Source: Lysobacter sp. | GTDB taxonomy: Bacteria > Pseudomonadota > Gammaproteobacteria > Xanthomonadales > Xanthomonadaceae | Direction of reading: 5' to 3' | NCBI GenBank assembly: GCA_013141175.1 | Contig: JABFRN010000001.1 | Coordinates: forward strand, 2,061,444-2,125,443 | Length of the DNA: 64,000 nucleotides | Shown here: positions 1 to 64,000 of the stretch, piece after piece | Position numbering within the stretch: the stretch's first letter is position 1 | Layout: each line of letters opens with the position of its first letter | The notes under the pieces: generated by a model | What the model was told of the DNA's origin: nothing | What the model saw: only the letters and a program-made list of their open reading frames with translations | The model's database searches: none | Made by a program: the position numbers and the translations under genes

Positions 1-1
1 C

Positions 2-3000
2 ATCGGTTCGCTGAAGAGCAATGTGGGTCATCTGGTGACCGCCGCAGGCGCCGCCGGTCTGATCAAGACCGCGCTGGCCCTGCATCGCGAAACGCTGCCG
101 CCGACGATCGGCTACGCGCGCCCCAATCCGCAGATCGATTTCGAGGCCTCGCCGTTCGTACCGCAGGCCGCACTGCAGGCATGGCCGCGCGGCGCGCAGC
201 CGCGCCGCGCGGGCGTCAGCGCGTTCGGGTTCGGCGGCACCAATGCGCATGTAGTGCTGCAGGAAGCGCCGCTCGCGAACGCATCCGTGCCTTCGCTGCG
301 TCCGCAGCAGCTGTTGACGCTCTCGGCGCGCACGCCGGAAGCGTTGGCCGCGCTGTCGCAGCGCATGGCGGCATATCTCGATGATGCGGATAGCGCCGCA
401 GCGCTGTCCTTCGTCGATATCGCGCACACCGCACGCATTGGCCGGCGCGCATTCGCGTATCGCCGCAGTGTGGTCGCTGCGGATCGCGCCGAAGCTGCGC
501 GATTGTTGCGTGCGACCAGCGTTACCGCCACCGCAGCGGTCACCGATGCACCCGAAGTCGCCTTCCTGTGCCCGGGGCAGGGCGCGCAATACCCGGCGAT
601 GGGTCGCGGCCTGTACGCCGCCGAGCCGGTGTTTCGCGATGCCTACGACGCCTGCTGCGCAGTGCTCGCGCCGCAGATGAAGATCGGTGCGAATACAGCG
701 GACGATGTGCGCGATCTGTTCTTCACCGATGCGCCGGACGTGCTGGTCGCGACGCATCTGACCCAACCGGCGGTGTTCGCGCTGGAATACGCATTGGCGC
801 GGCTGTGGATGTCGTGGGGAGTCGAACCGGGTGCGCTGATCGGCCACAGCGTCGGCGAGTTCGTCTGCGCGACCCTGGCGGGCGTGATGTCGCTGGCCGA
901 TGCGCTGGCGCTGGTCGCGCTGCGCGGGCGGCTGATGCAGGCGCAGCCGGCGGGCAGCATGCTGTCGGTGCGTTTGTCCGCTGATGCGATGTCGCACTAT
1001 CTCGGCGACATCATCGAACTTGCGGCGGAAAATTCGCCTACGCTGTGCGTGGTCGCCGGCCCGACGCCGGATATCGAGCGTCTCGAAGCGCACCTCGCCG
1101 CCGATGGCGTCGCCGCCAAGCGGCTGATGACTTCGCACGCGTTCCACTCGGCGATGATGCAGCCGGTGGTCGCGCCGATGCTGGCGCAGCTGCAGACGAT
1201 GACATTGCACGCGCCGCGGATTCCGATCGTGTCCACGGTGACCGGCGACTGGCTGAGCGATGCCGACGCCCGCGATCCGCAGTACTGGGCGGAGCATCTA
1301 CGTCGCCCGGTGCGCTTCGCGCCTGCCGCGTCGCGCCTGCTCGAAGATCCGAACCGCCTGCTGATCGAAGTCGGCCCGCGCGGAACGCTCGCGACGCTGG
1401 CGAAACAGTGCGCGCCGAAAGGCCGCAGCGGTCAGGTGGCCATCGCCAGCCTCGGCGACAGCGCCGCGCTGGAAACATCGCTGCTCGCGCAGGCGCTGGG
1501 TCAGGCGTGGACGCTCGGCGTCGCGCCCGACTGGAAAGCCTATGTCGCGCGCGAATCGCGTCGTCGCGTGGCGCTGCCGGGCTATCCGTTCGCGCGCGAT
1601 CGGCATTGGGTCGATGCGGTGGCGAAAACCGCGACTGTTATCGAAGCAGCGCCGGTCGCGTTGCACGCTGTCGAACCTGCGAGTGTTGCTGCGCCCGCAG
1701 CTAGCCCGGCTGAAGATCTCGTCGAAGCGAGCGACACGTTGCCGCGTCTGATCGCACTGATCGAAGACGTGTCCGGTTTCGAGATCGGCACCGCCGAAAC
1801 CGATACGCCGTGGCTCGAACTCGGTCTGGATTCGCTCGCGTTGACGCAGTTGGCGCTGCAGCTGCAGCGCGCGTTCCAGGTGAAAGTCACGTTCCGACAG
1901 ATCATGGAACAGTACGGCACGGCGGCGCAGCTGGCGACGCATCTGGACGCGAGCCGCGCACCGGAAAGTTCGACGCCAGCATCCGCCGCAAGCACCGCCC
2001 TGCAGGTCGCTGCACCGCCGACCGGCGGCGACGACAGCAGCGAAGGCCTGATGTCGTACGACGTCAAGAAAGCCTTCGGTGCGATCGCGCGCATCCATAC
2101 CCGCGCCGACGCGATGACGCCGCGACAGCGCACGCGTCTGGATGCGCTGATCGCGCGTTACGTCGCCCGCACCGGAAAATCCAAGATCTACACCACGCAG
2201 CACCGCCAGCGCATGGCCGATCCGCGCGTGGTCAACGGCTTCCGGCCGCTGACCAAGGAGCTGACGTATCAGCTGGTGATCGAACGTTCGCGCAATTCGC
2301 GGATGTGGGATCTCGACGGCAACGAGTACGTGGATGTGCTCAACGGCTTCGGCATGAATCTGTTCGGCTGGCAGCCGGACTTCCTGCGCGACACGTTGCA
2401 CGAGCGCATCGATCTGGGCTACGAGATCGGCCCGCAGCATGTGCTGGCGGGCGAAACCGCCGAACTGTTCGCGGACCTGACCGGCAGCGACCGCGTCGCG
2501 TTCTGCAACACCGGTTCGGAAGCAGTGATGGGCACGATGCGCATCGCGCGCACCGTGACCGGCCGCAGCACCATCGCCATCTTCACCGGCGCCTATCACG
2601 GCATTTTCGACGAAGTGATCGTGCGCGGTACAAAAAAGCTGCGCAGCGTGCCGGCCGCGCCGGGCATCATGCCGTCGACCGCGCAGAACGTGCTGGTACT
2701 GGATTACGGCACCGAGGAATCGCTGCAGATCCTGCGCGAACGCGCGCATGAGCTGGCCGCGATCCTGGTCGAGCCGGTGCAGAGCCGTCGGCCGGATTTC
2801 CAGCCGGTCGAATTCCTGCGCGAGCTGCGCACGCTCACCGAGGAAACCGGTTCGCTGCTGATCTTCGACGAAGTGGTCACCGGCTTCCGCGCGCATCCGC
2901 GCGGCGTGCAGGGCCTGTTCGATATCCAGGCCGATCTCGCCGCCTACGGCAAGGTCGTCGGCGGCGGTTTCTCGATCGGCGTGATCGCCGGCAAGCGCGC

Positions 3001-6000
3001 CTACATGGATGCGCTCGACGGCGGCCACTGGGACTACGGCGACGATTCGGTTCCAACCGTCGGCGTGACTTATTTCGCCGGTACCTTCGTGCGCCATCCG
3101 CTGGCGCTGGCTGCGGCCAAGGCCACCTTGCAGCATCTGCAGGATGCCGGCCCGGACCTGCAGCTGCGGCTCACCGCGCGCACCGCCGGCATGGTCGCGC
3201 GGGTCAACGCGGCGATGGAGGAACTGGGCGCGCCGTTCAAGCTGGTCACGTTCGCGTCGTGGTGGCGGAACGTGTTCACCGAGGATCTGCCCTACGCCGA
3301 TCTGATCTACGTGATGCTGCGCGATCGCGGCATCCACATCCTCGACAATTTCCCGTGCTTCCTGACCACCTCGCACACCGACGAGGACATCGATCTGATC
3401 GTCGCCGCGTACCGCGATGCGGCGGCGGAAATGATCGCCAGCGAATTCTTCCCGGTGCGTCGCAGGGAACAGGCGCTCGCCGAAGACGGCACCCGTGTGG
3501 TGCCGACCACCGAACCGCAGCGCGAAATCTGGCTCGCCGATCAGCTCGGCACCGAGGCTTCGCTGGCGTACAACGAATCGGTCTCGCTGCATCTGCGCGG
3601 CGTGCTCGACGTCGAACGTCTGCGCGCGGCGGTGCAGGCCTTGCCGCAACGTCACGATGCGCTGCGCGCCACGTTCTCCGACGACGGTCTGTGGCTGCGG
3701 ATCCCCGCGCAGGCGGCAGCATTCGAGATCGCGCTGCGCGATGTGTCCGCATCGCAGAAACCGCAGGCGGAACTCGCCGCGATCTGCGAACGTCACGTCT
3801 CCGAACCGTTCGATGTGAGTCGTGGCCCGCTGCTGCGTGCCGAGATCGTGCGGCTTGCGCCCGAGCATCACGTGCTGGTGCTCACCGGCCATCACATCGT
3901 GCTCGACGGCTGGTCGTTCTGGGTGCTGGTGAAGGATCTGGCCGCGCAGTATCGGCCGGACGCCCTTCAAGCCGCAGCGCCTTCGTTCGCCGATTACGCG
4001 GTCGAACAGTCAGCATCGGATGCCGATCCGGCCGACGAACTCGCCTGGTGGATCGCGCAGTTCGCCGACGGCGGACCGGTGCTGGATCTGCCCTGCGATC
4101 GGCCGCGTCCACCGATCCGCACCCAGCGTGCGGGGCGCGAAGATCATGTGCTGCCGGCGGAAATGCTCGCCGGGGTGCGCCAGCTCGGCACGCGTCGCGG
4201 CGCGAGCCTGTTCGCGACCCTGATCGCCGGCTTCTCGGCGCTGCTGCATCGGCTTACCGGGCAGGACGATGTCGTCATCGGCGTGCCCGCCGCAGGGCAG
4301 TCTGCATCGGGGCAGGAGGGTCTGGTCGGACACTGCGTGCACATGCTGCCGCTGCGCATCCAGCCGCACGGCGAACTGCCGTTCGAGCGCTTGATCGATC
4401 AGAGTCGCGGCATCCTGCTCGATGCCTACGATCATCAGCGCATCACCTTCGGCCGACTGCTGCGCGCGCTGCCGATTCCGCGCGAACGCAGCCGTCTGCC
4501 GTTGATGAGCGTGATCTTCAACATCGATCAGGCGCTGACCGGCGAACACGATGCGATGCCGGGATTGCAGCTGGATCTGGACAGCAACGCGCGCCGCTTC
4601 GAAACCTTCGAGCTGTTCGTGAATGCGGTCGATCTCGGCGCCGCCGGCATGCGTCTGGAATGCCAGTACAACGCCGACCTGTTCGATGCGCAGACGGTCG
4701 CACGCTGGCTCTCGGGATTCGAGCTGCTGCTGCGCGCTGCGGTCGCCGATGTCGGCAGCCCCCTCGATGCGCTGTCCGTGCTCACGCCCGAAGACCAACG
4801 GTCGATCGATGCCTGGAACGCGACCGACGCCGACTATCCGCGCGAGACCCGGATCGAAGCGCTGATTCTCGATCAAGCGTGCCGCACGCCGGATGCCATC
4901 GCCGTGACAGCGGGGTCGAAGCATCTGACCTATGCGCAGCTCGCCGATCGCAGTGCGGCGATCGCGATCGCTTTGCAGGCGGCCGGCGTCCAGCGCGGCG
5001 ACCGGGTTGGTCTGCTATTGGAACGCGATCTGGAATTGTTGCCCGCACTGCTCGGCGTGCTGCGCGCGGGGGCCTGCTATGTGCCGCTGGATCCGGCGCT
5101 GCCGGAAGAACGGCTGGGCTTCATGGTCGAGGACGCGCAGCTGCGCATCCTGCTGGGCGATGCGGCATCGATGGCGCGGTTCGACAGCGTCTTGGCATCG
5201 ATCGCGCAACTGCATCTGCACGGCATTCACGATCGCAGCGACACCGCGTTGCGCGATGCCGGCGCTGACGCCGAGGACGATGCGTACATCATCTACACCT
5301 CGGGCTCGACCGGTCGTCCCAAAGGCGTGCGTGTCCGCCATCGCAATGTCGCCAATCTGCTCGCGAGCATGCGGCGCACGCCGGGCATGCAGGCGCAGGA
5401 CGTTGTCCTCGCGGTCACCACGCTGGCGTTCGATATTGCGGTGTGCGAACTGATCCTGCCGCTGTCGGTCGGTGCGACCGTGGTGCTCGCCGACCGCCGC
5501 GACGCGGCGGATGCCGACCGTCTGCGCGCGCTGCTCGACACGCATCGTGTCAACATCATGCAGGCCACGCCCGCGACCTGGCGCCTGCTGCTCGAATCGG
5601 GCTGGCGCGGCCATCCGGGACTCAAGGCCCTGAGCGGCGGCGAACCGCTCGCGGCGGATCTCGCCGCCGCGCTGCTGCCCTGCGTCGCCGAGCTGTGGAA
5701 TGTCTACGGACCGACCGAAACCACGGTCTGGTCGAGCCATCATCGCGTCGTCGACGCGGACGCACCGATTCCGATCGGCGTGCCGTTGGCGAATACGCGG
5801 CTGCTGGTGCTCGATGCGCATCGTCAGCCGGTGCCGGTCGGCGTCGTCGGCGAACTGTATATCGGCGGCGACGGCGTGGCCTGCGATTATCTCAATCGTC
5901 CGGAGCTGACCGCCGAACGTTTCGTCCCCGATGCGGACGGCCAGCCGCTGTACCGCACCGGCGATCTCGCGCGCTGGCGTCGCGATGGCGTGGTCGAGTG

Positions 6001-9000
6001 CCTGGGCCGCACCGACTTCCAGGTGAAGCTGCGCGGTTACCGCATCGAACTGGGCGAAATCGAACAGGTGTTGATGACGCATCCGGATATCGCGCAGGCG
6101 GTAGTGGTCACCCACGAACCGCGTCCGGGCGATCTGCGTCTGATCGCCTATGTCGTCGCGAACCCGGACTCGGCGTTCGACGGCAGTCGCGCCAGCGAGG
6201 ACGGTCTGCGCGCGCATGCCGAAAAACTCTTGCCCGAATACATGCTGCCGCAGCGCTGCATCGCGCTGCCGGTGTTGCCGTTGACCGTCAGCGGCAAGAT
6301 CGACCGCAAGGCGCTGCCGGCGCCTATCGACGCATCGCCGTCGATCGACAGCGGTGAACCCGAACATTTCTCCGACGTCTGGCAGGCGCAGGTCGCGCAG
6401 CAGTATCGCGACGCGCTGGCGCTGCCCCGGATCGGCCCGCACGACGATTTCTTCGCGCTCGGCGGGCATTCGCTGCTCGCGGCGCAACTGGCGGCGAAGC
6501 TCGGTCGCGAGCTGGACCGTCACGTGCCGATGCGCGTGGTGTTCGATCATCCGACCGTCGCCGGTCTTGCGGCATGGCTGGCCGCGCAGGAAGCGACGAC
6601 GCTGCCGACCGTTGCGGTGCTTGCGAAAGACGAACGCGCGCCGCTGTCGCTGATGCAGCAGCGGATCTGGTATCTGGAACAGCTGCATCCGGGCCGCACC
6701 GTCTACAACGTGCCGTCGGCGCACCGTCTGCGCGGCGCGCTGGATCGCGATGCGCTGTCACGCGCTTTCGCCGGAATGGTGCGGCGTCAGGCCGCGCTGC
6801 GTACGACGATCGGCATGCACGAGGGCGAACCCTTCCAGCAGCTGCACGAGACGGTCGATACCGCGCTGCGCTTCGAGGATCTGACCGGCATTGCCGTCGA
6901 CGCGCGCGAAGCGGAGCTGGCGCTGCGGATGGAGGACGAGATCGCGGTGCCGTTCGATCTCGCGCGCGGGCCGCTGTTCTGCGCCTGCGTCTACAAACTC
7001 GGCGACGACGAGCATGTGATGTTCTTCATGGCCCATCACGCGATCTGGGACGGCTGGTCCTTCGATCTGTTCTATACCGAAATGGCCGCGCTCTACGACG
7101 CCAACCGCCAGGGCCGCGAACCGTCGCTGGCGCTGCCGCCGGTGAGCTATGCCGATTTCTCGGCATGGCATCGCGAATGGATGGCCGGGCCGGAGTTGAC
7201 GCGACAGCTCGATCACTGGCGCGGCAAGCTGCAGGGCATGCCCGAAGCGCTGGCGCTGCCGACCGACAAGCCGCGACCGGCGACCCAGAGCGGCGACGGC
7301 GACACCGCGTGGCTGCGCGTACCGACCGGCACCGCCGATGCGCTGCGCGCACTGGCGCAGCGCGAAGGCTCGACGCTGTTCACGGTGCTGCTGTCGGCGT
7401 GGACGCTGCTGCTGCACCAGCTCAGCGGACAGCGCGACCTGATCATCGGCACGCCCGTGCGCGGACGCAATCTGCCCGAACTCGAACCGGTGATGGGCTT
7501 CTTCGTCAATGCGCTGCCGCTGCGATTGCGGGTCGATCCCGCGCAGGGCTTCCGCAGTCTGCTGCAACTGGTGCGCGTGGAGATGATCGATGCGCTGGGC
7601 TGCCAGGACGTGCCGTTCGAGCATCTCGTGCGCGTGCTCGGCACGCACCGCGATACCAGCCGCTTCCCGATCTACCAGGCGTTCTTCTCGTACCAGGATG
7701 CGCGTCAGCGGCCGTGCCGCTGGAGCGATCTTGCGCACGCCAACGTGCCGGTGTTCCAGCCGGCGGCGGCGCAGGATGTCGCGCTGTGGTTCCTCGACGG
7801 CGCCGACGGTCTGGTCGGCGGCCTGAACTACAACACCGACATCCTGATCGCCGACACCGCGACGCTGCTGGTGGATCGTTATCTCGCGCTGCTCGACGGG
7901 CTCGTCGATGCACTCGCGAATGCGTCGCAGGACGTGCCGCTGCGCGCGCTGCTGTCGATGACGCCTGCGGAATCGGCGCGCCTCGCATCGTGGAACGCGA
8001 CGGCCACGCCGATGCCCGACGACCGCGATCTGTCGCATTATCTCGACGACGCCATCGCCCGCCACGGCGATCACGCGCAGGTGCTGTCGACCGACGGTGC
8101 GATCACCCACGCCGCGCTGTCGGCGCAGGCCGATCGCGTCGCCACCGCGCTGCGCGTGCGCGGCATCGGCAACGGCGCGGTCGTCGGTCTGCATCTGCAG
8201 CGCTCGCCGGCGATGCTCGCGGCGATGCTCGGCGTGCTGCGCACCGGTGCCGCGTACCTGCCGCTCGATCCCGGATTCCCGGCCGAACGGTTGAAGTTCA
8301 TGGTCGCGGATGCCGACGCGGCGCTGGTGATCGACGACAGCGACAACGATCTCGGACTCGACGCCGCGCATCGGCTGACGCTCGACGATGCGCTCGCGAC
8401 AGAAGACATCGCAGGACTGCGGTCCGATCATCGCAATGCCGATGCGCTCGCGTATCTGATCTACACCTCGGGTTCGACCGGAAAACCCAAAGGCGTGCGC
8501 GTGCCGCAGCGCGCGGTGATCAACTTCCTGGAGTCGATGCGGATCGCGCCGGGGCTCGACGCATCATCGCGCCTGGCTGCCGTCACCACGCTGTCGTTCG
8601 ATATCGCCGTGCTCGAACTGCTGCTGCCGCTGGCGGTCGGCGCGGATCTGGTGCTGGTCGCGCGCGACGAGGCCAGCGACGGCGTCGCACTGCGCGCGCT
8701 GTTGGAACGCCACAACGTCGACACCCTGCAGGCGACGCCGAGCACATGGCGACTGCTGCTGGAATCCGGCTGGCGCGGCGGGCCGCAGTGGAAAGCGCTG
8801 TGCGGCGGCGAAGCCTTGCCGGCCGATCTGGCCGAAGCGCTGCTGCCGCGCGTCGGTGCGCTGTGGAACATGTACGGCCCGACCGAAACCACGGTCTGGT
8901 CCACGTGCGCGCAGGTCCGGCCGGGGCAGGGCGAGATCGTCGTCGGCCGGCCGATCGCGAATACGCAGGTGCATGTGCTCGACGACGACGGCGCGACCGT

Positions 9001-9868
9001 GCCGATCGGCGTGAGCGGAGAACTGGTGATCGCCGGTGCCGGGGTGACGCTGGGTTACCACGGGCGCGATGAACTCACTGCAGAGAAATTCATCGCCGAC
9101 GCATTCGCCGATGCCGCGACGCCTGGCGCGCGCATGTATCGCACCGGCGATCTCGGACGCTGGCGCAGCGATGGCCAGCTGCAGCATCTCGGCCGCCTCG
9201 ACCAGCAGATCAAACTGCGCGGCTACCGCATCGAAACCGGGGAAATCGAAAGCATCCTCGCGCGCCATCCGGATGTCGCGCAGGTGGTCGTGGTCGCGGC
9301 GGTGCGCAGCAGCGAGGATGCGATCCTCGCGGCGTACATCGTGCCGCGCGCGGGTGCGGGCGTCGACGGCAATACGCTGCGCGCGCATCTGCGCGGAGAG
9401 CTGCCGGACTACATGCTGCCCACGGCGTGGATCGAGATCGCACAGGTGCCGACCACGCCCAACGGCAAGGTCGACCGCAATGCGCTGCCGCCGATCGCAT
9501 CCACGACATCCGCCGCCAGGCCGCGTCTGTCGCAGGCGCCATCGACGCAGAGCGAACGCTGGCTCGCGGAGATCTGGCGCGAACTGCTCGGCGTGGACGC
9601 CATCGGCGCGCAGGACAACTTCCTCGATCTGGGCGGTCATTCGCTGTTGATCATGCGCGCGGTCGCGATGCTGCAGACGCGCCACGGCGTGAGTCTCAGC
9701 CCGCGTGCGTTCGTGTTCCAGACCTTGGCGCAGACTGCGATGGAATGCGATGCGCAGATGGGCACGGGCGCGACGGGCGATGCTGCGCGAGCGCCGGCGA
9801 ACGAGGAGGCGCCGTCCGGCGGATTCTTCGGGCGCCTGCTGTCGCGGTTCGGAAAACGCCGGGCGTGA
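2..9868 (+). CDS. Hybrid PKS-NRPS megasynthase, 5' end missing (KS-AT-ACP-AMT-C-A-PCP-C-A-PCP)
   Basis: The first codons read IGSLKSNVGHL, the end of a ketosynthase, so the start lies outside the window. Domains in order: acyltransferase at about 550-1480 (GHSVGE active site, HAFH motif typical of malonyl-CoA use); ACP near 1830 (LGLDSL); class III aminotransferase at about 2200-3480, with a PLP-lysine region AYGKVVGGG near 2945; condensation domain with HHIVLDG near 3890; adenylation domain with YTSGSTGRPKG near 5290 and NVYGPTE near 5700; PCP with GGHSLL near 6460; second condensation domain (HHAIWDG near 7036); second adenylation domain (YTSGSTGKPKG near 8460); second PCP (GGHSLL near 9630). 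The protein ends about 80 residues later with a basic tail and no thioesterase. The PKS-aminotransferase-NRPS order is known from iturin/mycosubtilin and microcystin enzymes, where a beta-keto group becomes a beta-amine. Product unknown. Confidence 0.96.
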   Translation: MGSLKSNVGHLVTAAGAAGLIKTALALHRETLPPTIGYARPNPQIDFEASPFVPQAALQAWPRGAQPRRAGVSAFGFGGTNAHVVLQEAPLANASVPSLRPQQLLTLSARTPEALAALSQRMAAYLDDADSAAALSFVDIAHTARIGRRAFAYRRSVVAADRAEAARLLRATSVTATAAVTDAPEVAFLCPGQGAQYPAMGRGLYAAEPVFRDAYDACCAVLAPQMKIGANTADDVRDLFFTDAPDVLVATHLTQPAVFALEYALARLWMSWGVEPGALIGHSVGEFVCATLAGVMSLADALALVALRGRLMQAQPAGSMLSVRLSADAMSHYLGDIIELAAENSPTLCVVAGPTPDIERLEAHLAADGVAAKRLMTSHAFHSAMMQPVVAPMLAQLQTMTLHAPRIPIVSTVTGDWLSDADARDPQYWAEHLRRPVRFAPAASRLLEDPNRLLIEVGPRGTLATLAKQCAPKGRSGQVAIASLGDSAALETSLLAQALGQAWTLGVAPDWKAYVARESRRRVALPGYPFARDRHWVDAVAKTATVIEAAPVALHAVEPASVAAPAASPAEDLVEASDTLPRLIALIEDVSGFEIGTAETDTPWLELGLDSLALTQLALQLQRAFQVKVTFRQIMEQYGTAAQLATHLDASRAPESSTPASAASTALQVAAPPTGGDDSSEGLMSYDVKKAFGAIARIHTRADAMTPRQRTRLDALIARYVARTGKSKIYTTQHRQRMADPRVVNGFRPLTKELTYQLVIERSRNSRMWDLDGNEYVDVLNGFGMNLFGWQPDFLRDTLHERIDLGYEIGPQHVLAGETAELFADLTGSDRVAFCNTGSEAVMGTMRIARTVTGRSTIAIFTGAYHGIFDEVIVRGTKKLRSVPAAPGIMPSTAQNVLVLDYGTEESLQILRERAHELAAILVEPVQSRRPDFQPVEFLRELRTLTEETGSLLIFDEVVTGFRAHPRGVQGLFDIQADLAAYGKVVGGGFSIGVIAGKRAYMDALDGGHWDYGDDSVPTVGVTYFAGTFVRHPLALAAAKATLQHLQDAGPDLQLRLTARTAGMVARVNAAMEELGAPFKLVTFASWWRNVFTEDLPYADLIYVMLRDRGIHILDNFPCFLTTSHTDEDIDLIVAAYRDAAAEMIASEFFPVRRREQALAEDGTRVVPTTEPQREIWLADQLGTEASLAYNESVSLHLRGVLDVERLRAAVQALPQRHDALRATFSDDGLWLRIPAQAAAFEIALRDVSASQKPQAELAAICERHVSEPFDVSRGPLLRAEIVRLAPEHHVLVLTGHHIVLDGWSFWVLVKDLAAQYRPDALQAAAPSFADYAVEQSASDADPADELAWWIAQFADGGPVLDLPCDRPRPPIRTQRAGREDHVLPAEMLAGVRQLGTRRGASLFATLIAGFSALLHRLTGQDDVVIGVPAAGQSASGQEGLVGHCVHMLPLRIQPHGELPFERLIDQSRGILLDAYDHQRITFGRLLRALPIPRERSRLPLMSVIFNIDQALTGEHDAMPGLQLDLDSNARRFETFELFVNAVDLGAAGMRLECQYNADLFDAQTVARWLSGFELLLRAAVADVGSPLDALSVLTPEDQRSIDAWNATDADYPRETRIEALILDQACRTPDAIAVTAGSKHLTYAQLADRSAAIAIALQAAGVQRGDRVGLLLERDLELLPALLGVLRAGACYVPLDPALPEERLGFMVEDAQLRILLGDAASMARFDSVLASIAQLHLHGIHDRSDTALRDAGADAEDDAYIIYTSGSTGRPKGVRVRHRNVANLLASMRRTPGMQAQDVVLAVTTLAFDIAVCELILPLSVGATVVLADRRDAADADRLRALLDTHRVNIMQATPATWRLLLESGWRGHPGLKALSGGEPLAADLAAALLPCVAELWNVYGPTETTVWSSHHRVVDADAPIPIGVPLANTRLLVLDAHRQPVPVGVVGELYIGGDGVACDYLNRPELTAERFVPDADGQPLYRTGDLARWRRDGVVECLGRTDFQVKLRGYRIELGEIEQVLMTHPDIAQAVVVTHEPRPGDLRLIAYVVANPDSAFDGSRASEDGLRAHAEKLLPEYMLPQRCIALPVLPLTVSGKIDRKALPAPIDASPSIDSGEPEHFSDVWQAQVAQQYRDALALPRIGPHDDFFALGGHSLLAAQLAAKLGRELDRHVPMRVVFDHPTVAGLAAWLAAQEATTLPTVAVLAKDERAPLSLMQQRIWYLEQLHPGRTVYNVPSAHRLRGALDRDALSRAFAGMVRRQAALRTTIGMHEGEPFQQLHETVDTALRFEDLTGIAVDAREAELALRMEDEIAVPFDLARGPLFCACVYKLGDDEHVMFFMAHHAIWDGWSFDLFYTEMAALYDANRQGREPSLALPPVSYADFSAWHREWMAGPELTRQLDHWRGKLQGMPEALALPTDKPRPATQSGDGDTAWLRVPTGTADALRALAQREGSTLFTVLLSAWTLLLHQLSGQRDLIIGTPVRGRNLPELEPVMGFFVNALPLRLRVDPAQGFRSLLQLVRVEMIDALGCQDVPFEHLVRVLGTHRDTSRFPIYQAFFSYQDARQRPCRWSDLAHANVPVFQPAAAQDVALWFLDGADGLVGGLNYNTDILIADTATLLVDRYLALLDGLVDALANASQDVPLRALLSMTPAESARLASWNATATPMPDDRDLSHYLDDAIARHGDHAQVLSTDGAITHAALSAQADRVATALRVRGIGNGAVVGLHLQRSPAMLAAMLGVLRTGAAYLPLDPGFPAERLKFMVADADAALVIDDSDNDLGLDAAHRLTLDDALATEDIAGLRSDHRNADALAYLIYTSGSTGKPKGVRVPQRAVINFLESMRIAPGLDASSRLAAVTTLSFDIAVLELLLPLAVGADLVLVARDEASDGVALRALLERHNVDTLQATPSTWRLLLESGWRGGPQWKALCGGEALPADLAEALLPRVGALWNMYGPTETTVWSTCAQVRPGQGEIVVGRPIANTQVHVLDDDGATVPIGVSGELVIAGAGVTLGYHGRDELTAEKFIADAFADAATPGARMYRTGDLGRWRSDGQLQHLGRLDQQIKLRGYRIETGEIESILARHPDVAQVVVVAAVRSSEDAILAAYIVPRAGAGVDGNTLRAHLRGELPDYMLPTAWIEIAQVPTTPNGKVDRNALPPIASTTSAARPRLSQAPSTQSERWLAEIWRELLGVDAIGAQDNFLDLGGHSLLIMRAVAMLQTRHGVSLSPRAFVFQTLAQTAMECDAQMGTGATGDAARAPANEEAPSGGFFGRLLSRFGKRRA

Positions 9869-9990
9869 TGCGCGCCCGACGCTCGAGCGCAGCATGCCCG
9901 GCTCTCGCAGATCATGCGGCGCTTACCGCGTAGGCCGGGCCGTCGACCACGGCCCACTACTTTTTCGAGTGCTGAAAAAACATCACCGTC

Positions 9991-10088
9991 GTCCCCGCGA
10001 ACGCGGGGACCCAGTGGCTTCGAGGACTCAATGACGTTCAATCAGTCTGCACAGCGTCGAGACACTGGATTCCCGCGTTCGCGGGAAT
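9991..10088. repeat. Pair of REP-like hairpins after the synthetase
   Basis: The 375-base gap between the synthetase stop and the convergent methyltransferase holds two short palindromes. The first (9991-10010) is a near-perfect dyad of GTCCCCGCG and its complement; the second (10069-10088) is ATTCCCGCG and its complement. They resemble the widespread GTCCCCGCGAACGCGGGGAC repeats of proteobacterial genomes and could end transcription from both sides. Nothing else was recognised in the gap. Confidence 0.7.
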
Positions 10089-10243
10089 GACGAGCCAAAG
10101 AACGATTTCCGCCGGTCAAGCGATCGGTTTTGCCGGCTGGAAGACAAATTGGGGCGCCTTCAACTCGATGACACTGCGCAAAGATTCGTCGATCTTCGAC
10201 GCGGTCGTCGATGCGGGGTTTCGATCAAAGTCTGGTCGAACCG

Positions 10244-11050
10244 TCAATCGAGAACGAAGTAATACCCGCTGTAGGCATCGATGTCGCGTCCGCGTGTGTG
10301 CGGGATGCGGCACGAGGTTTCGCGATTGGTCCAGTCGTCGACCGCGCGATAGCCCAGCGCGGTGATGCCGGCGACGAATTCGTCGCGGTTGCCGATCCGG
10401 TACGGATGGAACGCGCGGCCGGTGGACTGCACGGTGACGAAGGTGTCGCCGTCGTACAGCGGCATCTTGTTGATCAGCAGATGCTGCGGACGCGCGCCCA
10501 TCTTCGCGAGGATATCGGCCAAGCTCATGTCGACGTACTGCAGCGAGCCGGCGGCCATGAAGATGGTGGTGTCGCTGCCGGTGGCCAGGTCGTCGGTGAA
10601 GAACAGGCCGTCGGCCTGCTGTTCCCGGGCGAAGGCCTGGCCTTCGCGGACGATCGCCGGCATGTCGCAGATCGTCCAGCGCATCCCGGGCGGGTAGTGC
10701 AGGTAACGCTTCCAGCCGTAGTGGCTGACGCCGATGTGGCCGCCGAAATCGAGCAGCCGCGTTTGTGCGTTCAACAGGTCGCGTAGCCAGAACAGCACCG
10801 CGTAATCGCTCTGGCAGGCTTTCTGGATGCGGTCGCGGTACATCCCGGCCAGGGCGTCGTGGTCGTAGCCTACGCGGCTGCCTTCCGGAATGGCCGCTTC
10901 GGCTTCGGCGAAGCTGGCGTGCACGCCGCGAAATCGGCCGCGCGGCATCTTCGCGAAGCTGCGCGCATCGTCCATGGCCAGCACGCTGCCGACGATGGGA
11001 ATGCGCCACGCATTGCGCGCGACGCGTTCCGAAAAATCGATTATTCCCAT
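10244..11050 (-). CDS. Putative methyltransferase, TIGR04325 family
   Basis: This 268-residue protein has a SAM-site-like segment LLDFGGHIGVSHYGW followed by WTICDMPAIV, the layout of the TIGR04325 'putative methyltransferase' family found in surface-polysaccharide and other biosynthetic loci. The ATG at 11050 was chosen because a GGTGGAG box lies just upstream; the 52 codons of open frame before it look non-coding and would run into the divergent gene. It converges on the synthetase and diverges, 44 bases away, from the cupin-like gene. It could methylate the synthetase product or a sugar; neither substrate nor activity can be read from the sequence. Confidence 0.75.
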   Translation of the reverse strand: MGIIDFSERVARNAWRIPIVGSVLAMDDARSFAKMPRGRFRGVHASFAEAEAAIPEGSRVGYDHDALAGMYRDRIQKACQSDYAVLFWLRDLLNAQTRLLDFGGHIGVSHYGWKRYLHYPPGMRWTICDMPAIVREGQAFAREQQADGLFFTDDLATGSDTTIFMAAGSLQYVDMSLADILAKMGARPQHLLINKMPLYDGDTFVTVQSTGRAFHPYRIGNRDEFVAGITALGYRAVDDWTNRETSCRIPHTRGRDIDAYSGYYFVLD

Positions 11051-11094
11051 ACGCTCCACCCCATGCGCCAATCGTAGCAGAAGGCTTCCGACCC

Positions 11095-12006
11095 ATGACC
11101 ACGACCGATCGCCGCGCTGTCGTCGATGTCCCCGCATTCGCCCCATGGGCGATCGGTGCGGTGACCCACCGGCTGTGCGGGCATCCACTGCTGGGCATCG
11201 ACGCATTGGTCGAACTGGGCCAGCGCCTGGAAGCCCGCAGTCTCGTCCGCACCCACAGCGACGAAGCCACGGCCGGCAGTTCCTTCAGCGATGCGCCCAA
11301 CCTGCATCCCAACCGGCGCGACGCGGCGGCCACCCTCGCGGGAATCGCCGACGCGCATGCGTGGATGTCGCTGCTGAATGTGCAGGCCGATCCGGTCTAT
11401 CGGCGACTGGTCGACGAAGTGCTGGACGCGCTCAAGCCCATGGTCGACCGTCATGATCCGGGCATGTGCTTTCGAGGCGGCTGGATCTTCGTCAGCTCGC
11501 CCGGCGCGGTCACGCCCTTCCACATCGACCACGAGCACAATTTCATTCTGCAGATCGCCGGCCGCAAGCGGCTTCATGTCTGGGATCCGTTCGATCGCGA
11601 AGTGGTCACGGAGCGCGCGCTGGAGCTGTTCCACGAGCAGAACTCGCGCGAGAAGATCGCGTGGGACGAATCCTTCCGCAGTCGCGCGCGGATCTTCGAT
11701 CTCGAACCCGGGCAGGGCGGCTACATGCCGTCCACCTCGCCGCACATGGTCGAGAACGGAAGCGAACCGTCGATCACCATGAGCTTCACCTATTACACCG
11801 ACAGTACGCGTCGTCGCGAGCTGTTGTATCGCGGCAACGACAAACTGCGACGGATGGGCATCGAGCCGCGCCCGGTCGGCGCATCGGCGCTGGCGGACCG
11901 AAGCAAGGCCTTGTTGCTGGGGGCGTACACGGGCATCCATGCGGGCATCAAGCGCCGCCTGGGTCGTGGCGTGCGCGACAACACGGTCGCCTACGCCCCG
12001 GCCTGA
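11095..12006 (+). CDS. JmjC/cupin-like Fe(II)/2-oxoglutarate oxygenase-type protein
   Basis: This 303-residue protein carries FHIDHEHN near residue 143 and a later SPHMVENG. Together they provide the HxD...H iron-binding pattern of the cupin-8/JmjC hydroxylase-like family. Such proteins typically hydroxylate peptide side chains or small molecules. The ATG at 11095 gives a start immediately after the short divergent promoter region shared with the methyltransferase gene. Position next to the end of a peptide synthetase makes a tailoring role (for example amino acid hydroxylation) possible, but relatives also sit in unrelated loci. Substrate unknown. Confidence 0.75.
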   Translation: MTTTDRRAVVDVPAFAPWAIGAVTHRLCGHPLLGIDALVELGQRLEARSLVRTHSDEATAGSSFSDAPNLHPNRRDAAATLAGIADAHAWMSLLNVQADPVYRRLVDEVLDALKPMVDRHDPGMCFRGGWIFVSSPGAVTPFHIDHEHNFILQIAGRKRLHVWDPFDREVVTERALELFHEQNSREKIAWDESFRSRARIFDLEPGQGGYMPSTSPHMVENGSEPSITMSFTYYTDSTRRRELLYRGNDKLRRMGIEPRPVGASALADRSKALLLGAYTGIHAGIKRRLGRGVRDNTVAYAPA

Positions 12007-12027
12007 CCCGTAGGGCCTGCAAGAGCC

Positions 12028-12059
12028 GTAGGGCGTATGAGCCGAAGGCGTCATACGCC
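12028..12059. repeat. GTAG-terminated stem-loop (SMAG-like REP)
   Basis: The element begins GTAG and has 9-base arms (12032-12040 and 12051-12059) around a short loop. A near copy lies at 24648-24679. It sits between two convergent genes and may act as a terminator. Confidence 0.55.
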
Positions 12060-12133
12060 ATTCCGCCAAGAAGCCCCACACACCGTTTCAAGAGCCGAAG
12101 GTGCGTGACGCTTCGCTTATGCACCCTACTCCT

Positions 12134-13639
12134 CTACCGCATGCGGCTACGCAACTTCGTCGCCAGCATCCGCACGACGTTGGCATCCGCCTCATCGAGG
12201 CCGCGCAGCAGCCAGATCGAGAGCGGATAGCCGATCGCGAATACCACCGTGCCGGCCAGCAGTCCCGACAATGGCGGGAACGACCGCGCGATCGGTATGC
12301 AGCACAGCGCCGGCAGCGTCGCCGCCGCGGAGATCCGCAGCAGCCGCGCCCACGGCATGCCGGTGCCCGAGACGCGCATGGCCAGCAGGATGGTGACCGC
12401 CGATCCCGACAGCGCCAGCACCATCGTCGAGAAGATCGCGCCGGTCAGGCCGAACGCATACGTGCAGGCGAACGCGCCGATCAGGCGCAGCGCGGAGAAC
12501 GACAGGGTGAGCCGCATCAACGCGGTCTGGCGGTCGGCGCTCATCAGGAAAGCGGTCGCGCCCTGGCCGAGCACGCTGGCCACGCGCGCGATCAACAGCA
12601 CGATCAGCACCGGCGCGGCTTCGGCATAGGCACTGCCGTACAGCCACTCGATCGCGTGGTCGGCAAACACCGCGCCGGCCGCGATCAGCGGTGCGCCCAG
12701 CACGTACAACCACACGGTCATCTCGACGAAACGCCGGTTCGCTTCGCCCTGGCTCCGTCCCTGTGCGCTGGCCATCATCGGCAACAGCTGGGCGCTGAGG
12801 ATGCCCGGCAGCAACAGCGCCACGCCCGATGCCACCGCGTTGGCGACCTTGAACAAGCCGGCATGCGCGGCATCGCTGAGCAGATTGAGCGACAGCAGTT
12901 CGATCTCGCTGCTGCCGATGGTGCCGAACACCGTCGTGAACGCGACCACGCGCAGGTGGTGGCGCATCCGCGTTTCCAGTTCCGGCGACAAGGTCGCTGC
13001 GCTGTCGGTCGCGATGCGCGCGAAGCGCGATGCCCGCCATTGCGAGACCAGATAGAACACCAGGCTCGACAGCGCGTAGACCTCGACGAAGGTTTGCAGC
13101 GATGCGGCTTTCATCCACGCGAGGATCACCAGCGCGAGGTTCAGGCTCGCGCCGATCACGGCGATGATGGCGGTGGATCGAAAATCCTGTCCGCCCTTCA
13201 GCACCGCGATGTTGAACATGTACGGCGCGCGAAACGCGATCGAAAGGATCAACAGGCCGAGCAGCCACAGATCGACGCCCGGCGCGATCCGGCCATGCGC
13301 GAACGCGAAGATCGCGCACAGCACCACGATCACCACCAGCAGCATGTTGCGCTGCATCCGTCGCAGCCGGCGCACCAGTACCGCAGTGGCGTCGTCGCGG
13401 CCGGCGCCGCGCAGTTCGGCGATGAACTTGATCGCGGCCATGGTGATGCCGGCATTGGCGACCACGATCGCATTGGCCGCGACCCACACCAGCAGGCTGT
13501 AGATGCCCATGTCGGTGGGCAGCAGCGCCCGCGCGATCACGATCGATGCGATCAGGCCGAACAGATATTCGATATACAGCGCCAGCGACGAATAGGCGGT
13601 GTTGGACAGTGCGCGACTCATCAGCGGGCGCCCGGCCAT
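12134..13639 (-). CDS. Polysaccharide flippase (Wzx/MATE-like)
   Basis: The 501-residue product is almost entirely hydrophobic, with about twelve to fourteen predicted membrane spans, and opens with SRALSNTAYSSLALYIEYLFGLIASIVIAR-type sequence typical of the oligosaccharide flippase family (MOP/MVF superfamily). Such proteins turn lipid-linked glycans, sometimes peptides, across the inner membrane. The start could be the ATG at 13639 or the one at 13621; neither has a clear ribosome binding site. It is followed downstream only by the convergent oxygenase gene, and no glycosyltransferase or polymerase gene is next to it, which is unusual for a complete O-antigen locus. Confidence 0.85.
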   Translation of the reverse strand: MAGRPLMSRALSNTAYSSLALYIEYLFGLIASIVIARALLPTDMGIYSLLVWVAANAIVVANAGITMAAIKFIAELRGAGRDDATAVLVRRLRRMQRNMLLVVIVVLCAIFAFAHGRIAPGVDLWLLGLLILSIAFRAPYMFNIAVLKGGQDFRSTAIIAVIGASLNLALVILAWMKAASLQTFVEVYALSSLVFYLVSQWRASRFARIATDSAATLSPELETRMRHHLRVVAFTTVFGTIGSSEIELLSLNLLSDAAHAGLFKVANAVASGVALLLPGILSAQLLPMMASAQGRSQGEANRRFVEMTVWLYVLGAPLIAAGAVFADHAIEWLYGSAYAEAAPVLIVLLIARVASVLGQGATAFLMSADRQTALMRLTLSFSALRLIGAFACTYAFGLTGAIFSTMVLALSGSAVTILLAMRVSGTGMPWARLLRISAAATLPALCCIPIARSFPPLSGLLAGTVVFAIGYPLSIWLLRGLDEADANVVRMLATKLRSRMR

Positions 13640-13777
13640 CGCAGCGGACGCGCGGATACGCGTGCGCAGACATCGGCAGGCGCGAGTTCGTACTTCACCC
13701 GCATGGCCGTCGCCCTCGTCTTCGCGTCCGGGCAGACCCCATCGCCGCCCACGCCGGCATGATACCGAAACGCACGC

Positions 13778-15016
13778 TCATGCCGATGACGGCGCACGCT
13801 CCGGTTGCCGCAGCGGCAAACGCCGTCCTTCCCCGATCGAGCGCCACAGCCATTCCACCGGCCCCAGCCGGAAGCGTGCCAGCCACCAATGGCTCAAGGC
13901 CATCTGCGCACCGAAGACGGCGATCCAGACCAGAAAGCGCGCCGGATAACCGTATGCGGGGCCGATGCCCAGGCCGATGCCGTAGAACAGCCACAGGCAC
14001 ACCACCGTTTGCATCAGATAGTTGCTGAGCGCCATCCGTCCGACCGGCGCGAGCCTCTGCAGCCAGTGTCGCCAGTCGGGGCGCAGGAACAACAGCGCGA
14101 AACCCGCGGCGTAGGCCAGGCCCATCCCGAGCGGGCCGATGCGCCGCAGCAGCCGCAGCGCGAATTCGCTGTACCACCCGCCGCGCAGCAGCGTGTCGGT
14201 GAGCTGCGCGGCATCGATCCATTCGATCGCGATCACCGCTGCCAGCCCCACGCCGCCGCCGACGATGACGATCGCACGCAGCAGCCGGCGATGCGCGGCG
14301 GGATCGTGCAGCAGCAGCTTGCGCCCGGCCCAATAACCGAGCAGGAAACGCGCGAACACGAACGGCAGCACGCCCCACATGTCCAGCCACATCCAGTGCG
14401 CGACGCGCGCGTTCTGTCGCAGCGTGGCGGCGATATCGTTGCCCGAGAAGATCGCGAAGGTGTCGGCATACACGCGCGCCTGCTCCGGCCAGTCGTCCGG
14501 TTTCAGCCATTCGGCGAACGGCGCCATCAGGAACCAGAACAGGCCCAGACCCAGACCGCAGAGCAGGAACGCGACATCCGGCAAACGTCGCAGCACGATC
14601 AGGCCGAACGCCAGCACCGCGTAGATCGTCAGGATGTCGCCCCACCAGAACAGATGCGCATGGATCAGGCCGATCGCGAGCAGCACCGCCAGCCGGCGCA
14701 CGATGGGACCGATGCCCGTGCGTTTCGATTCGGCGTGCTTTACCTGCACGGCGACACCCAGGCCGAACAGCAGCGAGAACAGGGTGAGCGCCTTGTCCTG
14801 CACCAGGATCTGCACCAGCAGCCATGCCCAGCGATCGAATCCGGCCGAAGGCAGCGCGGCGCGCGCGCCGTCGTCCATGAAGTAATACAGCGAGAAACCC
14901 CCGAGATTCACCAGCAGCACCCCGGCCAGCGCGAATCCCCGCAACGCATCGATCAGCGCGAGACGTTCGCTGCCGGTGCGATCGACGATGGGAAGCGGTT
15001 CGCTGCGCGCGGTCAT
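13778..15016 (-). CDS. DUF418 family membrane protein (YeiB-like)
   Basis: The protein has 412 residues and starts MTARSEPLPIVDRTGSERL, followed by ALIDALRGFALAGVLLVN, the hallmark opening of DUF418/YeiB proteins. It has about ten hydrophobic segments; the C-terminal half carries MALSNYLMQTVVCLW, the conserved DUF418 core. The family is related to membrane acyltransferase-like proteins and its biochemical role is not established. It is encoded upstream of the flippase on the same strand, 138 bases away, so co-transcription is possible. Confidence 0.85.
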   Translation of the reverse strand: MTARSEPLPIVDRTGSERLALIDALRGFALAGVLLVNLGGFSLYYFMDDGARAALPSAGFDRWAWLLVQILVQDKALTLFSLLFGLGVAVQVKHAESKRTGIGPIVRRLAVLLAIGLIHAHLFWWGDILTIYAVLAFGLIVLRRLPDVAFLLCGLGLGLFWFLMAPFAEWLKPDDWPEQARVYADTFAIFSGNDIAATLRQNARVAHWMWLDMWGVLPFVFARFLLGYWAGRKLLLHDPAAHRRLLRAIVIVGGGVGLAAVIAIEWIDAAQLTDTLLRGGWYSEFALRLLRRIGPLGMGLAYAAGFALLFLRPDWRHWLQRLAPVGRMALSNYLMQTVVCLWLFYGIGLGIGPAYGYPARFLVWIAVFGAQMALSHWWLARFRLGPVEWLWRSIGEGRRLPLRQPERAPSSA

Positions 15017-15571
15017 ACGGTGTCTGGTGGTCCGACGGTCGCGCTAGTGTAGTGCTTCGAAAATAACGAACACTTGTTTTGTTGCGGCCTCGCGATCCGC
15101 GCCGCTTGCAACGCCTCTCGGGAGGCTTGGCAAGCACAACGCTGTTCCCTCTCCCCGCGCTTCGCGTGGGGAGAGGGTGCCCGAAGGGTGGGTGAGGGGC
15201 GCTCTTCGCGACGCATTACGGCTGCGCTCGCCCCTCATCCGGCGCTACGCGCCATCTTCGTCCGGCCCTCGCGCACAGCGCTCGGGCGTTCATCGGCGTG
15301 CGAGCCAATGGCTCGCAAACACGCCTCTTCACCCCCGCTGTGCGGAGAGAAGGAACACCTCCTCAGTGTCGCCGGCTCGATGCAACTCCCTGCATGTCTC
15401 GCGGCGAGAATAGAAAAGCAGATGGCGTTCAATATCGCTCGAATCGCTCAAACAGCGTGAAGCACTGCATCAGTGGGCCGGGTTTCCAGCGCGCACGCTT
15501 CCTGTCGATACGGTTGTCGCAGCCTGTGAGACGGGCGCGGTGTACCAAGACGGGCTTCGCAGGAGTCCGCC
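15017..15571. other. 555-base gap between DUF418 gene and helicase
   Basis: No convincing gene is seen. The gap contains one REP-type hairpin (15147-15178) and a downstream GGGTGAGG/CCCCTCA region that pairs with sequence near 15230. A ribosome binding site (AGGAG) for the helicase lies just before 15572. The divergent orientation of the flanking genes means both promoters must lie here. Confidence 0.6.
15147..15178. repeat. CCCTCTCCCC hairpin, dispersed REP family
   Basis: Arms CCCTCTCCCC and GGGGAGAGGG flank a short CG-rich loop, followed by TGCCCGAAGGG and GTGAGG. The same arrangement occurs at 18018-18062 and, inverted, at 26161-26209. Confidence 0.65.
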
Positions 15572-17995
15572 ATGCCGCCCATGCTTGCTTCAATGCACGC
15601 CGATGTCCGCACGCCCGTCGACGTACCGCCCTCCAGCGATCTGCTCGCCGCACGTCTGCAGCACAAATATCCGGATCGCATCACCGGCGCCATCACCGTC
15701 CCGGCGCGCGCGGGCCGCTACGTGCCATTCCCCGGCGATCTGCCGCAGGCGCTGGCCGCTGCGCTGCGCGCGCGAGGTCTCGGCCAGCTGTACAGCCATC
15801 AGGCCGAAGCCTGGGAGGCCACGCAGCGCGGCGAGGATGTCGTGGTGGTCACGCCCACCGCCTCGGGCAAGACCCTGTGCTACACGCTGCCGGTGATCGC
15901 CGCCGCGCTCGGCCGGCAATCGAAAGCGCTGTATCTGTTTCCGACCAAGGCGCTGGCGCAGGATCAGGTCGCCGAGTTGCTTGAACTCAACAAGGCCGGC
16001 GGCCTCGGTATCCGCGCCGCGACCTTCGACGGCGACACCCCCGGCGACCAGCGTCAGGCGATCCGCCTCAACGGCGACATCGTCGTCACCAATCCCGACA
16101 TGCTGCATCAGGGCATCCTGCCGCATCACACCAAATGGGCGCAGCTGTTCGAGAACCTGCGTTACATCGTCATCGACGAGATCCATACCTATCGCGGCGT
16201 ATTCGGTTCGCATCTGGCGAACCTGCTGCGGCGCCTGAAGCGGATCTGCGCGTTCTACGGCGCGACGCCACAATTCATCCTCTGCTCGGCCACCATCGGC
16301 AATCCGCAGGAGCACGCCGAAGCGCTGATCGAACGCCGCGTCACCGCGATCACCGACTCCGGCGCGCCCACCGGCGACAAGCACGTGCTGCTGTGGAACC
16401 CGCCGGTCACCAATCCCGATCTCGGCCTGCGCGCGTCGGCGCGTTCGCAGAGCACGCGCATCGCGCGCATGGCGATCAAGGCCGGGCTGAAGATCTTGAT
16501 CTTCGCGCAGTCGCGGACCATGGTCGAAGTGCTGACCAAATATCTCAAGGACGTGTTCGACCACGACCCGCGCAAGCCGCCGCGCATCCGCGCGTATCGC
16601 GGCGGTTACCTACCCACCGAGCGCCGCGACGCCGAACGCGCGATGCGCGCCGGCCGCATCGACGGCATCGTCACCACCTCGGCGCTGGAACTGGGCGTGG
16701 ATATCGGCAGTCTCGACGTGGTGGTGCTCAACGGCTATCCCGGCAGCATCGCCGCCACGTGGCAGCGCTTCGGTCGCGCCGGTCGCCGCCAGCAGCCGTC
16801 GATCGGCGTACTCATCGCCAGCTCCGATCCGCTCGATCAATACATCGTGCGGCATCCGGAATTCTTCACCGCCGCCTCGCCGGAGCACGCGAGGATCGCG
16901 CCGGACCAGCCGGTGATCCTGCTCGATCACATCCGCTGCGCCGCGTTCGAGCTGCCGTTCCGCGACGGCGACCACTTCGGCCCGGTCGAACCGCGCGCCT
17001 ATCTCGATCTGCTCACCGAAGACGGCGTGCTGCACGCCGAAGGCGCGGTGTGGGAATGGATCGCCGACAGCTATCCGGCCAACGCGGTCAGCCTGCGTTC
17101 GGTGGCCGACGGCAATTTCGTGGTGGTCGACCGCACCGACGGCCGCCAGACCATCATCGCCGAAGTCGACTACAGCGCCGCGCCGCTCACGCTGTACGAA
17201 GGCGCGATCCACATGATCCAGTCCACGCCATATCAGGTCGAACGGCTGGACTGGGACGGTCGCAAAGCCTTCGTCACCCGCACCCATGTCGATTACTACA
17301 CCGACGCCATCGACTACACCAAGCTCAAGGTGCTGGATCAGTTCGACGGCGCGGTCGCCGGCACCGGCGCCAGCCATCACGGCGAAGTGCACGTGGTGCG
17401 CCGCGTGTCCGGCTACAAGAAGATCCGCTACTACACCCACGAAAACATCGGCTACGGCCCGGTGAATCTGCCCGATGCCGAACTGCACACCACCGCGGTG
17501 TGGTGGCAACTGTCGCAGCCGGTGCTCGACAGTCTGTTCGCATCGAAACAGGACGCGCTCGATGGCGTGCTCGGCGCCGCGTACGCACTGCACGTGATCG
17601 CGCGCATCGCGGTGATGGCCGATGGCGCCGATCTGCAGAAAGCCGTCGGCAGCGGCGACGGCGCATGGTTCGCGGTCGCCGATGCGCAGGGTCGCGGCCA
17701 GCTGCGTCGTCACGAGGGCCCGCCCACCGCGCCCGACGATCTCGCCGCGTTCACGCCCACCATCTATCTCTACGACAACTTCCCCGGTGGCGTGGGCCTG
17801 GCCGAACCGCTGTGGACGCGGCAATCCGAACTCGTCGCCCGCGCCACCGGGTTGATCGACGGCTGCGACTGCGCCAGCGGCTGCCCCGCCTGCGTTGGCC
17901 CGGTGCTCGGCATCGACGCGAAACCACACGACGCCACCGCGAAAGCGCATGCGCGTCGCGTGCTGACCGCTCTCTCTGCAGCAACAGAACAATGA
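15572..17995 (+). CDS. mrfA: DEAD/DEAH helicase with DUF1998 and Cys cluster, MrfA (YprA)-like
   Basis: The 807-residue protein has superfamily 2 helicase motifs: TPTASGKT (Walker A) near residue 93, DEIHTY (motif II) near 207, SAT (motif III), and QRFGRAGR (motif VI) near 400. The C-terminal part is the DUF1998/MZB region with a CDCASGCPACVG cysteine cluster near residue 770, the zinc-binding signature of Bacillus MrfA. MrfA and the exonuclease MrfB repair mitomycin-type adducts independently of UvrABC. The start has AGGAG six bases upstream. The next gene encodes an MrfB-like nuclease, which strongly supports the assignment. Confidence 0.88.
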   Translation: MPPMLASMHADVRTPVDVPPSSDLLAARLQHKYPDRITGAITVPARAGRYVPFPGDLPQALAAALRARGLGQLYSHQAEAWEATQRGEDVVVVTPTASGKTLCYTLPVIAAALGRQSKALYLFPTKALAQDQVAELLELNKAGGLGIRAATFDGDTPGDQRQAIRLNGDIVVTNPDMLHQGILPHHTKWAQLFENLRYIVIDEIHTYRGVFGSHLANLLRRLKRICAFYGATPQFILCSATIGNPQEHAEALIERRVTAITDSGAPTGDKHVLLWNPPVTNPDLGLRASARSQSTRIARMAIKAGLKILIFAQSRTMVEVLTKYLKDVFDHDPRKPPRIRAYRGGYLPTERRDAERAMRAGRIDGIVTTSALELGVDIGSLDVVVLNGYPGSIAATWQRFGRAGRRQQPSIGVLIASSDPLDQYIVRHPEFFTAASPEHARIAPDQPVILLDHIRCAAFELPFRDGDHFGPVEPRAYLDLLTEDGVLHAEGAVWEWIADSYPANAVSLRSVADGNFVVVDRTDGRQTIIAEVDYSAAPLTLYEGAIHMIQSTPYQVERLDWDGRKAFVTRTHVDYYTDAIDYTKLKVLDQFDGAVAGTGASHHGEVHVVRRVSGYKKIRYYTHENIGYGPVNLPDAELHTTAVWWQLSQPVLDSLFASKQDALDGVLGAAYALHVIARIAVMADGADLQKAVGSGDGAWFAVADAQGRGQLRRHEGPPTAPDDLAAFTPTIYLYDNFPGGVGLAEPLWTRQSELVARATGLIDGCDCASGCPACVGPVLGIDAKPHDATAKAHARRVLTALSAATEQ

Positions 17996-18017
17996 TGAGC
18001 GCACGCGCACGCTGTTC

Positions 18018-18062
18018 CCTTCTCCCCCCGGGAGAAGGTGGCCCGAAGGGCCGGATGAGGGA
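18018..18062. repeat. REP element inside the mrfA-mrfB-like gene pair
   Basis: Perfect 9-base arms (CCTTCTCCC at 18018-18026, complement at 18030-18038) are followed by GGCCCGAAGGGCC and GATGAGG. It fills almost all of the 67 bases between the two genes and belongs to the same family as 15147 and 26183. It could attenuate or stabilise the transcript of one gene relative to the other. Confidence 0.65.
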
Positions 18063-18920
18063 GTGCCCGTGACCGTAGCTCTGGAACGCATCCGCACCCT
18101 GCGCCAGCAAAGCGGGCAGTGCACACCCACGCGCGCGCCGTCCGTACCCGTACCACCGCCCGCAGCGCCCAGACCAGCATCGCAAACCGTCGAAGACCTG
18201 CGCCGCCTGCTGCGCGTACGCACACCCCCGCGCATCGCGCACGCGATCGATCTCGACCGCACCCTGCCCGGCGACGAGATCGCCCCCGGCCTGCGCCTGA
18301 TCGACACCACGCTGCCCTGCGACCCGCTGCCGCAACATCTGTGCGGCGCATTCGACCGCCGCGTCGCGATGATCCCCACCGACAACGTGCTGTTCTTCGA
18401 CACCGAAACCACAGGCCTCGCAGGCGGCACCGGCACCCGCGCCTTCATGATCGGCATCGCACAGTGGCGCGATGACGCACTGCACCTCCGCCAATGGCTG
18501 ATGACCACACTCGGCGCCGAACGCGACCTGCTCACCGTCTTCGCCGACACCCTGCGCGCCGACACCGTGCTCGCCAGCTACAACGGCAAAAGCTACGACG
18601 CCCCACTGCTCGCGACACGCTTCCGCCTTGCGCGCATGCCCAACGCGCTGGCGGGCCTCGACCACATCGATCTGCTGTATCCCACCCGCCGACGTTACAA
18701 GGGCCGCTGGGAAAACTGCCGCCTCGCCACCATCGAACGCCAGGTGCTGGGCATCGTCCGCGAAGACGACCTGCCCGGCAGCGAAGCCCCTGCTGCATGG
18801 CTCGGCTATCTGCGCGGCGGATCCGCACGCAACCTGCGCAGAGTGGCCGATCACAACCGGCAGGATCTGGCGTCGTTGGGTGGATTGCTGGTGCATCACG
18901 CGAGTCTCGATTCGCTGTGA
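18063..18920 (+). CDS. mrfB: RNase H-like 3'-5' exonuclease, MrfB (YprB)-like
   Basis: The 285-residue protein has a DnaQ/RNase H-like nuclease core: FFDTETTGLAGG near residue 114 (DxE), LASYNGKSYDAPLL near 170 and DHNRQDL near 265, giving the acidic catalytic set of the YprB family. Translation starts at a GTG, either 18063 or 18069. It lies 67 bases after the helicase gene on the same strand, the order seen for yprA-yprB in Bacillus. In that system the nuclease works with the helicase to remove DNA adducts and interstrand crosslinks. The 5' third is Pro/Ala-rich and may be a linker to the helicase. Confidence 0.82.
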   Translation: MPVTVALERIRTLRQQSGQCTPTRAPSVPVPPPAAPRPASQTVEDLRRLLRVRTPPRIAHAIDLDRTLPGDEIAPGLRLIDTTLPCDPLPQHLCGAFDRRVAMIPTDNVLFFDTETTGLAGGTGTRAFMIGIAQWRDDALHLRQWLMTTLGAERDLLTVFADTLRADTVLASYNGKSYDAPLLATRFRLARMPNALAGLDHIDLLYPTRRRYKGRWENCRLATIERQVLGIVREDDLPGSEAPAAWLGYLRGGSARNLRRVADHNRQDLASLGGLLVHHASLDSL

Positions 18921-18936
18921 TTGCGACCAGCCTCCC

Positions 18937-19017
18937 GTAGCCCGGTTCTCGCCACCGGCGAGAGCCGGGTTTGCGTGCGGCGATCCCGGCTCTCGCCGGT
19001 GGCGAGAACCGGGCTAC
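18937..19017. repeat. 33-base perfect inverted repeat, SMAG-like, between convergent genes
   Basis: Arms 18937-18969 and 18985-19017 match exactly over 33 bases with a 15-base spacer, and the outer ends read GTAG and CTAC. Located between the exonuclease gene and the convergent lipoprotein gene, it can fold into a long hairpin on either strand and probably serves as a bidirectional terminator. Confidence 0.8.
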
Positions 19018-19041
19018 GTCACTGGCGATCAACAAATGAAA

Positions 19042-19785
19042 TTATTTTCCAGACGTGCCCAAGTCGCCTGGTTGATTTGCAATGGTCGACGCTGGCTGTG
19101 CAGGATTTGCTTTTGTAGCCTGGGCAGCGGCTTCAAGCCCCGAGACAATACTGCATGCGGAGTGATAACCGATGGCGTCTGCGATAGCGCGATTTGCCGG
19201 ATAAGCCGATATTTCTTTTTCTCTCTCGGCAGTCATCAGCTTCAATAGATTCTCGCGGCGTATCGTTATGCCGGATGTGATTACGTTCAACGCGAGGTCG
19301 TTGAAATATGATTGATTGTAATTGCTTAATACCGAGTTCGAGACCGCGCTCCCTGCGGAAAGCGCTTTCGCCAAGCTGGTCGGAGAGACGACTGATGCGG
19401 CGCTGGTCAGCAGCGTTGAAATCCCACTCCAGCCCATTCTTGTTTGGTTTTTTGACGAAATGAGGATTCTTATGAAAGTGCCGCACCTCTGGTTGGACGC
19501 GGCAATGATTTGATCTTGCATTTCGTTTCGGAGATAGATGTGCTTGGCTCTGGATTCGAGTGTGGTTGATATGGTCTTCGGGTCGCTGAATCCATATTTT
19601 GAAAGAAGATCTTCGATGATGATCTGTTCGAAATCTTCTGCTTTTCCATGGCTTTTTCCGACAACGATAGAGCCGGCGCCGCTCAGGAGATTATCCTCGT
19701 CCGGCATTGTGCGTTCTCGCAGCGTGCCGCATCCGGACAAGGTCATCACAACAAGCGCAAGCGATATTCTTCCAAGATTTTTCAT
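19042..19785 (-). CDS. Putative lipoprotein of unknown function, AT-richer than neighbours
   Basis: The 247-residue product has a lipoprotein signal peptide: a short basic start, a hydrophobic core and the lipobox LSGC with Cys near residue 19. The mature part contains a serine/alanine-rich stretch (near residues 128-155) that could be membrane-associated, and ends with a low-complexity Ala/Pro/Gly tail. A good AGGAG box sits nine bases before the ATG. No family was recognised. The gene and the following gap use visibly more A and T than the rest of the window, suggesting acquisition from elsewhere. Confidence 0.75.
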   Translation of the reverse strand: MKNLGRISLALVVMTLSGCGTLRERTMPDEDNLLSGAGSIVVGKSHGKAEDFEQIIIEDLLSKYGFSDPKTISTTLESRAKHIYLRNEMQDQIIAASNQRCGTFIRILISSKNQTRMGWSGISTLLTSAASVVSPTSLAKALSAGSAVSNSVLSNYNQSYFNDLALNVITSGITIRRENLLKLMTAEREKEISAYPANRAIADAIGYHSACSIVSGLEAAAQATKANPAQPASTIANQPGDLGTSGK

Positions 19786-20629
19786 GCGGATTAACTCCTG
19801 TCAGTAAAACAAATGGGATATCCGCGAGCCCCGTTCGCAGTAGAGAAAACAGGGATCGCCAAAATTTCTTCGCTTGCATGGAAGGCGAGTGGCCGAGATT
19901 TCCGCCGGAAGGTTTGCAGGTATGCCGCTGCGCGAACTACCGGCAGGCCAACGACGTCAGATCGGGATTCGTTGGCATTTAAACGACACGGATCCCGCTG
20001 TCATCATTTTTCTCGGGATCGTGATTGGGCATCGAATAACTGCGCCATGAGGATGTGTTGCCGCGATCGCAGTGAATCCCGCCAGGATGGCAACTGTTGT
20101 GACAGCTTTCGGTATTCGGTCGTCCGCGATGCGCGGAAGCGTTGCTCTCGAAGATGAAGTCGTGAGATAGCAACGACACATTTCCTGCGCCTGCCTTGGC
20201 CATCCGGCATTCCCCCTGTGGAATGTGCTCGGGCTTCAACCTGAAGCTGGATTCGACTCTCGCTTAACGCGAATCGTTTGTCAATCGAGCACGCGAATCC
20301 TCTGCTGACAGCAGTTAACGAGACACTCATACCCATTCGTTGAAAAAGGCTGGTTGTCCCAGCGCGCGCTGGGGACTCAAGCCCGCAGCCGGCACGCGGT
20401 GCGTTGTGCATCGGGGTGTAGTCGAAAGGAATTTCCAGGATCCGAGCCTGTTTGTGTTGCACCGTTGCATCATCTGAACCGCCTTGTTCACCCACCCTCA
20501 TTACGACAAAACACGCATCATCGTTTTCGATACAACAGAACGACGTGCCATGTGTCGAAGCGATGCACGCTCATCGCCGTACCGACAGAATTCCCAAGAC
20601 GATAGACAGCCGCCGCACCCACTTCGCAT
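19786..20629. other. 844-base AT-richer gap
   Basis: Several short open frames occur on both strands but most have compositions unlike protein (many Arg and Ser, no consistent codon bias). Only the small minus-strand frame at 19979-20203 has a start with a plausible ribosome binding site. No RNA gene or mobile element was recognised. Confidence 0.5.
19979..20203 (-). CDS. Possible small Cys/His-containing protein, 74 residues
   Basis: From the ATG at 20203, preceded by CAGGGGGAA about six bases upstream, the frame encodes a hydrophilic peptide starting MAKAGAGNVSLLSHDF and containing ESCHNSCHPGG and HCDRGN, i.e. three Cys and several His that could bind metal or form disulphides. Third codon positions are moderately GC-rich compared with the surrounding AT-richer DNA, a weak sign of coding. 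No family was recognised, and the frame may be fortuitous. Confidence 0.28.
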   Translation of the reverse strand: MAKAGAGNVSLLSHDFIFESNASAHRGRPNTESCHNSCHPGGIHCDRGNTSSWRSYSMPNHDPEKNDDSGIRVV

Positions 20630-21949
20630 TCACGGCGACGGCGGTGGAGACGGCGATCGCGGGCGCTTGGTGCCTTTGCGCGGCGGCGAATCTGGTGCCG
20701 CGGCTGCCGCACCCGCACCCGCACCCGCACCGCCCACGGCAGGTCCACCGCGCAGGAACGTCAATGCGGTGCTGGTGCGCACGTCGGCTTGCGCATAGGC
20801 CATCTGTGGGCGGATATGGGCGGGCATCGCGACGATGGTGGGTGCGAGGTCGGTGGGCACCACTTCGTGCGCACCTGCGCCAACGCGGGGATGCAGCGTG
20901 GCCGATGGCACCGCGCCGACGCGTACTTGTGCGTGCGTGGGTTCTGCGCCGGCAAGATACTGGGCAGTTGCATCCCTGCCGACTTCGCCCATGTGCACAG
21001 CCTGCGCCATGTAAGCAGTGCGGGCCTGGTTCACCGCAGCGCCATGATGCGGTGCGGCGGCGACGCCGGCGTCGCGCGCGGGTGACGGAGCGGCCCACTC
21101 CGGTTCGGCGAGCGGTGTCATCAGGCTTCTGGCCATTTGCCGTTCGGCGCCGACATCGGCCGGAGGCAGTGCGGCCGGAGGCAAAGCCAGCGGTGGAGGA
21201 TCGATGTAGCCGCCGCCGTGCGCCATCGAATCCCGGCGCGGCGAGGGCAACGCCACCTGTGCAAGCGATGCGGGCGACAGCAGCGCAGCGGCATCGAACA
21301 CGTTCGCTTTCACATGTTCGCGGCGTTCGTGGATATTGCTGGACAGCGCATCGACCGCTTCGGGCATCCTCAGATTGCCGTTGCCGCCGGGCTGCGCCAA
21401 TGCCGGAAAGCCGTGATCCAGCGCCGCGCGCAGTTCGGGCCCGGGCAGGCTGACATGCAGCTGCGAGGACGCCATATGCACGGCGGTGGACAGCACGCTG
21501 GGCGGCGCTGCGGCCGTTGCCTGATCGCGGAAACCCAAGACCGATGCACGCAAGGCCTCATGCGCAGGCGCCTGGTCGGCATATCCGCGCACCGGGGCTT
21601 TGCGGTGTTGATCCTGCGCGAGTGCGCCGGAGTGCGGCGCAAGCGCGACATGGGTGCGCATCTCGGTCAATGCATCATCGACGCCCGGGCGCAGGCCCAG
21701 CGGATTGCGCGCCGGTGCGACGGCAGGTGCGGCAAGGGCAGGTGCAGGGAGCGCAGCTGCAGCGACGGGCGGAACAAAGGCTGCGCCCGCGCTCACGGCC
21801 GGACCCGGCAGCGGCGCCGCATGCATCGTCGCGCCCGCACCCAGCTGCGGTGTGGGGATGGCCGGCAAGGGCGCGTGTGGCGGCGTGCCCGGAAAGGGAG
21901 ACAGCCCCGATCCGCCCGATCCGCCCGATCCACTCGAAGGTGCGCTCAT
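20630..21949 (-). CDS. Large Pro/Ala-rich low-complexity protein with basic C-terminal motif
   Basis: The 439-residue protein begins MSAP followed by a Gly/Ser run, then long Pro/Ala-rich sequence with alternating short ordered segments (for example VDDALTEMRTHVALAPHSG). It has no signal peptide or membrane span and no Cys. The last residues read RKGTKRPRSPSPPPSP, resembling a eukaryotic nuclear localisation signal with SP sites. The gene follows a second Pro-rich gene on the same strand, 97 bases behind the likely stop of that gene; both products start with MSAP. Frames on the opposite strand are Arg/Cys-rich and look like shadows. Function unknown; a translocated effector is one possibility. 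Confidence 0.68.
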   Translation of the reverse strand: MSAPSSGSGGSGGSGLSPFPGTPPHAPLPAIPTPQLGAGATMHAAPLPGPAVSAGAAFVPPVAAAALPAPALAAPAVAPARNPLGLRPGVDDALTEMRTHVALAPHSGALAQDQHRKAPVRGYADQAPAHEALRASVLGFRDQATAAAPPSVLSTAVHMASSQLHVSLPGPELRAALDHGFPALAQPGGNGNLRMPEAVDALSSNIHERREHVKANVFDAAALLSPASLAQVALPSPRRDSMAHGGGYIDPPPLALPPAALPPADVGAERQMARSLMTPLAEPEWAAPSPARDAGVAAAPHHGAAVNQARTAYMAQAVHMGEVGRDATAQYLAGAEPTHAQVRVGAVPSATLHPRVGAGAHEVVPTDLAPTIVAMPAHIRPQMAYAQADVRTSTALTFLRGGPAVGGAGAGAGAAAAAPDSPPRKGTKRPRSPSPPPSP

Positions 21950-22046
21950 CCGGGCCGTACCGTGCCTGGCGGAGCAGTGTCCCTGCGGCGCGATGTGTGT
22001 ATCCGTATGCCGAAAACGGGCACGCCGAAGCTTGCGACCCTGCGCA

Positions 22047-22835
22047 TCAGAGTTTGCTCTGGAACTGTACGCGTGCTCCGGTCAAAGGTGGGCCCGGTGG
22101 CGCATCGCCGCGTTGGCTCGGGGTGAGCCTGACCGGTGTCGCAAGCGCCGGCAGGGGGGCCGGTCTGGGAGCCACAGCGACCGGCGGTAACGGGGCAGCA
22201 CCCGCTGCCGATCCTGCATGTGGCGCGACGACGGCAGGGAGCAGTGGGGCCGCAAGCGCTTCGGCTCGGGCTTTGTAGCGCGGCATCACGTACGTATCCG
22301 GCGGTGCTCCGACGAACGGGCTCAATGTCGCCGTGCGGCGTTCTGCATTCGAGGTCGGCAGGATCGGCGGCGCCAGCCTGCTGTCCGGACCGATGTCGTA
22401 TCGATGGCGCGTGGGGTAGTTGCCGGCCGGCAGGCCATCCGGCATGGCCGCGTGCGGCGCCGGCCGCACATCCGTCACATGCGGGACATGGACAGGATCC
22501 GCTCTGCGCGTGATGTGCGGAAAGGGCGCCTGCGCGCCCGACAGCGCGGTGGGGTGATAGAAGCGATCCCCGGCCGGAGCATCCTGCGTATACAAGGGCA
22601 TCGCGTCCACGAGCGCGCGCCCGGTCGGCGCGGGTCCGCGAACGTTCTGGACGGCTTGATGCATGGCGCGGGACACCTGCGCCAATGCAGCGCCATCGTC
22701 GAGCGAAAGAAAATCCGCGATGCCCCGGCCCTCGCCTTGCAGCAAGGCCGCCAACGCAGGCGGTGCCGCAGGAACAGCAGCGGCGCCGCTTGGACTCGCA
22801 GCGGACTTCGGTTTCTTGGGCGGAGGTGCGGACAT
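22047..22835 (-). CDS. Pro-rich protein with F-box-like segment and basic N-terminus
   Basis: From the ATG at 22835 (weak GAGAG upstream; the open frame runs 25 codons further to 22910) the protein has about 262 residues. It opens MSAPPPKKPKS, a cluster like a monopartite nuclear localisation signal. Near residues 35-65 it carries GIADFLSLDDGAALAQVSRAMH, similar to the LxxLxxxDLxxLxxVSR core of F-box domains. The rest is Pro/Ala-rich with conserved-looking tyrosine and histidine segments. F-box proteins in bacteria are usually effectors that hijack host ubiquitin ligases; here this is only inferred from the motif. It probably forms a unit with the downstream Pro-rich gene. Confidence 0.65.
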   Translation of the reverse strand: MSAPPPKKPKSAASPSGAAAVPAAPPALAALLQGEGRGIADFLSLDDGAALAQVSRAMHQAVQNVRGPAPTGRALVDAMPLYTQDAPAGDRFYHPTALSGAQAPFPHITRRADPVHVPHVTDVRPAPHAAMPDGLPAGNYPTRHRYDIGPDSRLAPPILPTSNAERRTATLSPFVGAPPDTYVMPRYKARAEALAAPLLPAVVAPHAGSAAGAAPLPPVAVAPRPAPLPALATPVRLTPSQRGDAPPGPPLTGARVQFQSKL

Positions 22836-23368
22836 GGGCTCTCGTTCGTCATCGTTATCGAAGGTGTCGACCGCACAGGGAATTCGCGACTTGCGCGGGG
22901 ACATGCGCACTGCCGCAACCGACAGCGCCAGAACTGCAGAGACACATCAAGTTCCGTGCCAACCCTGCGTGCCCATCGAAGTCGCTGAATTCACGCGGTT
23001 CGCGAGCGGGATCGAAGATCCGGCCCGGCCGCAGGGTGTGCGTTTCCACTCACCCACGGTGAAGCATCCGACGCGGTGCGCATCCTGGCCTGGATGGAAT
23101 CCGCGTGTGCAATCAAGGGTTTGAGCGGATGGCTTCGGTGCGATACCACGCAATTGCAGGGCATGTGCGGAAATGCCCTGCGTGGGTGAATCCCGACCAT
23201 GCTCGGGCGACGATGGATACCCGCTGCGATGCCGTGCGGATCAGGCCGGAAACGTCAGCCGCCGACGCATGTCCGGAGGCAGCCGCATAGGGCGTGCTCA
23301 AGCACGCCTTCCGGGAGTGCCGCATTCGACCAGTGGATTTGGTGCTGGCCCGGTTGCGGAACCCCAGG
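22836..23368. other. 533-base gap with two hairpins
   Basis: No gene was recognised. A 9-base perfect stem (23156-23181, GCAGGGCAT and its complement) and a palindrome at 23291-23308 (GGCGTGCTC and its complement) followed by TT are present. The second lies just after the stop of the minus-strand DUF2058 gene and may be its terminator; a related sequence occurs near 24568. Confidence 0.5.
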
Positions 23369-23923
23369 TCACCAGATCAGATCGTCGGGCACCTTGAACT
23401 GCGCGTAATACGCATCGTCTTCGGAGGTTGCGGTGGCGGGCTCGCTGCCGGCATCCTGGCCGTGATCGAGCACGATCATGCCGGCGTCGCGCTCCCGCAC
23501 TTTGTCGGCAGCCGCACGCGGCAGCAGTTCGTAGCGCTCGTCCAGGCGTGCGATCACCAGCACGCCTGATGCCAGTTTCTTGCGCAGCTCTTCGTTGAGC
23601 AGCAGGGTGCGGATGGCGCCGTCCGCGGTGAACCGGTACTCGCTATCGCCCGAACGCGGCACCTTCCTGTCCTGGATGATCTGCCGCGCCTGAGCGCGAA
23701 GTTCAGCCGCGTGCGCCTGCGTTTTGCGCTCCGCAGCGAGAGCGCGATCCCGCTCGACCTTCTCCGCGCGTGCCCGCTCCGCTTCCAACTGGATTTCGCT
23801 GGGCTGTGGCGTCCCTTTGGCGTGTCGGGCCTTGTTCTGCTCGCGCGCCACCGCGGTCACTTTGGACTTCTTGACCAGGCCCGCCTTGAGCAGTTGTTCC
23901 TGAAGCGGATTCACTTTCGCCAT
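23369..23923 (-). CDS. DUF2058 family protein (YaiL-like)
   Basis: The 184-residue protein begins MAKVNPLQEQLLKAGLVKKSK, the characteristic DUF2058 opening, followed by a highly charged, probably coiled-coil segment rich in Arg, Ala and Glu (residues 35-90) and a compact C-terminal part with IARLDERYELLPRAAADKV. The ATG at 23923 has CAGGGAA at suitable distance and matches the family start. Members have been described as nucleoprotein/polynucleotide-associated, but a molecular role is not firmly known. It is divergent from the metallopeptidase gene, with 71 bases between. Confidence 0.88.
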   Translation of the reverse strand: MAKVNPLQEQLLKAGLVKKSKVTAVAREQNKARHAKGTPQPSEIQLEAERARAEKVERDRALAAERKTQAHAAELRAQARQIIQDRKVPRSGDSEYRFTADGAIRTLLLNEELRKKLASGVLVIARLDERYELLPRAAADKVRERDAGMIVLDHGQDAGSEPATATSEDDAYYAQFKVPDDLIW

Positions 23924-23994
23924 GTCGCCGTTCCCTGCCGAGGATTTCCGGCCCATCATACCGGCCGCCCCCGCTGCCCGCCGTTCCACTGCCG

Positions 23995-24492
23995 ATGGAA
24001 GCATTGAAGTACTTCGCCGGTTACCCGGAACACCTGCAGGCGCAGGTGCGCGCGTTGATCGAACAGGATCGGTTGGGCGCGCTGTTGACCGACAAGTACG
24101 GCCAGTCCCACAGCGTGCGCAACGATGGCCAGCTGTACGACTACGTTCAAGCGCTCAAGGACCGGCATCTGCGGAAATCGGTGCCGCTGGGCAAGGTGAT
24201 CTACGACAGCAAGCTGCAGGTGATGAAGCACGCGCTCGGCACCCACACCGCGATCTCCCGGGTTCACGGCGGCAGGCTCAAGGCCAGCCGCGAGATCCGC
24301 ATCGCCACCGTGTTCCGCGATGCGCCCGCCGAGTTCCTGAAGATGATCGTGGTGCATGAACTGGCGCACATGAAGGAAGCCGAGCACAACAAATCGTTTT
24401 ACCAGCTGTGCACGCACATGACGCCCGACTACCACCAGCTGGAGTTCGATCTGCGCCTCTACCTGACGCATCTCGATGCCGGGCAGAAATGA
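23995..24492 (+). CDS. YgjP-like zinc metallopeptidase domain protein
   Basis: The 165-residue protein contains VVHELAHMKEAEHNKSF with H121, E122 and H125 as the HExxH zinc motif and H131 as the likely third ligand. This is the core of the YgjP/WSS1-like (DUF45) metallopeptidases, which in eukaryotic Wss1/SPRTN relatives cleave DNA-protein crosslinks. The length is typical of stand-alone bacterial YgjP proteins. It is divergent from the DUF2058 gene. No strong ribosome binding site is seen before 23995. Confidence 0.88.
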   Translation: MEALKYFAGYPEHLQAQVRALIEQDRLGALLTDKYGQSHSVRNDGQLYDYVQALKDRHLRKSVPLGKVIYDSKLQVMKHALGTHTAISRVHGGRLKASREIRIATVFRDAPAEFLKMIVVHELAHMKEAEHNKSFYQLCTHMTPDYHQLEFDLRLYLTHLDAGQK

Positions 24493-24915
24493 AGCGTCCC
24501 CGCGCGCAGCCGTCGAATCTGAAAAGAAGAGCGGAAAGGCCATTGCGGCGCAGTGTTCAAGCCGCGTAGGGCGTGCTCAAGCACGACTTGTGTACGAGAT
24601 ACCGATTTCAGCCGAAGGCTGTCGTAAACCCCGACATCGCTGCGGTAGTAGGGCGCATAAGCTGAAGGCGTCATGCGCCGTTGTCTCCGATCACGACCAG
24701 CTTTGCGTAGCCCGGGTAAGGCCGAAGGCCGCACCCGGGGCTCTTCGGAGAGGCATGTCTTGCATCATCCCGGGTGCGCGCTTCGCGCTTACCCGGGCTA
24801 CTCGCTACGAAGGTTCTCCGCCTTACGGACTTACCCTATGGTTCGCAAGTTTGTTAGTATCGATCAAAGTTGGCTCCGTCTAACAAGATTCTTATTACAA
24901 ACGCGGGAAATTAGG
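24493..24915. repeat. Repeat-rich gap with nested GTAG stem-loops
   Basis: The gap holds a 7-base hairpin beginning GTAGGGCG (24648-24679) and a nested inverted repeat with outer 14-base perfect arms at 24707-24720 and 24788-24801 (GTAGCCCGGGTAAG and complement), plus inner CACCCGGG and CCCGGGTG. These match SMAG-type REP elements. No gene is seen until the AT-rich gene begins. Confidence 0.7.
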
Positions 24916-25938
24916 ATGATCCTCGCTGCATGGCCTTCATACGACAGCTGGCATGAAAGATGGCGCGTGGAAGTTCTTGCACAGACTCCAGGTGAAGCTC
25001 CGAAGTGGAAGCAGTTGCCCTACATTGAGCGCAACAATCATCGATATGCCCCCTTCTTCAATGATTTGGAAGAAGCGCGGGCTTGGTGCGCTGAGCTAAA
25101 TGCGAACGCAATCCAGTTTATCGATTCGGAGCTTGATCCTATACGTCGCCTATCTCTGCGTCTGAAGGCGGACAAAAGCCTGCAAGCAAAAAAGCGCCTT
25201 GCTGAAGAGGAGCAGCTAATGCTTGTTGAGGCGAAGCGTCGTCAGTCTGACAAGCAGTTTGTTGAATCCGATTTTTTTCTTAACGAAAAAAGTGAGAGGT
25301 TTAGAGAGAGAATCATCGCTGAGCTCAATGAGTTTCCTTATCTCAATCTAGTATTGATCCGAGAAGAAGGCCGTCACTTCTTCTTTTTTAAGATGAAAGA
25401 TGGTTCGTGGTCCTCGCCACAGATGCCTAATAGAAAGGAGGTTTTAGGCGCAAATCGCTCAAAAATTGCTAACGGCTTCGATTTCTCAGGATTAGCTCAC
25501 TGGGGTAAGACGAAGGCAGAAATTAGGAAGATACTGCTTCCCCGCGCCAATGAGCTCCTACAACGTGCAGGTATTAAGCGAATGCTTGCCGAAGCGTTGG
25601 TTCAAGGCAAGCGAGTGTTGGTATGGGGATCCTATGTATTTTGGTATGAAAGTCATAACAGCCCGGGTTGGATAGTCAAAGAGCGAAGTAGTGGTGCAGA
25701 CGGTACAGATGGCGAGGCTATGTGGCGGGAAGGCACCATCTGCTCAAAAAATCATGGTCGCATCGTGGTGCTTCCCTACATTAAGGAAGATGGTGTTCGC
25801 GTCACTGGTCACACCAAGAATGCGCCGCATGATGGCCCTGCACTACCTCGTCATCCAGACGACATTATTGAGATTCCATTTGAAGAACTTGATGGGGATC
25901 TGATGATTGGACTCCTCGGTGAACTTCCCTACGAGTAG
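24916..25938 (+). CDS. Hypothetical protein, AT-rich orphan
   Basis: From the ATG at 24916 (GGGAAATTAGG upstream) the gene encodes 340 residues; an in-frame ATG at 24838 is possible but has no ribosome binding site. The protein is rich in Lys, Glu, Trp and Phe, with a charged, probably helical middle (residues 65-110) and aromatic segments such as HFFFFKMKDGSW. No signal peptide or membrane span is seen. Codon use favours A/T, in sharp contrast to flanking genes, and the gene is bracketed by REP elements, both consistent with recent transfer. No family was recognised. Confidence 0.75.
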   Translation: MILAAWPSYDSWHERWRVEVLAQTPGEAPKWKQLPYIERNNHRYAPFFNDLEEARAWCAELNANAIQFIDSELDPIRRLSLRLKADKSLQAKKRLAEEEQLMLVEAKRRQSDKQFVESDFFLNEKSERFRERIIAELNEFPYLNLVLIREEGRHFFFFKMKDGSWSSPQMPNRKEVLGANRSKIANGFDFSGLAHWGKTKAEIRKILLPRANELLQRAGIKRMLAEALVQGKRVLVWGSYVFWYESHNSPGWIVKERSSGADGTDGEAMWREGTICSKNHGRIVVLPYIKEDGVRVTGHTKNAPHDGPALPRHPDDIIEIPFEELDGDLMIGLLGELPYE

Positions 25939-25965
25939 CAGGCAGGGTCGATATTGGCGAGTAGG

Positions 25966-26099
25966 GTGGAGTAAGCGCAGCGCAACTCCACCATTGCCAA
26001 AGTCGCGATGCGCGCCTGAAAAAATCGGCGGCTTTCATGTTGGGAATACGCACAGTTTTTGGTCGATTCGATGGTGGAGTTGCGCTGCGCTTACTCCAC
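25966..26099. repeat. 29-base perfect inverted repeat (SMAG-like)
   Basis: Arms 25966-25994 and 26071-26099 are exact complements over 29 bases with a 76-base spacer; the sequence GTAGG lies at the outer left end. It is located between two convergent genes. The spacer shows no open frame. Confidence 0.8.
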
Positions 26100-26160
26100 A
26101 CCTACGGCGGGCTTGAGCCCGCCCTATTTGAAGGCACTGCGACCGATGCCAAGGGCGCCA

Positions 26161-26209
26161 CCCCTCATCCGCCCTTCGGGCACCTTCTCCCCGCGTTGCG
26201 GGGAGAAGG
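26161..26209. repeat. CCTTCTCCCCGC hairpin, REP family copy
   Basis: Perfect 12-base arms (26183-26194 and 26198-26209) with a GTT loop, preceded by CCTCATCC and CCCTTCGGG, form an inverted copy of the elements at 15147 and 18018. It lies just beyond the stop of the AAA+ gene and may help end its transcript. Confidence 0.7.
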
Positions 26210-26250
26210 AATGGCGTGCTTCCTTCAATCGATCATCGTGATTCGATGAT

Positions 26251-28491
26251 TCAACCAAAATCCCCCAACTCGATCACGATCGCATCCGGATCCCCGGCAT
26301 CGATCGCGCGGGAGACGGCGCTGTGCTCCGCGCCTTCCACCCAACTGCGCAGATCGCGCCCACTCTTGCCGTCGGCGCGTGCGGCGAGTGCGCGGGTGCC
26401 GGTGTCGAGATCGAAGGCGACCGGTTTTCCGGCCAGCATCACCGCGAGCAGCTGGCGTGCGCCATCGCGGTCGGGCAGCGGGATTTCGATCTGTTTCGGC
26501 AGGCGCGACAGCACGGCGGCGTCGATCTGATCGCGGCGATTGGTCGCGGCGAGCACGAACACCGGTTGCGTCTGCGCGGCGATGCCGTCCATTTCCTGCA
26601 GCAGTTGGCCGACGATTTCGGTGAGGATCGCGTCCGACTGGCCGCCGCGGGTGGCGGCGATGATGTCGATCTCGTCGATGAACAGCAGCGATGGCGCCGA
26701 TTCGCGCGCTCGCTCGAACACTTCGCGTACTTTCTGGCCGCTCTGGCCGAGAAAGCCCTGTTTGATGTCGGCGGTGGAGACGGCGATGAAGCGCATCCCG
26801 GTTTCGTTGGCCAGAGTGCGTGCGATCTGGGTCTTGCCGGTGCCGGGTGGGCCGTACAGCAGCAAGCCGCGCGGCACGCCGATCCCGCGTTTGCGGAATG
26901 TATCGGCATGCTGCAGCAGGCCCGCAGTGGTCTTCAGCTCTTTCAACGTGGCTTCCGACAGGATCAGCGTGTCCCAGCGCGCACGGCTGTCGGTCGAGGT
27001 GGAGCCCTGTTTGCGCATCGATGTGGTGAACGCGGCGAGCGCGTCGTCGCCGACCGGTGCCTTCGCGCCGTGTTCGCGCCCGACGCGCTTCGCGAGGCTG
27101 CTGAGGTCGCGTCCCGACATGCCTGCTGTCAGCGCTTCGGTCTGCGGCGGCAGCGGCGGCGGAATGCCCAGGCGCGCGAATTCCCTGGCGAGGATGTCCA
27201 GCCGTTGAAGGCCGCCGGGCAGGCCGATTTCGAGCTGATCCTCGAAGCGCGACAGCATCGCGGAGTCGATCAGATCGCGTCGGTTGGTCGCGCCGACCAC
27301 CCAGACGCTCGACTGGCGATCGAAGCCGTCCCACTGCGCGAGGAACGCGGTGACGATTTCCTCGACGAAACTGTCGGTGCCGGTGCTGCCGCGACGGCCG
27401 AACACGCCTTCGCATTCGTCGACGAAGATCACCGCGCGCGGTTCGCCGCGCGCCTTGCTCCACAGCGCCTTCACGTTCTCCCCGCTCTGGCCGATGTAAC
27501 CGGATTTCAGATCGGTGAGCGACAGCGGAAAGAACGCGCAGCCCATGCTTTCGGCGAAAGTGCGGGCGATGAGGGTCTTGCCGGTGCCCGGTGGGCCGTA
27601 CAGCAGCAGGCCGCGCGTGGCCGAGGCGCTGCCGGTGGCGAAATGCCCGGCGACCGACATCAACTGCGCTTTCACCTTGGGATCGAGCGCCACGCCGGCC
27701 CAGGCCTTTGCGGGATCGATCGCTGCCTTTCCCTGCGCCTCGCCCGCGCGCAGCGCGCGATTGCGTTCGATCCGGTTGGCGTGTTTCGCATTGGTATTGC
27801 AGGCATTGTCGAAGGCCAGCGCCAGTGCGCGCACTTTCGGCGGCATCGGTGGGAAGGCGTCGTGCTGCAGCAGGTCGCGATCCCAGACGATGATCGGCAG
27901 ACGGCCGATCGTGCGCAGCGGAATGATGCCCAGGCCACGGCCGTGGGTGTCGCTGATCGCGACCACGATGTCGCCCGGTTCGACCCCGCGCATGCTGCGC
28001 CAGGATTCCCGGTCGAAACCGGTCGGTGTGGTCGGCGTGCGCGCGGCCAGATAGACGAACGGAAATTCGCTGCCGCTGTCGACGTGGGAGAGTCGCATCA
28101 GCCGGAAGTGGTAGCGCGCCAGCGTCATCTGCGGCAGCAGCCAGCGCTCGATGAAGATCAGCACCACGATCGCGGCGACCGCCCACCACGGCGAATACGG
28201 CGACAGCAGGGACGTCAGTTTCGGCAACAGGTCCGGCTTGTACACGGTGAGGGCGATCACGGCGAGCATCAGTGCGACGATCAGCACCAGCCACGGCGAG
28301 GGCGCGTGCATCGATACCCGCATGCCGCGCTCGCGGTTGTATCTGGGATGTGCGAGCAGGCGGCGCAGGCCGAGGGTGGCGTAATGCCGGCGCAGCGTGG
28401 CGTCGATGCTTCGCGCGAAGGTCTGCAGTTCGGCTTCCACGCCCCGGAGGTCGTCGCCCGTCCGGTCTGCGGCGCTGTGCTGCGGATTCAC
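26251..28491 (-). CDS. Membrane-anchored tandem AAA+ ATPase (CDC48-like D1-D2)
   Basis: With the GTG at 28491 the protein has 746 residues; the frame is open to an ATG at 28623, but the extra 44 codons use rare codons and look non-coding. Two hydrophobic segments (about residues 66-84 and 103-119) anchor it to the membrane. Two AAA+ modules follow: GPPGTGKT near residue 300 with IFVDECEG as Walker B, and GPPGTGKT near 545 with FIDEIDI; both have a GATNRRD or AATNRRD sensor region. Tandem AAA+ modules with this layout resemble CDC48/p97-like unfoldases, but no N-domain or protease partner is evident. Probable role: extraction or unfolding of proteins at the inner membrane. Confidence 0.85.
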   Translation of the reverse strand: MNPQHSAADRTGDDLRGVEAELQTFARSIDATLRRHYATLGLRRLLAHPRYNRERGMRVSMHAPSPWLVLIVALMLAVIALTVYKPDLLPKLTSLLSPYSPWWAVAAIVVLIFIERWLLPQMTLARYHFRLMRLSHVDSGSEFPFVYLAARTPTTPTGFDRESWRSMRGVEPGDIVVAISDTHGRGLGIIPLRTIGRLPIIVWDRDLLQHDAFPPMPPKVRALALAFDNACNTNAKHANRIERNRALRAGEAQGKAAIDPAKAWAGVALDPKVKAQLMSVAGHFATGSASATRGLLLYGPPGTGKTLIARTFAESMGCAFFPLSLTDLKSGYIGQSGENVKALWSKARGEPRAVIFVDECEGVFGRRGSTGTDSFVEEIVTAFLAQWDGFDRQSSVWVVGATNRRDLIDSAMLSRFEDQLEIGLPGGLQRLDILAREFARLGIPPPLPPQTEALTAGMSGRDLSSLAKRVGREHGAKAPVGDDALAAFTTSMRKQGSTSTDSRARWDTLILSEATLKELKTTAGLLQHADTFRKRGIGVPRGLLLYGPPGTGKTQIARTLANETGMRFIAVSTADIKQGFLGQSGQKVREVFERARESAPSLLFIDEIDIIAATRGGQSDAILTEIVGQLLQEMDGIAAQTQPVFVLAATNRRDQIDAAVLSRLPKQIEIPLPDRDGARQLLAVMLAGKPVAFDLDTGTRALAARADGKSGRDLRSWVEGAEHSAVSRAIDAGDPDAIVIELGDFG

Positions 28492-28757
28492 GTCCTTGCC
28501 CTGTCCTGTCGCGATATCGGGAGTCCGGATGATAGCCCGCGCCCGCCCGTGGACGACAACGGAGGCGGGCGGTCGCGGTTTTGGGTTATCTTGGAGGATT
28601 GCCGGCCCCCTCCGGCCGGCCACGGTCGCGGCGGACGTGGTGGCGGTTGTTTTCGCGTTGCGGATGCTGCATCCGTGGCGTGTTCATTGGAGCGCTTTCC
28701 CGCGCCGTGCGACTTCACGGCTGGCGGTCGCGCGCCATTCACTGGAAAGATGCGGTC

Positions 28758-29213
28758 ATGGCCATTCTCAGTTTCAATGGACGCGTGGAGATCGCGGTGG
28801 AACGTTTGCGCAGCAGATTTCCGGATGCGCAGCTGCTCGAAGCGGTGGGCAGAGCGTCGGCCGGTTTGATCGAGCATCCCTCGGCGATCGACCATCTGCA
28901 CGTGGTGTTCCGGCGCGGAGACACGATGTTGCTCGTCGAGGAAACCGGTTACGGCGAATTCGGCAACGCCGTCGAACTGGATGTCGAGCCGCCGAAGGCC
29001 AGCGCCACCCTCGCGTGGCCGATCGAAATGGATCTGCCGGACGCCGACCGGCTCAAGGAACAGTTCGGCTACAGCGATCCGTACGCGAGCGTTGCGCTGC
29101 GCGTGCCGTTGGGCGTGACCTGGGCGAACGCGTCGTTCGTGTTCGGCGGCAACGCACAGTGTCCGGATGTGGTGGTGGACACGGTGACGGGGCGGGTGTT
29201 CGAAGGCCGTTGA
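28758..29213 (+). CDS. Hypothetical protein, 151 residues
   Basis: The ATG at 28758 follows GGAAAG at good spacing. The protein is acidic and soluble, starting MAILSFNGRVEIAVERLRSRF, with VVFRRGDTMLLVEETGYG and two stretches of probable beta strands (residues 75-135). It has no signal peptide. It is divergent from the AAA+ gene. No family was recognised. Confidence 0.65.
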   Translation: MAILSFNGRVEIAVERLRSRFPDAQLLEAVGRASAGLIEHPSAIDHLHVVFRRGDTMLLVEETGYGEFGNAVELDVEPPKASATLAWPIEMDLPDADRLKEQFGYSDPYASVALRVPLGVTWANASFVFGGNAQCPDVVVDTVTGRVFEGR

Positions 29214-29348
29214 GCGCGCAATGACGGTCGCGGCATCGCAGCTTGTCTTTCCCTGCGTGCTTCCGTATCCGATCCCTGGAACGAACAAGCGTCGCGAACG
29301 TCGCCGTCTTCCCGGTTTTGCGGAAAAGACGGCGATGTCCCGATCGCG

Positions 29349-30716
29349 TTACAGGATCGACAGCGTCTTTTCCTTGCGCTCGGCCAGCCGCTTTTCGAGG
29401 TAGTGGATATTCTGGCCACCGGTCTGGAAACCGACATCGGCCATGATCCGCTGCTGCAGCGCGATGTTGGTCTTGATGCCGTCCACGACCATTTCGCTCA
29501 ATGCGACTTTCATGCGCGCGATCGCGGTGGCGCGGTCGGGACCGTGCACGATCAGTTTGCCGATCATCGAATCGTAATTCGCCGGCACCCGGTAGCCTTC
29601 GTAGATGTGCGAATCCACGCGCACGCCCGGACCGCCGGGTGCGTGGAAATGCTTGATCAGGCCCGGCGAGGGCATGAACGTGTCCGCGTCTTCGGCGTTG
29701 ATGCGGCATTCGATGGCGTGGCCACTGAGCACGATATCGCTCTGCCGGATCGACAGCTTCTGGCCCGAGGCGATCATCAGCTGTTCTTTCACCAGATCGA
29801 CGCCGGTGATCAGTTCGGTCACCGGATGCTCCACCTGGATGCGGGTGTTCATCTCGATGAAGTAGAAACGGCCGCCTTCGTAGAGGAACTCGAAGGTGCC
29901 GGCGCCGCGATAGCCGATGCGCACGCACGCGTCGGTGCAGACCTTGCCGATCTCGGCGCGCTGTTCCGGCGTGATGCCCGGCGCGGGCGCTTCTTCCACG
30001 ACCTTCTGGTGGCGGCGTTGCATGGAGCAGTCGCGTTCGCCCAGATGGATCGCGCTGCCCTGGCCGTCGGCCAGTACCTGGATTTCCACGTGGCGCGGAT
30101 TCTCCAGGAATTTCTCCATGTAGACCTGTTCGTTGCCGAACGCGGCCTTGGCTTCGCTCTGCGTGGTCTGGATCGCGCTGTTCAGTGCGGCCTCGGTATG
30201 CACCACGCGCATGCCGCGCCCGCCGCCGCCGCCCGCCGCCTTGATGATGACCGGGTAGCCGATCTCCCGCGCGATACGCACGTTTTCCTTGGCATCGTCG
30301 CCCAGCGGGCCACCGCTGCCGGGCACGCAGGGTACGCCTGCGGCCTTCATCGCGCGGATCGCTTCGACCTTGTCGCCCATCATCCGGATGGTTTCGGCGC
30401 GCGGGCCGATGAAGATGAAGCCCGATGACTCCACGCGTTCGGCGAAATCGGCGTTTTCGCTGAGGAAACCGTAGCCGGGGTGGATCGCCTGGGCGTCGGT
30501 GACTTCGGCCGCAGCGATGATCGCCGGCATGTTGAGGTAGCTGTCCTTCGAGGCGGCCGGGCCGATGCAGACCGACTCGTCGGCCATGGCCACGTGTTTG
30601 AGATTGCGGTCGACGGTGGAGTGCACCGCGACCGTCTTGATGCCCAGCGCGTGGCAGGCGCGCAGGATGCGCAGGGCGATCTCGCCGCGATTGGCGATGA
30701 CGACTTTATCCAGCAT
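29349..30716 (-). CDS. accC: Acetyl-CoA carboxylase, biotin carboxylase subunit
   Basis: The 455-residue length and sequence fit AccC: the N-terminal [20 protein letters not shown], the ATP-grasp glycine loop [12 protein letters not shown] near residue 160, [15 protein letters not shown] near 235, and [16 protein letters not shown] near 285. It carboxylates biotin on AccB using ATP and bicarbonate, the first half-reaction of malonyl-CoA synthesis. It starts 10 bases after the accB stop, so the two are co-translated, and is the last gene of aroQ-accB-accC. Confidence 0.98.
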
Positions 30717-30726
30717 GGGTGCGTCC

Positions 30727-31215
30727 TCAGCCGATCACGAACAGCGGCTGGTCGAATTCCACCGGCTGGCCGCTCTCGCATTGGATCGCGAGCACGGTGC
30801 CCGATACCTCGGCCTCGATCGGATTGAACATTTTCATCGCTTCGATGATGCCCAGCGTTTCGCCCTGTTTCACGGCCTGTCCGACTTTCACGAACACCGG
30901 TTTGTCCGGCGACGGCGAGGCGTAGAAGGTGCCGACCATCGGCGAACGCACGACGTGGCCATCGGGCAGCTCGGGGCTGCTGCGGCTGCCGCCGGTGGCG
31001 GCGTCCACCGGCGATTGCATCGGCATCGCCGCCGGCTGCGCGGGGCGCGGCGCGTGTTCCAGATGCAGCGGCGCCGGCGCGGGTACGCTGACGGCGACGC
31101 CGCCTCGCGGCATGCGCGCGAGGCGTACGGATTCTTCGCCTTCCTTGATTTCGATTTCGGCGAGATTCGACTCTTCCAGCAGGTCGATCAGTTTCTTGAT
31201 TTTGCGCAGGTCCAT
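30727..31215 (-). CDS. accB: Acetyl-CoA carboxylase, biotin carboxyl carrier protein
   Basis: The 162-residue protein begins [23 protein letters not shown], has a Pro/Ala-rich linker (residues 45-85), and a C-terminal biotinyl domain with [16 protein letters not shown], whose lysine between two methionines is the biotinylation site. It carries carboxybiotin between AccC and the transcarboxylase. It lies 48 bases after aroQ and just before accC. Confidence 0.98.
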
Positions 31216-31263
31216 GTTGTGTGCTCTCGCTCGTTGGCCCGGTGTCTCGGCACCGGTGTCGGT

Positions 31264-31710
31264 TCAGGTGGATGGGGTTTCGAGGCGGCGGATCGCGGCG
31301 GTCAGCGCCAGGCCATAGCCCAGCGGCCCGAAGCCGGCGACGATCCCGACCGCGAGGTCGGTGAAGTAGCTGGTGTGACGGAACGGCTCCCGCGCATGCG
31401 GATTCGACAGGTGCACTTCGATGAACGGAATTCCGACCGCCGCCAGGGCATCGCGGATCGCGACCGAGGTGTGGGTGAACGCGGCGGGGTTGATCAGGAT
31501 GAAGTCGACATCGCCGCGCGCGGCCTGGATGCGGTCGACCAGTGCGTGCTCGGCGTTGGACTGGAAACTCTCGAGCACATGCCCGGCGGCAGCGGCGCGC
31601 TCCACAAGCTCCGCGTCGATCGCAGCCAGCGTCGTATGCCCGTAGATCCCGGGTTCGCGGGTGCCGAGCAGATTCAGATTCGGGCCATGCAGGGCGAGCA
31701 GTCGCGCCAT
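31264..31710 (-). CDS. aroQ: Type II 3-dehydroquinate dehydratase
   Basis: The ATG at 31710 starts [21 protein letters not shown], the conserved N-terminus of type II dehydroquinases; the frame extends upstream to 31791 but that part is not conserved. The 148-residue protein contains the active-site Tyr in [22 protein letters not shown], and [15 protein letters not shown] with the catalytic His region. It catalyses the third step of the shikimate pathway. aroQ upstream of accBC is a conserved order in many gammaproteobacteria. Confidence 0.97.
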
Positions 31711-31849
31711 GGAGTCGATCCGTCGAATGGAGGGCCAGTCTGCGCGAAAGCCGGAGTAGTGTCCAGATCGGCGACGTTCGACCCTTTTCAATCATCTGTT
31801 TGAAATATGGATGCGGTGGACGGTGCCCTGGAAACGATGTTATCGGGGC

Positions 31850-31887
31850 ACAAAAAGTTACGGCCCCGGCATTGCTGCCTGGGGCCG
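31850..31887 (-). terminator. Intrinsic terminator after the Roadblock/LC7 gene
   Basis: Read on the minus strand, a hairpin with arms CGGCCCC and GGGGCCG (31861-31887) plus an inner GGCA/TGCC stem is followed by TAACTTTTT. It lies about 110 bases after the stop at 32000 and separates that gene from aroQ. Confidence 0.75.
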
Positions 31888-31999
31888 TCGCCCTGCACGG
31901 GTTGTACGGTGTATCGCTGGACCGGCGCGTTGCCGATGGCGATGTGCGGTCCGGCGCTACAGCGTCCGTGCCACGGGAAGGGGGTGGGAGGCGTTCCGG

Positions 32000-32452
32000 T
32001 CAGCGATCACGGGAAGGCGTGCACAGCGTCGAGATCGTCGTGGCGCAGTGCCGGGTGAGGCTGGCCAGCAGGCCGGGATTGGTTTCATGGCCGGTCGCGG
32101 TCAGCATCACCATCTGCTGACCCGGGCGCGGGACCCGCTGGATCACTGCGATACCGCCGTCGGTCTGCACCACCATGTCGACGAAACCGTGCTGGCCGAG
32201 GTCGCGGGTCAGGGTTTCGGCCATGTTGGCCAGCGAGCTGGAAACCGCCGCCAGACGCGGTGCGTCCAGCATGGGGGCCGCCGCATGCGCAAGGTGATGA
32301 CCGTCGAGCGTGGACAGCACGCAGGCCTGTCCGTCGGGGATGCCGGCCAGCATGCCGTGCATCGCGCGGACCACCTCGTTGTAGCGGCTGTACTCGAAGT
32401 ACTTGCCGAATTGCCGGCTTTGTACGGGAAACGGCACGGTATTGGCGGACAT
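32000..32452 (-). CDS. Roadblock/LC7-domain protein
   Basis: The 150-residue protein starts at the ATG at 32452 (MSANTVPFPVQ). Its body, with VVRAMHGMLAGIPDGQACVLSTLDG, APMLDAPRLAAVSSSLANMAETL and FVDMVVQTDGGIAVIQRV, has the alpha/beta layout of Roadblock/LC7 (MglB-like) proteins, which bind small Ras-like GTPases such as MglA or act as cytoskeletal/regulatory adaptors. No GTPase gene is next to it. A terminator follows about 110 bases downstream. Confidence 0.72.
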   Translation of the reverse strand: MSANTVPFPVQSRQFGKYFEYSRYNEVVRAMHGMLAGIPDGQACVLSTLDGHHLAHAAAPMLDAPRLAAVSSSLANMAETLTRDLGQHGFVDMVVQTDGGIAVIQRVPRPGQQMVMLTATGHETNPGLLASLTRHCATTISTLCTPSRDR

Positions 32453-32811
32453 GGGTGACTGACCTGATAGCAGGGCGGACACGATGCCGTGTCCGTGGGC
32501 TTCGGCCCATCGCAAACGCGATGGGTTCGATCCAAAGCAGAAGCATTCTTCGTGCCAAGTGCGGAAGACGTGCCGGAGCATTGCCGACGCCCGGTGCCGA
32601 ATTGGGAATGTGTCGCAAAAACATGGCTCTGGCCGACCTGCAGGCGGCGCGGTCATGGGCCGATCGGTGACGAGGACGCTGGGCGCGACCTGTCGCAGGG
32701 GGGCAAGCGAGTGCCGTGCTGTGTCGTTTCTGTCCGCCCGAAACGCCATGCCGCTAAACGCCATGCCCCTAAGTGCCGGGGTTTGCCGGGATTGGCGACA
32801 GCTGCCGCCGT
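32453..32811. other. 359-base gap upstream of the Roadblock gene
   Basis: No open frame with convincing coding character. A short direct repeat, CGCCATGCC(G/C)CTAA, occurs twice near 32745-32775. The promoter of the Roadblock gene should lie here, but no clear boxes were recognised. Confidence 0.4.
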
Positions 32812-33414
32812 TCAGCGGGTCGCGTCGGCGGCGAACCCGTCCAGTTCTCCGGCCATGAAGGGGCCGACCCGCTGTCGCAGCAGGCGACCATCGGCGCCGA
32901 TCAGCACCGAATAGGGCAGGACGCCCTTGAGATTGCCCAGGCGCACGCTGGCATCGGCCGGGCCCGGCCGCTCGATCAGGATCGGGTACCGGACCGGTAC
33001 CCGGGTCAGGAAGGCATGGACGGCATCGGGTTCGTCCAGTGCGATCCCGACGACCTGGATGCCCTGCGCGCCCTGTCCTGCGCTGAAGCGCTGCAGTTCC
33101 GGCATTTCCTCGATACAAGGCCCGCACCAGCTGGCCCAGACGTTGATCAACAGTGGCCGCCCCGCCCAGGCCTCGGGCACCGCGACCGTGCGACCGGCCA
33201 GATCCGGCAGCCGCAGCGGCGGCATCGGCTCGCCACGCTTCGCCACGACGACACCGGCGGGAGGCGGCGGCGCTTCCGCGTCCATTGCATGCTGGAGCAC
33301 CTGCTGGCCAAGGCGTGTGCGCCACAGCGGCCCGGGGCCGGACACCATCAGGCCGGCGATGGTGCCGAGCGAAGCGGCAAGCACGGCGACGATGAGGATG
33401 GTGCGGGTGTTCAT
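32812..33414 (-). CDS. TlpA/ResA-like membrane-anchored thioredoxin
   Basis: The 200-residue protein has an N-terminal hydrophobic segment (residues 5-25) and a thioredoxin domain with LLINVWASWCGPCIEEMPEL, i.e. a WCGPC redox motif near residue 98, and the cis-proline region LPYSVLIG. Such proteins reduce periplasmic disulphides, often receiving electrons from DsbD. It starts 10 bases after dsbD, supporting a DsbD-to-TlpA electron path in one operon. Confidence 0.9.
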   Translation of the reverse strand: MNTRTILIVAVLAASLGTIAGLMVSGPGPLWRTRLGQQVLQHAMDAEAPPPPAGVVVAKRGEPMPPLRLPDLAGRTVAVPEAWAGRPLLINVWASWCGPCIEEMPELQRFSAGQGAQGIQVVGIALDEPDAVHAFLTRVPVRYPILIERPGPADASVRLGNLKGVLPYSVLIGADGRLLRQRVGPFMAGELDGFAADATR

Positions 33415-33424
33415 GCGACAGGCT

Positions 33425-35752
33425 TCACTCGGATGCCGCTTGCTCCAGCGCCTCGCGCATGAGCGTAGGCGTCAACACCGTCGGCAGTACGGCGCCTTCG
33501 CCGCCGCTGCGCGGATACAGCACGTACAGCGGCACGCCAACGGCTTTGTAGCGGCGCAGATAGGCGGTGATCTGGGGATCGACATCGGTCCAGTCGCCGA
33601 CCATGTACACCGCGTGCGATGCATCCAGCGCTTCGCGGAAACCATCGCGCGCGAACACCGCTTTCTCGTTGGCCTTGCAGGTGACGCACCAGTCGGCGGT
33701 CATGTTCACCAGCACCACGCGATGCGCGGCGCGCAGATCGGCGAGGCGTTGTTCGGAGAATGGTACGGACACGGCATCCGCCGATCGGGCGGCGGCGCGC
33801 GCAGCGCCGAGCGGCGGCAGTTTCGAGATCGACCAGACCGGCCACAGCGCCACCAGCATCGCGATGATGGCCGCGAATCGCGCCCAGCGCGCGCCGTGCA
33901 TCTGCGCATGGGTCCACGCCCAGGCGGCGAACGCCAGCAACACCGCCGACACCGCCCACAGCGCGACCGCATCGGCGCCGCGCTGTTTCGCCAGCACCCA
34001 CAACAGCCACACCGCTGTGAAGTACAGCGGGAAGGCGAGCAACTGCTTGAAGGTGTCCATCCATGCGCCCGGCTTGGGCAGCAGCCGTGCGAGTGCGGGG
34101 ATGTAGGCGATCAGCAGGAACGGCGCCGCCAGGCCGAGACCGAGGCCGAAGAACACCAGCAGCGCCGACGCCGTCGATGCGGTGAAGGCCCAGGCGAGCG
34201 CCTGGAACATCATCGGCGCGGTGCAGGGCGCGGCGACCACGACCGCGAGCACGCCGGTGAAGAAATCTCCGGAAGCGCCGCTGCGGCTCGCGAGCGTTTG
34301 CCCCATGCCGACCCAGCGGCCGGTCAACGTCCACACGCCGGACAGGCTCAGGCCGAACAGGAAGATGACCAGGCCGAGCACGGCGACCACGCCCGGTCGC
34401 TGCATCTGGAAGCCCCAGCCCAGCGCTTCGCCGGCGTTGCGCAGCGCCAGCACGATCGCACCCAGCGCGACGAAGCTCACCAGCACGCCGGCCGTGTACC
34501 AGTGCGCATGCGCTCGGGCGCGGGCGCGGCTGTCGTTGCTTTCGATCAGGCCGAGCACTTTGATCGACAGCACCGGCAGGACGCAGGGCATCAGATTGAG
34601 GATCAGGCCGCCGAGCAACGCGGCGAGGAAGGCGAGCAGCAGGTTCGTCTTCATCCCGAAGACGCGCAGCTCGCGTGCGGCGGGCGCAGCGACGGCGGGA
34701 GCGTCCGTTGCTGCGGGCGGCGTATCGCTTTCCGCAGCGACACCGGGAACCGTCGGCGCGAGGGTTGCGGTGTCGCCGGTGTCCGTTGCCGGGGCCGCGA
34801 TCGCTGCGTTGTCGACAACCGCCGCCTTGGTCACCTCGCCGCGCGGCAGCGCGATCCGCACCGAGCGCGTCATCGGCGGATAGCAGATGCCGTCGTTCTG
34901 ACAGCCCTGGAAGGTCGCGCGCAGCGTCACCGTCTGCGCATCGGGCTTCGTGCGCGTCAGCGGCAGCGGCACGTCCACCGGATCGAAATAGACGACGACA
35001 TCGCCGAAGTGCTCGTCGTGATGGGTCGTGCCCTTCGGCCAGCCCGGCTTGCCGGGCGCGATGCCGTCGGCGTCCAGCGCGAAGCGGCTGCGGTCGCGAT
35101 ACAGGTAATAGCCCGGCGCCGGCACGAAGCGCAGCAGCAGGGTGTTGCCGTCGCCGGCGATGGCCTCGAAGACGAAGGCCTGTTCCTCGGGCAGCGGTCC
35201 GCTTTTGCCGGCATTGCCGAACACCCCGCCCAGCGGGTTGGCGGGCGGGCCCGACAGGCCGGTCCGTGGTGCCAGCGGGTTGAAACCACTCGTGTCCGCC
35301 GTGGCCGCGGCACCCGGCAGCGCGACAGACAGCGTGCGGGTCTGCGGCGGATAGCAGATGCCGAGATCGGCGCAGCCCTGGTATTTGATCTTCAGCGACA
35401 CCGTGGCGCCTGCACCGGCGATGCCCGGCAGGGTCGCGACCAGTTCCTGGCGATAGGTTTCGGTCTTGCCGAAGAATTCATCGTTGTGCGGTTCGCCGCC
35501 CGGCAAGCGCAGCGCGCCGCTGCGGACGGTCGCAACGGTCGGCTTGACCGAGATGCGGTGACGATAGAGGTAGTAACCGTCGGCGATCTTCCAGCGGATC
35601 CGCACCGCGTCCGGCCCGGTGGCTTCGGCGCTCACGGCGAAAGCCTGGTCCACCGGCAGCAGATCGGATTCGTCGATCGCAAGCGCGGGCAGCGCGGCGA
35701 AGACCAGCAGGGACGCCAGGGAGCGAGCGAGGCGTCGGGCGAATGGGGGCAT
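33425..35752 (-). CDS. dsbD: Thiol:disulphide interchange protein DsbD with two N-terminal alpha-like domains
   Basis: The 775-residue protein has a signal peptide (about residues 1-25), two successive DsbD-alpha-like domains (about 28-150 and 170-305) with the paired-cysteine motifs GCADLGICYPP and GCQNDGICYPP, a transmembrane electron-transfer core (about 370-620) with LMPCVLPVL and APCTAPM, and a C-terminal thioredoxin-like domain with TADWCVTCKANE. It moves reducing power from cytoplasmic thioredoxin to periplasmic partners. Escherichia coli DsbD has 565 residues and one alpha domain; the duplication explains the larger size. It precedes the TlpA-like gene in the operon. Confidence 0.96.
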   Translation of the reverse strand: MPPFARRLARSLASLLVFAALPALAIDESDLLPVDQAFAVSAEATGPDAVRIRWKIADGYYLYRHRISVKPTVATVRSGALRLPGGEPHNDEFFGKTETYRQELVATLPGIAGAGATVSLKIKYQGCADLGICYPPQTRTLSVALPGAAATADTSGFNPLAPRTGLSGPPANPLGGVFGNAGKSGPLPEEQAFVFEAIAGDGNTLLLRFVPAPGYYLYRDRSRFALDADGIAPGKPGWPKGTTHHDEHFGDVVVYFDPVDVPLPLTRTKPDAQTVTLRATFQGCQNDGICYPPMTRSVRIALPRGEVTKAAVVDNAAIAAPATDTGDTATLAPTVPGVAAESDTPPAATDAPAVAAPAARELRVFGMKTNLLLAFLAALLGGLILNLMPCVLPVLSIKVLGLIESNDSRARARAHAHWYTAGVLVSFVALGAIVLALRNAGEALGWGFQMQRPGVVAVLGLVIFLFGLSLSGVWTLTGRWVGMGQTLASRSGASGDFFTGVLAVVVAAPCTAPMMFQALAWAFTASTASALLVFFGLGLGLAAPFLLIAYIPALARLLPKPGAWMDTFKQLLAFPLYFTAVWLLWVLAKQRGADAVALWAVSAVLLAFAAWAWTHAQMHGARWARFAAIIAMLVALWPVWSISKLPPLGAARAAARSADAVSVPFSEQRLADLRAAHRVVLVNMTADWCVTCKANEKAVFARDGFREALDASHAVYMVGDWTDVDPQITAYLRRYKAVGVPLYVLYPRSGGEGAVLPTVLTPTLMREALEQAASE

Positions 35753-35888
35753 GGGATCGGTCCGGGGCGCGGGATGTGCAGCGATGGGTCCGCAGGACGT
35801 CAGTGTAGGGATACGGACGGCGCTTCGACAGCCTGCGCAGCGATCGGTTCCAGCGCGTCACGGCGGAGGTCCGCCGGACGCGCGCGTT

Positions 35889-36299
35889 TCATTCGCCCGA
35901 CAGTGGGTGCCGTTTCGGGCGGGTGCGGCCGAGGCGCTTCGCAGTGAGCTCCTCGACGATCTCCACCAGCGCGATTCGGGTGCGCGGCGATGCTTCGCGG
36001 AACGCCTGCACCAACCGCAGTTCGAGCATGTCTTCGACCAGGATCGCATCGGCCGCCGAGACCGAGTCGAACTTCGCGTCATCGGACAGCTGCATCTTGC
36101 CGCGACCGGTCGCCAGCCACTCGAAGGTGACCCCGGCTACTATCGCCACGGCACGCAGGTGATCGACGCTGGGATTCTTGCCCTGGGGCGACTCCCAGTG
36201 GCTGACGGCGCTGCGTTGCACGCCGATGGCTTCAGCCAATTTCGCCTGCGACATGCCTGCCTGCCGACGCGCCAAACGGATTCTGTCCTGAGAATTCAT
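35889..36299 (-). CDS. XRE-family helix-turn-helix regulator
   Basis: From the ATG at 36299 the product has 136 residues, starting MNSQDRIRLARRQAGMSQAKLAEAIGVQRSAVSHWE with the helix-turn-helix at about residues 15-37 and typical phage-repressor-like spacing. The C-terminal half (residues 70-120) is a helical, probably dimerising region. The frame is open to 36449, but the upstream part is Trp/Cys-rich and contains the AT-rich leader. Three GCCACCA copies lie in that leader and may be its own operator. Target genes unknown. Confidence 0.85.
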   Translation of the reverse strand: MNSQDRIRLARRQAGMSQAKLAEAIGVQRSAVSHWESPQGKNPSVDHLRAVAIVAGVTFEWLATGRGKMQLSDDAKFDSVSAADAILVEDMLELRLVQAFREASPRTRIALVEIVEELTAKRLGRTRPKRHPLSGE

Positions 36300-36374
36300 G
36301 TTTTTGTGATTCAGTTCACTGAACGGGGCTGGGATAACGCAATCAAAACACTTCCACGGAAGATATACGATTTG

Positions 36375-36439
36375 CCACCAAAATTCACCTAGCCACCAAT
36401 GTTGGCCTAACACTGTCTGCTTTCGGTAGCATGCCACCA
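36375..36439. promoter_or_regulatory. Three GCCACCA repeats upstream of the XRE gene
   Basis: CCACCA preceded by G occurs at 36375-36380, 36393-36398 and 36434-36439 in the AT-rich leader of the XRE gene. The first two are 18 bases apart, near two helical turns. Autoregulatory operators of XRE proteins commonly lie at this place; the assignment is inferred from position only. Confidence 0.35.
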
Positions 36440-36673
36440 TTGATAGCATGTGAATCAGTCAGATAGCGCGTTTTCCTGAAGTGCGCTCACCGGGATTGGC
36501 CCTTTTTTGCGGACCCCCCATCTTCACACCAGAAATCACATCGGTATTCTCCATCCAGCCGGTAAGGACGCTGGCTGCAATACGGAGGTTGCAAGGGGGG
36601 GAACGCACCTGCACGGGTGACGTCAGGATGGTCTTCTCCGGGAGCGCGCACTATATGTGCGCGCTCTTTTTTT
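36440..36673 (+). ncRNA. Candidate small RNA ending in an orphan intrinsic terminator
   Basis: At 36642-36666 a 10-base perfect stem (GAGCGCGCAC and complement, loop TATAT) is followed by seven T residues (36667-36673): a strong plus-strand terminator. No plus-strand coding frame with a credible start ends before it; the open frame at 36481-36837 runs through the terminator. A TTGATA at 36440 could be a -35 box but no good -10 was seen. The 5' end is therefore uncertain. Confidence 0.35.
36642..36673 (+). terminator. Strong plus-strand intrinsic terminator
   Basis: Ten-base GC-rich stem with a five-base loop, then TTTTTTT. The T run is on the plus strand only, so it ends plus-strand transcription, though the closest plus-strand gene upstream is far away (mrfB-like). 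Confidence 0.85.
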
Positions 36674-36689
36674 GTGCGTCCGAAAAAGA

Positions 36690-36714
36690 AAAAGCGCCGA
36701 AAGGCGCTTTTTTT
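36690..36714 (-). terminator. Bidirectional terminator after the MAPEG gene
   Basis: GCGCC-GAAA-GGCGC (36694-36707) is flanked by A-rich sequence on the left and seven T on the right, so it can end transcription in both directions. It lies 24 bases beyond the MAPEG stop. Confidence 0.8.
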
Positions 36715-36737
36715 CATGGGGTTTCCCGGCGATGCCG

Positions 36738-37127
36738 TCAGCCGACCCGCATCGCGGCCTGCATCATCAGCAGCGCCACGCAGACGATACCGACCAGCCA
36801 GCACAGCGAGCGCAGCACATGCTTGTCGGCGAGATAGAACACGCCGTGCAGGATCCGGGCGACGAGGAACACCAGCGCGAGGATGGTGACCCGGAACGGG
36901 TCGACGCCCGCAGCCTGCGCCATGAGCACGCCCGCCGCGAACGGCGCGAAGGCCTCGAACGCATTGAGGTGAGCGGCATTGCCGCGCTGCACCCGGGGGT
37001 GGGTCTGCTCCGCCACCCAGCCGCGCGGATTGCGGTTGTCGTAACCCTTGGCGGCGGATTTGCCGATCGTGGCCCACAGATAGGGCAGGAACGCGGTCAG
37101 GACGATGCACCAGTAGGCGATGGCCAT
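36738..37127 (-). CDS. MAPEG family membrane protein
   Basis: The ATG at 37127 has GGGAG six bases upstream; a TTG at 37139 in the same frame is less likely. The 129-residue protein has four hydrophobic spans and the motif RGWVAEQTHPRVQRGNAAHLNAFEAFAPF, matching the conserved HxNxxE region of MAPEG proteins (eicosanoid and glutathione metabolism in eukaryotes). Bacterial members are mostly uncharacterised, some being glutathione transferases. Confidence 0.85.
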   Translation of the reverse strand: MAIAYWCIVLTAFLPYLWATIGKSAAKGYDNRNPRGWVAEQTHPRVQRGNAAHLNAFEAFAPFAAGVLMAQAAGVDPFRVTILALVFLVARILHGVFYLADKHVLRSLCWLVGIVCVALLMMQAAMRVG

Positions 37128-37252
37128 GGGGACTCCCAAACAGTTGGACTACAGAATGCGAACGGCATGGCCGGGCGTGCGATGCGGTGATTGACCACGT
37201 ATGCCAGCGAGTATAAATAAACGATCTGGGTCACCACAGGGAGGAAGTCATC

Positions 37253-38551
37253 ATGTCCGCAAGCGAAGAAGAAGTCAGGAAGCAGCAGGCAGAAGACAAG
37301 AAAAAGCCAACACTGCCCGGCGACGATCGCCCGCCGCCGGAGCCCACCAAGTCGCATTATGAGCCGCCGAAAAGCCCGGAATTGATCACCGGTTCCTTGA
37401 ACAAGGAAGGCGGAAAAGACGTTAAAGAAGTCAACTTGAATCTGAAATCCCCAGAAGGGGACGGTGTCAGCATTGGCGTGGTACAGAACGATGCCAAGAA
37501 GACGACTACGGCCACGGTCGGGATAAAAGAAGCCGATAAAAGTGTCGAAATCTACGCCCGCGAACAACCGGGAGCTGAGGCGGCTGGCGTCAAGATAAGA
37601 GTCGGCAGCGGCGACAAGAACATCAAGGCATCGGTTGAACACGACAACGAGACAGACCGCACCAGTGGAAAATTAGAGCGCCAGGACGGTAAGGATAAGC
37701 AAGTCGTCATCGTTTCTGGCGGTAAAGGCGGCTCGAACGTGTCGGTCTCGGTGACGGAGGACATGGGCAAGAATGGGACGATTACTGCCAATGGGTCGAC
37801 GAATCTCAAGGACCGCTTCAATGCCGGCGTCGGCTACAGTGACAACGGCATCAGCAGTTCTTTTTCGACCGAGAAAACGACAAGCGGCTGGACCAACACC
37901 TATGGTGGTGGAGTCGAGAAAGGGCGGGTGAAGGTCGAAGCCATTCTCAAGGATGCACCTGACAAGCCGCCCGAGGTATCAGTCAAGGGCACCATCAATG
38001 TCGGCCCGACCCCTGGGAAAGCGGAGCCGACGTTCTGGGACAAGCCTTCAGTGAAGCAAACGCCCGGGGAGGGGCAGGGAACATACGGAGAGTTCTCCAG
38101 GGCGCGCGACCAGCTTTCGCCGGAAGACCGGAAGCTCTACGAAACCAGCCTCGCAGCGGTGACGAAGGCGATCGAGTCCGGCAAGCCGCCGGAGTTGTCC
38201 AAATTCAAAGGGCGAGAGGAAGAGTTCGCCATCAATGTGGCGGTGCAGGCCAAGACGCTGGGTATGTCGCAAGTGGCGGATATCGGCATCCAGTCGGGCC
38301 CCAATGGCCAGCCGCTGGTCAGGCTCGGCGAGAAGCCGCTGGACGACCCGTCGCTGAACAACCGCGAGGGCCCCAGCAGCAAGACCATCAGCCTCAATGC
38401 CCTCGACAAACCGCCGATGGAGGCCTTGAATGATTTGCGAAACACCGTGCCGGAGAAGGGCCGCGAAACGACGCAGGTGCCGTCATCGCAGCAGACCAAC
38501 GAGATTCCGAATGTAGTCCCTATCCAGGAGTCGAGTCCGCTCAGGCGGTGA
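37253..38551 (+). CDS. Candidate type IV secretion effector with XVIPCD-like C-terminus
   Basis: The start has an excellent GGGAGGAAG box. The 432-residue protein lacks a signal peptide, is rich in Lys, Glu, Gly and Pro at the start, and has a repetitive, beta-rich middle (residues 60-255: alternating short charged strands such as VNLNLKSPEGDGVSIGVV). Residues about 280-400 (LSPEDRKLYETSLAAV, FAINVAVQAKTLGMSQVADIGI, ISLNALDKPPMEALNDL) resemble in order and spacing the XVIPCD domain that directs toxins to the Xanthomonadales type IV secretion system. The tail is Gln/Ser/Pro-rich. No immunity gene or enzyme motif was recognised nearby. Function inferred only. Confidence 0.6.
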   Translation: MSASEEEVRKQQAEDKKKPTLPGDDRPPPEPTKSHYEPPKSPELITGSLNKEGGKDVKEVNLNLKSPEGDGVSIGVVQNDAKKTTTATVGIKEADKSVEIYAREQPGAEAAGVKIRVGSGDKNIKASVEHDNETDRTSGKLERQDGKDKQVVIVSGGKGGSNVSVSVTEDMGKNGTITANGSTNLKDRFNAGVGYSDNGISSSFSTEKTTSGWTNTYGGGVEKGRVKVEAILKDAPDKPPEVSVKGTINVGPTPGKAEPTFWDKPSVKQTPGEGQGTYGEFSRARDQLSPEDRKLYETSLAAVTKAIESGKPPELSKFKGREEEFAINVAVQAKTLGMSQVADIGIQSGPNGQPLVRLGEKPLDDPSLNNREGPSSKTISLNALDKPPMEALNDLRNTVPEKGRETTQVPSSQQTNEIPNVVPIQESSPLRR

Positions 38552-38560
38552 TGGCGGGTC

Positions 38561-38585
38561 GGGCGCGCGCCTGCCGGCGCGCGCC
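38561..38585. terminator. GC-rich hairpin between convergent genes
   Basis: GGCGCGCGCC occurs at 38562-38571 and again at 38576-38585; the word is self-complementary, so the two form a 10-base stem. It lies between the candidate effector and the PfkB kinase genes. There is only a weak T run (GGGTTT), so termination is likely but not certain. Confidence 0.45.
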
Positions 38586-38590
38586 GGGTT

Positions 38591-39523
38591 TCAAAGCGCG
38601 TAACCGAATTGCTGGCTGAACTGCTCGGCGAACTCCGCGTAATCGAAGCGCTGGTTCTGGGTGCCCGGATGCTCGACTTTCAGTGCGCCCATCAGATTGC
38701 CGATGCGACCGATGGTCGGCCAGTCGTAGCTCTTCTCGATTCCGAAGATCAATCCGGCGCGGAACGCGTCGCCGCAGCCGGTCGGGTCGGTGACCCGGCG
38801 CTCGTGGGCGGGCGGGATGTCGTAGACCTTGCCGCCGGCGAAGATGCGGGCGCCGCGCGGGCCCTGGGTGGCGATATAGGCCTTCACCTTGCCGGCGATG
38901 GTGTCTTCGCTCCAGCCGGTGCGCTCCTGCAGCAGATTCGACTCGTAATCGTTCACGGTCACGTAGTCCGCCTGCTCGATGAAGGCGCGCAATTCCTCGC
39001 CGTTGAACAGCGGCATGGCCTGGCCCGGGTCGAAAATGAAGGGAATGCCCGACTCGGCGAATTCCTTCGAATTCTGCAGCATGCCCTCGCGGCCGTCGGG
39101 GCTGACGATGCCGAAACTCACGCCCGGGACGTCGCGGACATGGTTCTCGTACGACCGCATCATCGCGCCCGGATGGAAGGCGGTGATCTGGTTGTTGTCG
39201 TGGTCGGTGGTGATGAAGGCCTGCGGCGTGAACAGTTCCGGGATTTCCTTCACCCGATCCAGCGGGATGGCCATCTCCGCGAACCAGTCGCGGTAGGGGC
39301 CGAAATCCTGGCCCACGGTGGCCATCGGGATCGGATCGCCGCCCAGCAGCTTCAGGTTGTAGGCGATGTTGCCGGCACAGCCTCCGAATTCGCGACGCAT
39401 CCTCGGCACGAGGAACGAGACGTTCAGGATGTGGACCTTGTCCGGCAGGATGTGGTTCTTGAACTGGTCCGGGAACACCATGATGGTGTCGTAGGCCAGG
39501 GACCCGCAGATCAGGGCAGCCAT
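38591..39523 (-). CDS. PfkB-family carbohydrate/nucleoside kinase (adenosine kinase-like)
   Basis: The 310-residue protein has the PfkB signatures: FGGCAGNIAYNLKLLGG near residue 47 and VTDPTGCGDAFRAGLIFG near 245, where the Asp in GCGD is the catalytic base. The sequence around GSLAYDTIMVFPDQF and the overall length fit the adenosine kinase/ribokinase-like branch that is common in Xanthomonadaceae. It phosphorylates a sugar or nucleoside hydroxyl with ATP; the substrate cannot be set by sequence reading. It is divergent from mreB. Confidence 0.88.
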   Translation of the reverse strand: MAALICGSLAYDTIMVFPDQFKNHILPDKVHILNVSFLVPRMRREFGGCAGNIAYNLKLLGGDPIPMATVGQDFGPYRDWFAEMAIPLDRVKEIPELFTPQAFITTDHDNNQITAFHPGAMMRSYENHVRDVPGVSFGIVSPDGREGMLQNSKEFAESGIPFIFDPGQAMPLFNGEELRAFIEQADYVTVNDYESNLLQERTGWSEDTIAGKVKAYIATQGPRGARIFAGGKVYDIPPAHERRVTDPTGCGDAFRAGLIFGIEKSYDWPTIGRIGNLMGALKVEHPGTQNQRFDYAEFAEQFSQQFGYAL

Positions 39524-40927
<1,404 letters not shown>

Positions 40928-40937
40928 CGCTGCTCTG

Positions 40938-41042
40938 CTCCCTCCCTTTCGCCGCAGGCGAAGGGGAGGGCCGGGAAGGGGTTTGAATTTGCTTTAACCC
41001 CCTCCCGACCTCCCCCTGCGCGATGCGCAAGGGGAGGAGAAG
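40938..41042. repeat. REP/MITE-like element between mreB and mreC
   Basis: The 186-base mreB-mreC gap contains a stem CCTCCC-TTTCGCC with its complement (40941-40969) and a larger imperfect inverted repeat in which GGGGAGGGCCGGGAAGGGGTT pairs with AACCCCCTCCCGACCTCCCC. It is absent from the tight spacings elsewhere in this operon and could lower expression of the downstream genes relative to mreB. Confidence 0.6.
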
Positions 41043-41113
41043 GGCCGGCCCTTCCCCGGACCCGGCGCTCGCCCTCCTGATTCTTTCGCGAACTCCAGAC
41101 CGAATTCCCTGAC

Positions 41114-42055
41114 GTGTCTCCCTACGCCGGCCCTTCCGCACACCGCTCCGAGGAGATCGCGGGCACGTTGCGGCTGTTGGTCGCGCTGGCGCTGGCGATC
41201 GCGCTGATGGTGCTGGACCATCGCGGCGGTTGGTTGACCGCCATCCGTGGGCAGATCGAAATCGTGGTACAGCCGCTGTGGCGGCTGGCGGGCCTGCCGG
41301 CGAAGCTCGGCGACACCATGCGCGACGACGCATCCACCCGTGCGCGGCTGGCGAAAGACAACGAAATCCTGCGCAACGCGCTGCTGATCAGCAGCGCGCG
41401 GATCGCGCGACTGCAGACCGCCGCCGCCGAGAACGCGCGCCTGCGCGGTTTGTTGGGTGCTGCGGAGCAGGGCGGACTCGATGTGCAGCTCGCACCGATC
41501 CTCGATATCGCGCTCGATCCCACGCGCCAGCGCGTGGTGCTCGACATCGGCGCCAATCAGGGCGTGACCCAGGGACAGGCGGCGATCGATGCCGGCGGGC
41601 TGATCGGCCAGGTGATCGAAGTGCGCCCGACCACCGCGACCGTGCTGCTGCTGACCGATCCCGACCATGCGGTGCCGGTGTCGGTATCGCGCAACGGCAT
41701 CCGGCTGGTCGCCTACGGGCGCGGCGATCGGCTCGAACTGGCCAACATACCGACGTCCAGCGACGTGAAGATCGGCGACCGGATCGTCACCTCCGGGCTC
41801 GGTGGGCGATTCCCGCCCGGGTTTCCGGTCGGCACGATCACCAAACTCCGTCGTGACGAAAGCCGCGCCTTCCTGATAGGCGATCTGAAGCCGGCCGCGC
41901 AACTCGATCGTGGCCGCGACGTGCTGCTGCTGCGGCGCTCGCCCACGTCCGCGGTCCTGCCGGCGGCGGCCAACGCCGCCGACACGGCCAATGCGCGCCC
42001 GACCGTACCCGAACCGCCCGCAACGGCGCCCACAACGACGGAGCCGGTGCGATGA
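41114..42055 (+). CDS. mreC: Rod shape-determining protein MreC
   Basis: Starting with GTG at 41114, the 313-residue protein has a short cytoplasmic start, one membrane span (about residues 17-34, LRLLVALALAIALMVL), a helical coiled segment (RLAKDNEILRNALLISSARIARLQ) and the beta-barrel periplasmic domain with VVLDIGANQGVTQGQAAIDAGGLIGQV. The C-terminal 50 residues are Ala/Pro/Thr-rich. It links MreB to PBP2 and RodA. Confidence 0.95.
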   Translation: MSPYAGPSAHRSEEIAGTLRLLVALALAIALMVLDHRGGWLTAIRGQIEIVVQPLWRLAGLPAKLGDTMRDDASTRARLAKDNEILRNALLISSARIARLQTAAAENARLRGLLGAAEQGGLDVQLAPILDIALDPTRQRVVLDIGANQGVTQGQAAIDAGGLIGQVIEVRPTTATVLLLTDPDHAVPVSVSRNGIRLVAYGRGDRLELANIPTSSDVKIGDRIVTSGLGGRFPPGFPVGTITKLRRDESRAFLIGDLKPAAQLDRGRDVLLLRRSPTSAVLPAAANAADTANARPTVPEPPATAPTTTEPVR

Positions 42056-42531
42056 GTCGCGTGCGTCGGCCCTGGCTGTTCCCGGCGAGCATCCTCGTCG
42101 CGCTGCTGCTCGGCCTGTTGCCGCTGCCGGCGGTGCTGCAACCGCTGCGGCCGTACTGGCTCGCGCTGGTACTGACCTACTGGCTGCTGGAAGACCACGA
42201 GCGCGTCGGCCTGGGCCTGGCCTTCGGCATCGGCCTGCTCGCCGATGTCGCATTCGGCAGCCTGCTCGGCGAGCAGGCGCTGCGATTGACGGTGATGACC
42301 TTCATCCTTCAGCGGTTCCGGCCGCAGCTGCGGTTCTTCCCGATGGCGCAGCAGGCGCTGGCGATCGCCGGCCTGCTGCTGAACGATCAGATCATCGTCG
42401 CGGCCATGCATCTCGTGTTCGGCCAGCCGATCCGCGGCTGGATGCAGTGGTGGACGCCGCTGATCGGCGCGATGCTGTGGCCGCCGCTGTTCGTGCTGCT
42501 CGATGGGCTGCGCGTGGGTCGGAAGACATAG
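42052..42531 (+). CDS. mreD: Rod shape-determining protein MreD
   Basis: The 159-residue, highly hydrophobic protein has five or so membrane spans, including PWLFPASILVALLLGLLPLP and LAFGIGLLADVAFGSLLGEQALRL, the latter containing the conserved MreD core. It overlaps the mreC stop by four bases (ATGA), indicating coupled translation. Confidence 0.94.
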   Translation: MSRVRRPWLFPASILVALLLGLLPLPAVLQPLRPYWLALVLTYWLLEDHERVGLGLAFGIGLLADVAFGSLLGEQALRLTVMTFILQRFRPQLRFFPMAQQALAIAGLLLNDQIIVAAMHLVFGQPIRGWMQWWTPLIGAMLWPPLFVLLDGLRVGRKT

Positions 42532-42541
42532 GCACGACACG

Positions 42542-44539
42542 ATGCGCCGCCGCTACGTCAAGAATTCCGCGCAGGAAGCCACGCAGTTCCGCGCCCGCGC
42601 CGCGATCGGCTTCATCGCGGTGGCGCTTGCGCTCGTCGGCCTGTCGCTGTGGTACTTCAAGCTGCAGGTGTTGGAGCACACCGACTACGCCAAACGCTCC
42701 GAAGCCAATCGGGTGAAACAGCGGCCGGAAGTGCCGGCGCGCGGTCTGATCTACGACCGCAAGGGCCGCGTGCTCGCCGACAACGTGCCGGCGTATCGTC
42801 TCGACGTGGTGCCGGGCGAAGCCGGCGACATCGATGTGCTGGTCGCGTCGCTGTCGAAGATCATCGCGCTCACGCCCGACGACATCGAGCGTTTCAACGA
42901 TACCCGCCGCGTCACCCGGAGTTTCCTGCCGGTGACTTTGCGCCTGCGCATCACCGACGAAGAAGCCGCGCGTTTCGCGGTCGACCGCTGGCGCTATCCC
43001 GGCGTCGAACTGGTGCCGTATCTCACCCGCCGCTATCCCTACGGCGATCTGTTCGGACATGTGATCGGGTACGTCGGCCGCGTCGACAAGCAGGATCTGG
43101 AAAAACTCGGCGAAGGCACCGCCGCATTCAGCCACACGGGCAAGTCGGGCATCGAACGCTATTACGACGCGATCCTGCGCGGCGAGATCGGTTACGAACA
43201 GATCGAGACCAATGTCGATGGCCGGATCATCGGCAGCCTCGGGCGGATTCCGGCGAAGCCCGGCGTCGACCTGCGCCTGAGCATCGATGCCGACCTGCAG
43301 CGCGCCGCGATCATCGCGTTCGGCGACCTCACCGGTTCCGCGGTGGTGCTCGATCCGCGCAGCGGCGAAGTGCTGGCGATGGTCAGCCTGCCCACCTACG
43401 ATCCGAACCTGTTCGTCAACGGCATTTCCCACGCCAATTACCGTCTGCTGATGGACGATCCGGCGAAACCGCTGTTCAACCGCAACGTGCTCGGCGGCGT
43501 CGCGCCCGGCTCCACGCTCAAGCCGCTGATCACGCTCGCCGGCCTCGACAGCGGCCTGCGCACGCCCGACGACAAAGTGCTGTCGACCGGCGAATTCCGT
43601 ATCGCCGGGCAGAAGCGCGGCTATCGCGATTCGCACGGTGGCGGCCATGGCTGGACCGACGCGCGCAAGGCGATCGGCGATTCGGTCAACACCTACTACT
43701 ACCGGCTGTCGCTGGACATGGGCATCCGCAAGTTCGACGAATACCTGTCGCTGTACGGCTTCGGTGCGCCGACCGGCATCGATCTGGCCGGCGAGACCGG
43801 CGGCATCCTGCCGTCGCCGGAGTGGAAAGCGAAGAACGCGAAGAAGCAGGGACCGTGGTATCTCGGCGACACCGTGATTTCCAGCATCGGCCAGGGGTTC
43901 TGGAAAGCCACGCCGCTGCAGCTCGCGCAGGGCACCGCCGCGCTCGCCAGCGACGGTCTGCTGCGTCGCCCGCACCTGGTCAGCGCGCGCCGCGACGATT
44001 TCGACAAACCGTGGGCGATGGTGGAACAGCCGGCGCCGCGTGCGATCAGCCGCAGCGCGGCGAATCTGCAGGTCGTGCGCGACGGCATGATCCGCACGGT
44101 GCACGGCCCGGGCGGCACCGCGCGCGTGATCAGCGGTGGGCTGCCGTATCGCATCGCCGGCAAGACCGGTACGGCGCAGGTCGTCAGCCGACGCGGCAAT
44201 GTCAGCATCAATCCGCGCAACCTGCCGATGCATCTGCGCCATCGCGCGCTGTTCACCGGCTATGCGCCGGCCGACAGCCCGACCATCGCGCTCGCGGTGG
44301 TGGTCGAAGGCGGCGGCTACGGCGCCAGCACCGCCGCGCCGATCGCACGCAAGATCTTCGACGCCTGGCTGCTCGGCAAGATGCCCGAGCAGGATCCCAC
44401 AGCGCTCGCGGCAGCGCTCGCGACCAACCCGTTCGCGAATGTCGTCGCCAGCGCGAGTACCGCATCCACGCCGACGGCCGCAGCGCCTGCCGCTGCGAAT
44501 GCCACCGTCGAGCCGGTCAGCACCGAGCCCGCGCGATGA
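42542..44539 (+). CDS. mrdA: Penicillin-binding protein 2 (elongation transpeptidase)
   Basis: From the ATG at 42542, ten bases after mreD, the protein has 665 residues with one N-terminal membrane anchor (residues 20-40), a PBP dimerisation domain (VPARGLIYDRKGRVLADNVPAY), and a transpeptidase domain with STLK (active-site Ser near 323), SVN near 380 and KTGT near 541. It crosslinks peptidoglycan during cell elongation together with RodA. The C-terminal ~45 residues are an Ala/Thr-rich extension not seen in the shorter E. coli protein (633). Confidence 0.97.
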   Translation: MRRRYVKNSAQEATQFRARAAIGFIAVALALVGLSLWYFKLQVLEHTDYAKRSEANRVKQRPEVPARGLIYDRKGRVLADNVPAYRLDVVPGEAGDIDVLVASLSKIIALTPDDIERFNDTRRVTRSFLPVTLRLRITDEEAARFAVDRWRYPGVELVPYLTRRYPYGDLFGHVIGYVGRVDKQDLEKLGEGTAAFSHTGKSGIERYYDAILRGEIGYEQIETNVDGRIIGSLGRIPAKPGVDLRLSIDADLQRAAIIAFGDLTGSAVVLDPRSGEVLAMVSLPTYDPNLFVNGISHANYRLLMDDPAKPLFNRNVLGGVAPGSTLKPLITLAGLDSGLRTPDDKVLSTGEFRIAGQKRGYRDSHGGGHGWTDARKAIGDSVNTYYYRLSLDMGIRKFDEYLSLYGFGAPTGIDLAGETGGILPSPEWKAKNAKKQGPWYLGDTVISSIGQGFWKATPLQLAQGTAALASDGLLRRPHLVSARRDDFDKPWAMVEQPAPRAISRSAANLQVVRDGMIRTVHGPGGTARVISGGLPYRIAGKTGTAQVVSRRGNVSINPRNLPMHLRHRALFTGYAPADSPTIALAVVVEGGGYGASTAAPIARKIFDAWLLGKMPEQDPTALAAALATNPFANVVASASTASTPTAAAPAAANATVEPVSTEPAR

Positions 44540-45633
44540 AGACTTTCGTCCGCTGGCTGCTGGATATCTTCCTGCGCCTCACGCGCACGCTCGACTGGCC
44601 ATTGCTGACGGCGCTGCTGGCGCTGATGGGCGTGGGCCTCGCGGTGCTGTACAGCGCCGGCAACGAAAGTCCGCGTCTGGTGATGGCGCAGGGCGCGCGT
44701 TACGGCATCGGCCTGGCGGCGATGTGGCTGCTCTCGCGTGTGCCCACGACGCAGTTGCGCAGCGTGACGCCATTGGTGTTCGCCGGTTCGCTGCTGCCGC
44801 TGGTCGCGGTGCTGTTCATCGGCCAGGGCAAGCACGGCAATCACTGGATCAATCTCGGTGTGTTCTATTTCCAGCCGGCCGAAGTGCTGAAGCTCAGCCT
44901 GCCGATGATGGTCGCGTGGTTCCTGCATCGCGAACGCCTGCCGCCGCGCGTGCTCACGGTGCTCACCGCTGGCGCCATCATTGCCGGGCCGACGCTGCTG
45001 ATCCTGCTGCAGCCGGATTTCGGCACCGCCATGCTGGTCGCCGCCAGCGGCGCGTTCGCGCTGTTCCTCGCCGGCCTGCCGTGGCGCTGGTTCATCGCTG
45101 CAGGCGCCAGCGTCGCCGCCGCCGCGCCGGTTGCATGGTTCTGGATGCTGCGGCCGTACCAGAAAGACCGCATCCGCACCTTCCTCAATCCGGAATCCGA
45201 TCCGCTCGGTACCGGCTGGAACATCATCCAGTCGAAGATCGCGATCGGCTCCGGCAACTGGACCGGGCAGGGCTGGGGCCAGGGCACGCAGTCGCATCTC
45301 GATTATCTGCCCGAGCACACCACCGACTTCATCTTCGCCGTGCTGTCGGAAGAATTCGGCTGGGTCGGCGTCGCCACCGTGCTGGCGCTGTACACCTTCG
45401 TCGTCGGCCGCTGTCTGTGGATCGCCAGCGAAGCGCGCGACACCTATTCGCGACTGCTCGCCGGTGCACTGGGCCTCGCGTTCTCGGTGTACGTGATCGT
45501 CAACGGCAGCATGATCTCCGGCCTGCTGCCGGTGGTCGGCGTGCCGATGCCGCTGCTCAGTTACGGCGGCACCGCGGCGGTGTCGCTGCTTGCGGGCCTT
45601 GGCGTGGTGATGGCGATGAAAGAGCGGCGTTGA
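44536..45633 (+). CDS. mrdB: Rod shape-determining protein RodA (SEDS glycosyltransferase)
   Basis: The 365-residue polytopic protein overlaps the mrdA stop by four bases. SEDS-family motifs are present: GKHGNHWINLGVFYFQPAEVLKL, LQPDFGTAMLV and EFGWVGVATVLALY, and near the end GVPMPLLSYGGTAAVSLL. It polymerises glycan strands from lipid II at the elongation machinery, with PBP2 as partner, consistent with the gene order. Confidence 0.97.
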   Translation: MKTFVRWLLDIFLRLTRTLDWPLLTALLALMGVGLAVLYSAGNESPRLVMAQGARYGIGLAAMWLLSRVPTTQLRSVTPLVFAGSLLPLVAVLFIGQGKHGNHWINLGVFYFQPAEVLKLSLPMMVAWFLHRERLPPRVLTVLTAGAIIAGPTLLILLQPDFGTAMLVAASGAFALFLAGLPWRWFIAAGASVAAAAPVAWFWMLRPYQKDRIRTFLNPESDPLGTGWNIIQSKIAIGSGNWTGQGWGQGTQSHLDYLPEHTTDFIFAVLSEEFGWVGVATVLALYTFVVGRCLWIASEARDTYSRLLAGALGLAFSVYVIVNGSMISGLLPVVGVPMPLLSYGGTAAVSLLAGLGVVMAMKERR

Positions 45634-45651
45634 ACGCGCAGGCTGCCTGCA

Positions 45652-46464
45652 TCACTTCCCGCCTGCAGCCTGTTTGCGTGGACTCGCGAGTTTCACCACC
45701 CGGCTGAAATAGAACGCCGGCCACCAGCGCTTCAACCGCCAGCGCATCGGCTCACGTTTGGTCGGGATGATCATGAACTCGCCGCGTTCGGCCGATGCGA
45801 ACACCTTGTCGGCGACGCCGTCGAGCGTGTCCGGCGAGGTGTCCATCAGTTTGATCACCTTCGCCTTGACCTTCTCGCTGGCGAACGCGGTCTCCAGCAG
45901 ATTGGTGCGGAAGAACGCAGGACAGATCACGCTGACGCGGACGCCGTGGTAATGCGTTTCGGCGCGCAGTTGTTCCGACAGTGCGACCACGGCGGCTTTC
46001 GCGACGCCATACGTCATCATGCCCGGCGCGCCGGCGAGGCCCGCGAAACTCGCGGTGTTGATGATCTGTCCCTTGCGCGCGGCCAGCATGGCCGGCAGGA
46101 ACAGCCGGCAGCCGCGCACGACACCGACCAGATCGACATCCAGGATCTTCCGCCACTCTTCCATCGTCGTCTCGACCATCGGCCCGACCGATGCGATGCC
46201 CGCGTTGTTGATCAACACGTCCACGCCGCCCCATTCGAGCTCGATGCGATCGTGCAGCGCCTGCATCGAGGCGTCGTCGCCGACATCGGCGGCGTGCGCC
46301 AGATGACCGCTGCCCGACAGCGCCGCAGCGGCGGCTTCGGCGCGATCGGCGAGCAGATCGACGCAGGCCACGCGCGCGCCGTTGCGTGCGTAGCGGTGCG
46401 CGAGGGCGAGACCCAGCCCGCTGCCGGCCCCGGTGATCAATACGCGTCGTCGATTCGTGTCCAT
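45652..46464 (-). CDS. Short-chain dehydrogenase/reductase
   Basis: The 270-residue protein has the classical SDR cofactor motif TGAGSGLG near residue 11, NNAG near 87, and the catalytic YGVAK near 152 preceded by Ser in NTASFAGLAG. The last 25 residues are basic and aromatic (RWRLKRWWPAFYFSRVV), which may bind membrane lipid. Substrate unknown. It converges on mrdB and is divergent from the next SDR gene. Confidence 0.9.
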   Translation of the reverse strand: MDTNRRRVLITGAGSGLGLALAHRYARNGARVACVDLLADRAEAAAAALSGSGHLAHAADVGDDASMQALHDRIELEWGGVDVLINNAGIASVGPMVETTMEEWRKILDVDLVGVVRGCRLFLPAMLAARKGQIINTASFAGLAGAPGMMTYGVAKAAVVALSEQLRAETHYHGVRVSVICPAFFRTNLLETAFASEKVKAKVIKLMDTSPDTLDGVADKVFASAERGEFMIIPTKREPMRWRLKRWWPAFYFSRVVKLASPRKQAAGGK

Positions 46465-46553
46465 CGGTGCCTTTCTGCTGCTGTGCTAGTCTCGGCAGCA
46501 TAGCAAGCCGCCGCGTGCGCGCTCTCGTATCCACCCCACGATCTGGCCCATCC

Positions 46554-47324
46554 ATGTCGACACCCGACCCTCTCTTCGACCTCACCGGCAGGATCGCGCT
46601 GGTCAGCGGCGCATCGCGCGGCATCGGCGAATCCATCGCCCATCTGCTCGCCGCGCATGGCGCGCATGTCGTCTGCACATCGCGCAATGTCGAGGCCTGC
46701 GCCGCTGTCGCGGAGGCGATCCGCGCCGCCGGCGGTTCGGCCGAAGCGCACGCCCTGCATGTCGGCGATGCCGATGCGATCGAGGCGCTGTTCGGCGCGC
46801 TGGACGCCGCAGGCAAAGCACCCGATATCCTGGTCAACAACGCGGCGGCGAATCCGTATTTCGGCCCGATGATCGACATGGACCTGGGCAGCTACCAGAA
46901 AACCGTCGACGTGAATCTGCGCGGCTATTTCTGGGCCACGGTGCAGGCGGCGCGGCGGATGAAGGCCAAGGGCGGCGGCAGCATCGTCAATATCGCGTCG
47001 GTCAACGCGAAGCGGCCCGCCGCCGGGCAGGGCGTCTACTCGATGACCAAGGCCGGCATCGTCAACATGACCGAAGGCTTCGCCAAGGAACTCGCCGCGC
47101 ACGGTGTCCGCATCAACGCGGTACTGCCGGGCTTGACCGATACGAAATTCGCATCGGCCATCACTTCCAATCCGAAACTGATGGGCATGATGTCGCAGCT
47201 GATTCCGATGGGCCGCAGCGCGCAGCCGGACGAGATCGCGCCGGCGGTGCTGTTCCTGTGCTCGCCGGCTGCGGGCTATGTCACCGGGACCTGCCTCGTG
47301 GTGGATGGTGGTTATCTGGCGTAA
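46554..47324 (+). CDS. Short-chain dehydrogenase/reductase (SDR family)
   Basis: From the ATG at 46554 the protein has 256 residues: TGRIALVSGASRGIGESIAH with the glycine-rich motif, NNAA near 100, Ser in NIASVN and YSMTK as catalytic tetrad, and the C-terminal GYVTGTCLVVDGGYL typical of the FabG-like branch. It is divergent from the other SDR gene by 89 bases. Substrate unknown. Confidence 0.92.
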   Translation: MSTPDPLFDLTGRIALVSGASRGIGESIAHLLAAHGAHVVCTSRNVEACAAVAEAIRAAGGSAEAHALHVGDADAIEALFGALDAAGKAPDILVNNAAANPYFGPMIDMDLGSYQKTVDVNLRGYFWATVQAARRMKAKGGGSIVNIASVNAKRPAAGQGVYSMTKAGIVNMTEGFAKELAAHGVRINAVLPGLTDTKFASAITSNPKLMGMMSQLIPMGRSAQPDEIAPAVLFLCSPAAGYVTGTCLVVDGGYLA

Positions 47325-47462
47325 GTCGGGGTCGACATCGCACCGCGCTTTGCCGATCGTGTCGATTGCAGCGGACAACGATACGGCCGTGACTTCCGGC
47401 CCGTGACGGTTTCGCCCGACGCGGGCGCATAGTGTCGGACTGTCGCTGGTCAGGAGAGCCCC

Positions 47463-48227
47463 ATGCGTTCGCTGCACATCACCGTTCTTGCACTCGCATT
47501 CGCCACGCTCGCAGGCTGTGCCCATGTCGGCGTCGTCGACGGCGATGCCATCGCCCGTCGGCTCGCCGCGCCGTCGCGCAGCGTCGACGATCGCGAACGC
47601 GATGCGCGCGACCGTCCGGATGCCGTGCTCGAACTCGCCGGATTCGGGCGCGGCGAGACCATCGCCGACATCTTCGGCGGCGGCGGTTACTACAGCGAGA
47701 TCATTTCCGGCATCGTCGGCCCGCGAGGGCAGGTACTGTTGATCAACAATGCGGCCTACGATGCCTACGCGAAGAAAGGGCTCGAACCCCGTCTCGCCGG
47801 CAACCGTCTGCCCAACGTCCGCTATTCGATCGTGCCGAACGAAGCCCTGGGGCTCGGCGAGAACGCGCTCGACGGCGCGCTGGTCGTGATGTCGTATCAC
47901 GACCTGTACCACGCCGACCCGGAAAACGGCTGGCAGGCGATCGACGCCGGGCAGTTCATCGATCAGATCGTCGCTGCGCTGAAACCGGGCGGGCGGCTGC
48001 TGATCGTCGATCACGTCGCGCGCGAAGGCTCCGGCAACGCCGATGCGCAGGCGTTGCACCGGATCGAAGCGACGTTCGCCGTACGCGATTTCAAGGCGCA
48101 TGGGCTGGAGTTCGCCGGCAGCATCGAAACCCTGCGCAATCGTGACGACGACCACAGCAAGAACGTGTTCGACCCTGCGATCAGGGGCAAGACCGACCGT
48201 TTCGTGCATCTCTACCGCAAGCCATGA
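47463..48227 (+). CDS. Lipoprotein-type methyltransferase-like protein (COG4798-like)
   Basis: The 254-residue product has an N-terminal lipobox-type signal (ALAFATLAGCAHV, Cys near 19) followed by a Rossmann-like methyltransferase core: IADIFGGGGYYSEIISGIVG, ALVVMSYHDLYHADP and LKPGGRLLIVDHVARE. Such exported methyltransferase-like proteins are frequent in Xanthomonadaceae and their activity is unproven. A GGAG box precedes the ATG. Confidence 0.82.
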   Translation: MRSLHITVLALAFATLAGCAHVGVVDGDAIARRLAAPSRSVDDRERDARDRPDAVLELAGFGRGETIADIFGGGGYYSEIISGIVGPRGQVLLINNAAYDAYAKKGLEPRLAGNRLPNVRYSIVPNEALGLGENALDGALVVMSYHDLYHADPENGWQAIDAGQFIDQIVAALKPGGRLLIVDHVAREGSGNADAQALHRIEATFAVRDFKAHGLEFAGSIETLRNRDDDHSKNVFDPAIRGKTDRFVHLYRKP

Positions 48228-48312
48228 CGCTCTTGCCGGCGACAGCGACGCTGTGTACCGTGGACGCGTGACGCCAATTTCGGCGGCACGCTCTCCATGT
48301 TGCGGAGACGTC

Positions 48313-48795
48313 ATGAAAACGCTGTCGATGTTCTGCGTGCTGCTGTCGGCGGGTCTGTCTCCGTTGGCTGCGCAGGCGGTGTCCGGCTCCGACGTCGATC
48401 CTCTCTTCGATACGATCTCCGCGCTCGACACCGAAGTCTTCGCCGCTTTCAACGCCTGCAGCGATCCGGCGCAACTCGACAAGCATTCGGGTTTCTTCGC
48501 GCCCGATATCGAGTTCTATCACGACACCGGCGGCGTGACCTGGAACCGCGATGCGATGCTCGCGAATACCAGGCAGTACGTCTGCGGCCATTTCCGTCGA
48601 GAATTGATTCCCGGTTCGCTGGAAGTATTTCCGGTCAAGGATTTCGGCGCCATCGCCCGCGGTTCGCACCGCTTCTGCCGGTTCGACAGCGGCGAATGCG
48701 AAGGCATGGCCGATTTCACCATCGTCTGGCGCCAGCAGGACGGGAAGTGGACGATCACCCGCGTGCTCAGCTACGCCCATCGCGCCGCATCCTAG
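48313..48795 (+). CDS. Secreted NTF2-like (DUF4440/SnoaL-type) protein
   Basis: With the ATG at 48313 the product has 160 residues. A signal peptide (residues 1-22, ending LAAQA) is followed by an NTF2-like alpha/beta cone: ALDTEVFAAFNACSDPAQL, FFAPDIEFYHDTGGVTWNRDAMLAN and MADFTIVWRQQDGKWTITRVLSYAH. Proteins of this kind bind small ligands or catalyse simple reactions; the role here is unknown. It follows the methyltransferase-like gene by 85 bases. Confidence 0.82.
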   Translation: MKTLSMFCVLLSAGLSPLAAQAVSGSDVDPLFDTISALDTEVFAAFNACSDPAQLDKHSGFFAPDIEFYHDTGGVTWNRDAMLANTRQYVCGHFRRELIPGSLEVFPVKDFGAIARGSHRFCRFDSGECEGMADFTIVWRQQDGKWTITRVLSYAHRAAS

Positions 48796-48804
48796 CCTGC
48801 AGCC

Positions 48805-49614
48805 ATGCATCTGTCTTCGCTGCATCTCTATCCGTTGAAGTCGGCCGCAGGCCTTGCGGTCGAAACCATCGATATCCTTCCGCGCGGTCCGCGTCACGAT
48901 CGCCGCTGGCTGGTGGTGGATGCCGACAATCGTTTCGTCACTGCGCGACAGGTTTCGCAGATGGTGCTGATCCGCGCGCAAGTGCAGGAAAACGGCCTGC
49001 GTCTGTCCGCGCCCGGCATGCCCGATCTCGATGTCGCCTCTCCGCTGCCGGATGCCTCGCGCCTCCGCGTCACGATCTGGAAGGACACGGTGGATGCACC
49101 GGTCGTCGATCCTGCAGCGGATGCCTGGTTGAGTGGGTTTCTGCAGCAGCCGGTCCGGCTGGTGCACATGGACGACGACGCGCGGCGCGCGGTCGATCCC
49201 GCCTACGCGCGGCCCGGCGACGAAGTGAGTTTCGCCGATGGTTATCCCTTGCTGGTCATCGCGCAGACGGCGCTCGATGGCTTGAACGCGCGTCTCGCCG
49301 AAGCTGGCCGTGCGCCGGTCGCGATGGCGCAGTTCCGGCCGAACCTCGTCGTCGCCGGTGCCGCCGCGCATGCCGAGGATCATTGGAAACGCGTGCGCAT
49401 CGGCGGGCTCGAATTCGAAGCGGTCAAACCGTGCGCACGCTGCGTGTTCACCACCGTCGATCCTGTCAGCGGTGCGCGTCGCCACGACGGCGAGCCGTTG
49501 AACATCCTGAAGGATTATCGACGCACACCGGGCGGGATCACCTTCGGCATGAATCTGATTCCGCGTGGCAGCGGCGTATTGCTTGTCGGCGATGCGATGG
49601 CTGTGTTGGCTTGA
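48805..49614 (+). CDS. MOSC domain protein (YcbX-like)
   Basis: The 269-residue protein has an N-terminal MOSC beta-barrel (LSSLHLYPLKSAAGLAVE) and a C-terminal MOSC domain with FEAVKPCARCVFTTVDP, whose Cys is the expected molybdenum-cofactor ligand. E. coli YcbX and YiiM reduce N-hydroxylated compounds. It begins nine bases after the preceding gene and is followed by a palindrome. Confidence 0.9.
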   Translation: MHLSSLHLYPLKSAAGLAVETIDILPRGPRHDRRWLVVDADNRFVTARQVSQMVLIRAQVQENGLRLSAPGMPDLDVASPLPDASRLRVTIWKDTVDAPVVDPAADAWLSGFLQQPVRLVHMDDDARRAVDPAYARPGDEVSFADGYPLLVIAQTALDGLNARLAEAGRAPVAMAQFRPNLVVAGAAAHAEDHWKRVRIGGLEFEAVKPCARCVFTTVDPVSGARRHDGEPLNILKDYRRTPGGITFGMNLIPRGSGVLLVGDAMAVLA

Positions 49615-49670
49615 TGTGAATGACGGAACAGCCTCCGCCGGTTCCGCGCGACGGAGCCGGGGATGCAAAA

Positions 49671-49742
49671 GTAGGCTGGGCTGAAAAGCCCAGCATGGCT
49701 CTCGATAAAGACCGCGGTGCCGGGTTTTTCAGCCCAGCCTAC
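49671..49742. repeat. 17-base inverted repeat beginning GTAG (SMAG-like)
   Basis: Perfect 17-base arms (49671-49687 and 49726-49742) flank a 38-base spacer between the convergent MOSC and S41 peptidase genes. Outer ends are GTAG and CTAC. The likely role is termination from both sides. Confidence 0.75.
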
Positions 49743-49799
49743 GCATGTTGCGTGTCGACGACGGGACGACCGTGTTGGCGTGAGCGTCGATATCGGGCA

Positions 49800-51269
49800 T
49801 CAGTGTGCTGCGCGGTGCGTTGCGAACCAGCGTTTCGCTGCCACCATATCGGGATCGATGCCGATCGCCGCATCCTCCAGCCGCGTGCGCACCGCGATGT
49901 CCGGCAGTACGCCGCGATCCGGCTGAGGCGTTCTGGCGAAACCGGAGATCAGCGGGATATCGATGCTTACGCCGGACGTGGGCAACACCATCCACGCGAG
50001 CTGGCCGCCGTTGAGCCCGCGCAGGTTGCCGCCGGTTTCGCGGCCGATCAGCGTGGCCGCGCCGCTGGCCTTGAAGTCGCGGGCGATGAGGTAACCGGCG
50101 GAACTCATCTGTGGCCCGGTGAGCAGCACGACCTTGCCGCGATACGGCTTCGCCACCGGGGCGACGACGCGGTCCACATCCTGTTCGCGCAGCAGCCAGT
50201 TGCGGCCTTCGCCCCGCGAGACGCGACCGGTGCGGTCGAAGAACGAGAAATCCCAGGTGTCCAGGAAGCGCGCAAGATCGTACGGCACCCGTTCGTATGC
50301 GCTTTCGCTGCGGTTCGCGGGAACCGTGTGCGGTGCCGAAAGAACATGCGCCAGGAGCGTACGGCCGATCGCATCGTCGCCGCCTTCGTTGCGGCGCAGA
50401 TCCAGGATGAGATTCGGAATCTTTTTCTCGTCCAGGGTCGCGAAACTTCGATCGAGAAAATCGTTCCAGTCGAAGTTTCCGTTCCAGAACGCGAAGGTCG
50501 GCAGGGTGAGCGTGGCGGTGTCGTCGACGATATCGAAGCGCCAGTCCGCGCTGTCCTGCGCCGCGCCCGCAGCGGTGAGCAGGCGTTCGCGTTCGTCGGC
50601 GGTCATCGCCGGCACCGTGATCCGAAGGACCTTGCCGCCACGCGGTCGCACGGTCAGCACATAGCCTTCCGCTCCCGGTGGATGCAGCAACGGCAGCAAC
50701 AGGTCCATGGCGCCGCCGTTCTCGTTGCTGTCGAGCTGACTCAGGCGTTTGCCGTCGTTGTCGCCATCGGCGCGCAGGTAGGGCATGAACCCGGCCATGA
50801 GTGCGGTCGGGGTCCGTCCGTCGATGTTCAAGAGCTCGGCGTTCGCGGGCACCCGAGGGTCCGCGCTGGCGGTCACGAGCAGGCGTTGCTCGAGCACGCG
50901 CACGCGCAGCGGCAGCGTCGGCAGCGCCGCGAGCGCCCGCCGCACTGCCGGGCCCTGGTTGAGCGGATTGGTCCAAGTGTGGCCGCAGCGTACCGACGCC
51001 GCGACCCGGCTGACGATCAGGAACATCTCCAGTGTGTCGCTGCCGTCGGCGACCTGGGCTTCGGCGCGGGCGAATTCGGCCTCGATCTGCTCCGGGCTCC
51101 GGTAGCGATACAGGCCCGCGTGCAGATCCGTCAGGCCCCGCTTGAGGATCCGCAGTTCGCGCTGGGCTTCCTTCGCGGTGAGCGACTGCGGGACATCGGC
51201 GGCGCTGGCGTTGGCCGATGGGACGAGCGCGAGGCAAATGACGAGGACGAATCGGGCGATGCCGGACAT
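49800..51269 (-). CDS. S41-family (tail-specific protease-like) serine peptidase
   Basis: The 489-residue protein has a signal peptide (residues 1-24, ending SANASAA), a long N-terminal helical part, a PDZ-like stretch (LRVRVLEQRLLVTASADP) and the S41 core: LILDLRRNEGGDD near residue 290 and VVLLTGPQMSSAGYLIARDFK near 384, the second containing the nucleophilic Ser. Such proteases degrade or process periplasmic proteins. Confidence 0.88.
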   Translation of the reverse strand: MSGIARFVLVICLALVPSANASAADVPQSLTAKEAQRELRILKRGLTDLHAGLYRYRSPEQIEAEFARAEAQVADGSDTLEMFLIVSRVAASVRCGHTWTNPLNQGPAVRRALAALPTLPLRVRVLEQRLLVTASADPRVPANAELLNIDGRTPTALMAGFMPYLRADGDNDGKRLSQLDSNENGGAMDLLLPLLHPPGAEGYVLTVRPRGGKVLRITVPAMTADERERLLTAAGAAQDSADWRFDIVDDTATLTLPTFAFWNGNFDWNDFLDRSFATLDEKKIPNLILDLRRNEGGDDAIGRTLLAHVLSAPHTVPANRSESAYERVPYDLARFLDTWDFSFFDRTGRVSRGEGRNWLLREQDVDRVVAPVAKPYRGKVVLLTGPQMSSAGYLIARDFKASGAATLIGRETGGNLRGLNGGQLAWMVLPTSGVSIDIPLISGFARTPQPDRGVLPDIAVRTRLEDAAIGIDPDMVAAKRWFATHRAAH

Positions 51270-51353
51270 GGCGGCCTGGGGGCGTTGAACAGAGCCGCTA
51301 CCGTGCCGTCATGCTGTGCTGCTGTCGTTCCAGTCCACGAAAAAGCCGCGCTT

Positions 51354-52493
51354 TTATCCTTCGGTACGTGCCGCGCCGGCCGATTCGCGGAATCGGGACG
51401 GCGTTTTTCCGGTTTGCGCCTTGAAGCTGCGGTTGAAGCTGGTCTTTGAACTGAAGCCTGCGGTGAAGGCGATGTCGAGCAGATCGCCATCGGCGGCATC
51501 CGATGCCAGACGACGACAGACCTCGTCCACACGCAGCCGGTTGATCGCTTCGTTGAAGCTGACACCAAGACCTTCGTTGAGTGCGCGCGAGAGGTAGGCG
51601 GTGTTGGTGCCGAGATGCCGGGCAAGGCGTTCGAGGCTCAACGCCGGGTCGCGCCACCAGCCGGCGGCTTCGGTGCGCGCCAGCCATTCTGCACCCTGCA
51701 CGGTCCAGTCGCGGCTCGACGGCTCGATGCGCGGTGCCGCGAAGCGTGGCGCTTCCGCCGGCTCCGTTTCGGCGGATGGCTGCGGATATGCGGTGCCGGC
51801 ATGGCGCCAGCCTTCCAGGCCCAGATAGAACACCAGCAGCGTGAAGCAGACGTACAGCGGGAAGCGCTGGTAGTAGTTGAAGCCGGTGGCGTAACTGAAT
51901 GCTTCGTACAGCGCCCAGATCGGCCATGCCAGCGCGAACGTGACCAGGACATTGCGCAGCCACACGATGCGGAATTCCTCGCGGTTGCTCAGATGCGCGT
52001 CGAGCCAGCGCTGGTACGTACGGTAGGCACGCAACGCCAACCACAGATAGATCGCGAACGAGAGCAGGTCGAGGAACGTTTCCGACGGATCGATCCAGTC
52101 GCGATGGATGCTGTCGTTCCAGGCATCCTTGATGTCCTGCGGCTGCATGAACATGACGGCGCGATACGCGAACTGCAGCGCCCCGGGCAGCAGATGCCGG
52201 TACCAGCCCGTCGGCAGCCCGCCGGAGGTCAGCCGACGCACATGCAGATACAGCAACGGACCGATCGCCAACCCCAGTTCGAACGGCGCGAACGACAGCC
52301 ACGGATAGGCGTCGTAATAGCCGGCGAAACCGAGCACGTACGGCATCAGCTTCAGCACGAACACCAGCAACAGCAGGGCCAGCAACCGATTGGCCGCAGC
52401 GTTGCTGCGGGTGGACGCGAGCAGCAGCGCGACCGCAAGGCCGAAGGTCGCGCCGATGGCGAGGGTGGTGCTCCAGGGGCCGAAGGCGGTCAT
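51354..52493 (-). CDS. AraC-family regulator with N-terminal membrane domain
   Basis: From the ATG at 52493 the protein has 379 residues: about seven hydrophobic spans (residues 1-240) and a C-terminal AraC DNA-binding domain with LSLERLARHLGTNTAYLSRALNEG and DIAFTAGFSSKTSFNRSFKAQTGKTPSRFR. Its start overlaps the preceding gene's stop by four bases (ATGA), so it is translated with that gene. Membrane-linked AraC regulators usually sense an external signal; the signal here is unknown. Confidence 0.9.
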   Translation of the reverse strand: MTAFGPWSTTLAIGATFGLAVALLLASTRSNAAANRLLALLLLVFVLKLMPYVLGFAGYYDAYPWLSFAPFELGLAIGPLLYLHVRRLTSGGLPTGWYRHLLPGALQFAYRAVMFMQPQDIKDAWNDSIHRDWIDPSETFLDLLSFAIYLWLALRAYRTYQRWLDAHLSNREEFRIVWLRNVLVTFALAWPIWALYEAFSYATGFNYYQRFPLYVCFTLLVFYLGLEGWRHAGTAYPQPSAETEPAEAPRFAAPRIEPSSRDWTVQGAEWLARTEAAGWWRDPALSLERLARHLGTNTAYLSRALNEGLGVSFNEAINRLRVDEVCRRLASDAADGDLLDIAFTAGFSSKTSFNRSFKAQTGKTPSRFRESAGAARTEG

Positions 52494-53248
52494 CGCTGTC
52501 GGCACCAGCCGCCGCCCCATTCCGCACAGGCTTTCCGCTCGAATGCTTGTTGCTGGGCACGCACTTTTTTCGATTTGCGCAACGCGCGTTCCCACGCGCG
52601 ACCGGCAGGCGGCGTGATCGCGCCATCGGCCAAGCGGATGCGTATCGACACGACCAGCCCATGGTCGTCGCCGAAATCGAAGCTCGGTTCCGCGACGCGA
52701 AGAATCAAGGTTTCTTCGTCCTCGGAAAAGAAGTGTTCGCGTCCCCAGCGGATGGAGCTGACGCTGGCCGGCAGCGTTTCGATATAGGTTCTGGGAAGGA
52801 AGTCGGTCAGCGCGTACTTGCGGATCAGCCGCCCACCGGTGCCGTAGATGGCGACCGCATCGGTTCCATGTCCCATGCTGTGCCAATTGTCGAATGTAAC
52901 GAGGTATTTTCCGTTGTTCGCGGCCATGGCGTGTACCGGTGCGACATCATTGACCAGAGACTGCTGCCAGAGCGTCGTCCATCGACCGCCGTCCGTCCGC
53001 CGCGATACGCGCGCGAACGGCGCCATGATATTGCTGCCGGGGCGCTGCCCGGCAGGCGATTTTCCATCGACCTTGTCTTGAAAATATTCCAGATTCCCAG
53101 CCAGTGCGCGGGGCACGATGACGATTTGGACATTTCCATCCGCGGAGTAGTAGCGCTGGGTGCGCGGCGGTGGCCAGGAATCAGCCAGGACAAGCGTCGC
53201 GAACAGCATGACGAACACGCCCGCCATGAGCGCGAAGCGCGCGCTCAT
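52490..53248 (-). CDS. Hypothetical secreted protein
   Basis: The 252-residue product starts MSARFALMAGVFVMLFATLVLADSWPPP, a signal peptide or single membrane anchor, and continues with probable beta strands around VQIVIVPRALAGN, KYLVTFDNWHSMG and AVAIYGTGGRLIRKYALTDF. Two Cys near the C-terminus (ACAEWGGGWC) may form a disulphide. It overlaps the deacetylase stop and the AraC-type start by four bases each, so the three genes form one operon. No family recognised. Confidence 0.8.
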   Translation of the reverse strand: MSARFALMAGVFVMLFATLVLADSWPPPRTQRYYSADGNVQIVIVPRALAGNLEYFQDKVDGKSPAGQRPGSNIMAPFARVSRRTDGGRWTTLWQQSLVNDVAPVHAMAANNGKYLVTFDNWHSMGHGTDAVAIYGTGGRLIRKYALTDFLPRTYIETLPASVSSIRWGREHFFSEDEETLILRVAEPSFDFGDDHGLVVSIRIRLADGAITPPAGRAWERALRKSKKVRAQQQAFERKACAEWGGGWCRQR

Positions 53249-54207
53249 TCCGAATCCACGCCCGCAAGATCCAACACCCACTTCGGCACGATGGGTTCTC
53301 CGTCGTAGAATGTTTTCGGCTGTTTCTCCGCCATCGCCCAGCGGTGCAACCAGCTGGGGCCGTAGCGCCCGTGATAGCCGTCTTCGCGGGCATAGGCGGG
53401 ATCGCGCATCGCATCTTCCAGGGTCACGAAACGGTAGCCGCGGCGCTTGATGCCGGCGATCAGTTCCGCATACGCCTCGGCGTTGAGTTCGTTGGCGTGC
53501 AGCAGCAGCGTCTGCGGCAGCGCATACCCCAGCAGCGCCTGCGATTGCTGTTCGTAATAGTCGATCTTGTTGAGCATGTAAGGTACGTAGCCCAGGCGCA
53601 GGCGTTCGAGCAGCGCTGCGCGCTCGGGCGTGTCCGCCTGCCCGTCGAGTACGCGCGCGTAGGCGAAGGCCCAGACCCACTCGCCGTTGTCGACCGTCAC
53701 CGGCGCGATGCGATAACCGTGCTGCGAAAGAAAATCCGCGATGGTCGCCTTGTCCTCGGCGGTGCGGCCTGCACGCAGATACGGATGCCGGAACCACTGC
53801 GGCGTTTGCCCACGCTTCGCCAGCATCGGCCGCAGCACGCGTTCGCCGCGCAGGATCGCGTCCTCGAACGCGGGGATCCCGACGGCGTGCAGATCGACGT
53901 GGCCGTAGGTGTGGTTGCCCAGCAGATACCCGGCGTCGAGCCAGGCGTCGAGCATCGCCACGCGTTCCGGCTGCACCGCGCCGTCGCGTTCGAGTTTGTC
54001 CTCGTTGACGAAACCGGTCACCGGCACGCCGCCGATGCGCAGTTGCTCCAGCAGTGCGGCGTGACGCATGCGCAGCGCGTCGGGCGACGTGGTCGCCATG
54101 CGCTGCCACGGCAGATCGTCGATGGTGACGGCGATGCGGCGGTCGGGTTCGGCGGCCTGCACGAGCGCTGCGAACAGATACAAGCTGGCGATGAGCAGTC
54201 GGCGCAT
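53245..54207 (-). CDS. Polysaccharide deacetylase (CE4/NodB-like)
   Basis: The 320-residue protein has a signal peptide (residues 1-18) and NodB-fold motifs: AVTIDDLPW near residue 27 (metal-binding Asp pair), LGNHTYGH near 95 (metal-binding His pair), WFRHPYLRAG near 138 and LLLHANELNAEAY near 250. Such enzymes remove acetyl groups from chitin-like or peptidoglycan sugars. First gene of the coupled operon with an AraC-type regulator. Confidence 0.9.
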   Translation of the reverse strand: MRRLLIASLYLFAALVQAAEPDRRIAVTIDDLPWQRMATTSPDALRMRHAALLEQLRIGGVPVTGFVNEDKLERDGAVQPERVAMLDAWLDAGYLLGNHTYGHVDLHAVGIPAFEDAILRGERVLRPMLAKRGQTPQWFRHPYLRAGRTAEDKATIADFLSQHGYRIAPVTVDNGEWVWAFAYARVLDGQADTPERAALLERLRLGYVPYMLNKIDYYEQQSQALLGYALPQTLLLHANELNAEAYAELIAGIKRRGYRFVTLEDAMRDPAYAREDGYHGRYGPSWLHRWAMAEKQPKTFYDGEPIVPKWVLDLAGVDSE

Positions 54208-54270
54208 GGCGGCTCCGGAGATGGGGCAGGCCGAGGTTACACGACCAGATGCATCAGAAGCGTGCTCACA

Positions 54271-54431
54271 GCCTGTTCAAAATCCCCGTAAGCCATCTGT
54301 CATCCCGAACGCACGCGCAGCGGGCGGAGGGACCTGCTGTTGTCACATCACCCGCTACAAGCAGGTCCCTCCTCGGGCTTCGCCCTCGTTCGGGATGACA
54401 GATGCTTCTGCATCCGGGGTTTTGAACAGGC
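54271..54431. repeat. 161-base palindromic MITE-like element
   Basis: Outer 12-base arms (54271-54282, 54420-54431) and inner 18-base perfect arms (54294-54311, 54387-54404) enclose further complementary AGGGACCTGCT segments. The whole can fold as one long hairpin and has no coding capacity. It sits between two minus-strand genes, 3 bases from the BNR gene stop. Confidence 0.75.
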
Positions 54432-54433
54432 GC

Positions 54434-55573
54434 TTACTTGTTCTTCGCGGGCAGCGTCGCGTCGAATTTGTACACATCCACGCCGATCGCATAGGCGACG
54501 AAGCCGCTGTCGGTGGGCAGTACGCGGATCTTGTTCACCGCGCGGCCCATCTCCACCGGCGTCCAGTGTCTGCCGCCGTCCACGGTCTGGAAACCGCTGG
54601 TGCTGGTGCCGACCCAGCCGATGCGTTCGTCGCGGAAACCGATGCCGAATTCGCGCACCTTCGCATCGTCGACCAGCGGCAGTTCCTTCCAACTGCGACC
54701 GCCATCGGTGGTCTTCACGACATGGCGCTGGCTGCTGGCCGGGTCGGGGTCGTAGCTCTGCACCGTTGCATAACCGACTTTCGCGCTGGGGAAGCTGCCT
54801 TTCCAGGTGATTTCGAACGGGCGCTTCGATTCGTAGACGGTTTTCCAGGTGACGCCGCCGTCCTGGGTGCGGACGATGCGCGCATGCGATTTCTCCACGT
54901 CGCTGTCGCTGGCGCCGAACACCACGCCGTTCATCGCATCGAAGAATTTCACGTCGAGGATCATCGCCGTATGCGGCGTCATGTCGATGATCTTCCAGTG
55001 CTCGCCGCCATCGAGCGAACGCAGCAGCGTCGCCGGGCCGCCGACGCGACCGCCGGCATGGACGATGACGCGCTCATCGAGCTTGCCGGCATTCACGAAG
55101 CGGTTGTGCAGCACATCGATCGCGCACAGACCTTTGACCTGTTCACCGGTCAGGCCCTCGACCACGCGCCAGGTCTTGCCGCCATCGCGGGTGCGGTACA
55201 GCGGCCGGGTATCGGTGACGCCGGGAAAATAATCGATGCCGATATTGCCGGCGAAGCCGTTGTCCGCATCGACGAAGCCGACGGTACGGAAATACGTGCC
55301 CGGCTGTTCCAACTGCAGCGTCCAGGTGTTGCCGCCATCGGCGGTCGCATGGATTTTGCCGGCGCCGTTGACGTACCAGCCGTGGTCGGCATCGATGAAG
55401 TGGATGTCGTCCTGTTTGCCTTTGTAGGGTTCGGTCTGCAGTTTTTGCCACGTCGCGTCCGCAGGCAGTCGGGTCGGCGGTTTCGCGACGACCGCAGCCG
55501 AAAACGCGAGGCCGAGGACGAAGGCGACGACAGCGAAGCGGCCGGTGCCGCAGGGAATACGAAGGGTGCGCAT
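54434..55573 (-). CDS. BNR/YCF48-type repeat beta-propeller, exported
   Basis: The ATG at 55573 begins MRTLRIPCGTGRFAVVAFVL, a signal peptide (about 31 residues, ending AVVA). The mature 348 residues contain repeated blades with the words DGGNTW, DGGKTW, DGGEHW, DGGVTW, DGGRSW and DGGRHW, the BNR/Asp-box pattern, suggesting a six- or seven-bladed propeller like YCF48/HCF136-type assembly factors or sialidase-like proteins. No catalytic Asp/Tyr set was identified, so an assembly or binding role is as likely as hydrolysis. Confidence 0.85.
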   Translation of the reverse strand: MRTLRIPCGTGRFAVVAFVLGLAFSAAVVAKPPTRLPADATWQKLQTEPYKGKQDDIHFIDADHGWYVNGAGKIHATADGGNTWTLQLEQPGTYFRTVGFVDADNGFAGNIGIDYFPGVTDTRPLYRTRDGGKTWRVVEGLTGEQVKGLCAIDVLHNRFVNAGKLDERVIVHAGGRVGGPATLLRSLDGGEHWKIIDMTPHTAMILDVKFFDAMNGVVFGASDSDVEKSHARIVRTQDGGVTWKTVYESKRPFEITWKGSFPSAKVGYATVQSYDPDPASSQRHVVKTTDGGRSWKELPLVDDAKVREFGIGFRDERIGWVGTSTSGFQTVDGGRHWTPVEMGRAVNKIRVLPTDSGFVAYAIGVDVYKFDATLPAKNK

Positions 55574-55745
55574 GGGCGTCGTCGCGATCGATGGGAGCGT
55601 GCAGGGATGCTCCGCTCGACGTGCATGCGGGGACACTGCCAGAGGTCATGCCGGCACATCGGGGTTGCCGGCAGCGCATCGCACAGACAGCAACGGCGAC
55701 CTCGCGGTCGCCGTTGCGTTGCGTCGCCGATGCGTTCGCCGACGT

Positions 55746-58700
55746 TTACCTCATCACGAACACCACCGCCGTGCGCGGAGGAACACTGAAGCGACCGCTG
55801 ACGCTGTCGTAGGTCGCCTGCGCGGCGCGACGATCGGCGGCGTCGTGGGCGAGATGCACCGGATGCAGGCGATAGCGCTTGCCGGCCTCCTCGGCGATCG
55901 TCAGCGATTGCGGCACCTTGTCGACGTTGACGAAGTACAGCACTTCGCGGAAGCCGGCGCCGTGATAGCCATTGCCGTCGAGATGCGCCGTCAACACCGT
56001 CGCGACCTGGCCGCTGCCGGTGTTGCGGAACGCCAGACGCTGTTTGATCTCGGCGGCGGTGCGCAGGCGGAACAGGCGCGAACTGGCGCGGATCTTCATC
56101 AGGTCGCGGAACGCGTCGCGGGTCCAGCGGATCTCGGTGTCGGTCGGCTTGATCTCCGCGTTCGCCAGCAGCGGACCCATCACCGACCAGTTGCCGCCGT
56201 TGTCGCCCTGCGGCGGCAGACCGGCGGCGAAGCCGTTGTCGCTGTAGCTCCAATCGATGCGGTTGAACCAGTCGCCGCTGTCGTAGCTGTTGCGGTCCAG
56301 CGACTTGCTGCGCAGCGTGTCCACGCCGGCATGGAAGTACGACACGCCCTGGCTGAAACTGTTGATCGCGGCGCCGAGGATCTGCACTCGCGCGCGGTCC
56401 TCGCGGCTGGTGGCGGTGGGCAGCTTGAACGCGTTGTTGTCGAACAGCGTCCAGTTGTCGTGGTTCTCGACGTAGTTCACCACTTCCTGCGGATCGACGA
56501 CGTAGCCGGCCGGCTGGCCGCCGTAGTCGATCTGGTCGAGGCGCAGCGAAGCATCCCAGTGCGTGGTCATCACGTAATCGCGGATCGAACCCGCCAGGCC
56601 GACCTTGATCACGTCGCCCGACCACATCAGGTCGTTGCGGCTCTTGTTGCCGCCGCTGCCGTTGTCGTCGTAATGCATGCCGTTGATGTAGCCCTGGTTG
56701 CTGCGCAGCGCATTGCCGCTGTCGAAACCCGAGCCGCCACGGACATGGTCGCGGGCGCGGTCGCTGAAGGTGCCGATGCCGCTGCCGTTGAGCGACAGCT
56801 GCGAGGCCTGCACGAAGCGCGCGCCGTTGGCGACCTCGCCGAAGTTCCAGCCTTCGCCGATCAACTGCACCGGATGGCCTGCGGCGACGGAGACTTCATC
56901 GCGCAGCCGTTCCATCACCGCGCGCGGCTGATGGCCCATCAGGTCGAAGCGGAACGAATCGATGCGGTACTGCGTGGCCCAGGTCTTGACCGAATCGATC
57001 ATCAACTTGGCCATCATCCGGTTTTCGGTCGCGGTGTTCTCGCAGCAGGTCGAGCGCTCGATGTCGCCCGCGACGTTGAGGCGCTGGTAGTAGCCGGGCA
57101 CGATGCGGTCGAGGACCGATTTGTCGTTCTGCCCCGACGCGCTGGTGTGGTTGTAGACCACGTCCATGCCCACGCGCAGGCCCGACGAATTCAGCGCCAT
57201 CACCATTGCGCGGAATTCGCGGATGCGCGCGGCGCCGTCGTCGGCGTTGCTGGCGAAGCTGCCTTCCGGCGCGGTGAAGTGCCACGGATCGTAGCCCCAG
57301 TTGAAGCAGTCGTCGGCGCGCGCGGCGCCGGCTGCGGCCTGCTGCGCTTCGGAGTCCGGCGCGGCATTCGGGATCGTCGGCGTGATGCAGCCTTGCTCCG
57401 GCGTGCTGGCGAAATCGAACACCGGCAGCAGGTGCACATCGGTCACGCCCGCGCGCGCGAGCCCGCGCAGGTGGCGCATGCCGTTGGAGTTCGCTTCGGT
57501 GAACGCGAGATACTTGCCGCGATTGCGCGCGCTGACCGTGTTGTCGTTGGCGGAGAAATCGCGCACGTGCAGTTCGTAGATCGACATGTCCTCCTGCGCG
57601 CGGACCGCATCCGGCGACGAGGCGTGGCGCCAGCCCGGCGGCATCAGCCATGGCGAATCCAGATCGGCGATGTAGCTGCGCTGCGAGTTCGCGTTGAGGC
57701 TGATCGAGTACGGATCGGTGACCAGATTGCGGACCACGCCGACGCCGCGCACGAACACTTCCACCGCGTATCTGTAGTAGAGGCCGCGCGGCCTGTCGTC
57801 GTCATCGTCGTCGTCGTCATCGCCATGACGGCCGTGGTTGCGCGGATCGAAGCGCCAGACACCGGTGGCGGCGTCGAAGCTCATCGCGTCTTCGCTGTGC
57901 GCCACGCCCTGCGCGCCGTAGGTGCAGAGCGTGACCTTGCGTGCGGTCGGCGCCCAGAGCTTGAACGCCGCACGGTTGCGGTCGAACGATACGCCGAGAT
58001 CGTCCACCGCTTCGGCAGCGGCATAGCGGTCGTCCAGCGCGCCGGCCAGCTGCGGCGTGGTCGCGCCCAGCACCTTGCCGTCGGCGTCTTCCTGCACCAG
58101 CACGAGCTGCTGCTTCAGCACATCGCCCAGTCGCGCTTCGTCCGCGGCGTTCACCGCCAGCACCACGCCGGCGTCGAGATATTTGAAGCGTTCCGCCGCA
58201 TCCGCCGGCACGCTGCCGCCGATCTGCAGCGTCAGTGCACCATCGGCGCCGGTTACCGGCTGTCCGCGCGGCGCGAGGATCTGTCCGTTCGCGGAGTGAT
58301 ACAGCTTGAACGTGCCGAAATCGTCGGCCAGCGGCCACTTCAGCAGATTACGGGTGAGCCATGCCGCGCGCGCATCGGTGGTGGAAACACGGCGGGTGTT
58401 CGGCGGCGCGGTGAACACCGTCGGCGTGCCCTGTACCAGCCAGACCTGGCCGACGCGGTTGCTGATCGACAGCGCCGCGTAACTCACGCGGATGTTGTCG
58501 TTCCAGCCGTCCTTGTTGTTGACGCCGCCGTTCGGATTCGACGGCAGGCCGTGGATGATGAATTCGACCGCGCTGCGGTTGGCGTCGCCCTGCGGATTGA
58601 GCACCGGCAGATCGAACACGATCTCGCTGCTGCCGGTCGCGTAGCCCGGCATCGACGCCAGCGGCACCGGATTGCCCCACTGCTCGAGCGCCAGTCCTGC

Positions 58701-59402
58701 GAGGCGCGACGGATCGATCCCGCTGCTCGGCCACAGGTGCAGGCCCCACTGGTCGTAGGCGCTGTCGAAGCGCTTGTAGTGCACGCGCACGGTGTCGATG
58801 TCCGGCGTGCTGCCCAGCGGATTGCTGCGATACACGCTGGCATCGCCGGAGCGCAGCCAGAACTCGCCGCCGTCGGTGAATTTCAGCGTGCGGTCGACGC
58901 CGGGATCGCCGCCCTGTCCCGGTGGATGCACGATGAAACCGAAACCCGCAGCCGCCGGGTGGGCGAACTGGGTGGCCTGCAGATCGAAATACGCGCCATA
59001 GCTGTCGATGCCCGCGCGCACCAGCGGCGCATTCCACGACACGCCCGGATAATCGGCGATGTACTGGCCGGCGTCGTTGACCTGCCACAGATGCAGACCC
59101 CAGTCGCCGTAGTTGCCGTCCGGCCGGTTGTAGTGGATGCGCACGTCGATCGGCGCGCCGTCGCGCGGCGGATTCGGCACCGGCGTGAGGATCGTACTCG
59201 CGGTGCTCGCGTCGCAGATGCCGCTGGTCGCACCGCTGTTGTTTGCGGTGCCGGCGAAATCGTCGAGCGCGGTGGTTTTGGCCGCGCCGGTCAGCGTGCC
59301 GCCATCGCTCAGCGGCAGATCGCAGGCCGCGAGCAACAGGGTCAGGAAGAAAACGAGCATCGCCGAAAGCGCATTGCTTCGGCGGATCGGTATCGTGCGC
59401 AT
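55746..59402 (-). CDS. pulA: Pullulanase-type alpha-1,6-glucosidase, lipoprotein
   Basis: From the ATG at 59402 (GGAGG upstream) the protein has 1218 residues. A lipoprotein signal ([12 protein letters not shown], Cys near 27) is followed by carbohydrate-binding PUD/CBM-like modules (residues 55-330), a CBM48-like region, and a GH13 catalytic domain with [35 protein letters not shown] (nucleophile Asp), [10 protein letters not shown] (acid Glu) and VENHDNW. Size and order match TIGR02103-type secreted pullulanases that debranch starch or glycogen. A run of nine Asp residues lies near residue 530, inside the CBM48-like region, and is encoded by a GAC/GAT trinucleotide run near 57797-57826. It is divergent from the glycosidase-like gene. 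Confidence 0.93.
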
Positions 59403-59722
59403 CTTGGCCTCCAGGGCACATCGCATCGGGAATGCGGCGCGGGCGCGGGATGTTGTGCATTGCAGCAAAAAACGCTGCGGAACATGCGGCAGATCGTGCG
59501 CAGCGTCGGGTCGACAGGCGTTGCACTGTCGGCGATCCGCGCGGGGAGCACAAGGCAAGAGGCGGCGCCTGCAAACGTATTCTCGAAATACAGGCCGTGG
59601 CTCATGCCGGGGATGGCGTGGTCACTCCGCAGCGTGCTCCGGAGGCGATGTCCTGTTTCATCCGCCACTGGCGACTGATGATCCGGCGGCAAACAGCCGT
59701 CGATGAAAAGGAGAATCACCCG
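59403..59722. promoter_or_regulatory. Divergent control region between pullulanase and secreted glycosidase-like gene
   Basis: The 320-base gap holds both promoters. A dyad GCAGC-AAAAAAC-GCTGC (59462-59478) inside TTGCAGC...GCTGCGG may be an operator for one of the two divergent genes, though no known regulator site is matched. A clear AAGGAG lies before 59723. No gene was seen. Confidence 0.4.
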
Positions 59723-61186
59723 ATGCGTAGATTCATCGCAAGCGTGCAGGCGGTCGTGCTGGCCTGCGGATTACTGTCCATGATCCATACCCCCGATGCG
59801 AACGCGCAGGTTGCGCGCACGGTCGGCATCTTCTACGTGATATCGCACTGTCCCGCCAAAGCGGGCACCTACAATCTCAGCAATATCCTCGAAAGCGATA
59901 ATCCGAGTGCCCTGGGTCCCCTGAACTCTACGCATTGGTGGGGGATGCCGAGGGCCGGTTACTACTGCCTGTCGCAGAACGACGCGCTGCTGAGGGAACA
60001 CGCCACCCTGCTGAAGGCGGCGGGCATCGACTATATCTATGTCGATATCACCAACTGGCCCGATACGCAGAGCATCGACGCCGACAGGATGATCGTGCAG
60101 CCGTTCGAGCGTCTGCTGGCGGTATGGGGCGGGATGGGCGCGGGCAATACGCCGAAGATCATTCCGTGGGTGACGGTGTCGCCGAATGCGCCGCCGGCCG
60201 GCGCGAAGGACACGATCGAGTACGCGCGATTGAAGATGACCGGCAGCGCGCTGGCGTTCCTCTCCAACAACAAGCCCGTGGTGTTCGTCGCGCCGCGCGA
60301 TGGCAGCTATGCGGTTGCCAAGATCGCCAGTTACGCCGCCACGCTGACGACCGTGAAGATGTGGGCGCAGGACCCCAACGGCGGCGCTATCGACGCATGG
60401 GGATTCATCTCGGGCTGCAGCAACTGGCCCGCATTCAAGGCCAGCCGTGGACAGTCCGCCTGCAACCAGCGCGGCAGTGCGGACGGTCAGCAGATTTCGG
60501 TGGCGCCCGCGTTCGCGTTGAACTGGATCAGCTACGAGCCGACGGCGGTGTCGAAGTTCAACGGCATGACGTTCCTGAGACAGATGGAAACCGCGCGGTT
60601 GTCCAACCGGCCCTACGTGATGATCACCGGATGGAACGAATGGGTCGTGCAGCGGGTCTCGTGGCCCGGCTACGGCGACCGGCTCTTCACCGATCAATAC
60701 AACCAGGAATACAACCGCGATCTCGAGCCGGCCGCGCGTTCCGGCACGCTCTACTACGATCTGTTGAAGCGTTCGGTCGCCGCACTGCGCAACAACACCA
60801 GCGTGACCGCACTGGCCGGCAGTTTCGGCCAGACCAGGGGCGTGATCGATGGTGTGGTCAGCAACCGGGTCAACGGCTGGGCGTGTTCGTACGGCGCGCG
60901 GATTCCGGTCGATGTGCATCTCTACGTACGCAGTTCGACCGGCGTCAGCACGGGCATCGGCGCCTATACCTCGGATTTCGCCAGCACGACCGATGCCGAC
61001 CGCATCGCAGTCGCGAACGCCTGTGGTTCGGACGGCGTGGCCTATCGTTTCTCGATCCGTTTGCCGCTGTCGGTGCGTCAAGCGCATCAGGGCAAGAAGA
61101 TCCACGTCTACGGTATCCATCCGACCGGCGCATTGCCGAACAATCCGGTCGGCAATTCAGGCGTGTTTCCGGTGCCCGCGCCATAA
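59723..61186 (+). CDS. Secreted GH99/GH71-like glycosidase with C-terminal jelly-roll-like domain
   Basis: The 487-residue protein has a signal peptide (about residues 1-29, ending NAQA-like) and a probable TIM-barrel: GIFYVISHCPAKAG, STHWWGMPRAGYYCL, LLKAAGIDYIYVDITNW and YVMITGWNEWVVQRV, the GWNEW word being typical of GH99/WbsX-type proteins. The last 110 residues (VSNRVNGWACSYGARIPVDVHLYV, HQGKKIHVYGIHPTG) form an independent beta domain, often attached to secreted proteins in bacteria. The start at 59723 has AAGGAG upstream. Substrate unknown. Confidence 0.72.
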   Translation: MRRFIASVQAVVLACGLLSMIHTPDANAQVARTVGIFYVISHCPAKAGTYNLSNILESDNPSALGPLNSTHWWGMPRAGYYCLSQNDALLREHATLLKAAGIDYIYVDITNWPDTQSIDADRMIVQPFERLLAVWGGMGAGNTPKIIPWVTVSPNAPPAGAKDTIEYARLKMTGSALAFLSNNKPVVFVAPRDGSYAVAKIASYAATLTTVKMWAQDPNGGAIDAWGFISGCSNWPAFKASRGQSACNQRGSADGQQISVAPAFALNWISYEPTAVSKFNGMTFLRQMETARLSNRPYVMITGWNEWVVQRVSWPGYGDRLFTDQYNQEYNRDLEPAARSGTLYYDLLKRSVAALRNNTSVTALAGSFGQTRGVIDGVVSNRVNGWACSYGARIPVDVHLYVRSSTGVSTGIGAYTSDFASTTDADRIAVANACGSDGVAYRFSIRLPLSVRQAHQGKKIHVYGIHPTGALPNNPVGNSGVFPVPAP

Positions 61187-61256
61187 CCGGGCGCAATGAC
61201 GAAGGCAGCGCGGTGCGGTGGCGGACGATCCGCTGCCGCATCGCGACGGTTCCTGC

Positions 61257-61739
61257 TCACGGGTGTCCGGTGGATATGTCGTTGGATGCGTTGGGCGTTT
61301 TGAGGTTGCGGAGCGCGTGCAGGCCGACGAACGTTCCCAACGGCGGCGACAGGATGCTGAGCCATGCGAAGACCATCAGCGCGCTGCGCTGTCTGGCATA
61401 TCGGAACACCGCAGCGGCGATCGCGAACTGTATGGCGCCCGAGGCGAGGAGCAGCAGCAGGAACGCCATCAACAGCCATTTGCCGAATGCGCCGATCAGG
61501 GTGCCGCCGAACGACAGATACGCGGCTTCGACGAAGGTCTGGTCGCCCCACTGGGTCTTCCAATCGTCGGCGAGCCACTGCATCACGAACACGGTGCCGA
61601 TCACATGGAGGATCGTGGCGACGACGTGATACGTCGCATTGCGGCGCTGCCATGGCGCGATGGCCTTGTGCCCGGGAACCGCGAGCGGCAGCGGCGGGAG
61701 TGGGGGTGGCGGCAGATTGGGCGGAGAGGGACGATGCAT
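61257..61739 (-). CDS. Small membrane protein with Pro-rich start
   Basis: The ATG at 61739 gives 160 residues (another at 61766). After a Pro-rich segment (HRPSPPNLPPPPLPP) there are four hydrophobic spans, including YHVVATILHVIGTVFVMQWLA, GTLIGAFGKWLLMAFLLLLLA and SALMVFAWLSILSPPLGTFV. No family recognised. It is downstream of the ankyrin lipoprotein on the same strand, so it may belong to the same unit, possibly as a membrane partner. Confidence 0.68.
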   Translation of the reverse strand: MHRPSPPNLPPPPLPPLPLAVPGHKAIAPWQRRNATYHVVATILHVIGTVFVMQWLADDWKTQWGDQTFVEAAYLSFGGTLIGAFGKWLLMAFLLLLLASGAIQFAIAAAVFRYARQRSALMVFAWLSILSPPLGTFVGLHALRNLKTPNASNDISTGHP

Positions 61740-61829
61740 GCGGGAGGACGTCCGGGATGCGGCCATGATACGTGGGCGATCATGACATGGACGATCATGA
61801 CGCGGCCGATCGCGTCGCAGCCCCGGCAT

Positions 61830-62717
61830 TCAAAGCAGCGGGACGTCTTTCTCTTCGTACGGGAATTTGAACGCCTTGCGCATGTCCCGCAGATGTTCGG
61901 GCATGGGTGGACGCGCGATGCCCTTGTCGCGGAGCCAGTGCTGGCAACGACGCTGCCATTCCGTGGTGGCGGGGCTGCCCGGATGCCAGTAGATGTCGGC
62001 GATGACCGGCGTGTAGCTGTGCTTCGAATCGGCGCCACGGGTGATCTTCGTGGGATCCGCACCGTGCTGCAGCAGCCAGTAGGTCTGCTCGAAACCACCG
62101 CGACCGCTGTACCAGTCGATCGGCCGTCCCGACCACGACGCGCCGTGGATGTCCGCGCCGCGTTCGATCAGAAGCTTCACGTTCTGCCACTGGTTCTGTT
62201 TGATGAAGGCGATATACGTCAGCGGTTCATCGTTGCCGTTGCGGGTGTTCGGGTCGCCGCCATGATCGAGCAACAGTCGCAGGTAGATCGGATCCTCTTC
62301 CTGCGCCGCGTAGACCATCGCGTTTTCGTAGCTGAAGTAGCGGCCACCGCTGCCGTCCTTGTACTGCTTGTCGACGTATTCCGGGCGGCGCGCATCGGGG
62401 TCGGCGCCGTTGTCCAGCATCGCTTTCAGCCCTTCGGGATTGCGCGTGTATACCGGCCATGCGATCAGCGGCAGGCCTTCGTCCCTGGCGAAGATCGTGT
62501 CGGGGTCGACCTTCTCGTCGCGCATCAGTCGGCGGATGGTGTCGGTCTGTCCGTGCTCGGCCGCGATCGCCAGTTCCAGGCCTTTGCCTTCGAACCTCCG
62601 TTCCGCGCCGTGCTCGGAGCGACGGCTGTCGTCCGAAGCCGATAGCGGCGCTGCGCACCCGCTCAGGGTCGCGATGATCAGCAGGGCGATCGCCCAACGG
62701 GAGAACGACAGGCGCAT
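61830..62717 (-). CDS. Ankyrin-repeat lipoprotein, candidate immunity protein
   Basis: The 295-residue protein has a lipoprotein signal (LLIIATLSGCAAP, Cys near 21) and at least four ankyrin-type repeats (residues 45-230), with words such as GLELAIAAEHGQTDTIRRLM, LLLDHGGDPNTRNGNDEP and LLIERGADIHG. Periplasmic ankyrin-repeat lipoproteins often neutralise lipase toxins delivered by type IV or VI secretion. It is divergent from the lipase-like gene, separated by 129 bases, which fits a toxin-immunity pair. Confidence 0.85.
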   Translation of the reverse strand: MRLSFSRWAIALLIIATLSGCAAPLSASDDSRRSEHGAERRFEGKGLELAIAAEHGQTDTIRRLMRDEKVDPDTIFARDEGLPLIAWPVYTRNPEGLKAMLDNGADPDARRPEYVDKQYKDGSGGRYFSYENAMVYAAQEEDPIYLRLLLDHGGDPNTRNGNDEPLTYIAFIKQNQWQNVKLLIERGADIHGASWSGRPIDWYSGRGGFEQTYWLLQHGADPTKITRGADSKHSYTPVIADIYWHPGSPATTEWQRRCQHWLRDKGIARPPMPEHLRDMRKAFKFPYEEKDVPLL

Positions 62718-62846
62718 GGCGGGCCGGGTGGGGGAAGAGCCGACGCAATAAATAGCAGAAACCCGGGCCTGCGGTATGAATCGGGCCGGATGCTATCAAC
62801 GGATACGCTAGGATGGGAGCAAACGCCCGTGCCCAGGAGCTGCACC

Positions 62847-64000
62847 GTGACCGAGCCCACTCAGGATGCCGTACGCGCCGAGCGCGAAATTCAGGACCGT
62901 TTGCTCTCCGGGCTGCGTGGCGCCGGCAAGGGTGGCGAGGCGGACAAGCTTGCGCAGGGGTATCACGCGCAGCGCATGGCCGGCCTGGCGGAGGACGTGT
63001 ACGAATCCGCGCGCGGCGAAGGCAAGCCCCCGGCGGGCTGGACCCGCGCCAGCGAACACCCCGAGCAACTGCGCGCACTGGCGCCGCAGCTGACCGACAA
63101 GCAGATCGCCGACATGCTGCATCCGGACAAGTCCGGCTATCGCGCCGAAGTCTATCTCCCCGACAAATCCGTGCTCGGGCCCGATGCCAAACCGGTGCTG
63201 GTCTTCAAGGGTTCCACCGGCGCGATCGTGGACCCGGCCGCACCGGGCGGTCGCCGCGAAAGCGCCTCGGAAGATTTCCTCGCCAACAACATCCCGCAGG
63301 GATTGGGGCTGAAGACCGATTACTACGATCGCGCCATGGATGCCGCACGGCTGCTGCAGCGCCAACCGGATTTCAAATTCGAGATCGCCGGTCACTCGCT
63401 GGCCGGCGGCATGGCCTCTGCGGCGTCGGCGGTGACCGGTGTCGAAGCCACCACGTTCAACGCCGCCGGGCTGCATCCGAACACCGCGCAGCGCTATGCC
63501 CAGGAGAACGGGCTGACCGTCTACAACCCGCGCGACACGGTGAAGGCGTACCAGGTCGGCGGCGAAATGCTCACCGACGGACAGGCCGGCATCCAGCAGA
63601 TGAACGCCGCGCGTCGCGTCCAGGCCGGCATGCTGGCGAACGATGTCGCCACGCTGATGGAAACCCCCGGTGCCAAACAGATGGTGCAGGGCAAGATCGA
63701 CGACCTGCTGCCGCCGCACGCGCGCCGCGCCGCGAACGACACCATCGACTATCTCGCCACGCATTCGGGCAATCAGGCGCTGCGCAACCTGCCGACCGCA
63801 GCGGGCGAGATCCAGCCGCTGCTCGCGCCGAAGACCCGCGATGAACAGGGGCATCTGGTCCATCGTCCGAACGAACTCGCACTGAGCGAACTGGCGGCCT
63901 ACGCCGGCCCGTTGACCAATGTGCTCAGCGCCACCGCGATGAGCGCGCGCGCCGGCCGCGCGGTCGGCGAAGTGGTGCAGGCGCAGGGCCAGGTCGCCGA
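62847..64000 (+). CDS. Lipase-like (GxSxG) protein, candidate secreted antibacterial toxin, 3' end missing
   Basis: The GTG at 62847 has AGGAG eight bases upstream; the frame stays open to the window end, giving at least 384 residues. There is no signal peptide. Residues 60-330 have an alpha/beta hydrolase-like core: VLVFKGSTG near 116, FEIAGHSLAGGMASA near 182 (nucleophile Ser), and LTVYNPRDTVKAYQVGG near 225 (probable Asp), as in class 3 lipases and DUF2974/Mbeg1-like phospholipases. Xanthomonas type IV effectors include such phospholipases. Whether an XVIPCD signal follows cannot be seen because the gene is cut. Confidence 0.72.
   Translation, partial: MTEPTQDAVRAEREIQDRLLSGLRGAGKGGEADKLAQGYHAQRMAGLAEDVYESARGEGKPPAGWTRASEHPEQLRALAPQLTDKQIADMLHPDKSGYRAEVYLPDKSVLGPDAKPVLVFKGSTGAIVDPAAPGGRRESASEDFLANNIPQGLGLKTDYYDRAMDAARLLQRQPDFKFEIAGHSLAGGMASAASAVTGVEATTFNAAGLHPNTAQRYAQENGLTVYNPRDTVKAYQVGGEMLTDGQAGIQQMNAARRVQAGMLANDVATLMETPGAKQMVQGKIDDLLPPHARRAANDTIDYLATHSGNQALRNLPTAAGEIQPLLAPKTRDEQGHLVHRPNELALSELAAYAGPLTNVLSATAMSARAGRAVGEVVQAQGQVA

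Follow-up and report, generated by a model that had tools for sequence, protein, structure and literature searches.

A PKS-NRPS with an aminotransferase and a carrier-protein end in Lysobacter sp., and an upstream hydrolase pair that may off-load its peptide

Hybrid synthases of the iturin/mycosubtilin and microcystin types make a beta-amino acyl unit on a shared KS-AT-ACP-aminotransferase (AMT) block that precedes their NRPS modules. Proteins separate from the assembly line can also act on carrier-bound groups; CmaE and SyrC, which have an alpha/beta-hydrolase fold and a Cys nucleophile, are two of these. Both take aminoacyl groups from carrier proteins, as does LgnA via an acyl-enzyme, according to excerpts of PMC8748450. 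The synthase described here has the same KS-AT-ACP-AMT block, but unlike the iturin and microcystin types it loads by an A-PCP module and ends with a PCP and a short tail, with no thioesterase (TE) in or beside the gene. The difference from those systems that had been proposed from the DNA is thus real.

The window, which is the whole stretch of 64,000 nucleotides that was analyzed, corresponds to positions 2061444 to 2125443 of a single contig of 4,155,120 bp, so the synthase gene is not at a contig end. Its ORF is open to the window edge, which cuts in the middle of the KS, and is the 3' part of a larger gene; 2.8 kb lies upstream of the window, with the gene start at genome position 2058601. 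The complete ORF is L007:3356-16312; from its likely start, the protein has 4,236 aa and the domain order A-PCP-KS-AT-ACP-AMT-C-A-PCP-C-A-PCP. The KS thus is not the start of the enzyme, being preceded by an A-PCP loading module outside the window, where the original prediction could not have seen it. Pfam finds three AMP-binding, two Condensation, and four PP-binding stretches in the complete synthase, along with a KS, an AT, and a class III aminotransferase (PF00202), and PF00975 (TE) is absent from it. The matches in the final 600 aa are AMP-binding, AMP-binding_C, and PP-binding only.

The motifs checked are intact in the KS (TACSTS), the AT (GHSVGEF and HAFH), the AMT (YGKVVGGG; FDEVVTGF is also found), both C domains (HHIVLDG and HHAIWDG), and the four carrier-protein serine sites. 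The original prediction of an AMT-bearing PKS-NRPS with a HAFH-type AT, two NRPS modules, a PCP end without TE, and a short basic end after that PCP is borne out (Table 1), and its statement that the genes 3' of the synthase are not synthetase genes holds for the next downstream genes. It had named an assembly break or rearrangement as a finding that would refute it, which does not fit the single contig and the recurrence of the arrangement in other genera. A missing downstream synthetase was likewise rejected: there is one contig, none is encoded next door, and the PCP end recurs among relatives. The synthase is probably not incomplete, and it belongs to a recurrent PCP-ended design.

Table 1. 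Features of the synthase locus (window coordinates unless a genome position is given)
Feature	Coordinates	Strand	Basis or remark
hyd1	genome 2056805-2057722 = L006:15362-16279	-	outside window, upstream, divergent
hyd2	genome 2057726-2058538 = L006:16283-17095	+	outside window, directly upstream, same direction as synthase
PKS-NRPS synthase, in-window part	2..9868	+	ORF list, Pfam, motifs
KS, C-terminal part	2-301 approx.	+	in-window stretch of synthase
AT	512-1591 approx.	+	in-window stretch of synthase
ACP	1712-1981 approx.	+	in-window stretch of synthase
AMT	2090-3409 approx.	+	in-window stretch of synthase
First C	3482-4831 approx.	+	in-window stretch of synthase
A2 (Gly-like)	4856-6331 approx.	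+	in-window stretch of synthase
PCP after A2	6362-6595 approx.	+	in-window stretch of synthase
Second C	6626-7951 approx.	+	in-window stretch of synthase
A3 (Gly-like)	7982-9496 approx.	+	in-window stretch of synthase
Last PCP	about 9557-9733	+	in-window stretch of synthase
Basic C-terminal tail GGFFGRLLSRFGKRRA	9818..9865	+	after last PCP of synthase
TIGR04325-family methyltransferase	10244..11050 (possible start 11206)	-	NCBIfam
Cupin_8/JmjC-type protein, possible 2-oxoglutarate oxygenase	11095..12006	+	Pfam
MOP/Wzx-like flippase, PF01943	12134..13639	-	Pfam

The specificity codes, read from an alignment with the last K assumed, are DALWFGGTFK for A1, DICQLGVVWK for A2, and DILQLGMVWK for A3, which we take to resemble Val, Gly, and Gly codes, respectively. 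The likely product, as read from these codes, would be a Val-derived beta-amino acyl-Gly-Gly. Among PCP-ended relatives, the A1 code varies (Val-, Pro-, or Thr-like; L092 and G054 have a different one), and most retain a Gly-like code downstream of the AMT, the exceptions being L090, L093, and L097. The last module of several relatives is without an A domain; Pfam finds AMP-binding in 12 of 21 PCP-ended C termini.

Retrieval of the upstream sequence also revealed two genes 5' of the synthase gene, here called hyd1 and hyd2, which encode, as judged from their sequences, alpha/beta hydrolases distantly related to hydrolases 1 and 2 of the exosortase A system. The best NCBIfam match of hyd1 is TIGR03100 (hydrolase 1, exosortase A system-associated; 95.4 bits, below the curated cutoff of 168.45), and that of hyd2 is TIGR03101 (hydrolase 2, exosortase A system-associated; 104.3 bits, below the curated cutoff of 202.75). 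The two are homologous to each other by profile comparison (hhalign, 98.8%), and alpha/beta hydrolases are the solved structures closest to hyd1 in sequence. The L092 proteins, as modeled with AlphaFold2 (mean pLDDT, 80.9 for hyd1 and 90.4 for hyd2), both show the alternation of strands and helices expected for this fold. The nucleophile elbow carries Cys in all 21 aligned hyd1 proteins, which also all keep a C-terminal His, and in four further ones (G031, L090, L094, and L121). The elbow residue of hyd2 is Arg in 21/21 aligned proteins, and no invariant His is found among 17 hyd2 proteins. Of six TIGR03100 matches above the cutoff, three (L184, L185, and L188) have the Cys elbow and three (L186, L187, and L189) have no elbow that is clear by pattern. 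The hyd2-like frames of L186 and L190 have the Arg elbow, and an Arg-elbow domain followed by a Cys-elbow domain occurs within one frame in L190, L192, L193, and L195.

To collect relatives, the AMT region was searched against 99 genomes, which gave strong matches (395 bits or more) in 16, the present genome included. Eleven of these 16 were examined first, along with the related G024, which is without AMT, and G014, G072, G088, G089, and G069 were examined later with two AMT-less clusters, G015 and G017. Contigs stop short of the synthase end in G004, G072, and G088 (AMT synthase), and nothing was called on L236 of G069 for the AMT synthase. From a further contig scan the best 80 loci were kept, of which 30 without a KS, C, or A domain by custom models (L137, L138, and L140 to L167) were left out. 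The remaining 50 comprise 13 PCP-ended loci, 22 TE-ended loci, and 15 with another architecture or no readable end that were also left out (L108, L113, L114, L116, L117, L122, L123, L125, L128 to L132, L134, and L135). This sorting was made beforehand with a custom TE model. PF00975 was then found in 19/19 TE-ended C termini scanned (L104, L120, and L133 of the 22 were left out) and in 2/21 PCP-ended ones (G093, L101, and L121 were left out). The two exceptions are the close relatives L092 and G054, which have their TE between two PCPs, keep a PCP and tail as the end of the protein, and carry the pair as well.

Each of the 23 AMT-bearing PCP-ended synthases counted (10 from the 99-genome set and 13 from the L-numbered loci) comes with a hyd1 gene, versus a match of at least 150 bits in 1 of the 22 genomes with TE-ended synthases. 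That one, L110 (202 bits), has the pair next to a separate A-PCP ORF (L217). Weaker matches in the TE-ended L118 (91 bits) and L119 (87 bits) lie in 638-aa frames. Fisher's test of 23/0 against 1/21 gives 5.8e-12 on rows that are related, and the AMT tree (39 rows) holds only two independent contrasts on well-supported branches, a number with which a sign test cannot reach significance. The TE and pair labels on this tree are our own sorting, and the tree predates L121 and five more TE-ended genomes. One of the contrasts is informative: L096 lies inside the pair-bearing clade of the tree but carries a TE, and its genome has no hyd1 match above 28 bits. No hyd1 above 25 bits was found in L108, where no C domain was seen, or in L129, whose last protein is a C-PCP with no TE seen and which, if PCP-ended, is a counterexample.

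The pair commonly lies close to the synthase. It adjoins it in G004, of the same genus, and hyd2 followed by hyd1 stands right behind the last PCP in G014, G015, G017, G024, G028, G037, G042, G047, G054, G055, and G089 and in L088, L089, L091, L092, L107, L115, and L139. A PPTase gene comes between the last PCP and the pair in L093, L097, and L101, and the pair is about 20 kb off within the same cluster in G093 and G078. Two of these bearers of the pair, Lysobacter concretionis DSM 16239 (L091) and Xenophilus azovorans DSM 13620 (L093), are culturable. Four synthases without an adjacent hyd1 have one elsewhere in the genome (G031, 312 bits; L090, 258 bits; L094, 211 bits; and L121, 217 bits). 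An Arg-elbow hyd2 accompanies this distant hyd1 in G031, L090, and L121, the last of which belongs to another phylum (Planctomycetota) and has hyd2 beside hyd1; in L094, hyd2 is there with an elbow that is not clear. The G037 synthase has hyd2 fused into its polypeptide after the last PCP and is without the basic tail. Overall, a partnership between the synthase and hyd1/hyd2 is well supported. Of the two fates first proposed for the chain, release by another protein is supported, with a strong candidate pair directly upstream, whereas handover to a distant synthetase is not supported, since the PCP end is normal in the family and comes with hyd1 in all 23 AMT-bearing members examined.

The basic tail recurs too. 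The end segment has a net positive charge (+1 to +7 over 22 residues) in 21/21 PCP-ended synthases tabulated, the present one included and G037 and G089 left out, and a common form among these is G-[WFLM]-x-x-R-[LIM]-[FL]-G-[RK]. The ends of L101, which is split into several frames as called and has a basic PCP end, and of L121 are also basic. No obvious basic tail is found in G089 (L235) despite its pair, which speaks against a universal tail. Five other NRPS proteins encoded in the Lysobacter sp. genome have acidic PCP ends (-4 to -5), and 10 of 13 non-terminal subunits listed from TE-type and related systems have basic ends. Since these non-terminal subunits are also basic and the PCP-hyd2 fusion is without the tail, docking appears to be as likely a role as membrane binding, or a likelier one, and the tail as a membrane anchor only is not favored.

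The genes 3' of the synthase recur among relatives as well. A relative of the TIGR04325 methyltransferase stands beside a cupin and the synthase in L090 and is fused to a cupin in L109, and Cupin_8/JmjC homologues are near the synthase in G093, G078, G055, L088, L090, and L091. Flippase homologues occur in the exopolysaccharide cluster of G078 (42% identity) and after the synthase in L090. Further upstream than hyd1/hyd2 are genes for an ACP-like protein (read by eye), a KS, and a FabD-like protein, and this discrete KS has GGASAS in its active-site region in place of the Cys motif. The trio as part of the machine is unsupported, with no separate KS or FabD counterpart in the other 11 clusters searched.

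We propose that A1 would load a Val-like amino acid, that KS-AT-ACP would extend it with malonate, that the AMT would turn the beta-keto group into a beta-amine, and that the A2 and A3 modules would add two Gly-like residues. Because there is no TE, the short peptide would then be held as a thioester on the last PCP, from which hyd1/hyd2 are the most likely proteins to take it. With its Cys nucleophile and conserved His, hyd1 could form an acyl-enzyme; hyd2, with an Arg elbow and no invariant His, may be a non-catalytic partner that binds the terminal PCP, and the basic tail may serve as a docking element. From hyd1 the peptide would move on to an acceptor, for which an amine or hydroxyl group on a glycan of the envelope, or on a lipid-linked one, is the likeliest candidate. 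The cupin and methyltransferase would tailor the product before or after this transfer, and the Wzx-like flippase may export it. For the scheme as a whole, with off-loading by hyd1/hyd2 and probably onto a glycan, we see the chances as evenly balanced.

The glycan is suggested by the setting of many relatives. In the G054 cluster, the only one tested with NCBIfam, XrtA-type genes (TIGR03013, TIGR03007, TIGR03016, and TIGR03027) score above curated cutoffs. By custom models, EpsB_2, a marker of XrtA-type exopolysaccharide clusters, has a homologue in all nine clusters examined with wide flanks and also in G031 and G015. Within flanks of up to 10 kb at the L-numbered loci, a strong EpsB_2 match is found in 5/13 PCP-ended versus 0/22 TE-ended loci, with weak matches of 137 and 157 bits in two of the latter (L124 and L136). 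Overall, with unequal flanks, EpsB_2 was seen near 16 out of 29 PCP-ended synthases, a set made up of the 23 with AMT, G014 and G089, and four without AMT, namely, G024, G015, G017, and G069. The pair in the L090 genome adjoins an outer-membrane protein of the polysaccharide export type. The XrtA-type polysaccharide genes of the present genome are at 2753 to 2792 kb, about 690 kb from the synthase and with their own flippase; hyd1/hyd2 were not seen in that cluster, and TIGR03013 occurs in the genome only at 2753433. No XrtA-system marker genes were found around the present synthase in L006, L008, L009, or the rest of the window, and in G004 the readable flank of the synthase showed no exopolysaccharide genes. 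A glycan acceptor is thus plausible from the relatives and least supported in the present genome.

Release by hyd1/hyd2 of a free acid, lactam, or macrolactam would instead give a secreted metabolite, with the exopolysaccharide setting a matter of coregulation or chance linkage. The position of the locus outside any exopolysaccharide cluster seen, both here and in G004, fits this reading, as do the 22 TE-bearing sister synthases without a strong EpsB_2 match within 10 kb and the hydrolytic free-standing type II TEs described in excerpts of PMC8748450. However, EpsB_2 and export genes surround many relatives, a Wzx-like flippase is found at the present locus too, and NCBIfam matches the pair best to exosortase-A-associated hydrolases, observations that together make a free metabolite rather unlikely. 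Whether hyd1/hyd2 release the chain at all bears on another alternative, in which they would only edit mis-primed PCPs, with release in trans (by a free-standing TE or a synthetase from another locus) or a shuttle to another carrier as for CmaE and LgnA. The genome does encode a free-standing TE-like protein (at 3685506; 239 aa as called) and has other NRPS loci without PF00975 matches (1113 to 1130 kb and 3167 to 3176 kb), and carrier-to-carrier shuttling of chains by TE-like proteins is described (excerpts of PMC8748450). The near-exclusive distribution of hyd1 between PCP-ended and TE-ended systems suits a substitute for the TE rather than an editing role, and the fusion of hyd2 behind the terminal PCP of G037 also speaks against editing, which we regard as improbable. 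A truncated relic that lost its TE, as the missing TE and the location outside an exopolysaccharide cluster might suggest, is very hard to reconcile with a full-length ORF in which all checked motifs are intact and with the similar PCP ends and basic tails of the 21 tabulated synthases.

If hyd1/hyd2 do release the chain, a synthetase that looks incomplete becomes part of a recurrent system whose release mechanism can be tested, and the exosortase-associated hydrolases, for which no described function was found, gain a proposed role. Searches of the literature by title and abstract opening found no paper on PKS-NRPS genes in exosortase exopolysaccharide clusters or on these hydrolases. PMC1569441 contains none of the five terms looked for in it, and a paper on Luteimonas counts NRPS/PKS genes without an exosortase-exopolysaccharide link in its excerpted text (PMC4687298). 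If glycan transfer is correct, exosortase-A-associated hydrolases 1 and 2 may serve to move acyl groups from carrier proteins onto polysaccharide, the matrix of a biofilm or envelope would include nonribosomal peptide chemistry, and genome mining would misread such clusters as broken metabolite pathways. Tentatively, and with slightly less conviction than for the scheme at this locus, we suggest that a family of bacteria decorates an exported polysaccharide or its lipid-linked precursor with a nonribosomal beta-amino peptide, which two alpha/beta hydrolases, one Cys-type and one Arg-type and non-catalytic, would together transfer from a PKS-NRPS that has no TE.

Several described systems resemble parts of this one. 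In Xanthomonas albilineans, XALc_0364 and XALc_1145 are short C-A-PCP-TE NRPS genes that overlap a glycosyltransferase gene, and XALc_0364 has a Gly signature (excerpts of PMC3849588); unlike the present synthase, they have one module, their own TE, and no PKS or AMT. META-B of Xanthomonas was rejected as a counterpart, with C-A-PCP modules and a TE and no PKS or AMT in excerpts of the same paper. The TE-ended sister synthases (for example, in Pedobacter, Spirosoma, Winogradskyella, Nostoc, Chamaesiphon, and Rhizobium) share a related A-PCP and KS-AT-ACP-AMT front, in one or two proteins, with AMTs that are 47 to 61% identical in 21/22 (66% in L096) and, in many, a Gly-like code in the following A domain. 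They differ in the PF00975 domain of every C terminus scanned and in hyd1 scores below 150 bits in 21/22 genomes. The resemblance of hyd1/hyd2 to CmaE, SyrC, and LgnA would be one of mode of action; LgnA is a Ser enzyme, whereas hyd1 has Cys, and the three move an amino acid between carrier proteins. The closest families to the pair are XrtA-associated hydrolases 1 and 2 (TIGR03100/TIGR03101), which are its best NCBIfam matches and share the Cys elbow in three TIGR03100 members above the cutoff; unlike them, the pair described here falls below the family cutoffs and has as its partner the PCP of a PKS-NRPS.

Arg and Cys elbows occur in that order within one frame of 575 to 620 aa in L190, L192, L193, and L195, frames from the comparison with the exosortase-A-associated hydrolases, and these are apparently hyd2-hyd1 fusions. 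The two hydrolases also follow a second synthase (L234), in which no AMT was seen among the domains as called. The last module is C plus PCP without an A domain, as called, in the related loci L088, L093, L094, and L097; the clusters of G055, G031, and G042 likewise lack a called A domain in the last module, with C and PCP present.

Features of the window, the genome (G000), and related loci
Feature	Position	Remark
ACP-like protein, KS, FabD-like protein	L006:12460-15290 (genome about 2053903-2056733)	Consecutive, further upstream of the synthase than hyd1
Second synthase, KS-AT-A-PCP as called	L234:9837-17267	Basic tail, then hyd2 and hyd1
TE between two PCPs	L092:11512-17640	Then basic tail, hyd2/hyd1
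TE between two PCPs	L075:12074-18172	Then basic tail, hyd2/hyd1
Ala/Pro-rich frame	window 20630-21868	Adjoins next frame
Ala/Pro-rich frame	window 22047-22910	Adjoins preceding frame
Class III aminotransferase	G000:C1:3823285-3824523 and L067	39% identity to synthase AMT

PF00975 thioesterase had no match in other NRPS loci of the genome, at G000:C1:1113-1130 kb and at 3167-3176 kb (L062-L064). The tabulated aminotransferase lies close to a protein that contains a KS and matches TE weakly.

In the trio upstream of the synthase, the KS has GGASAS where the usual Cys motif is expected. We take this row of genes to be similar to an acetyl-ACP supply trio.
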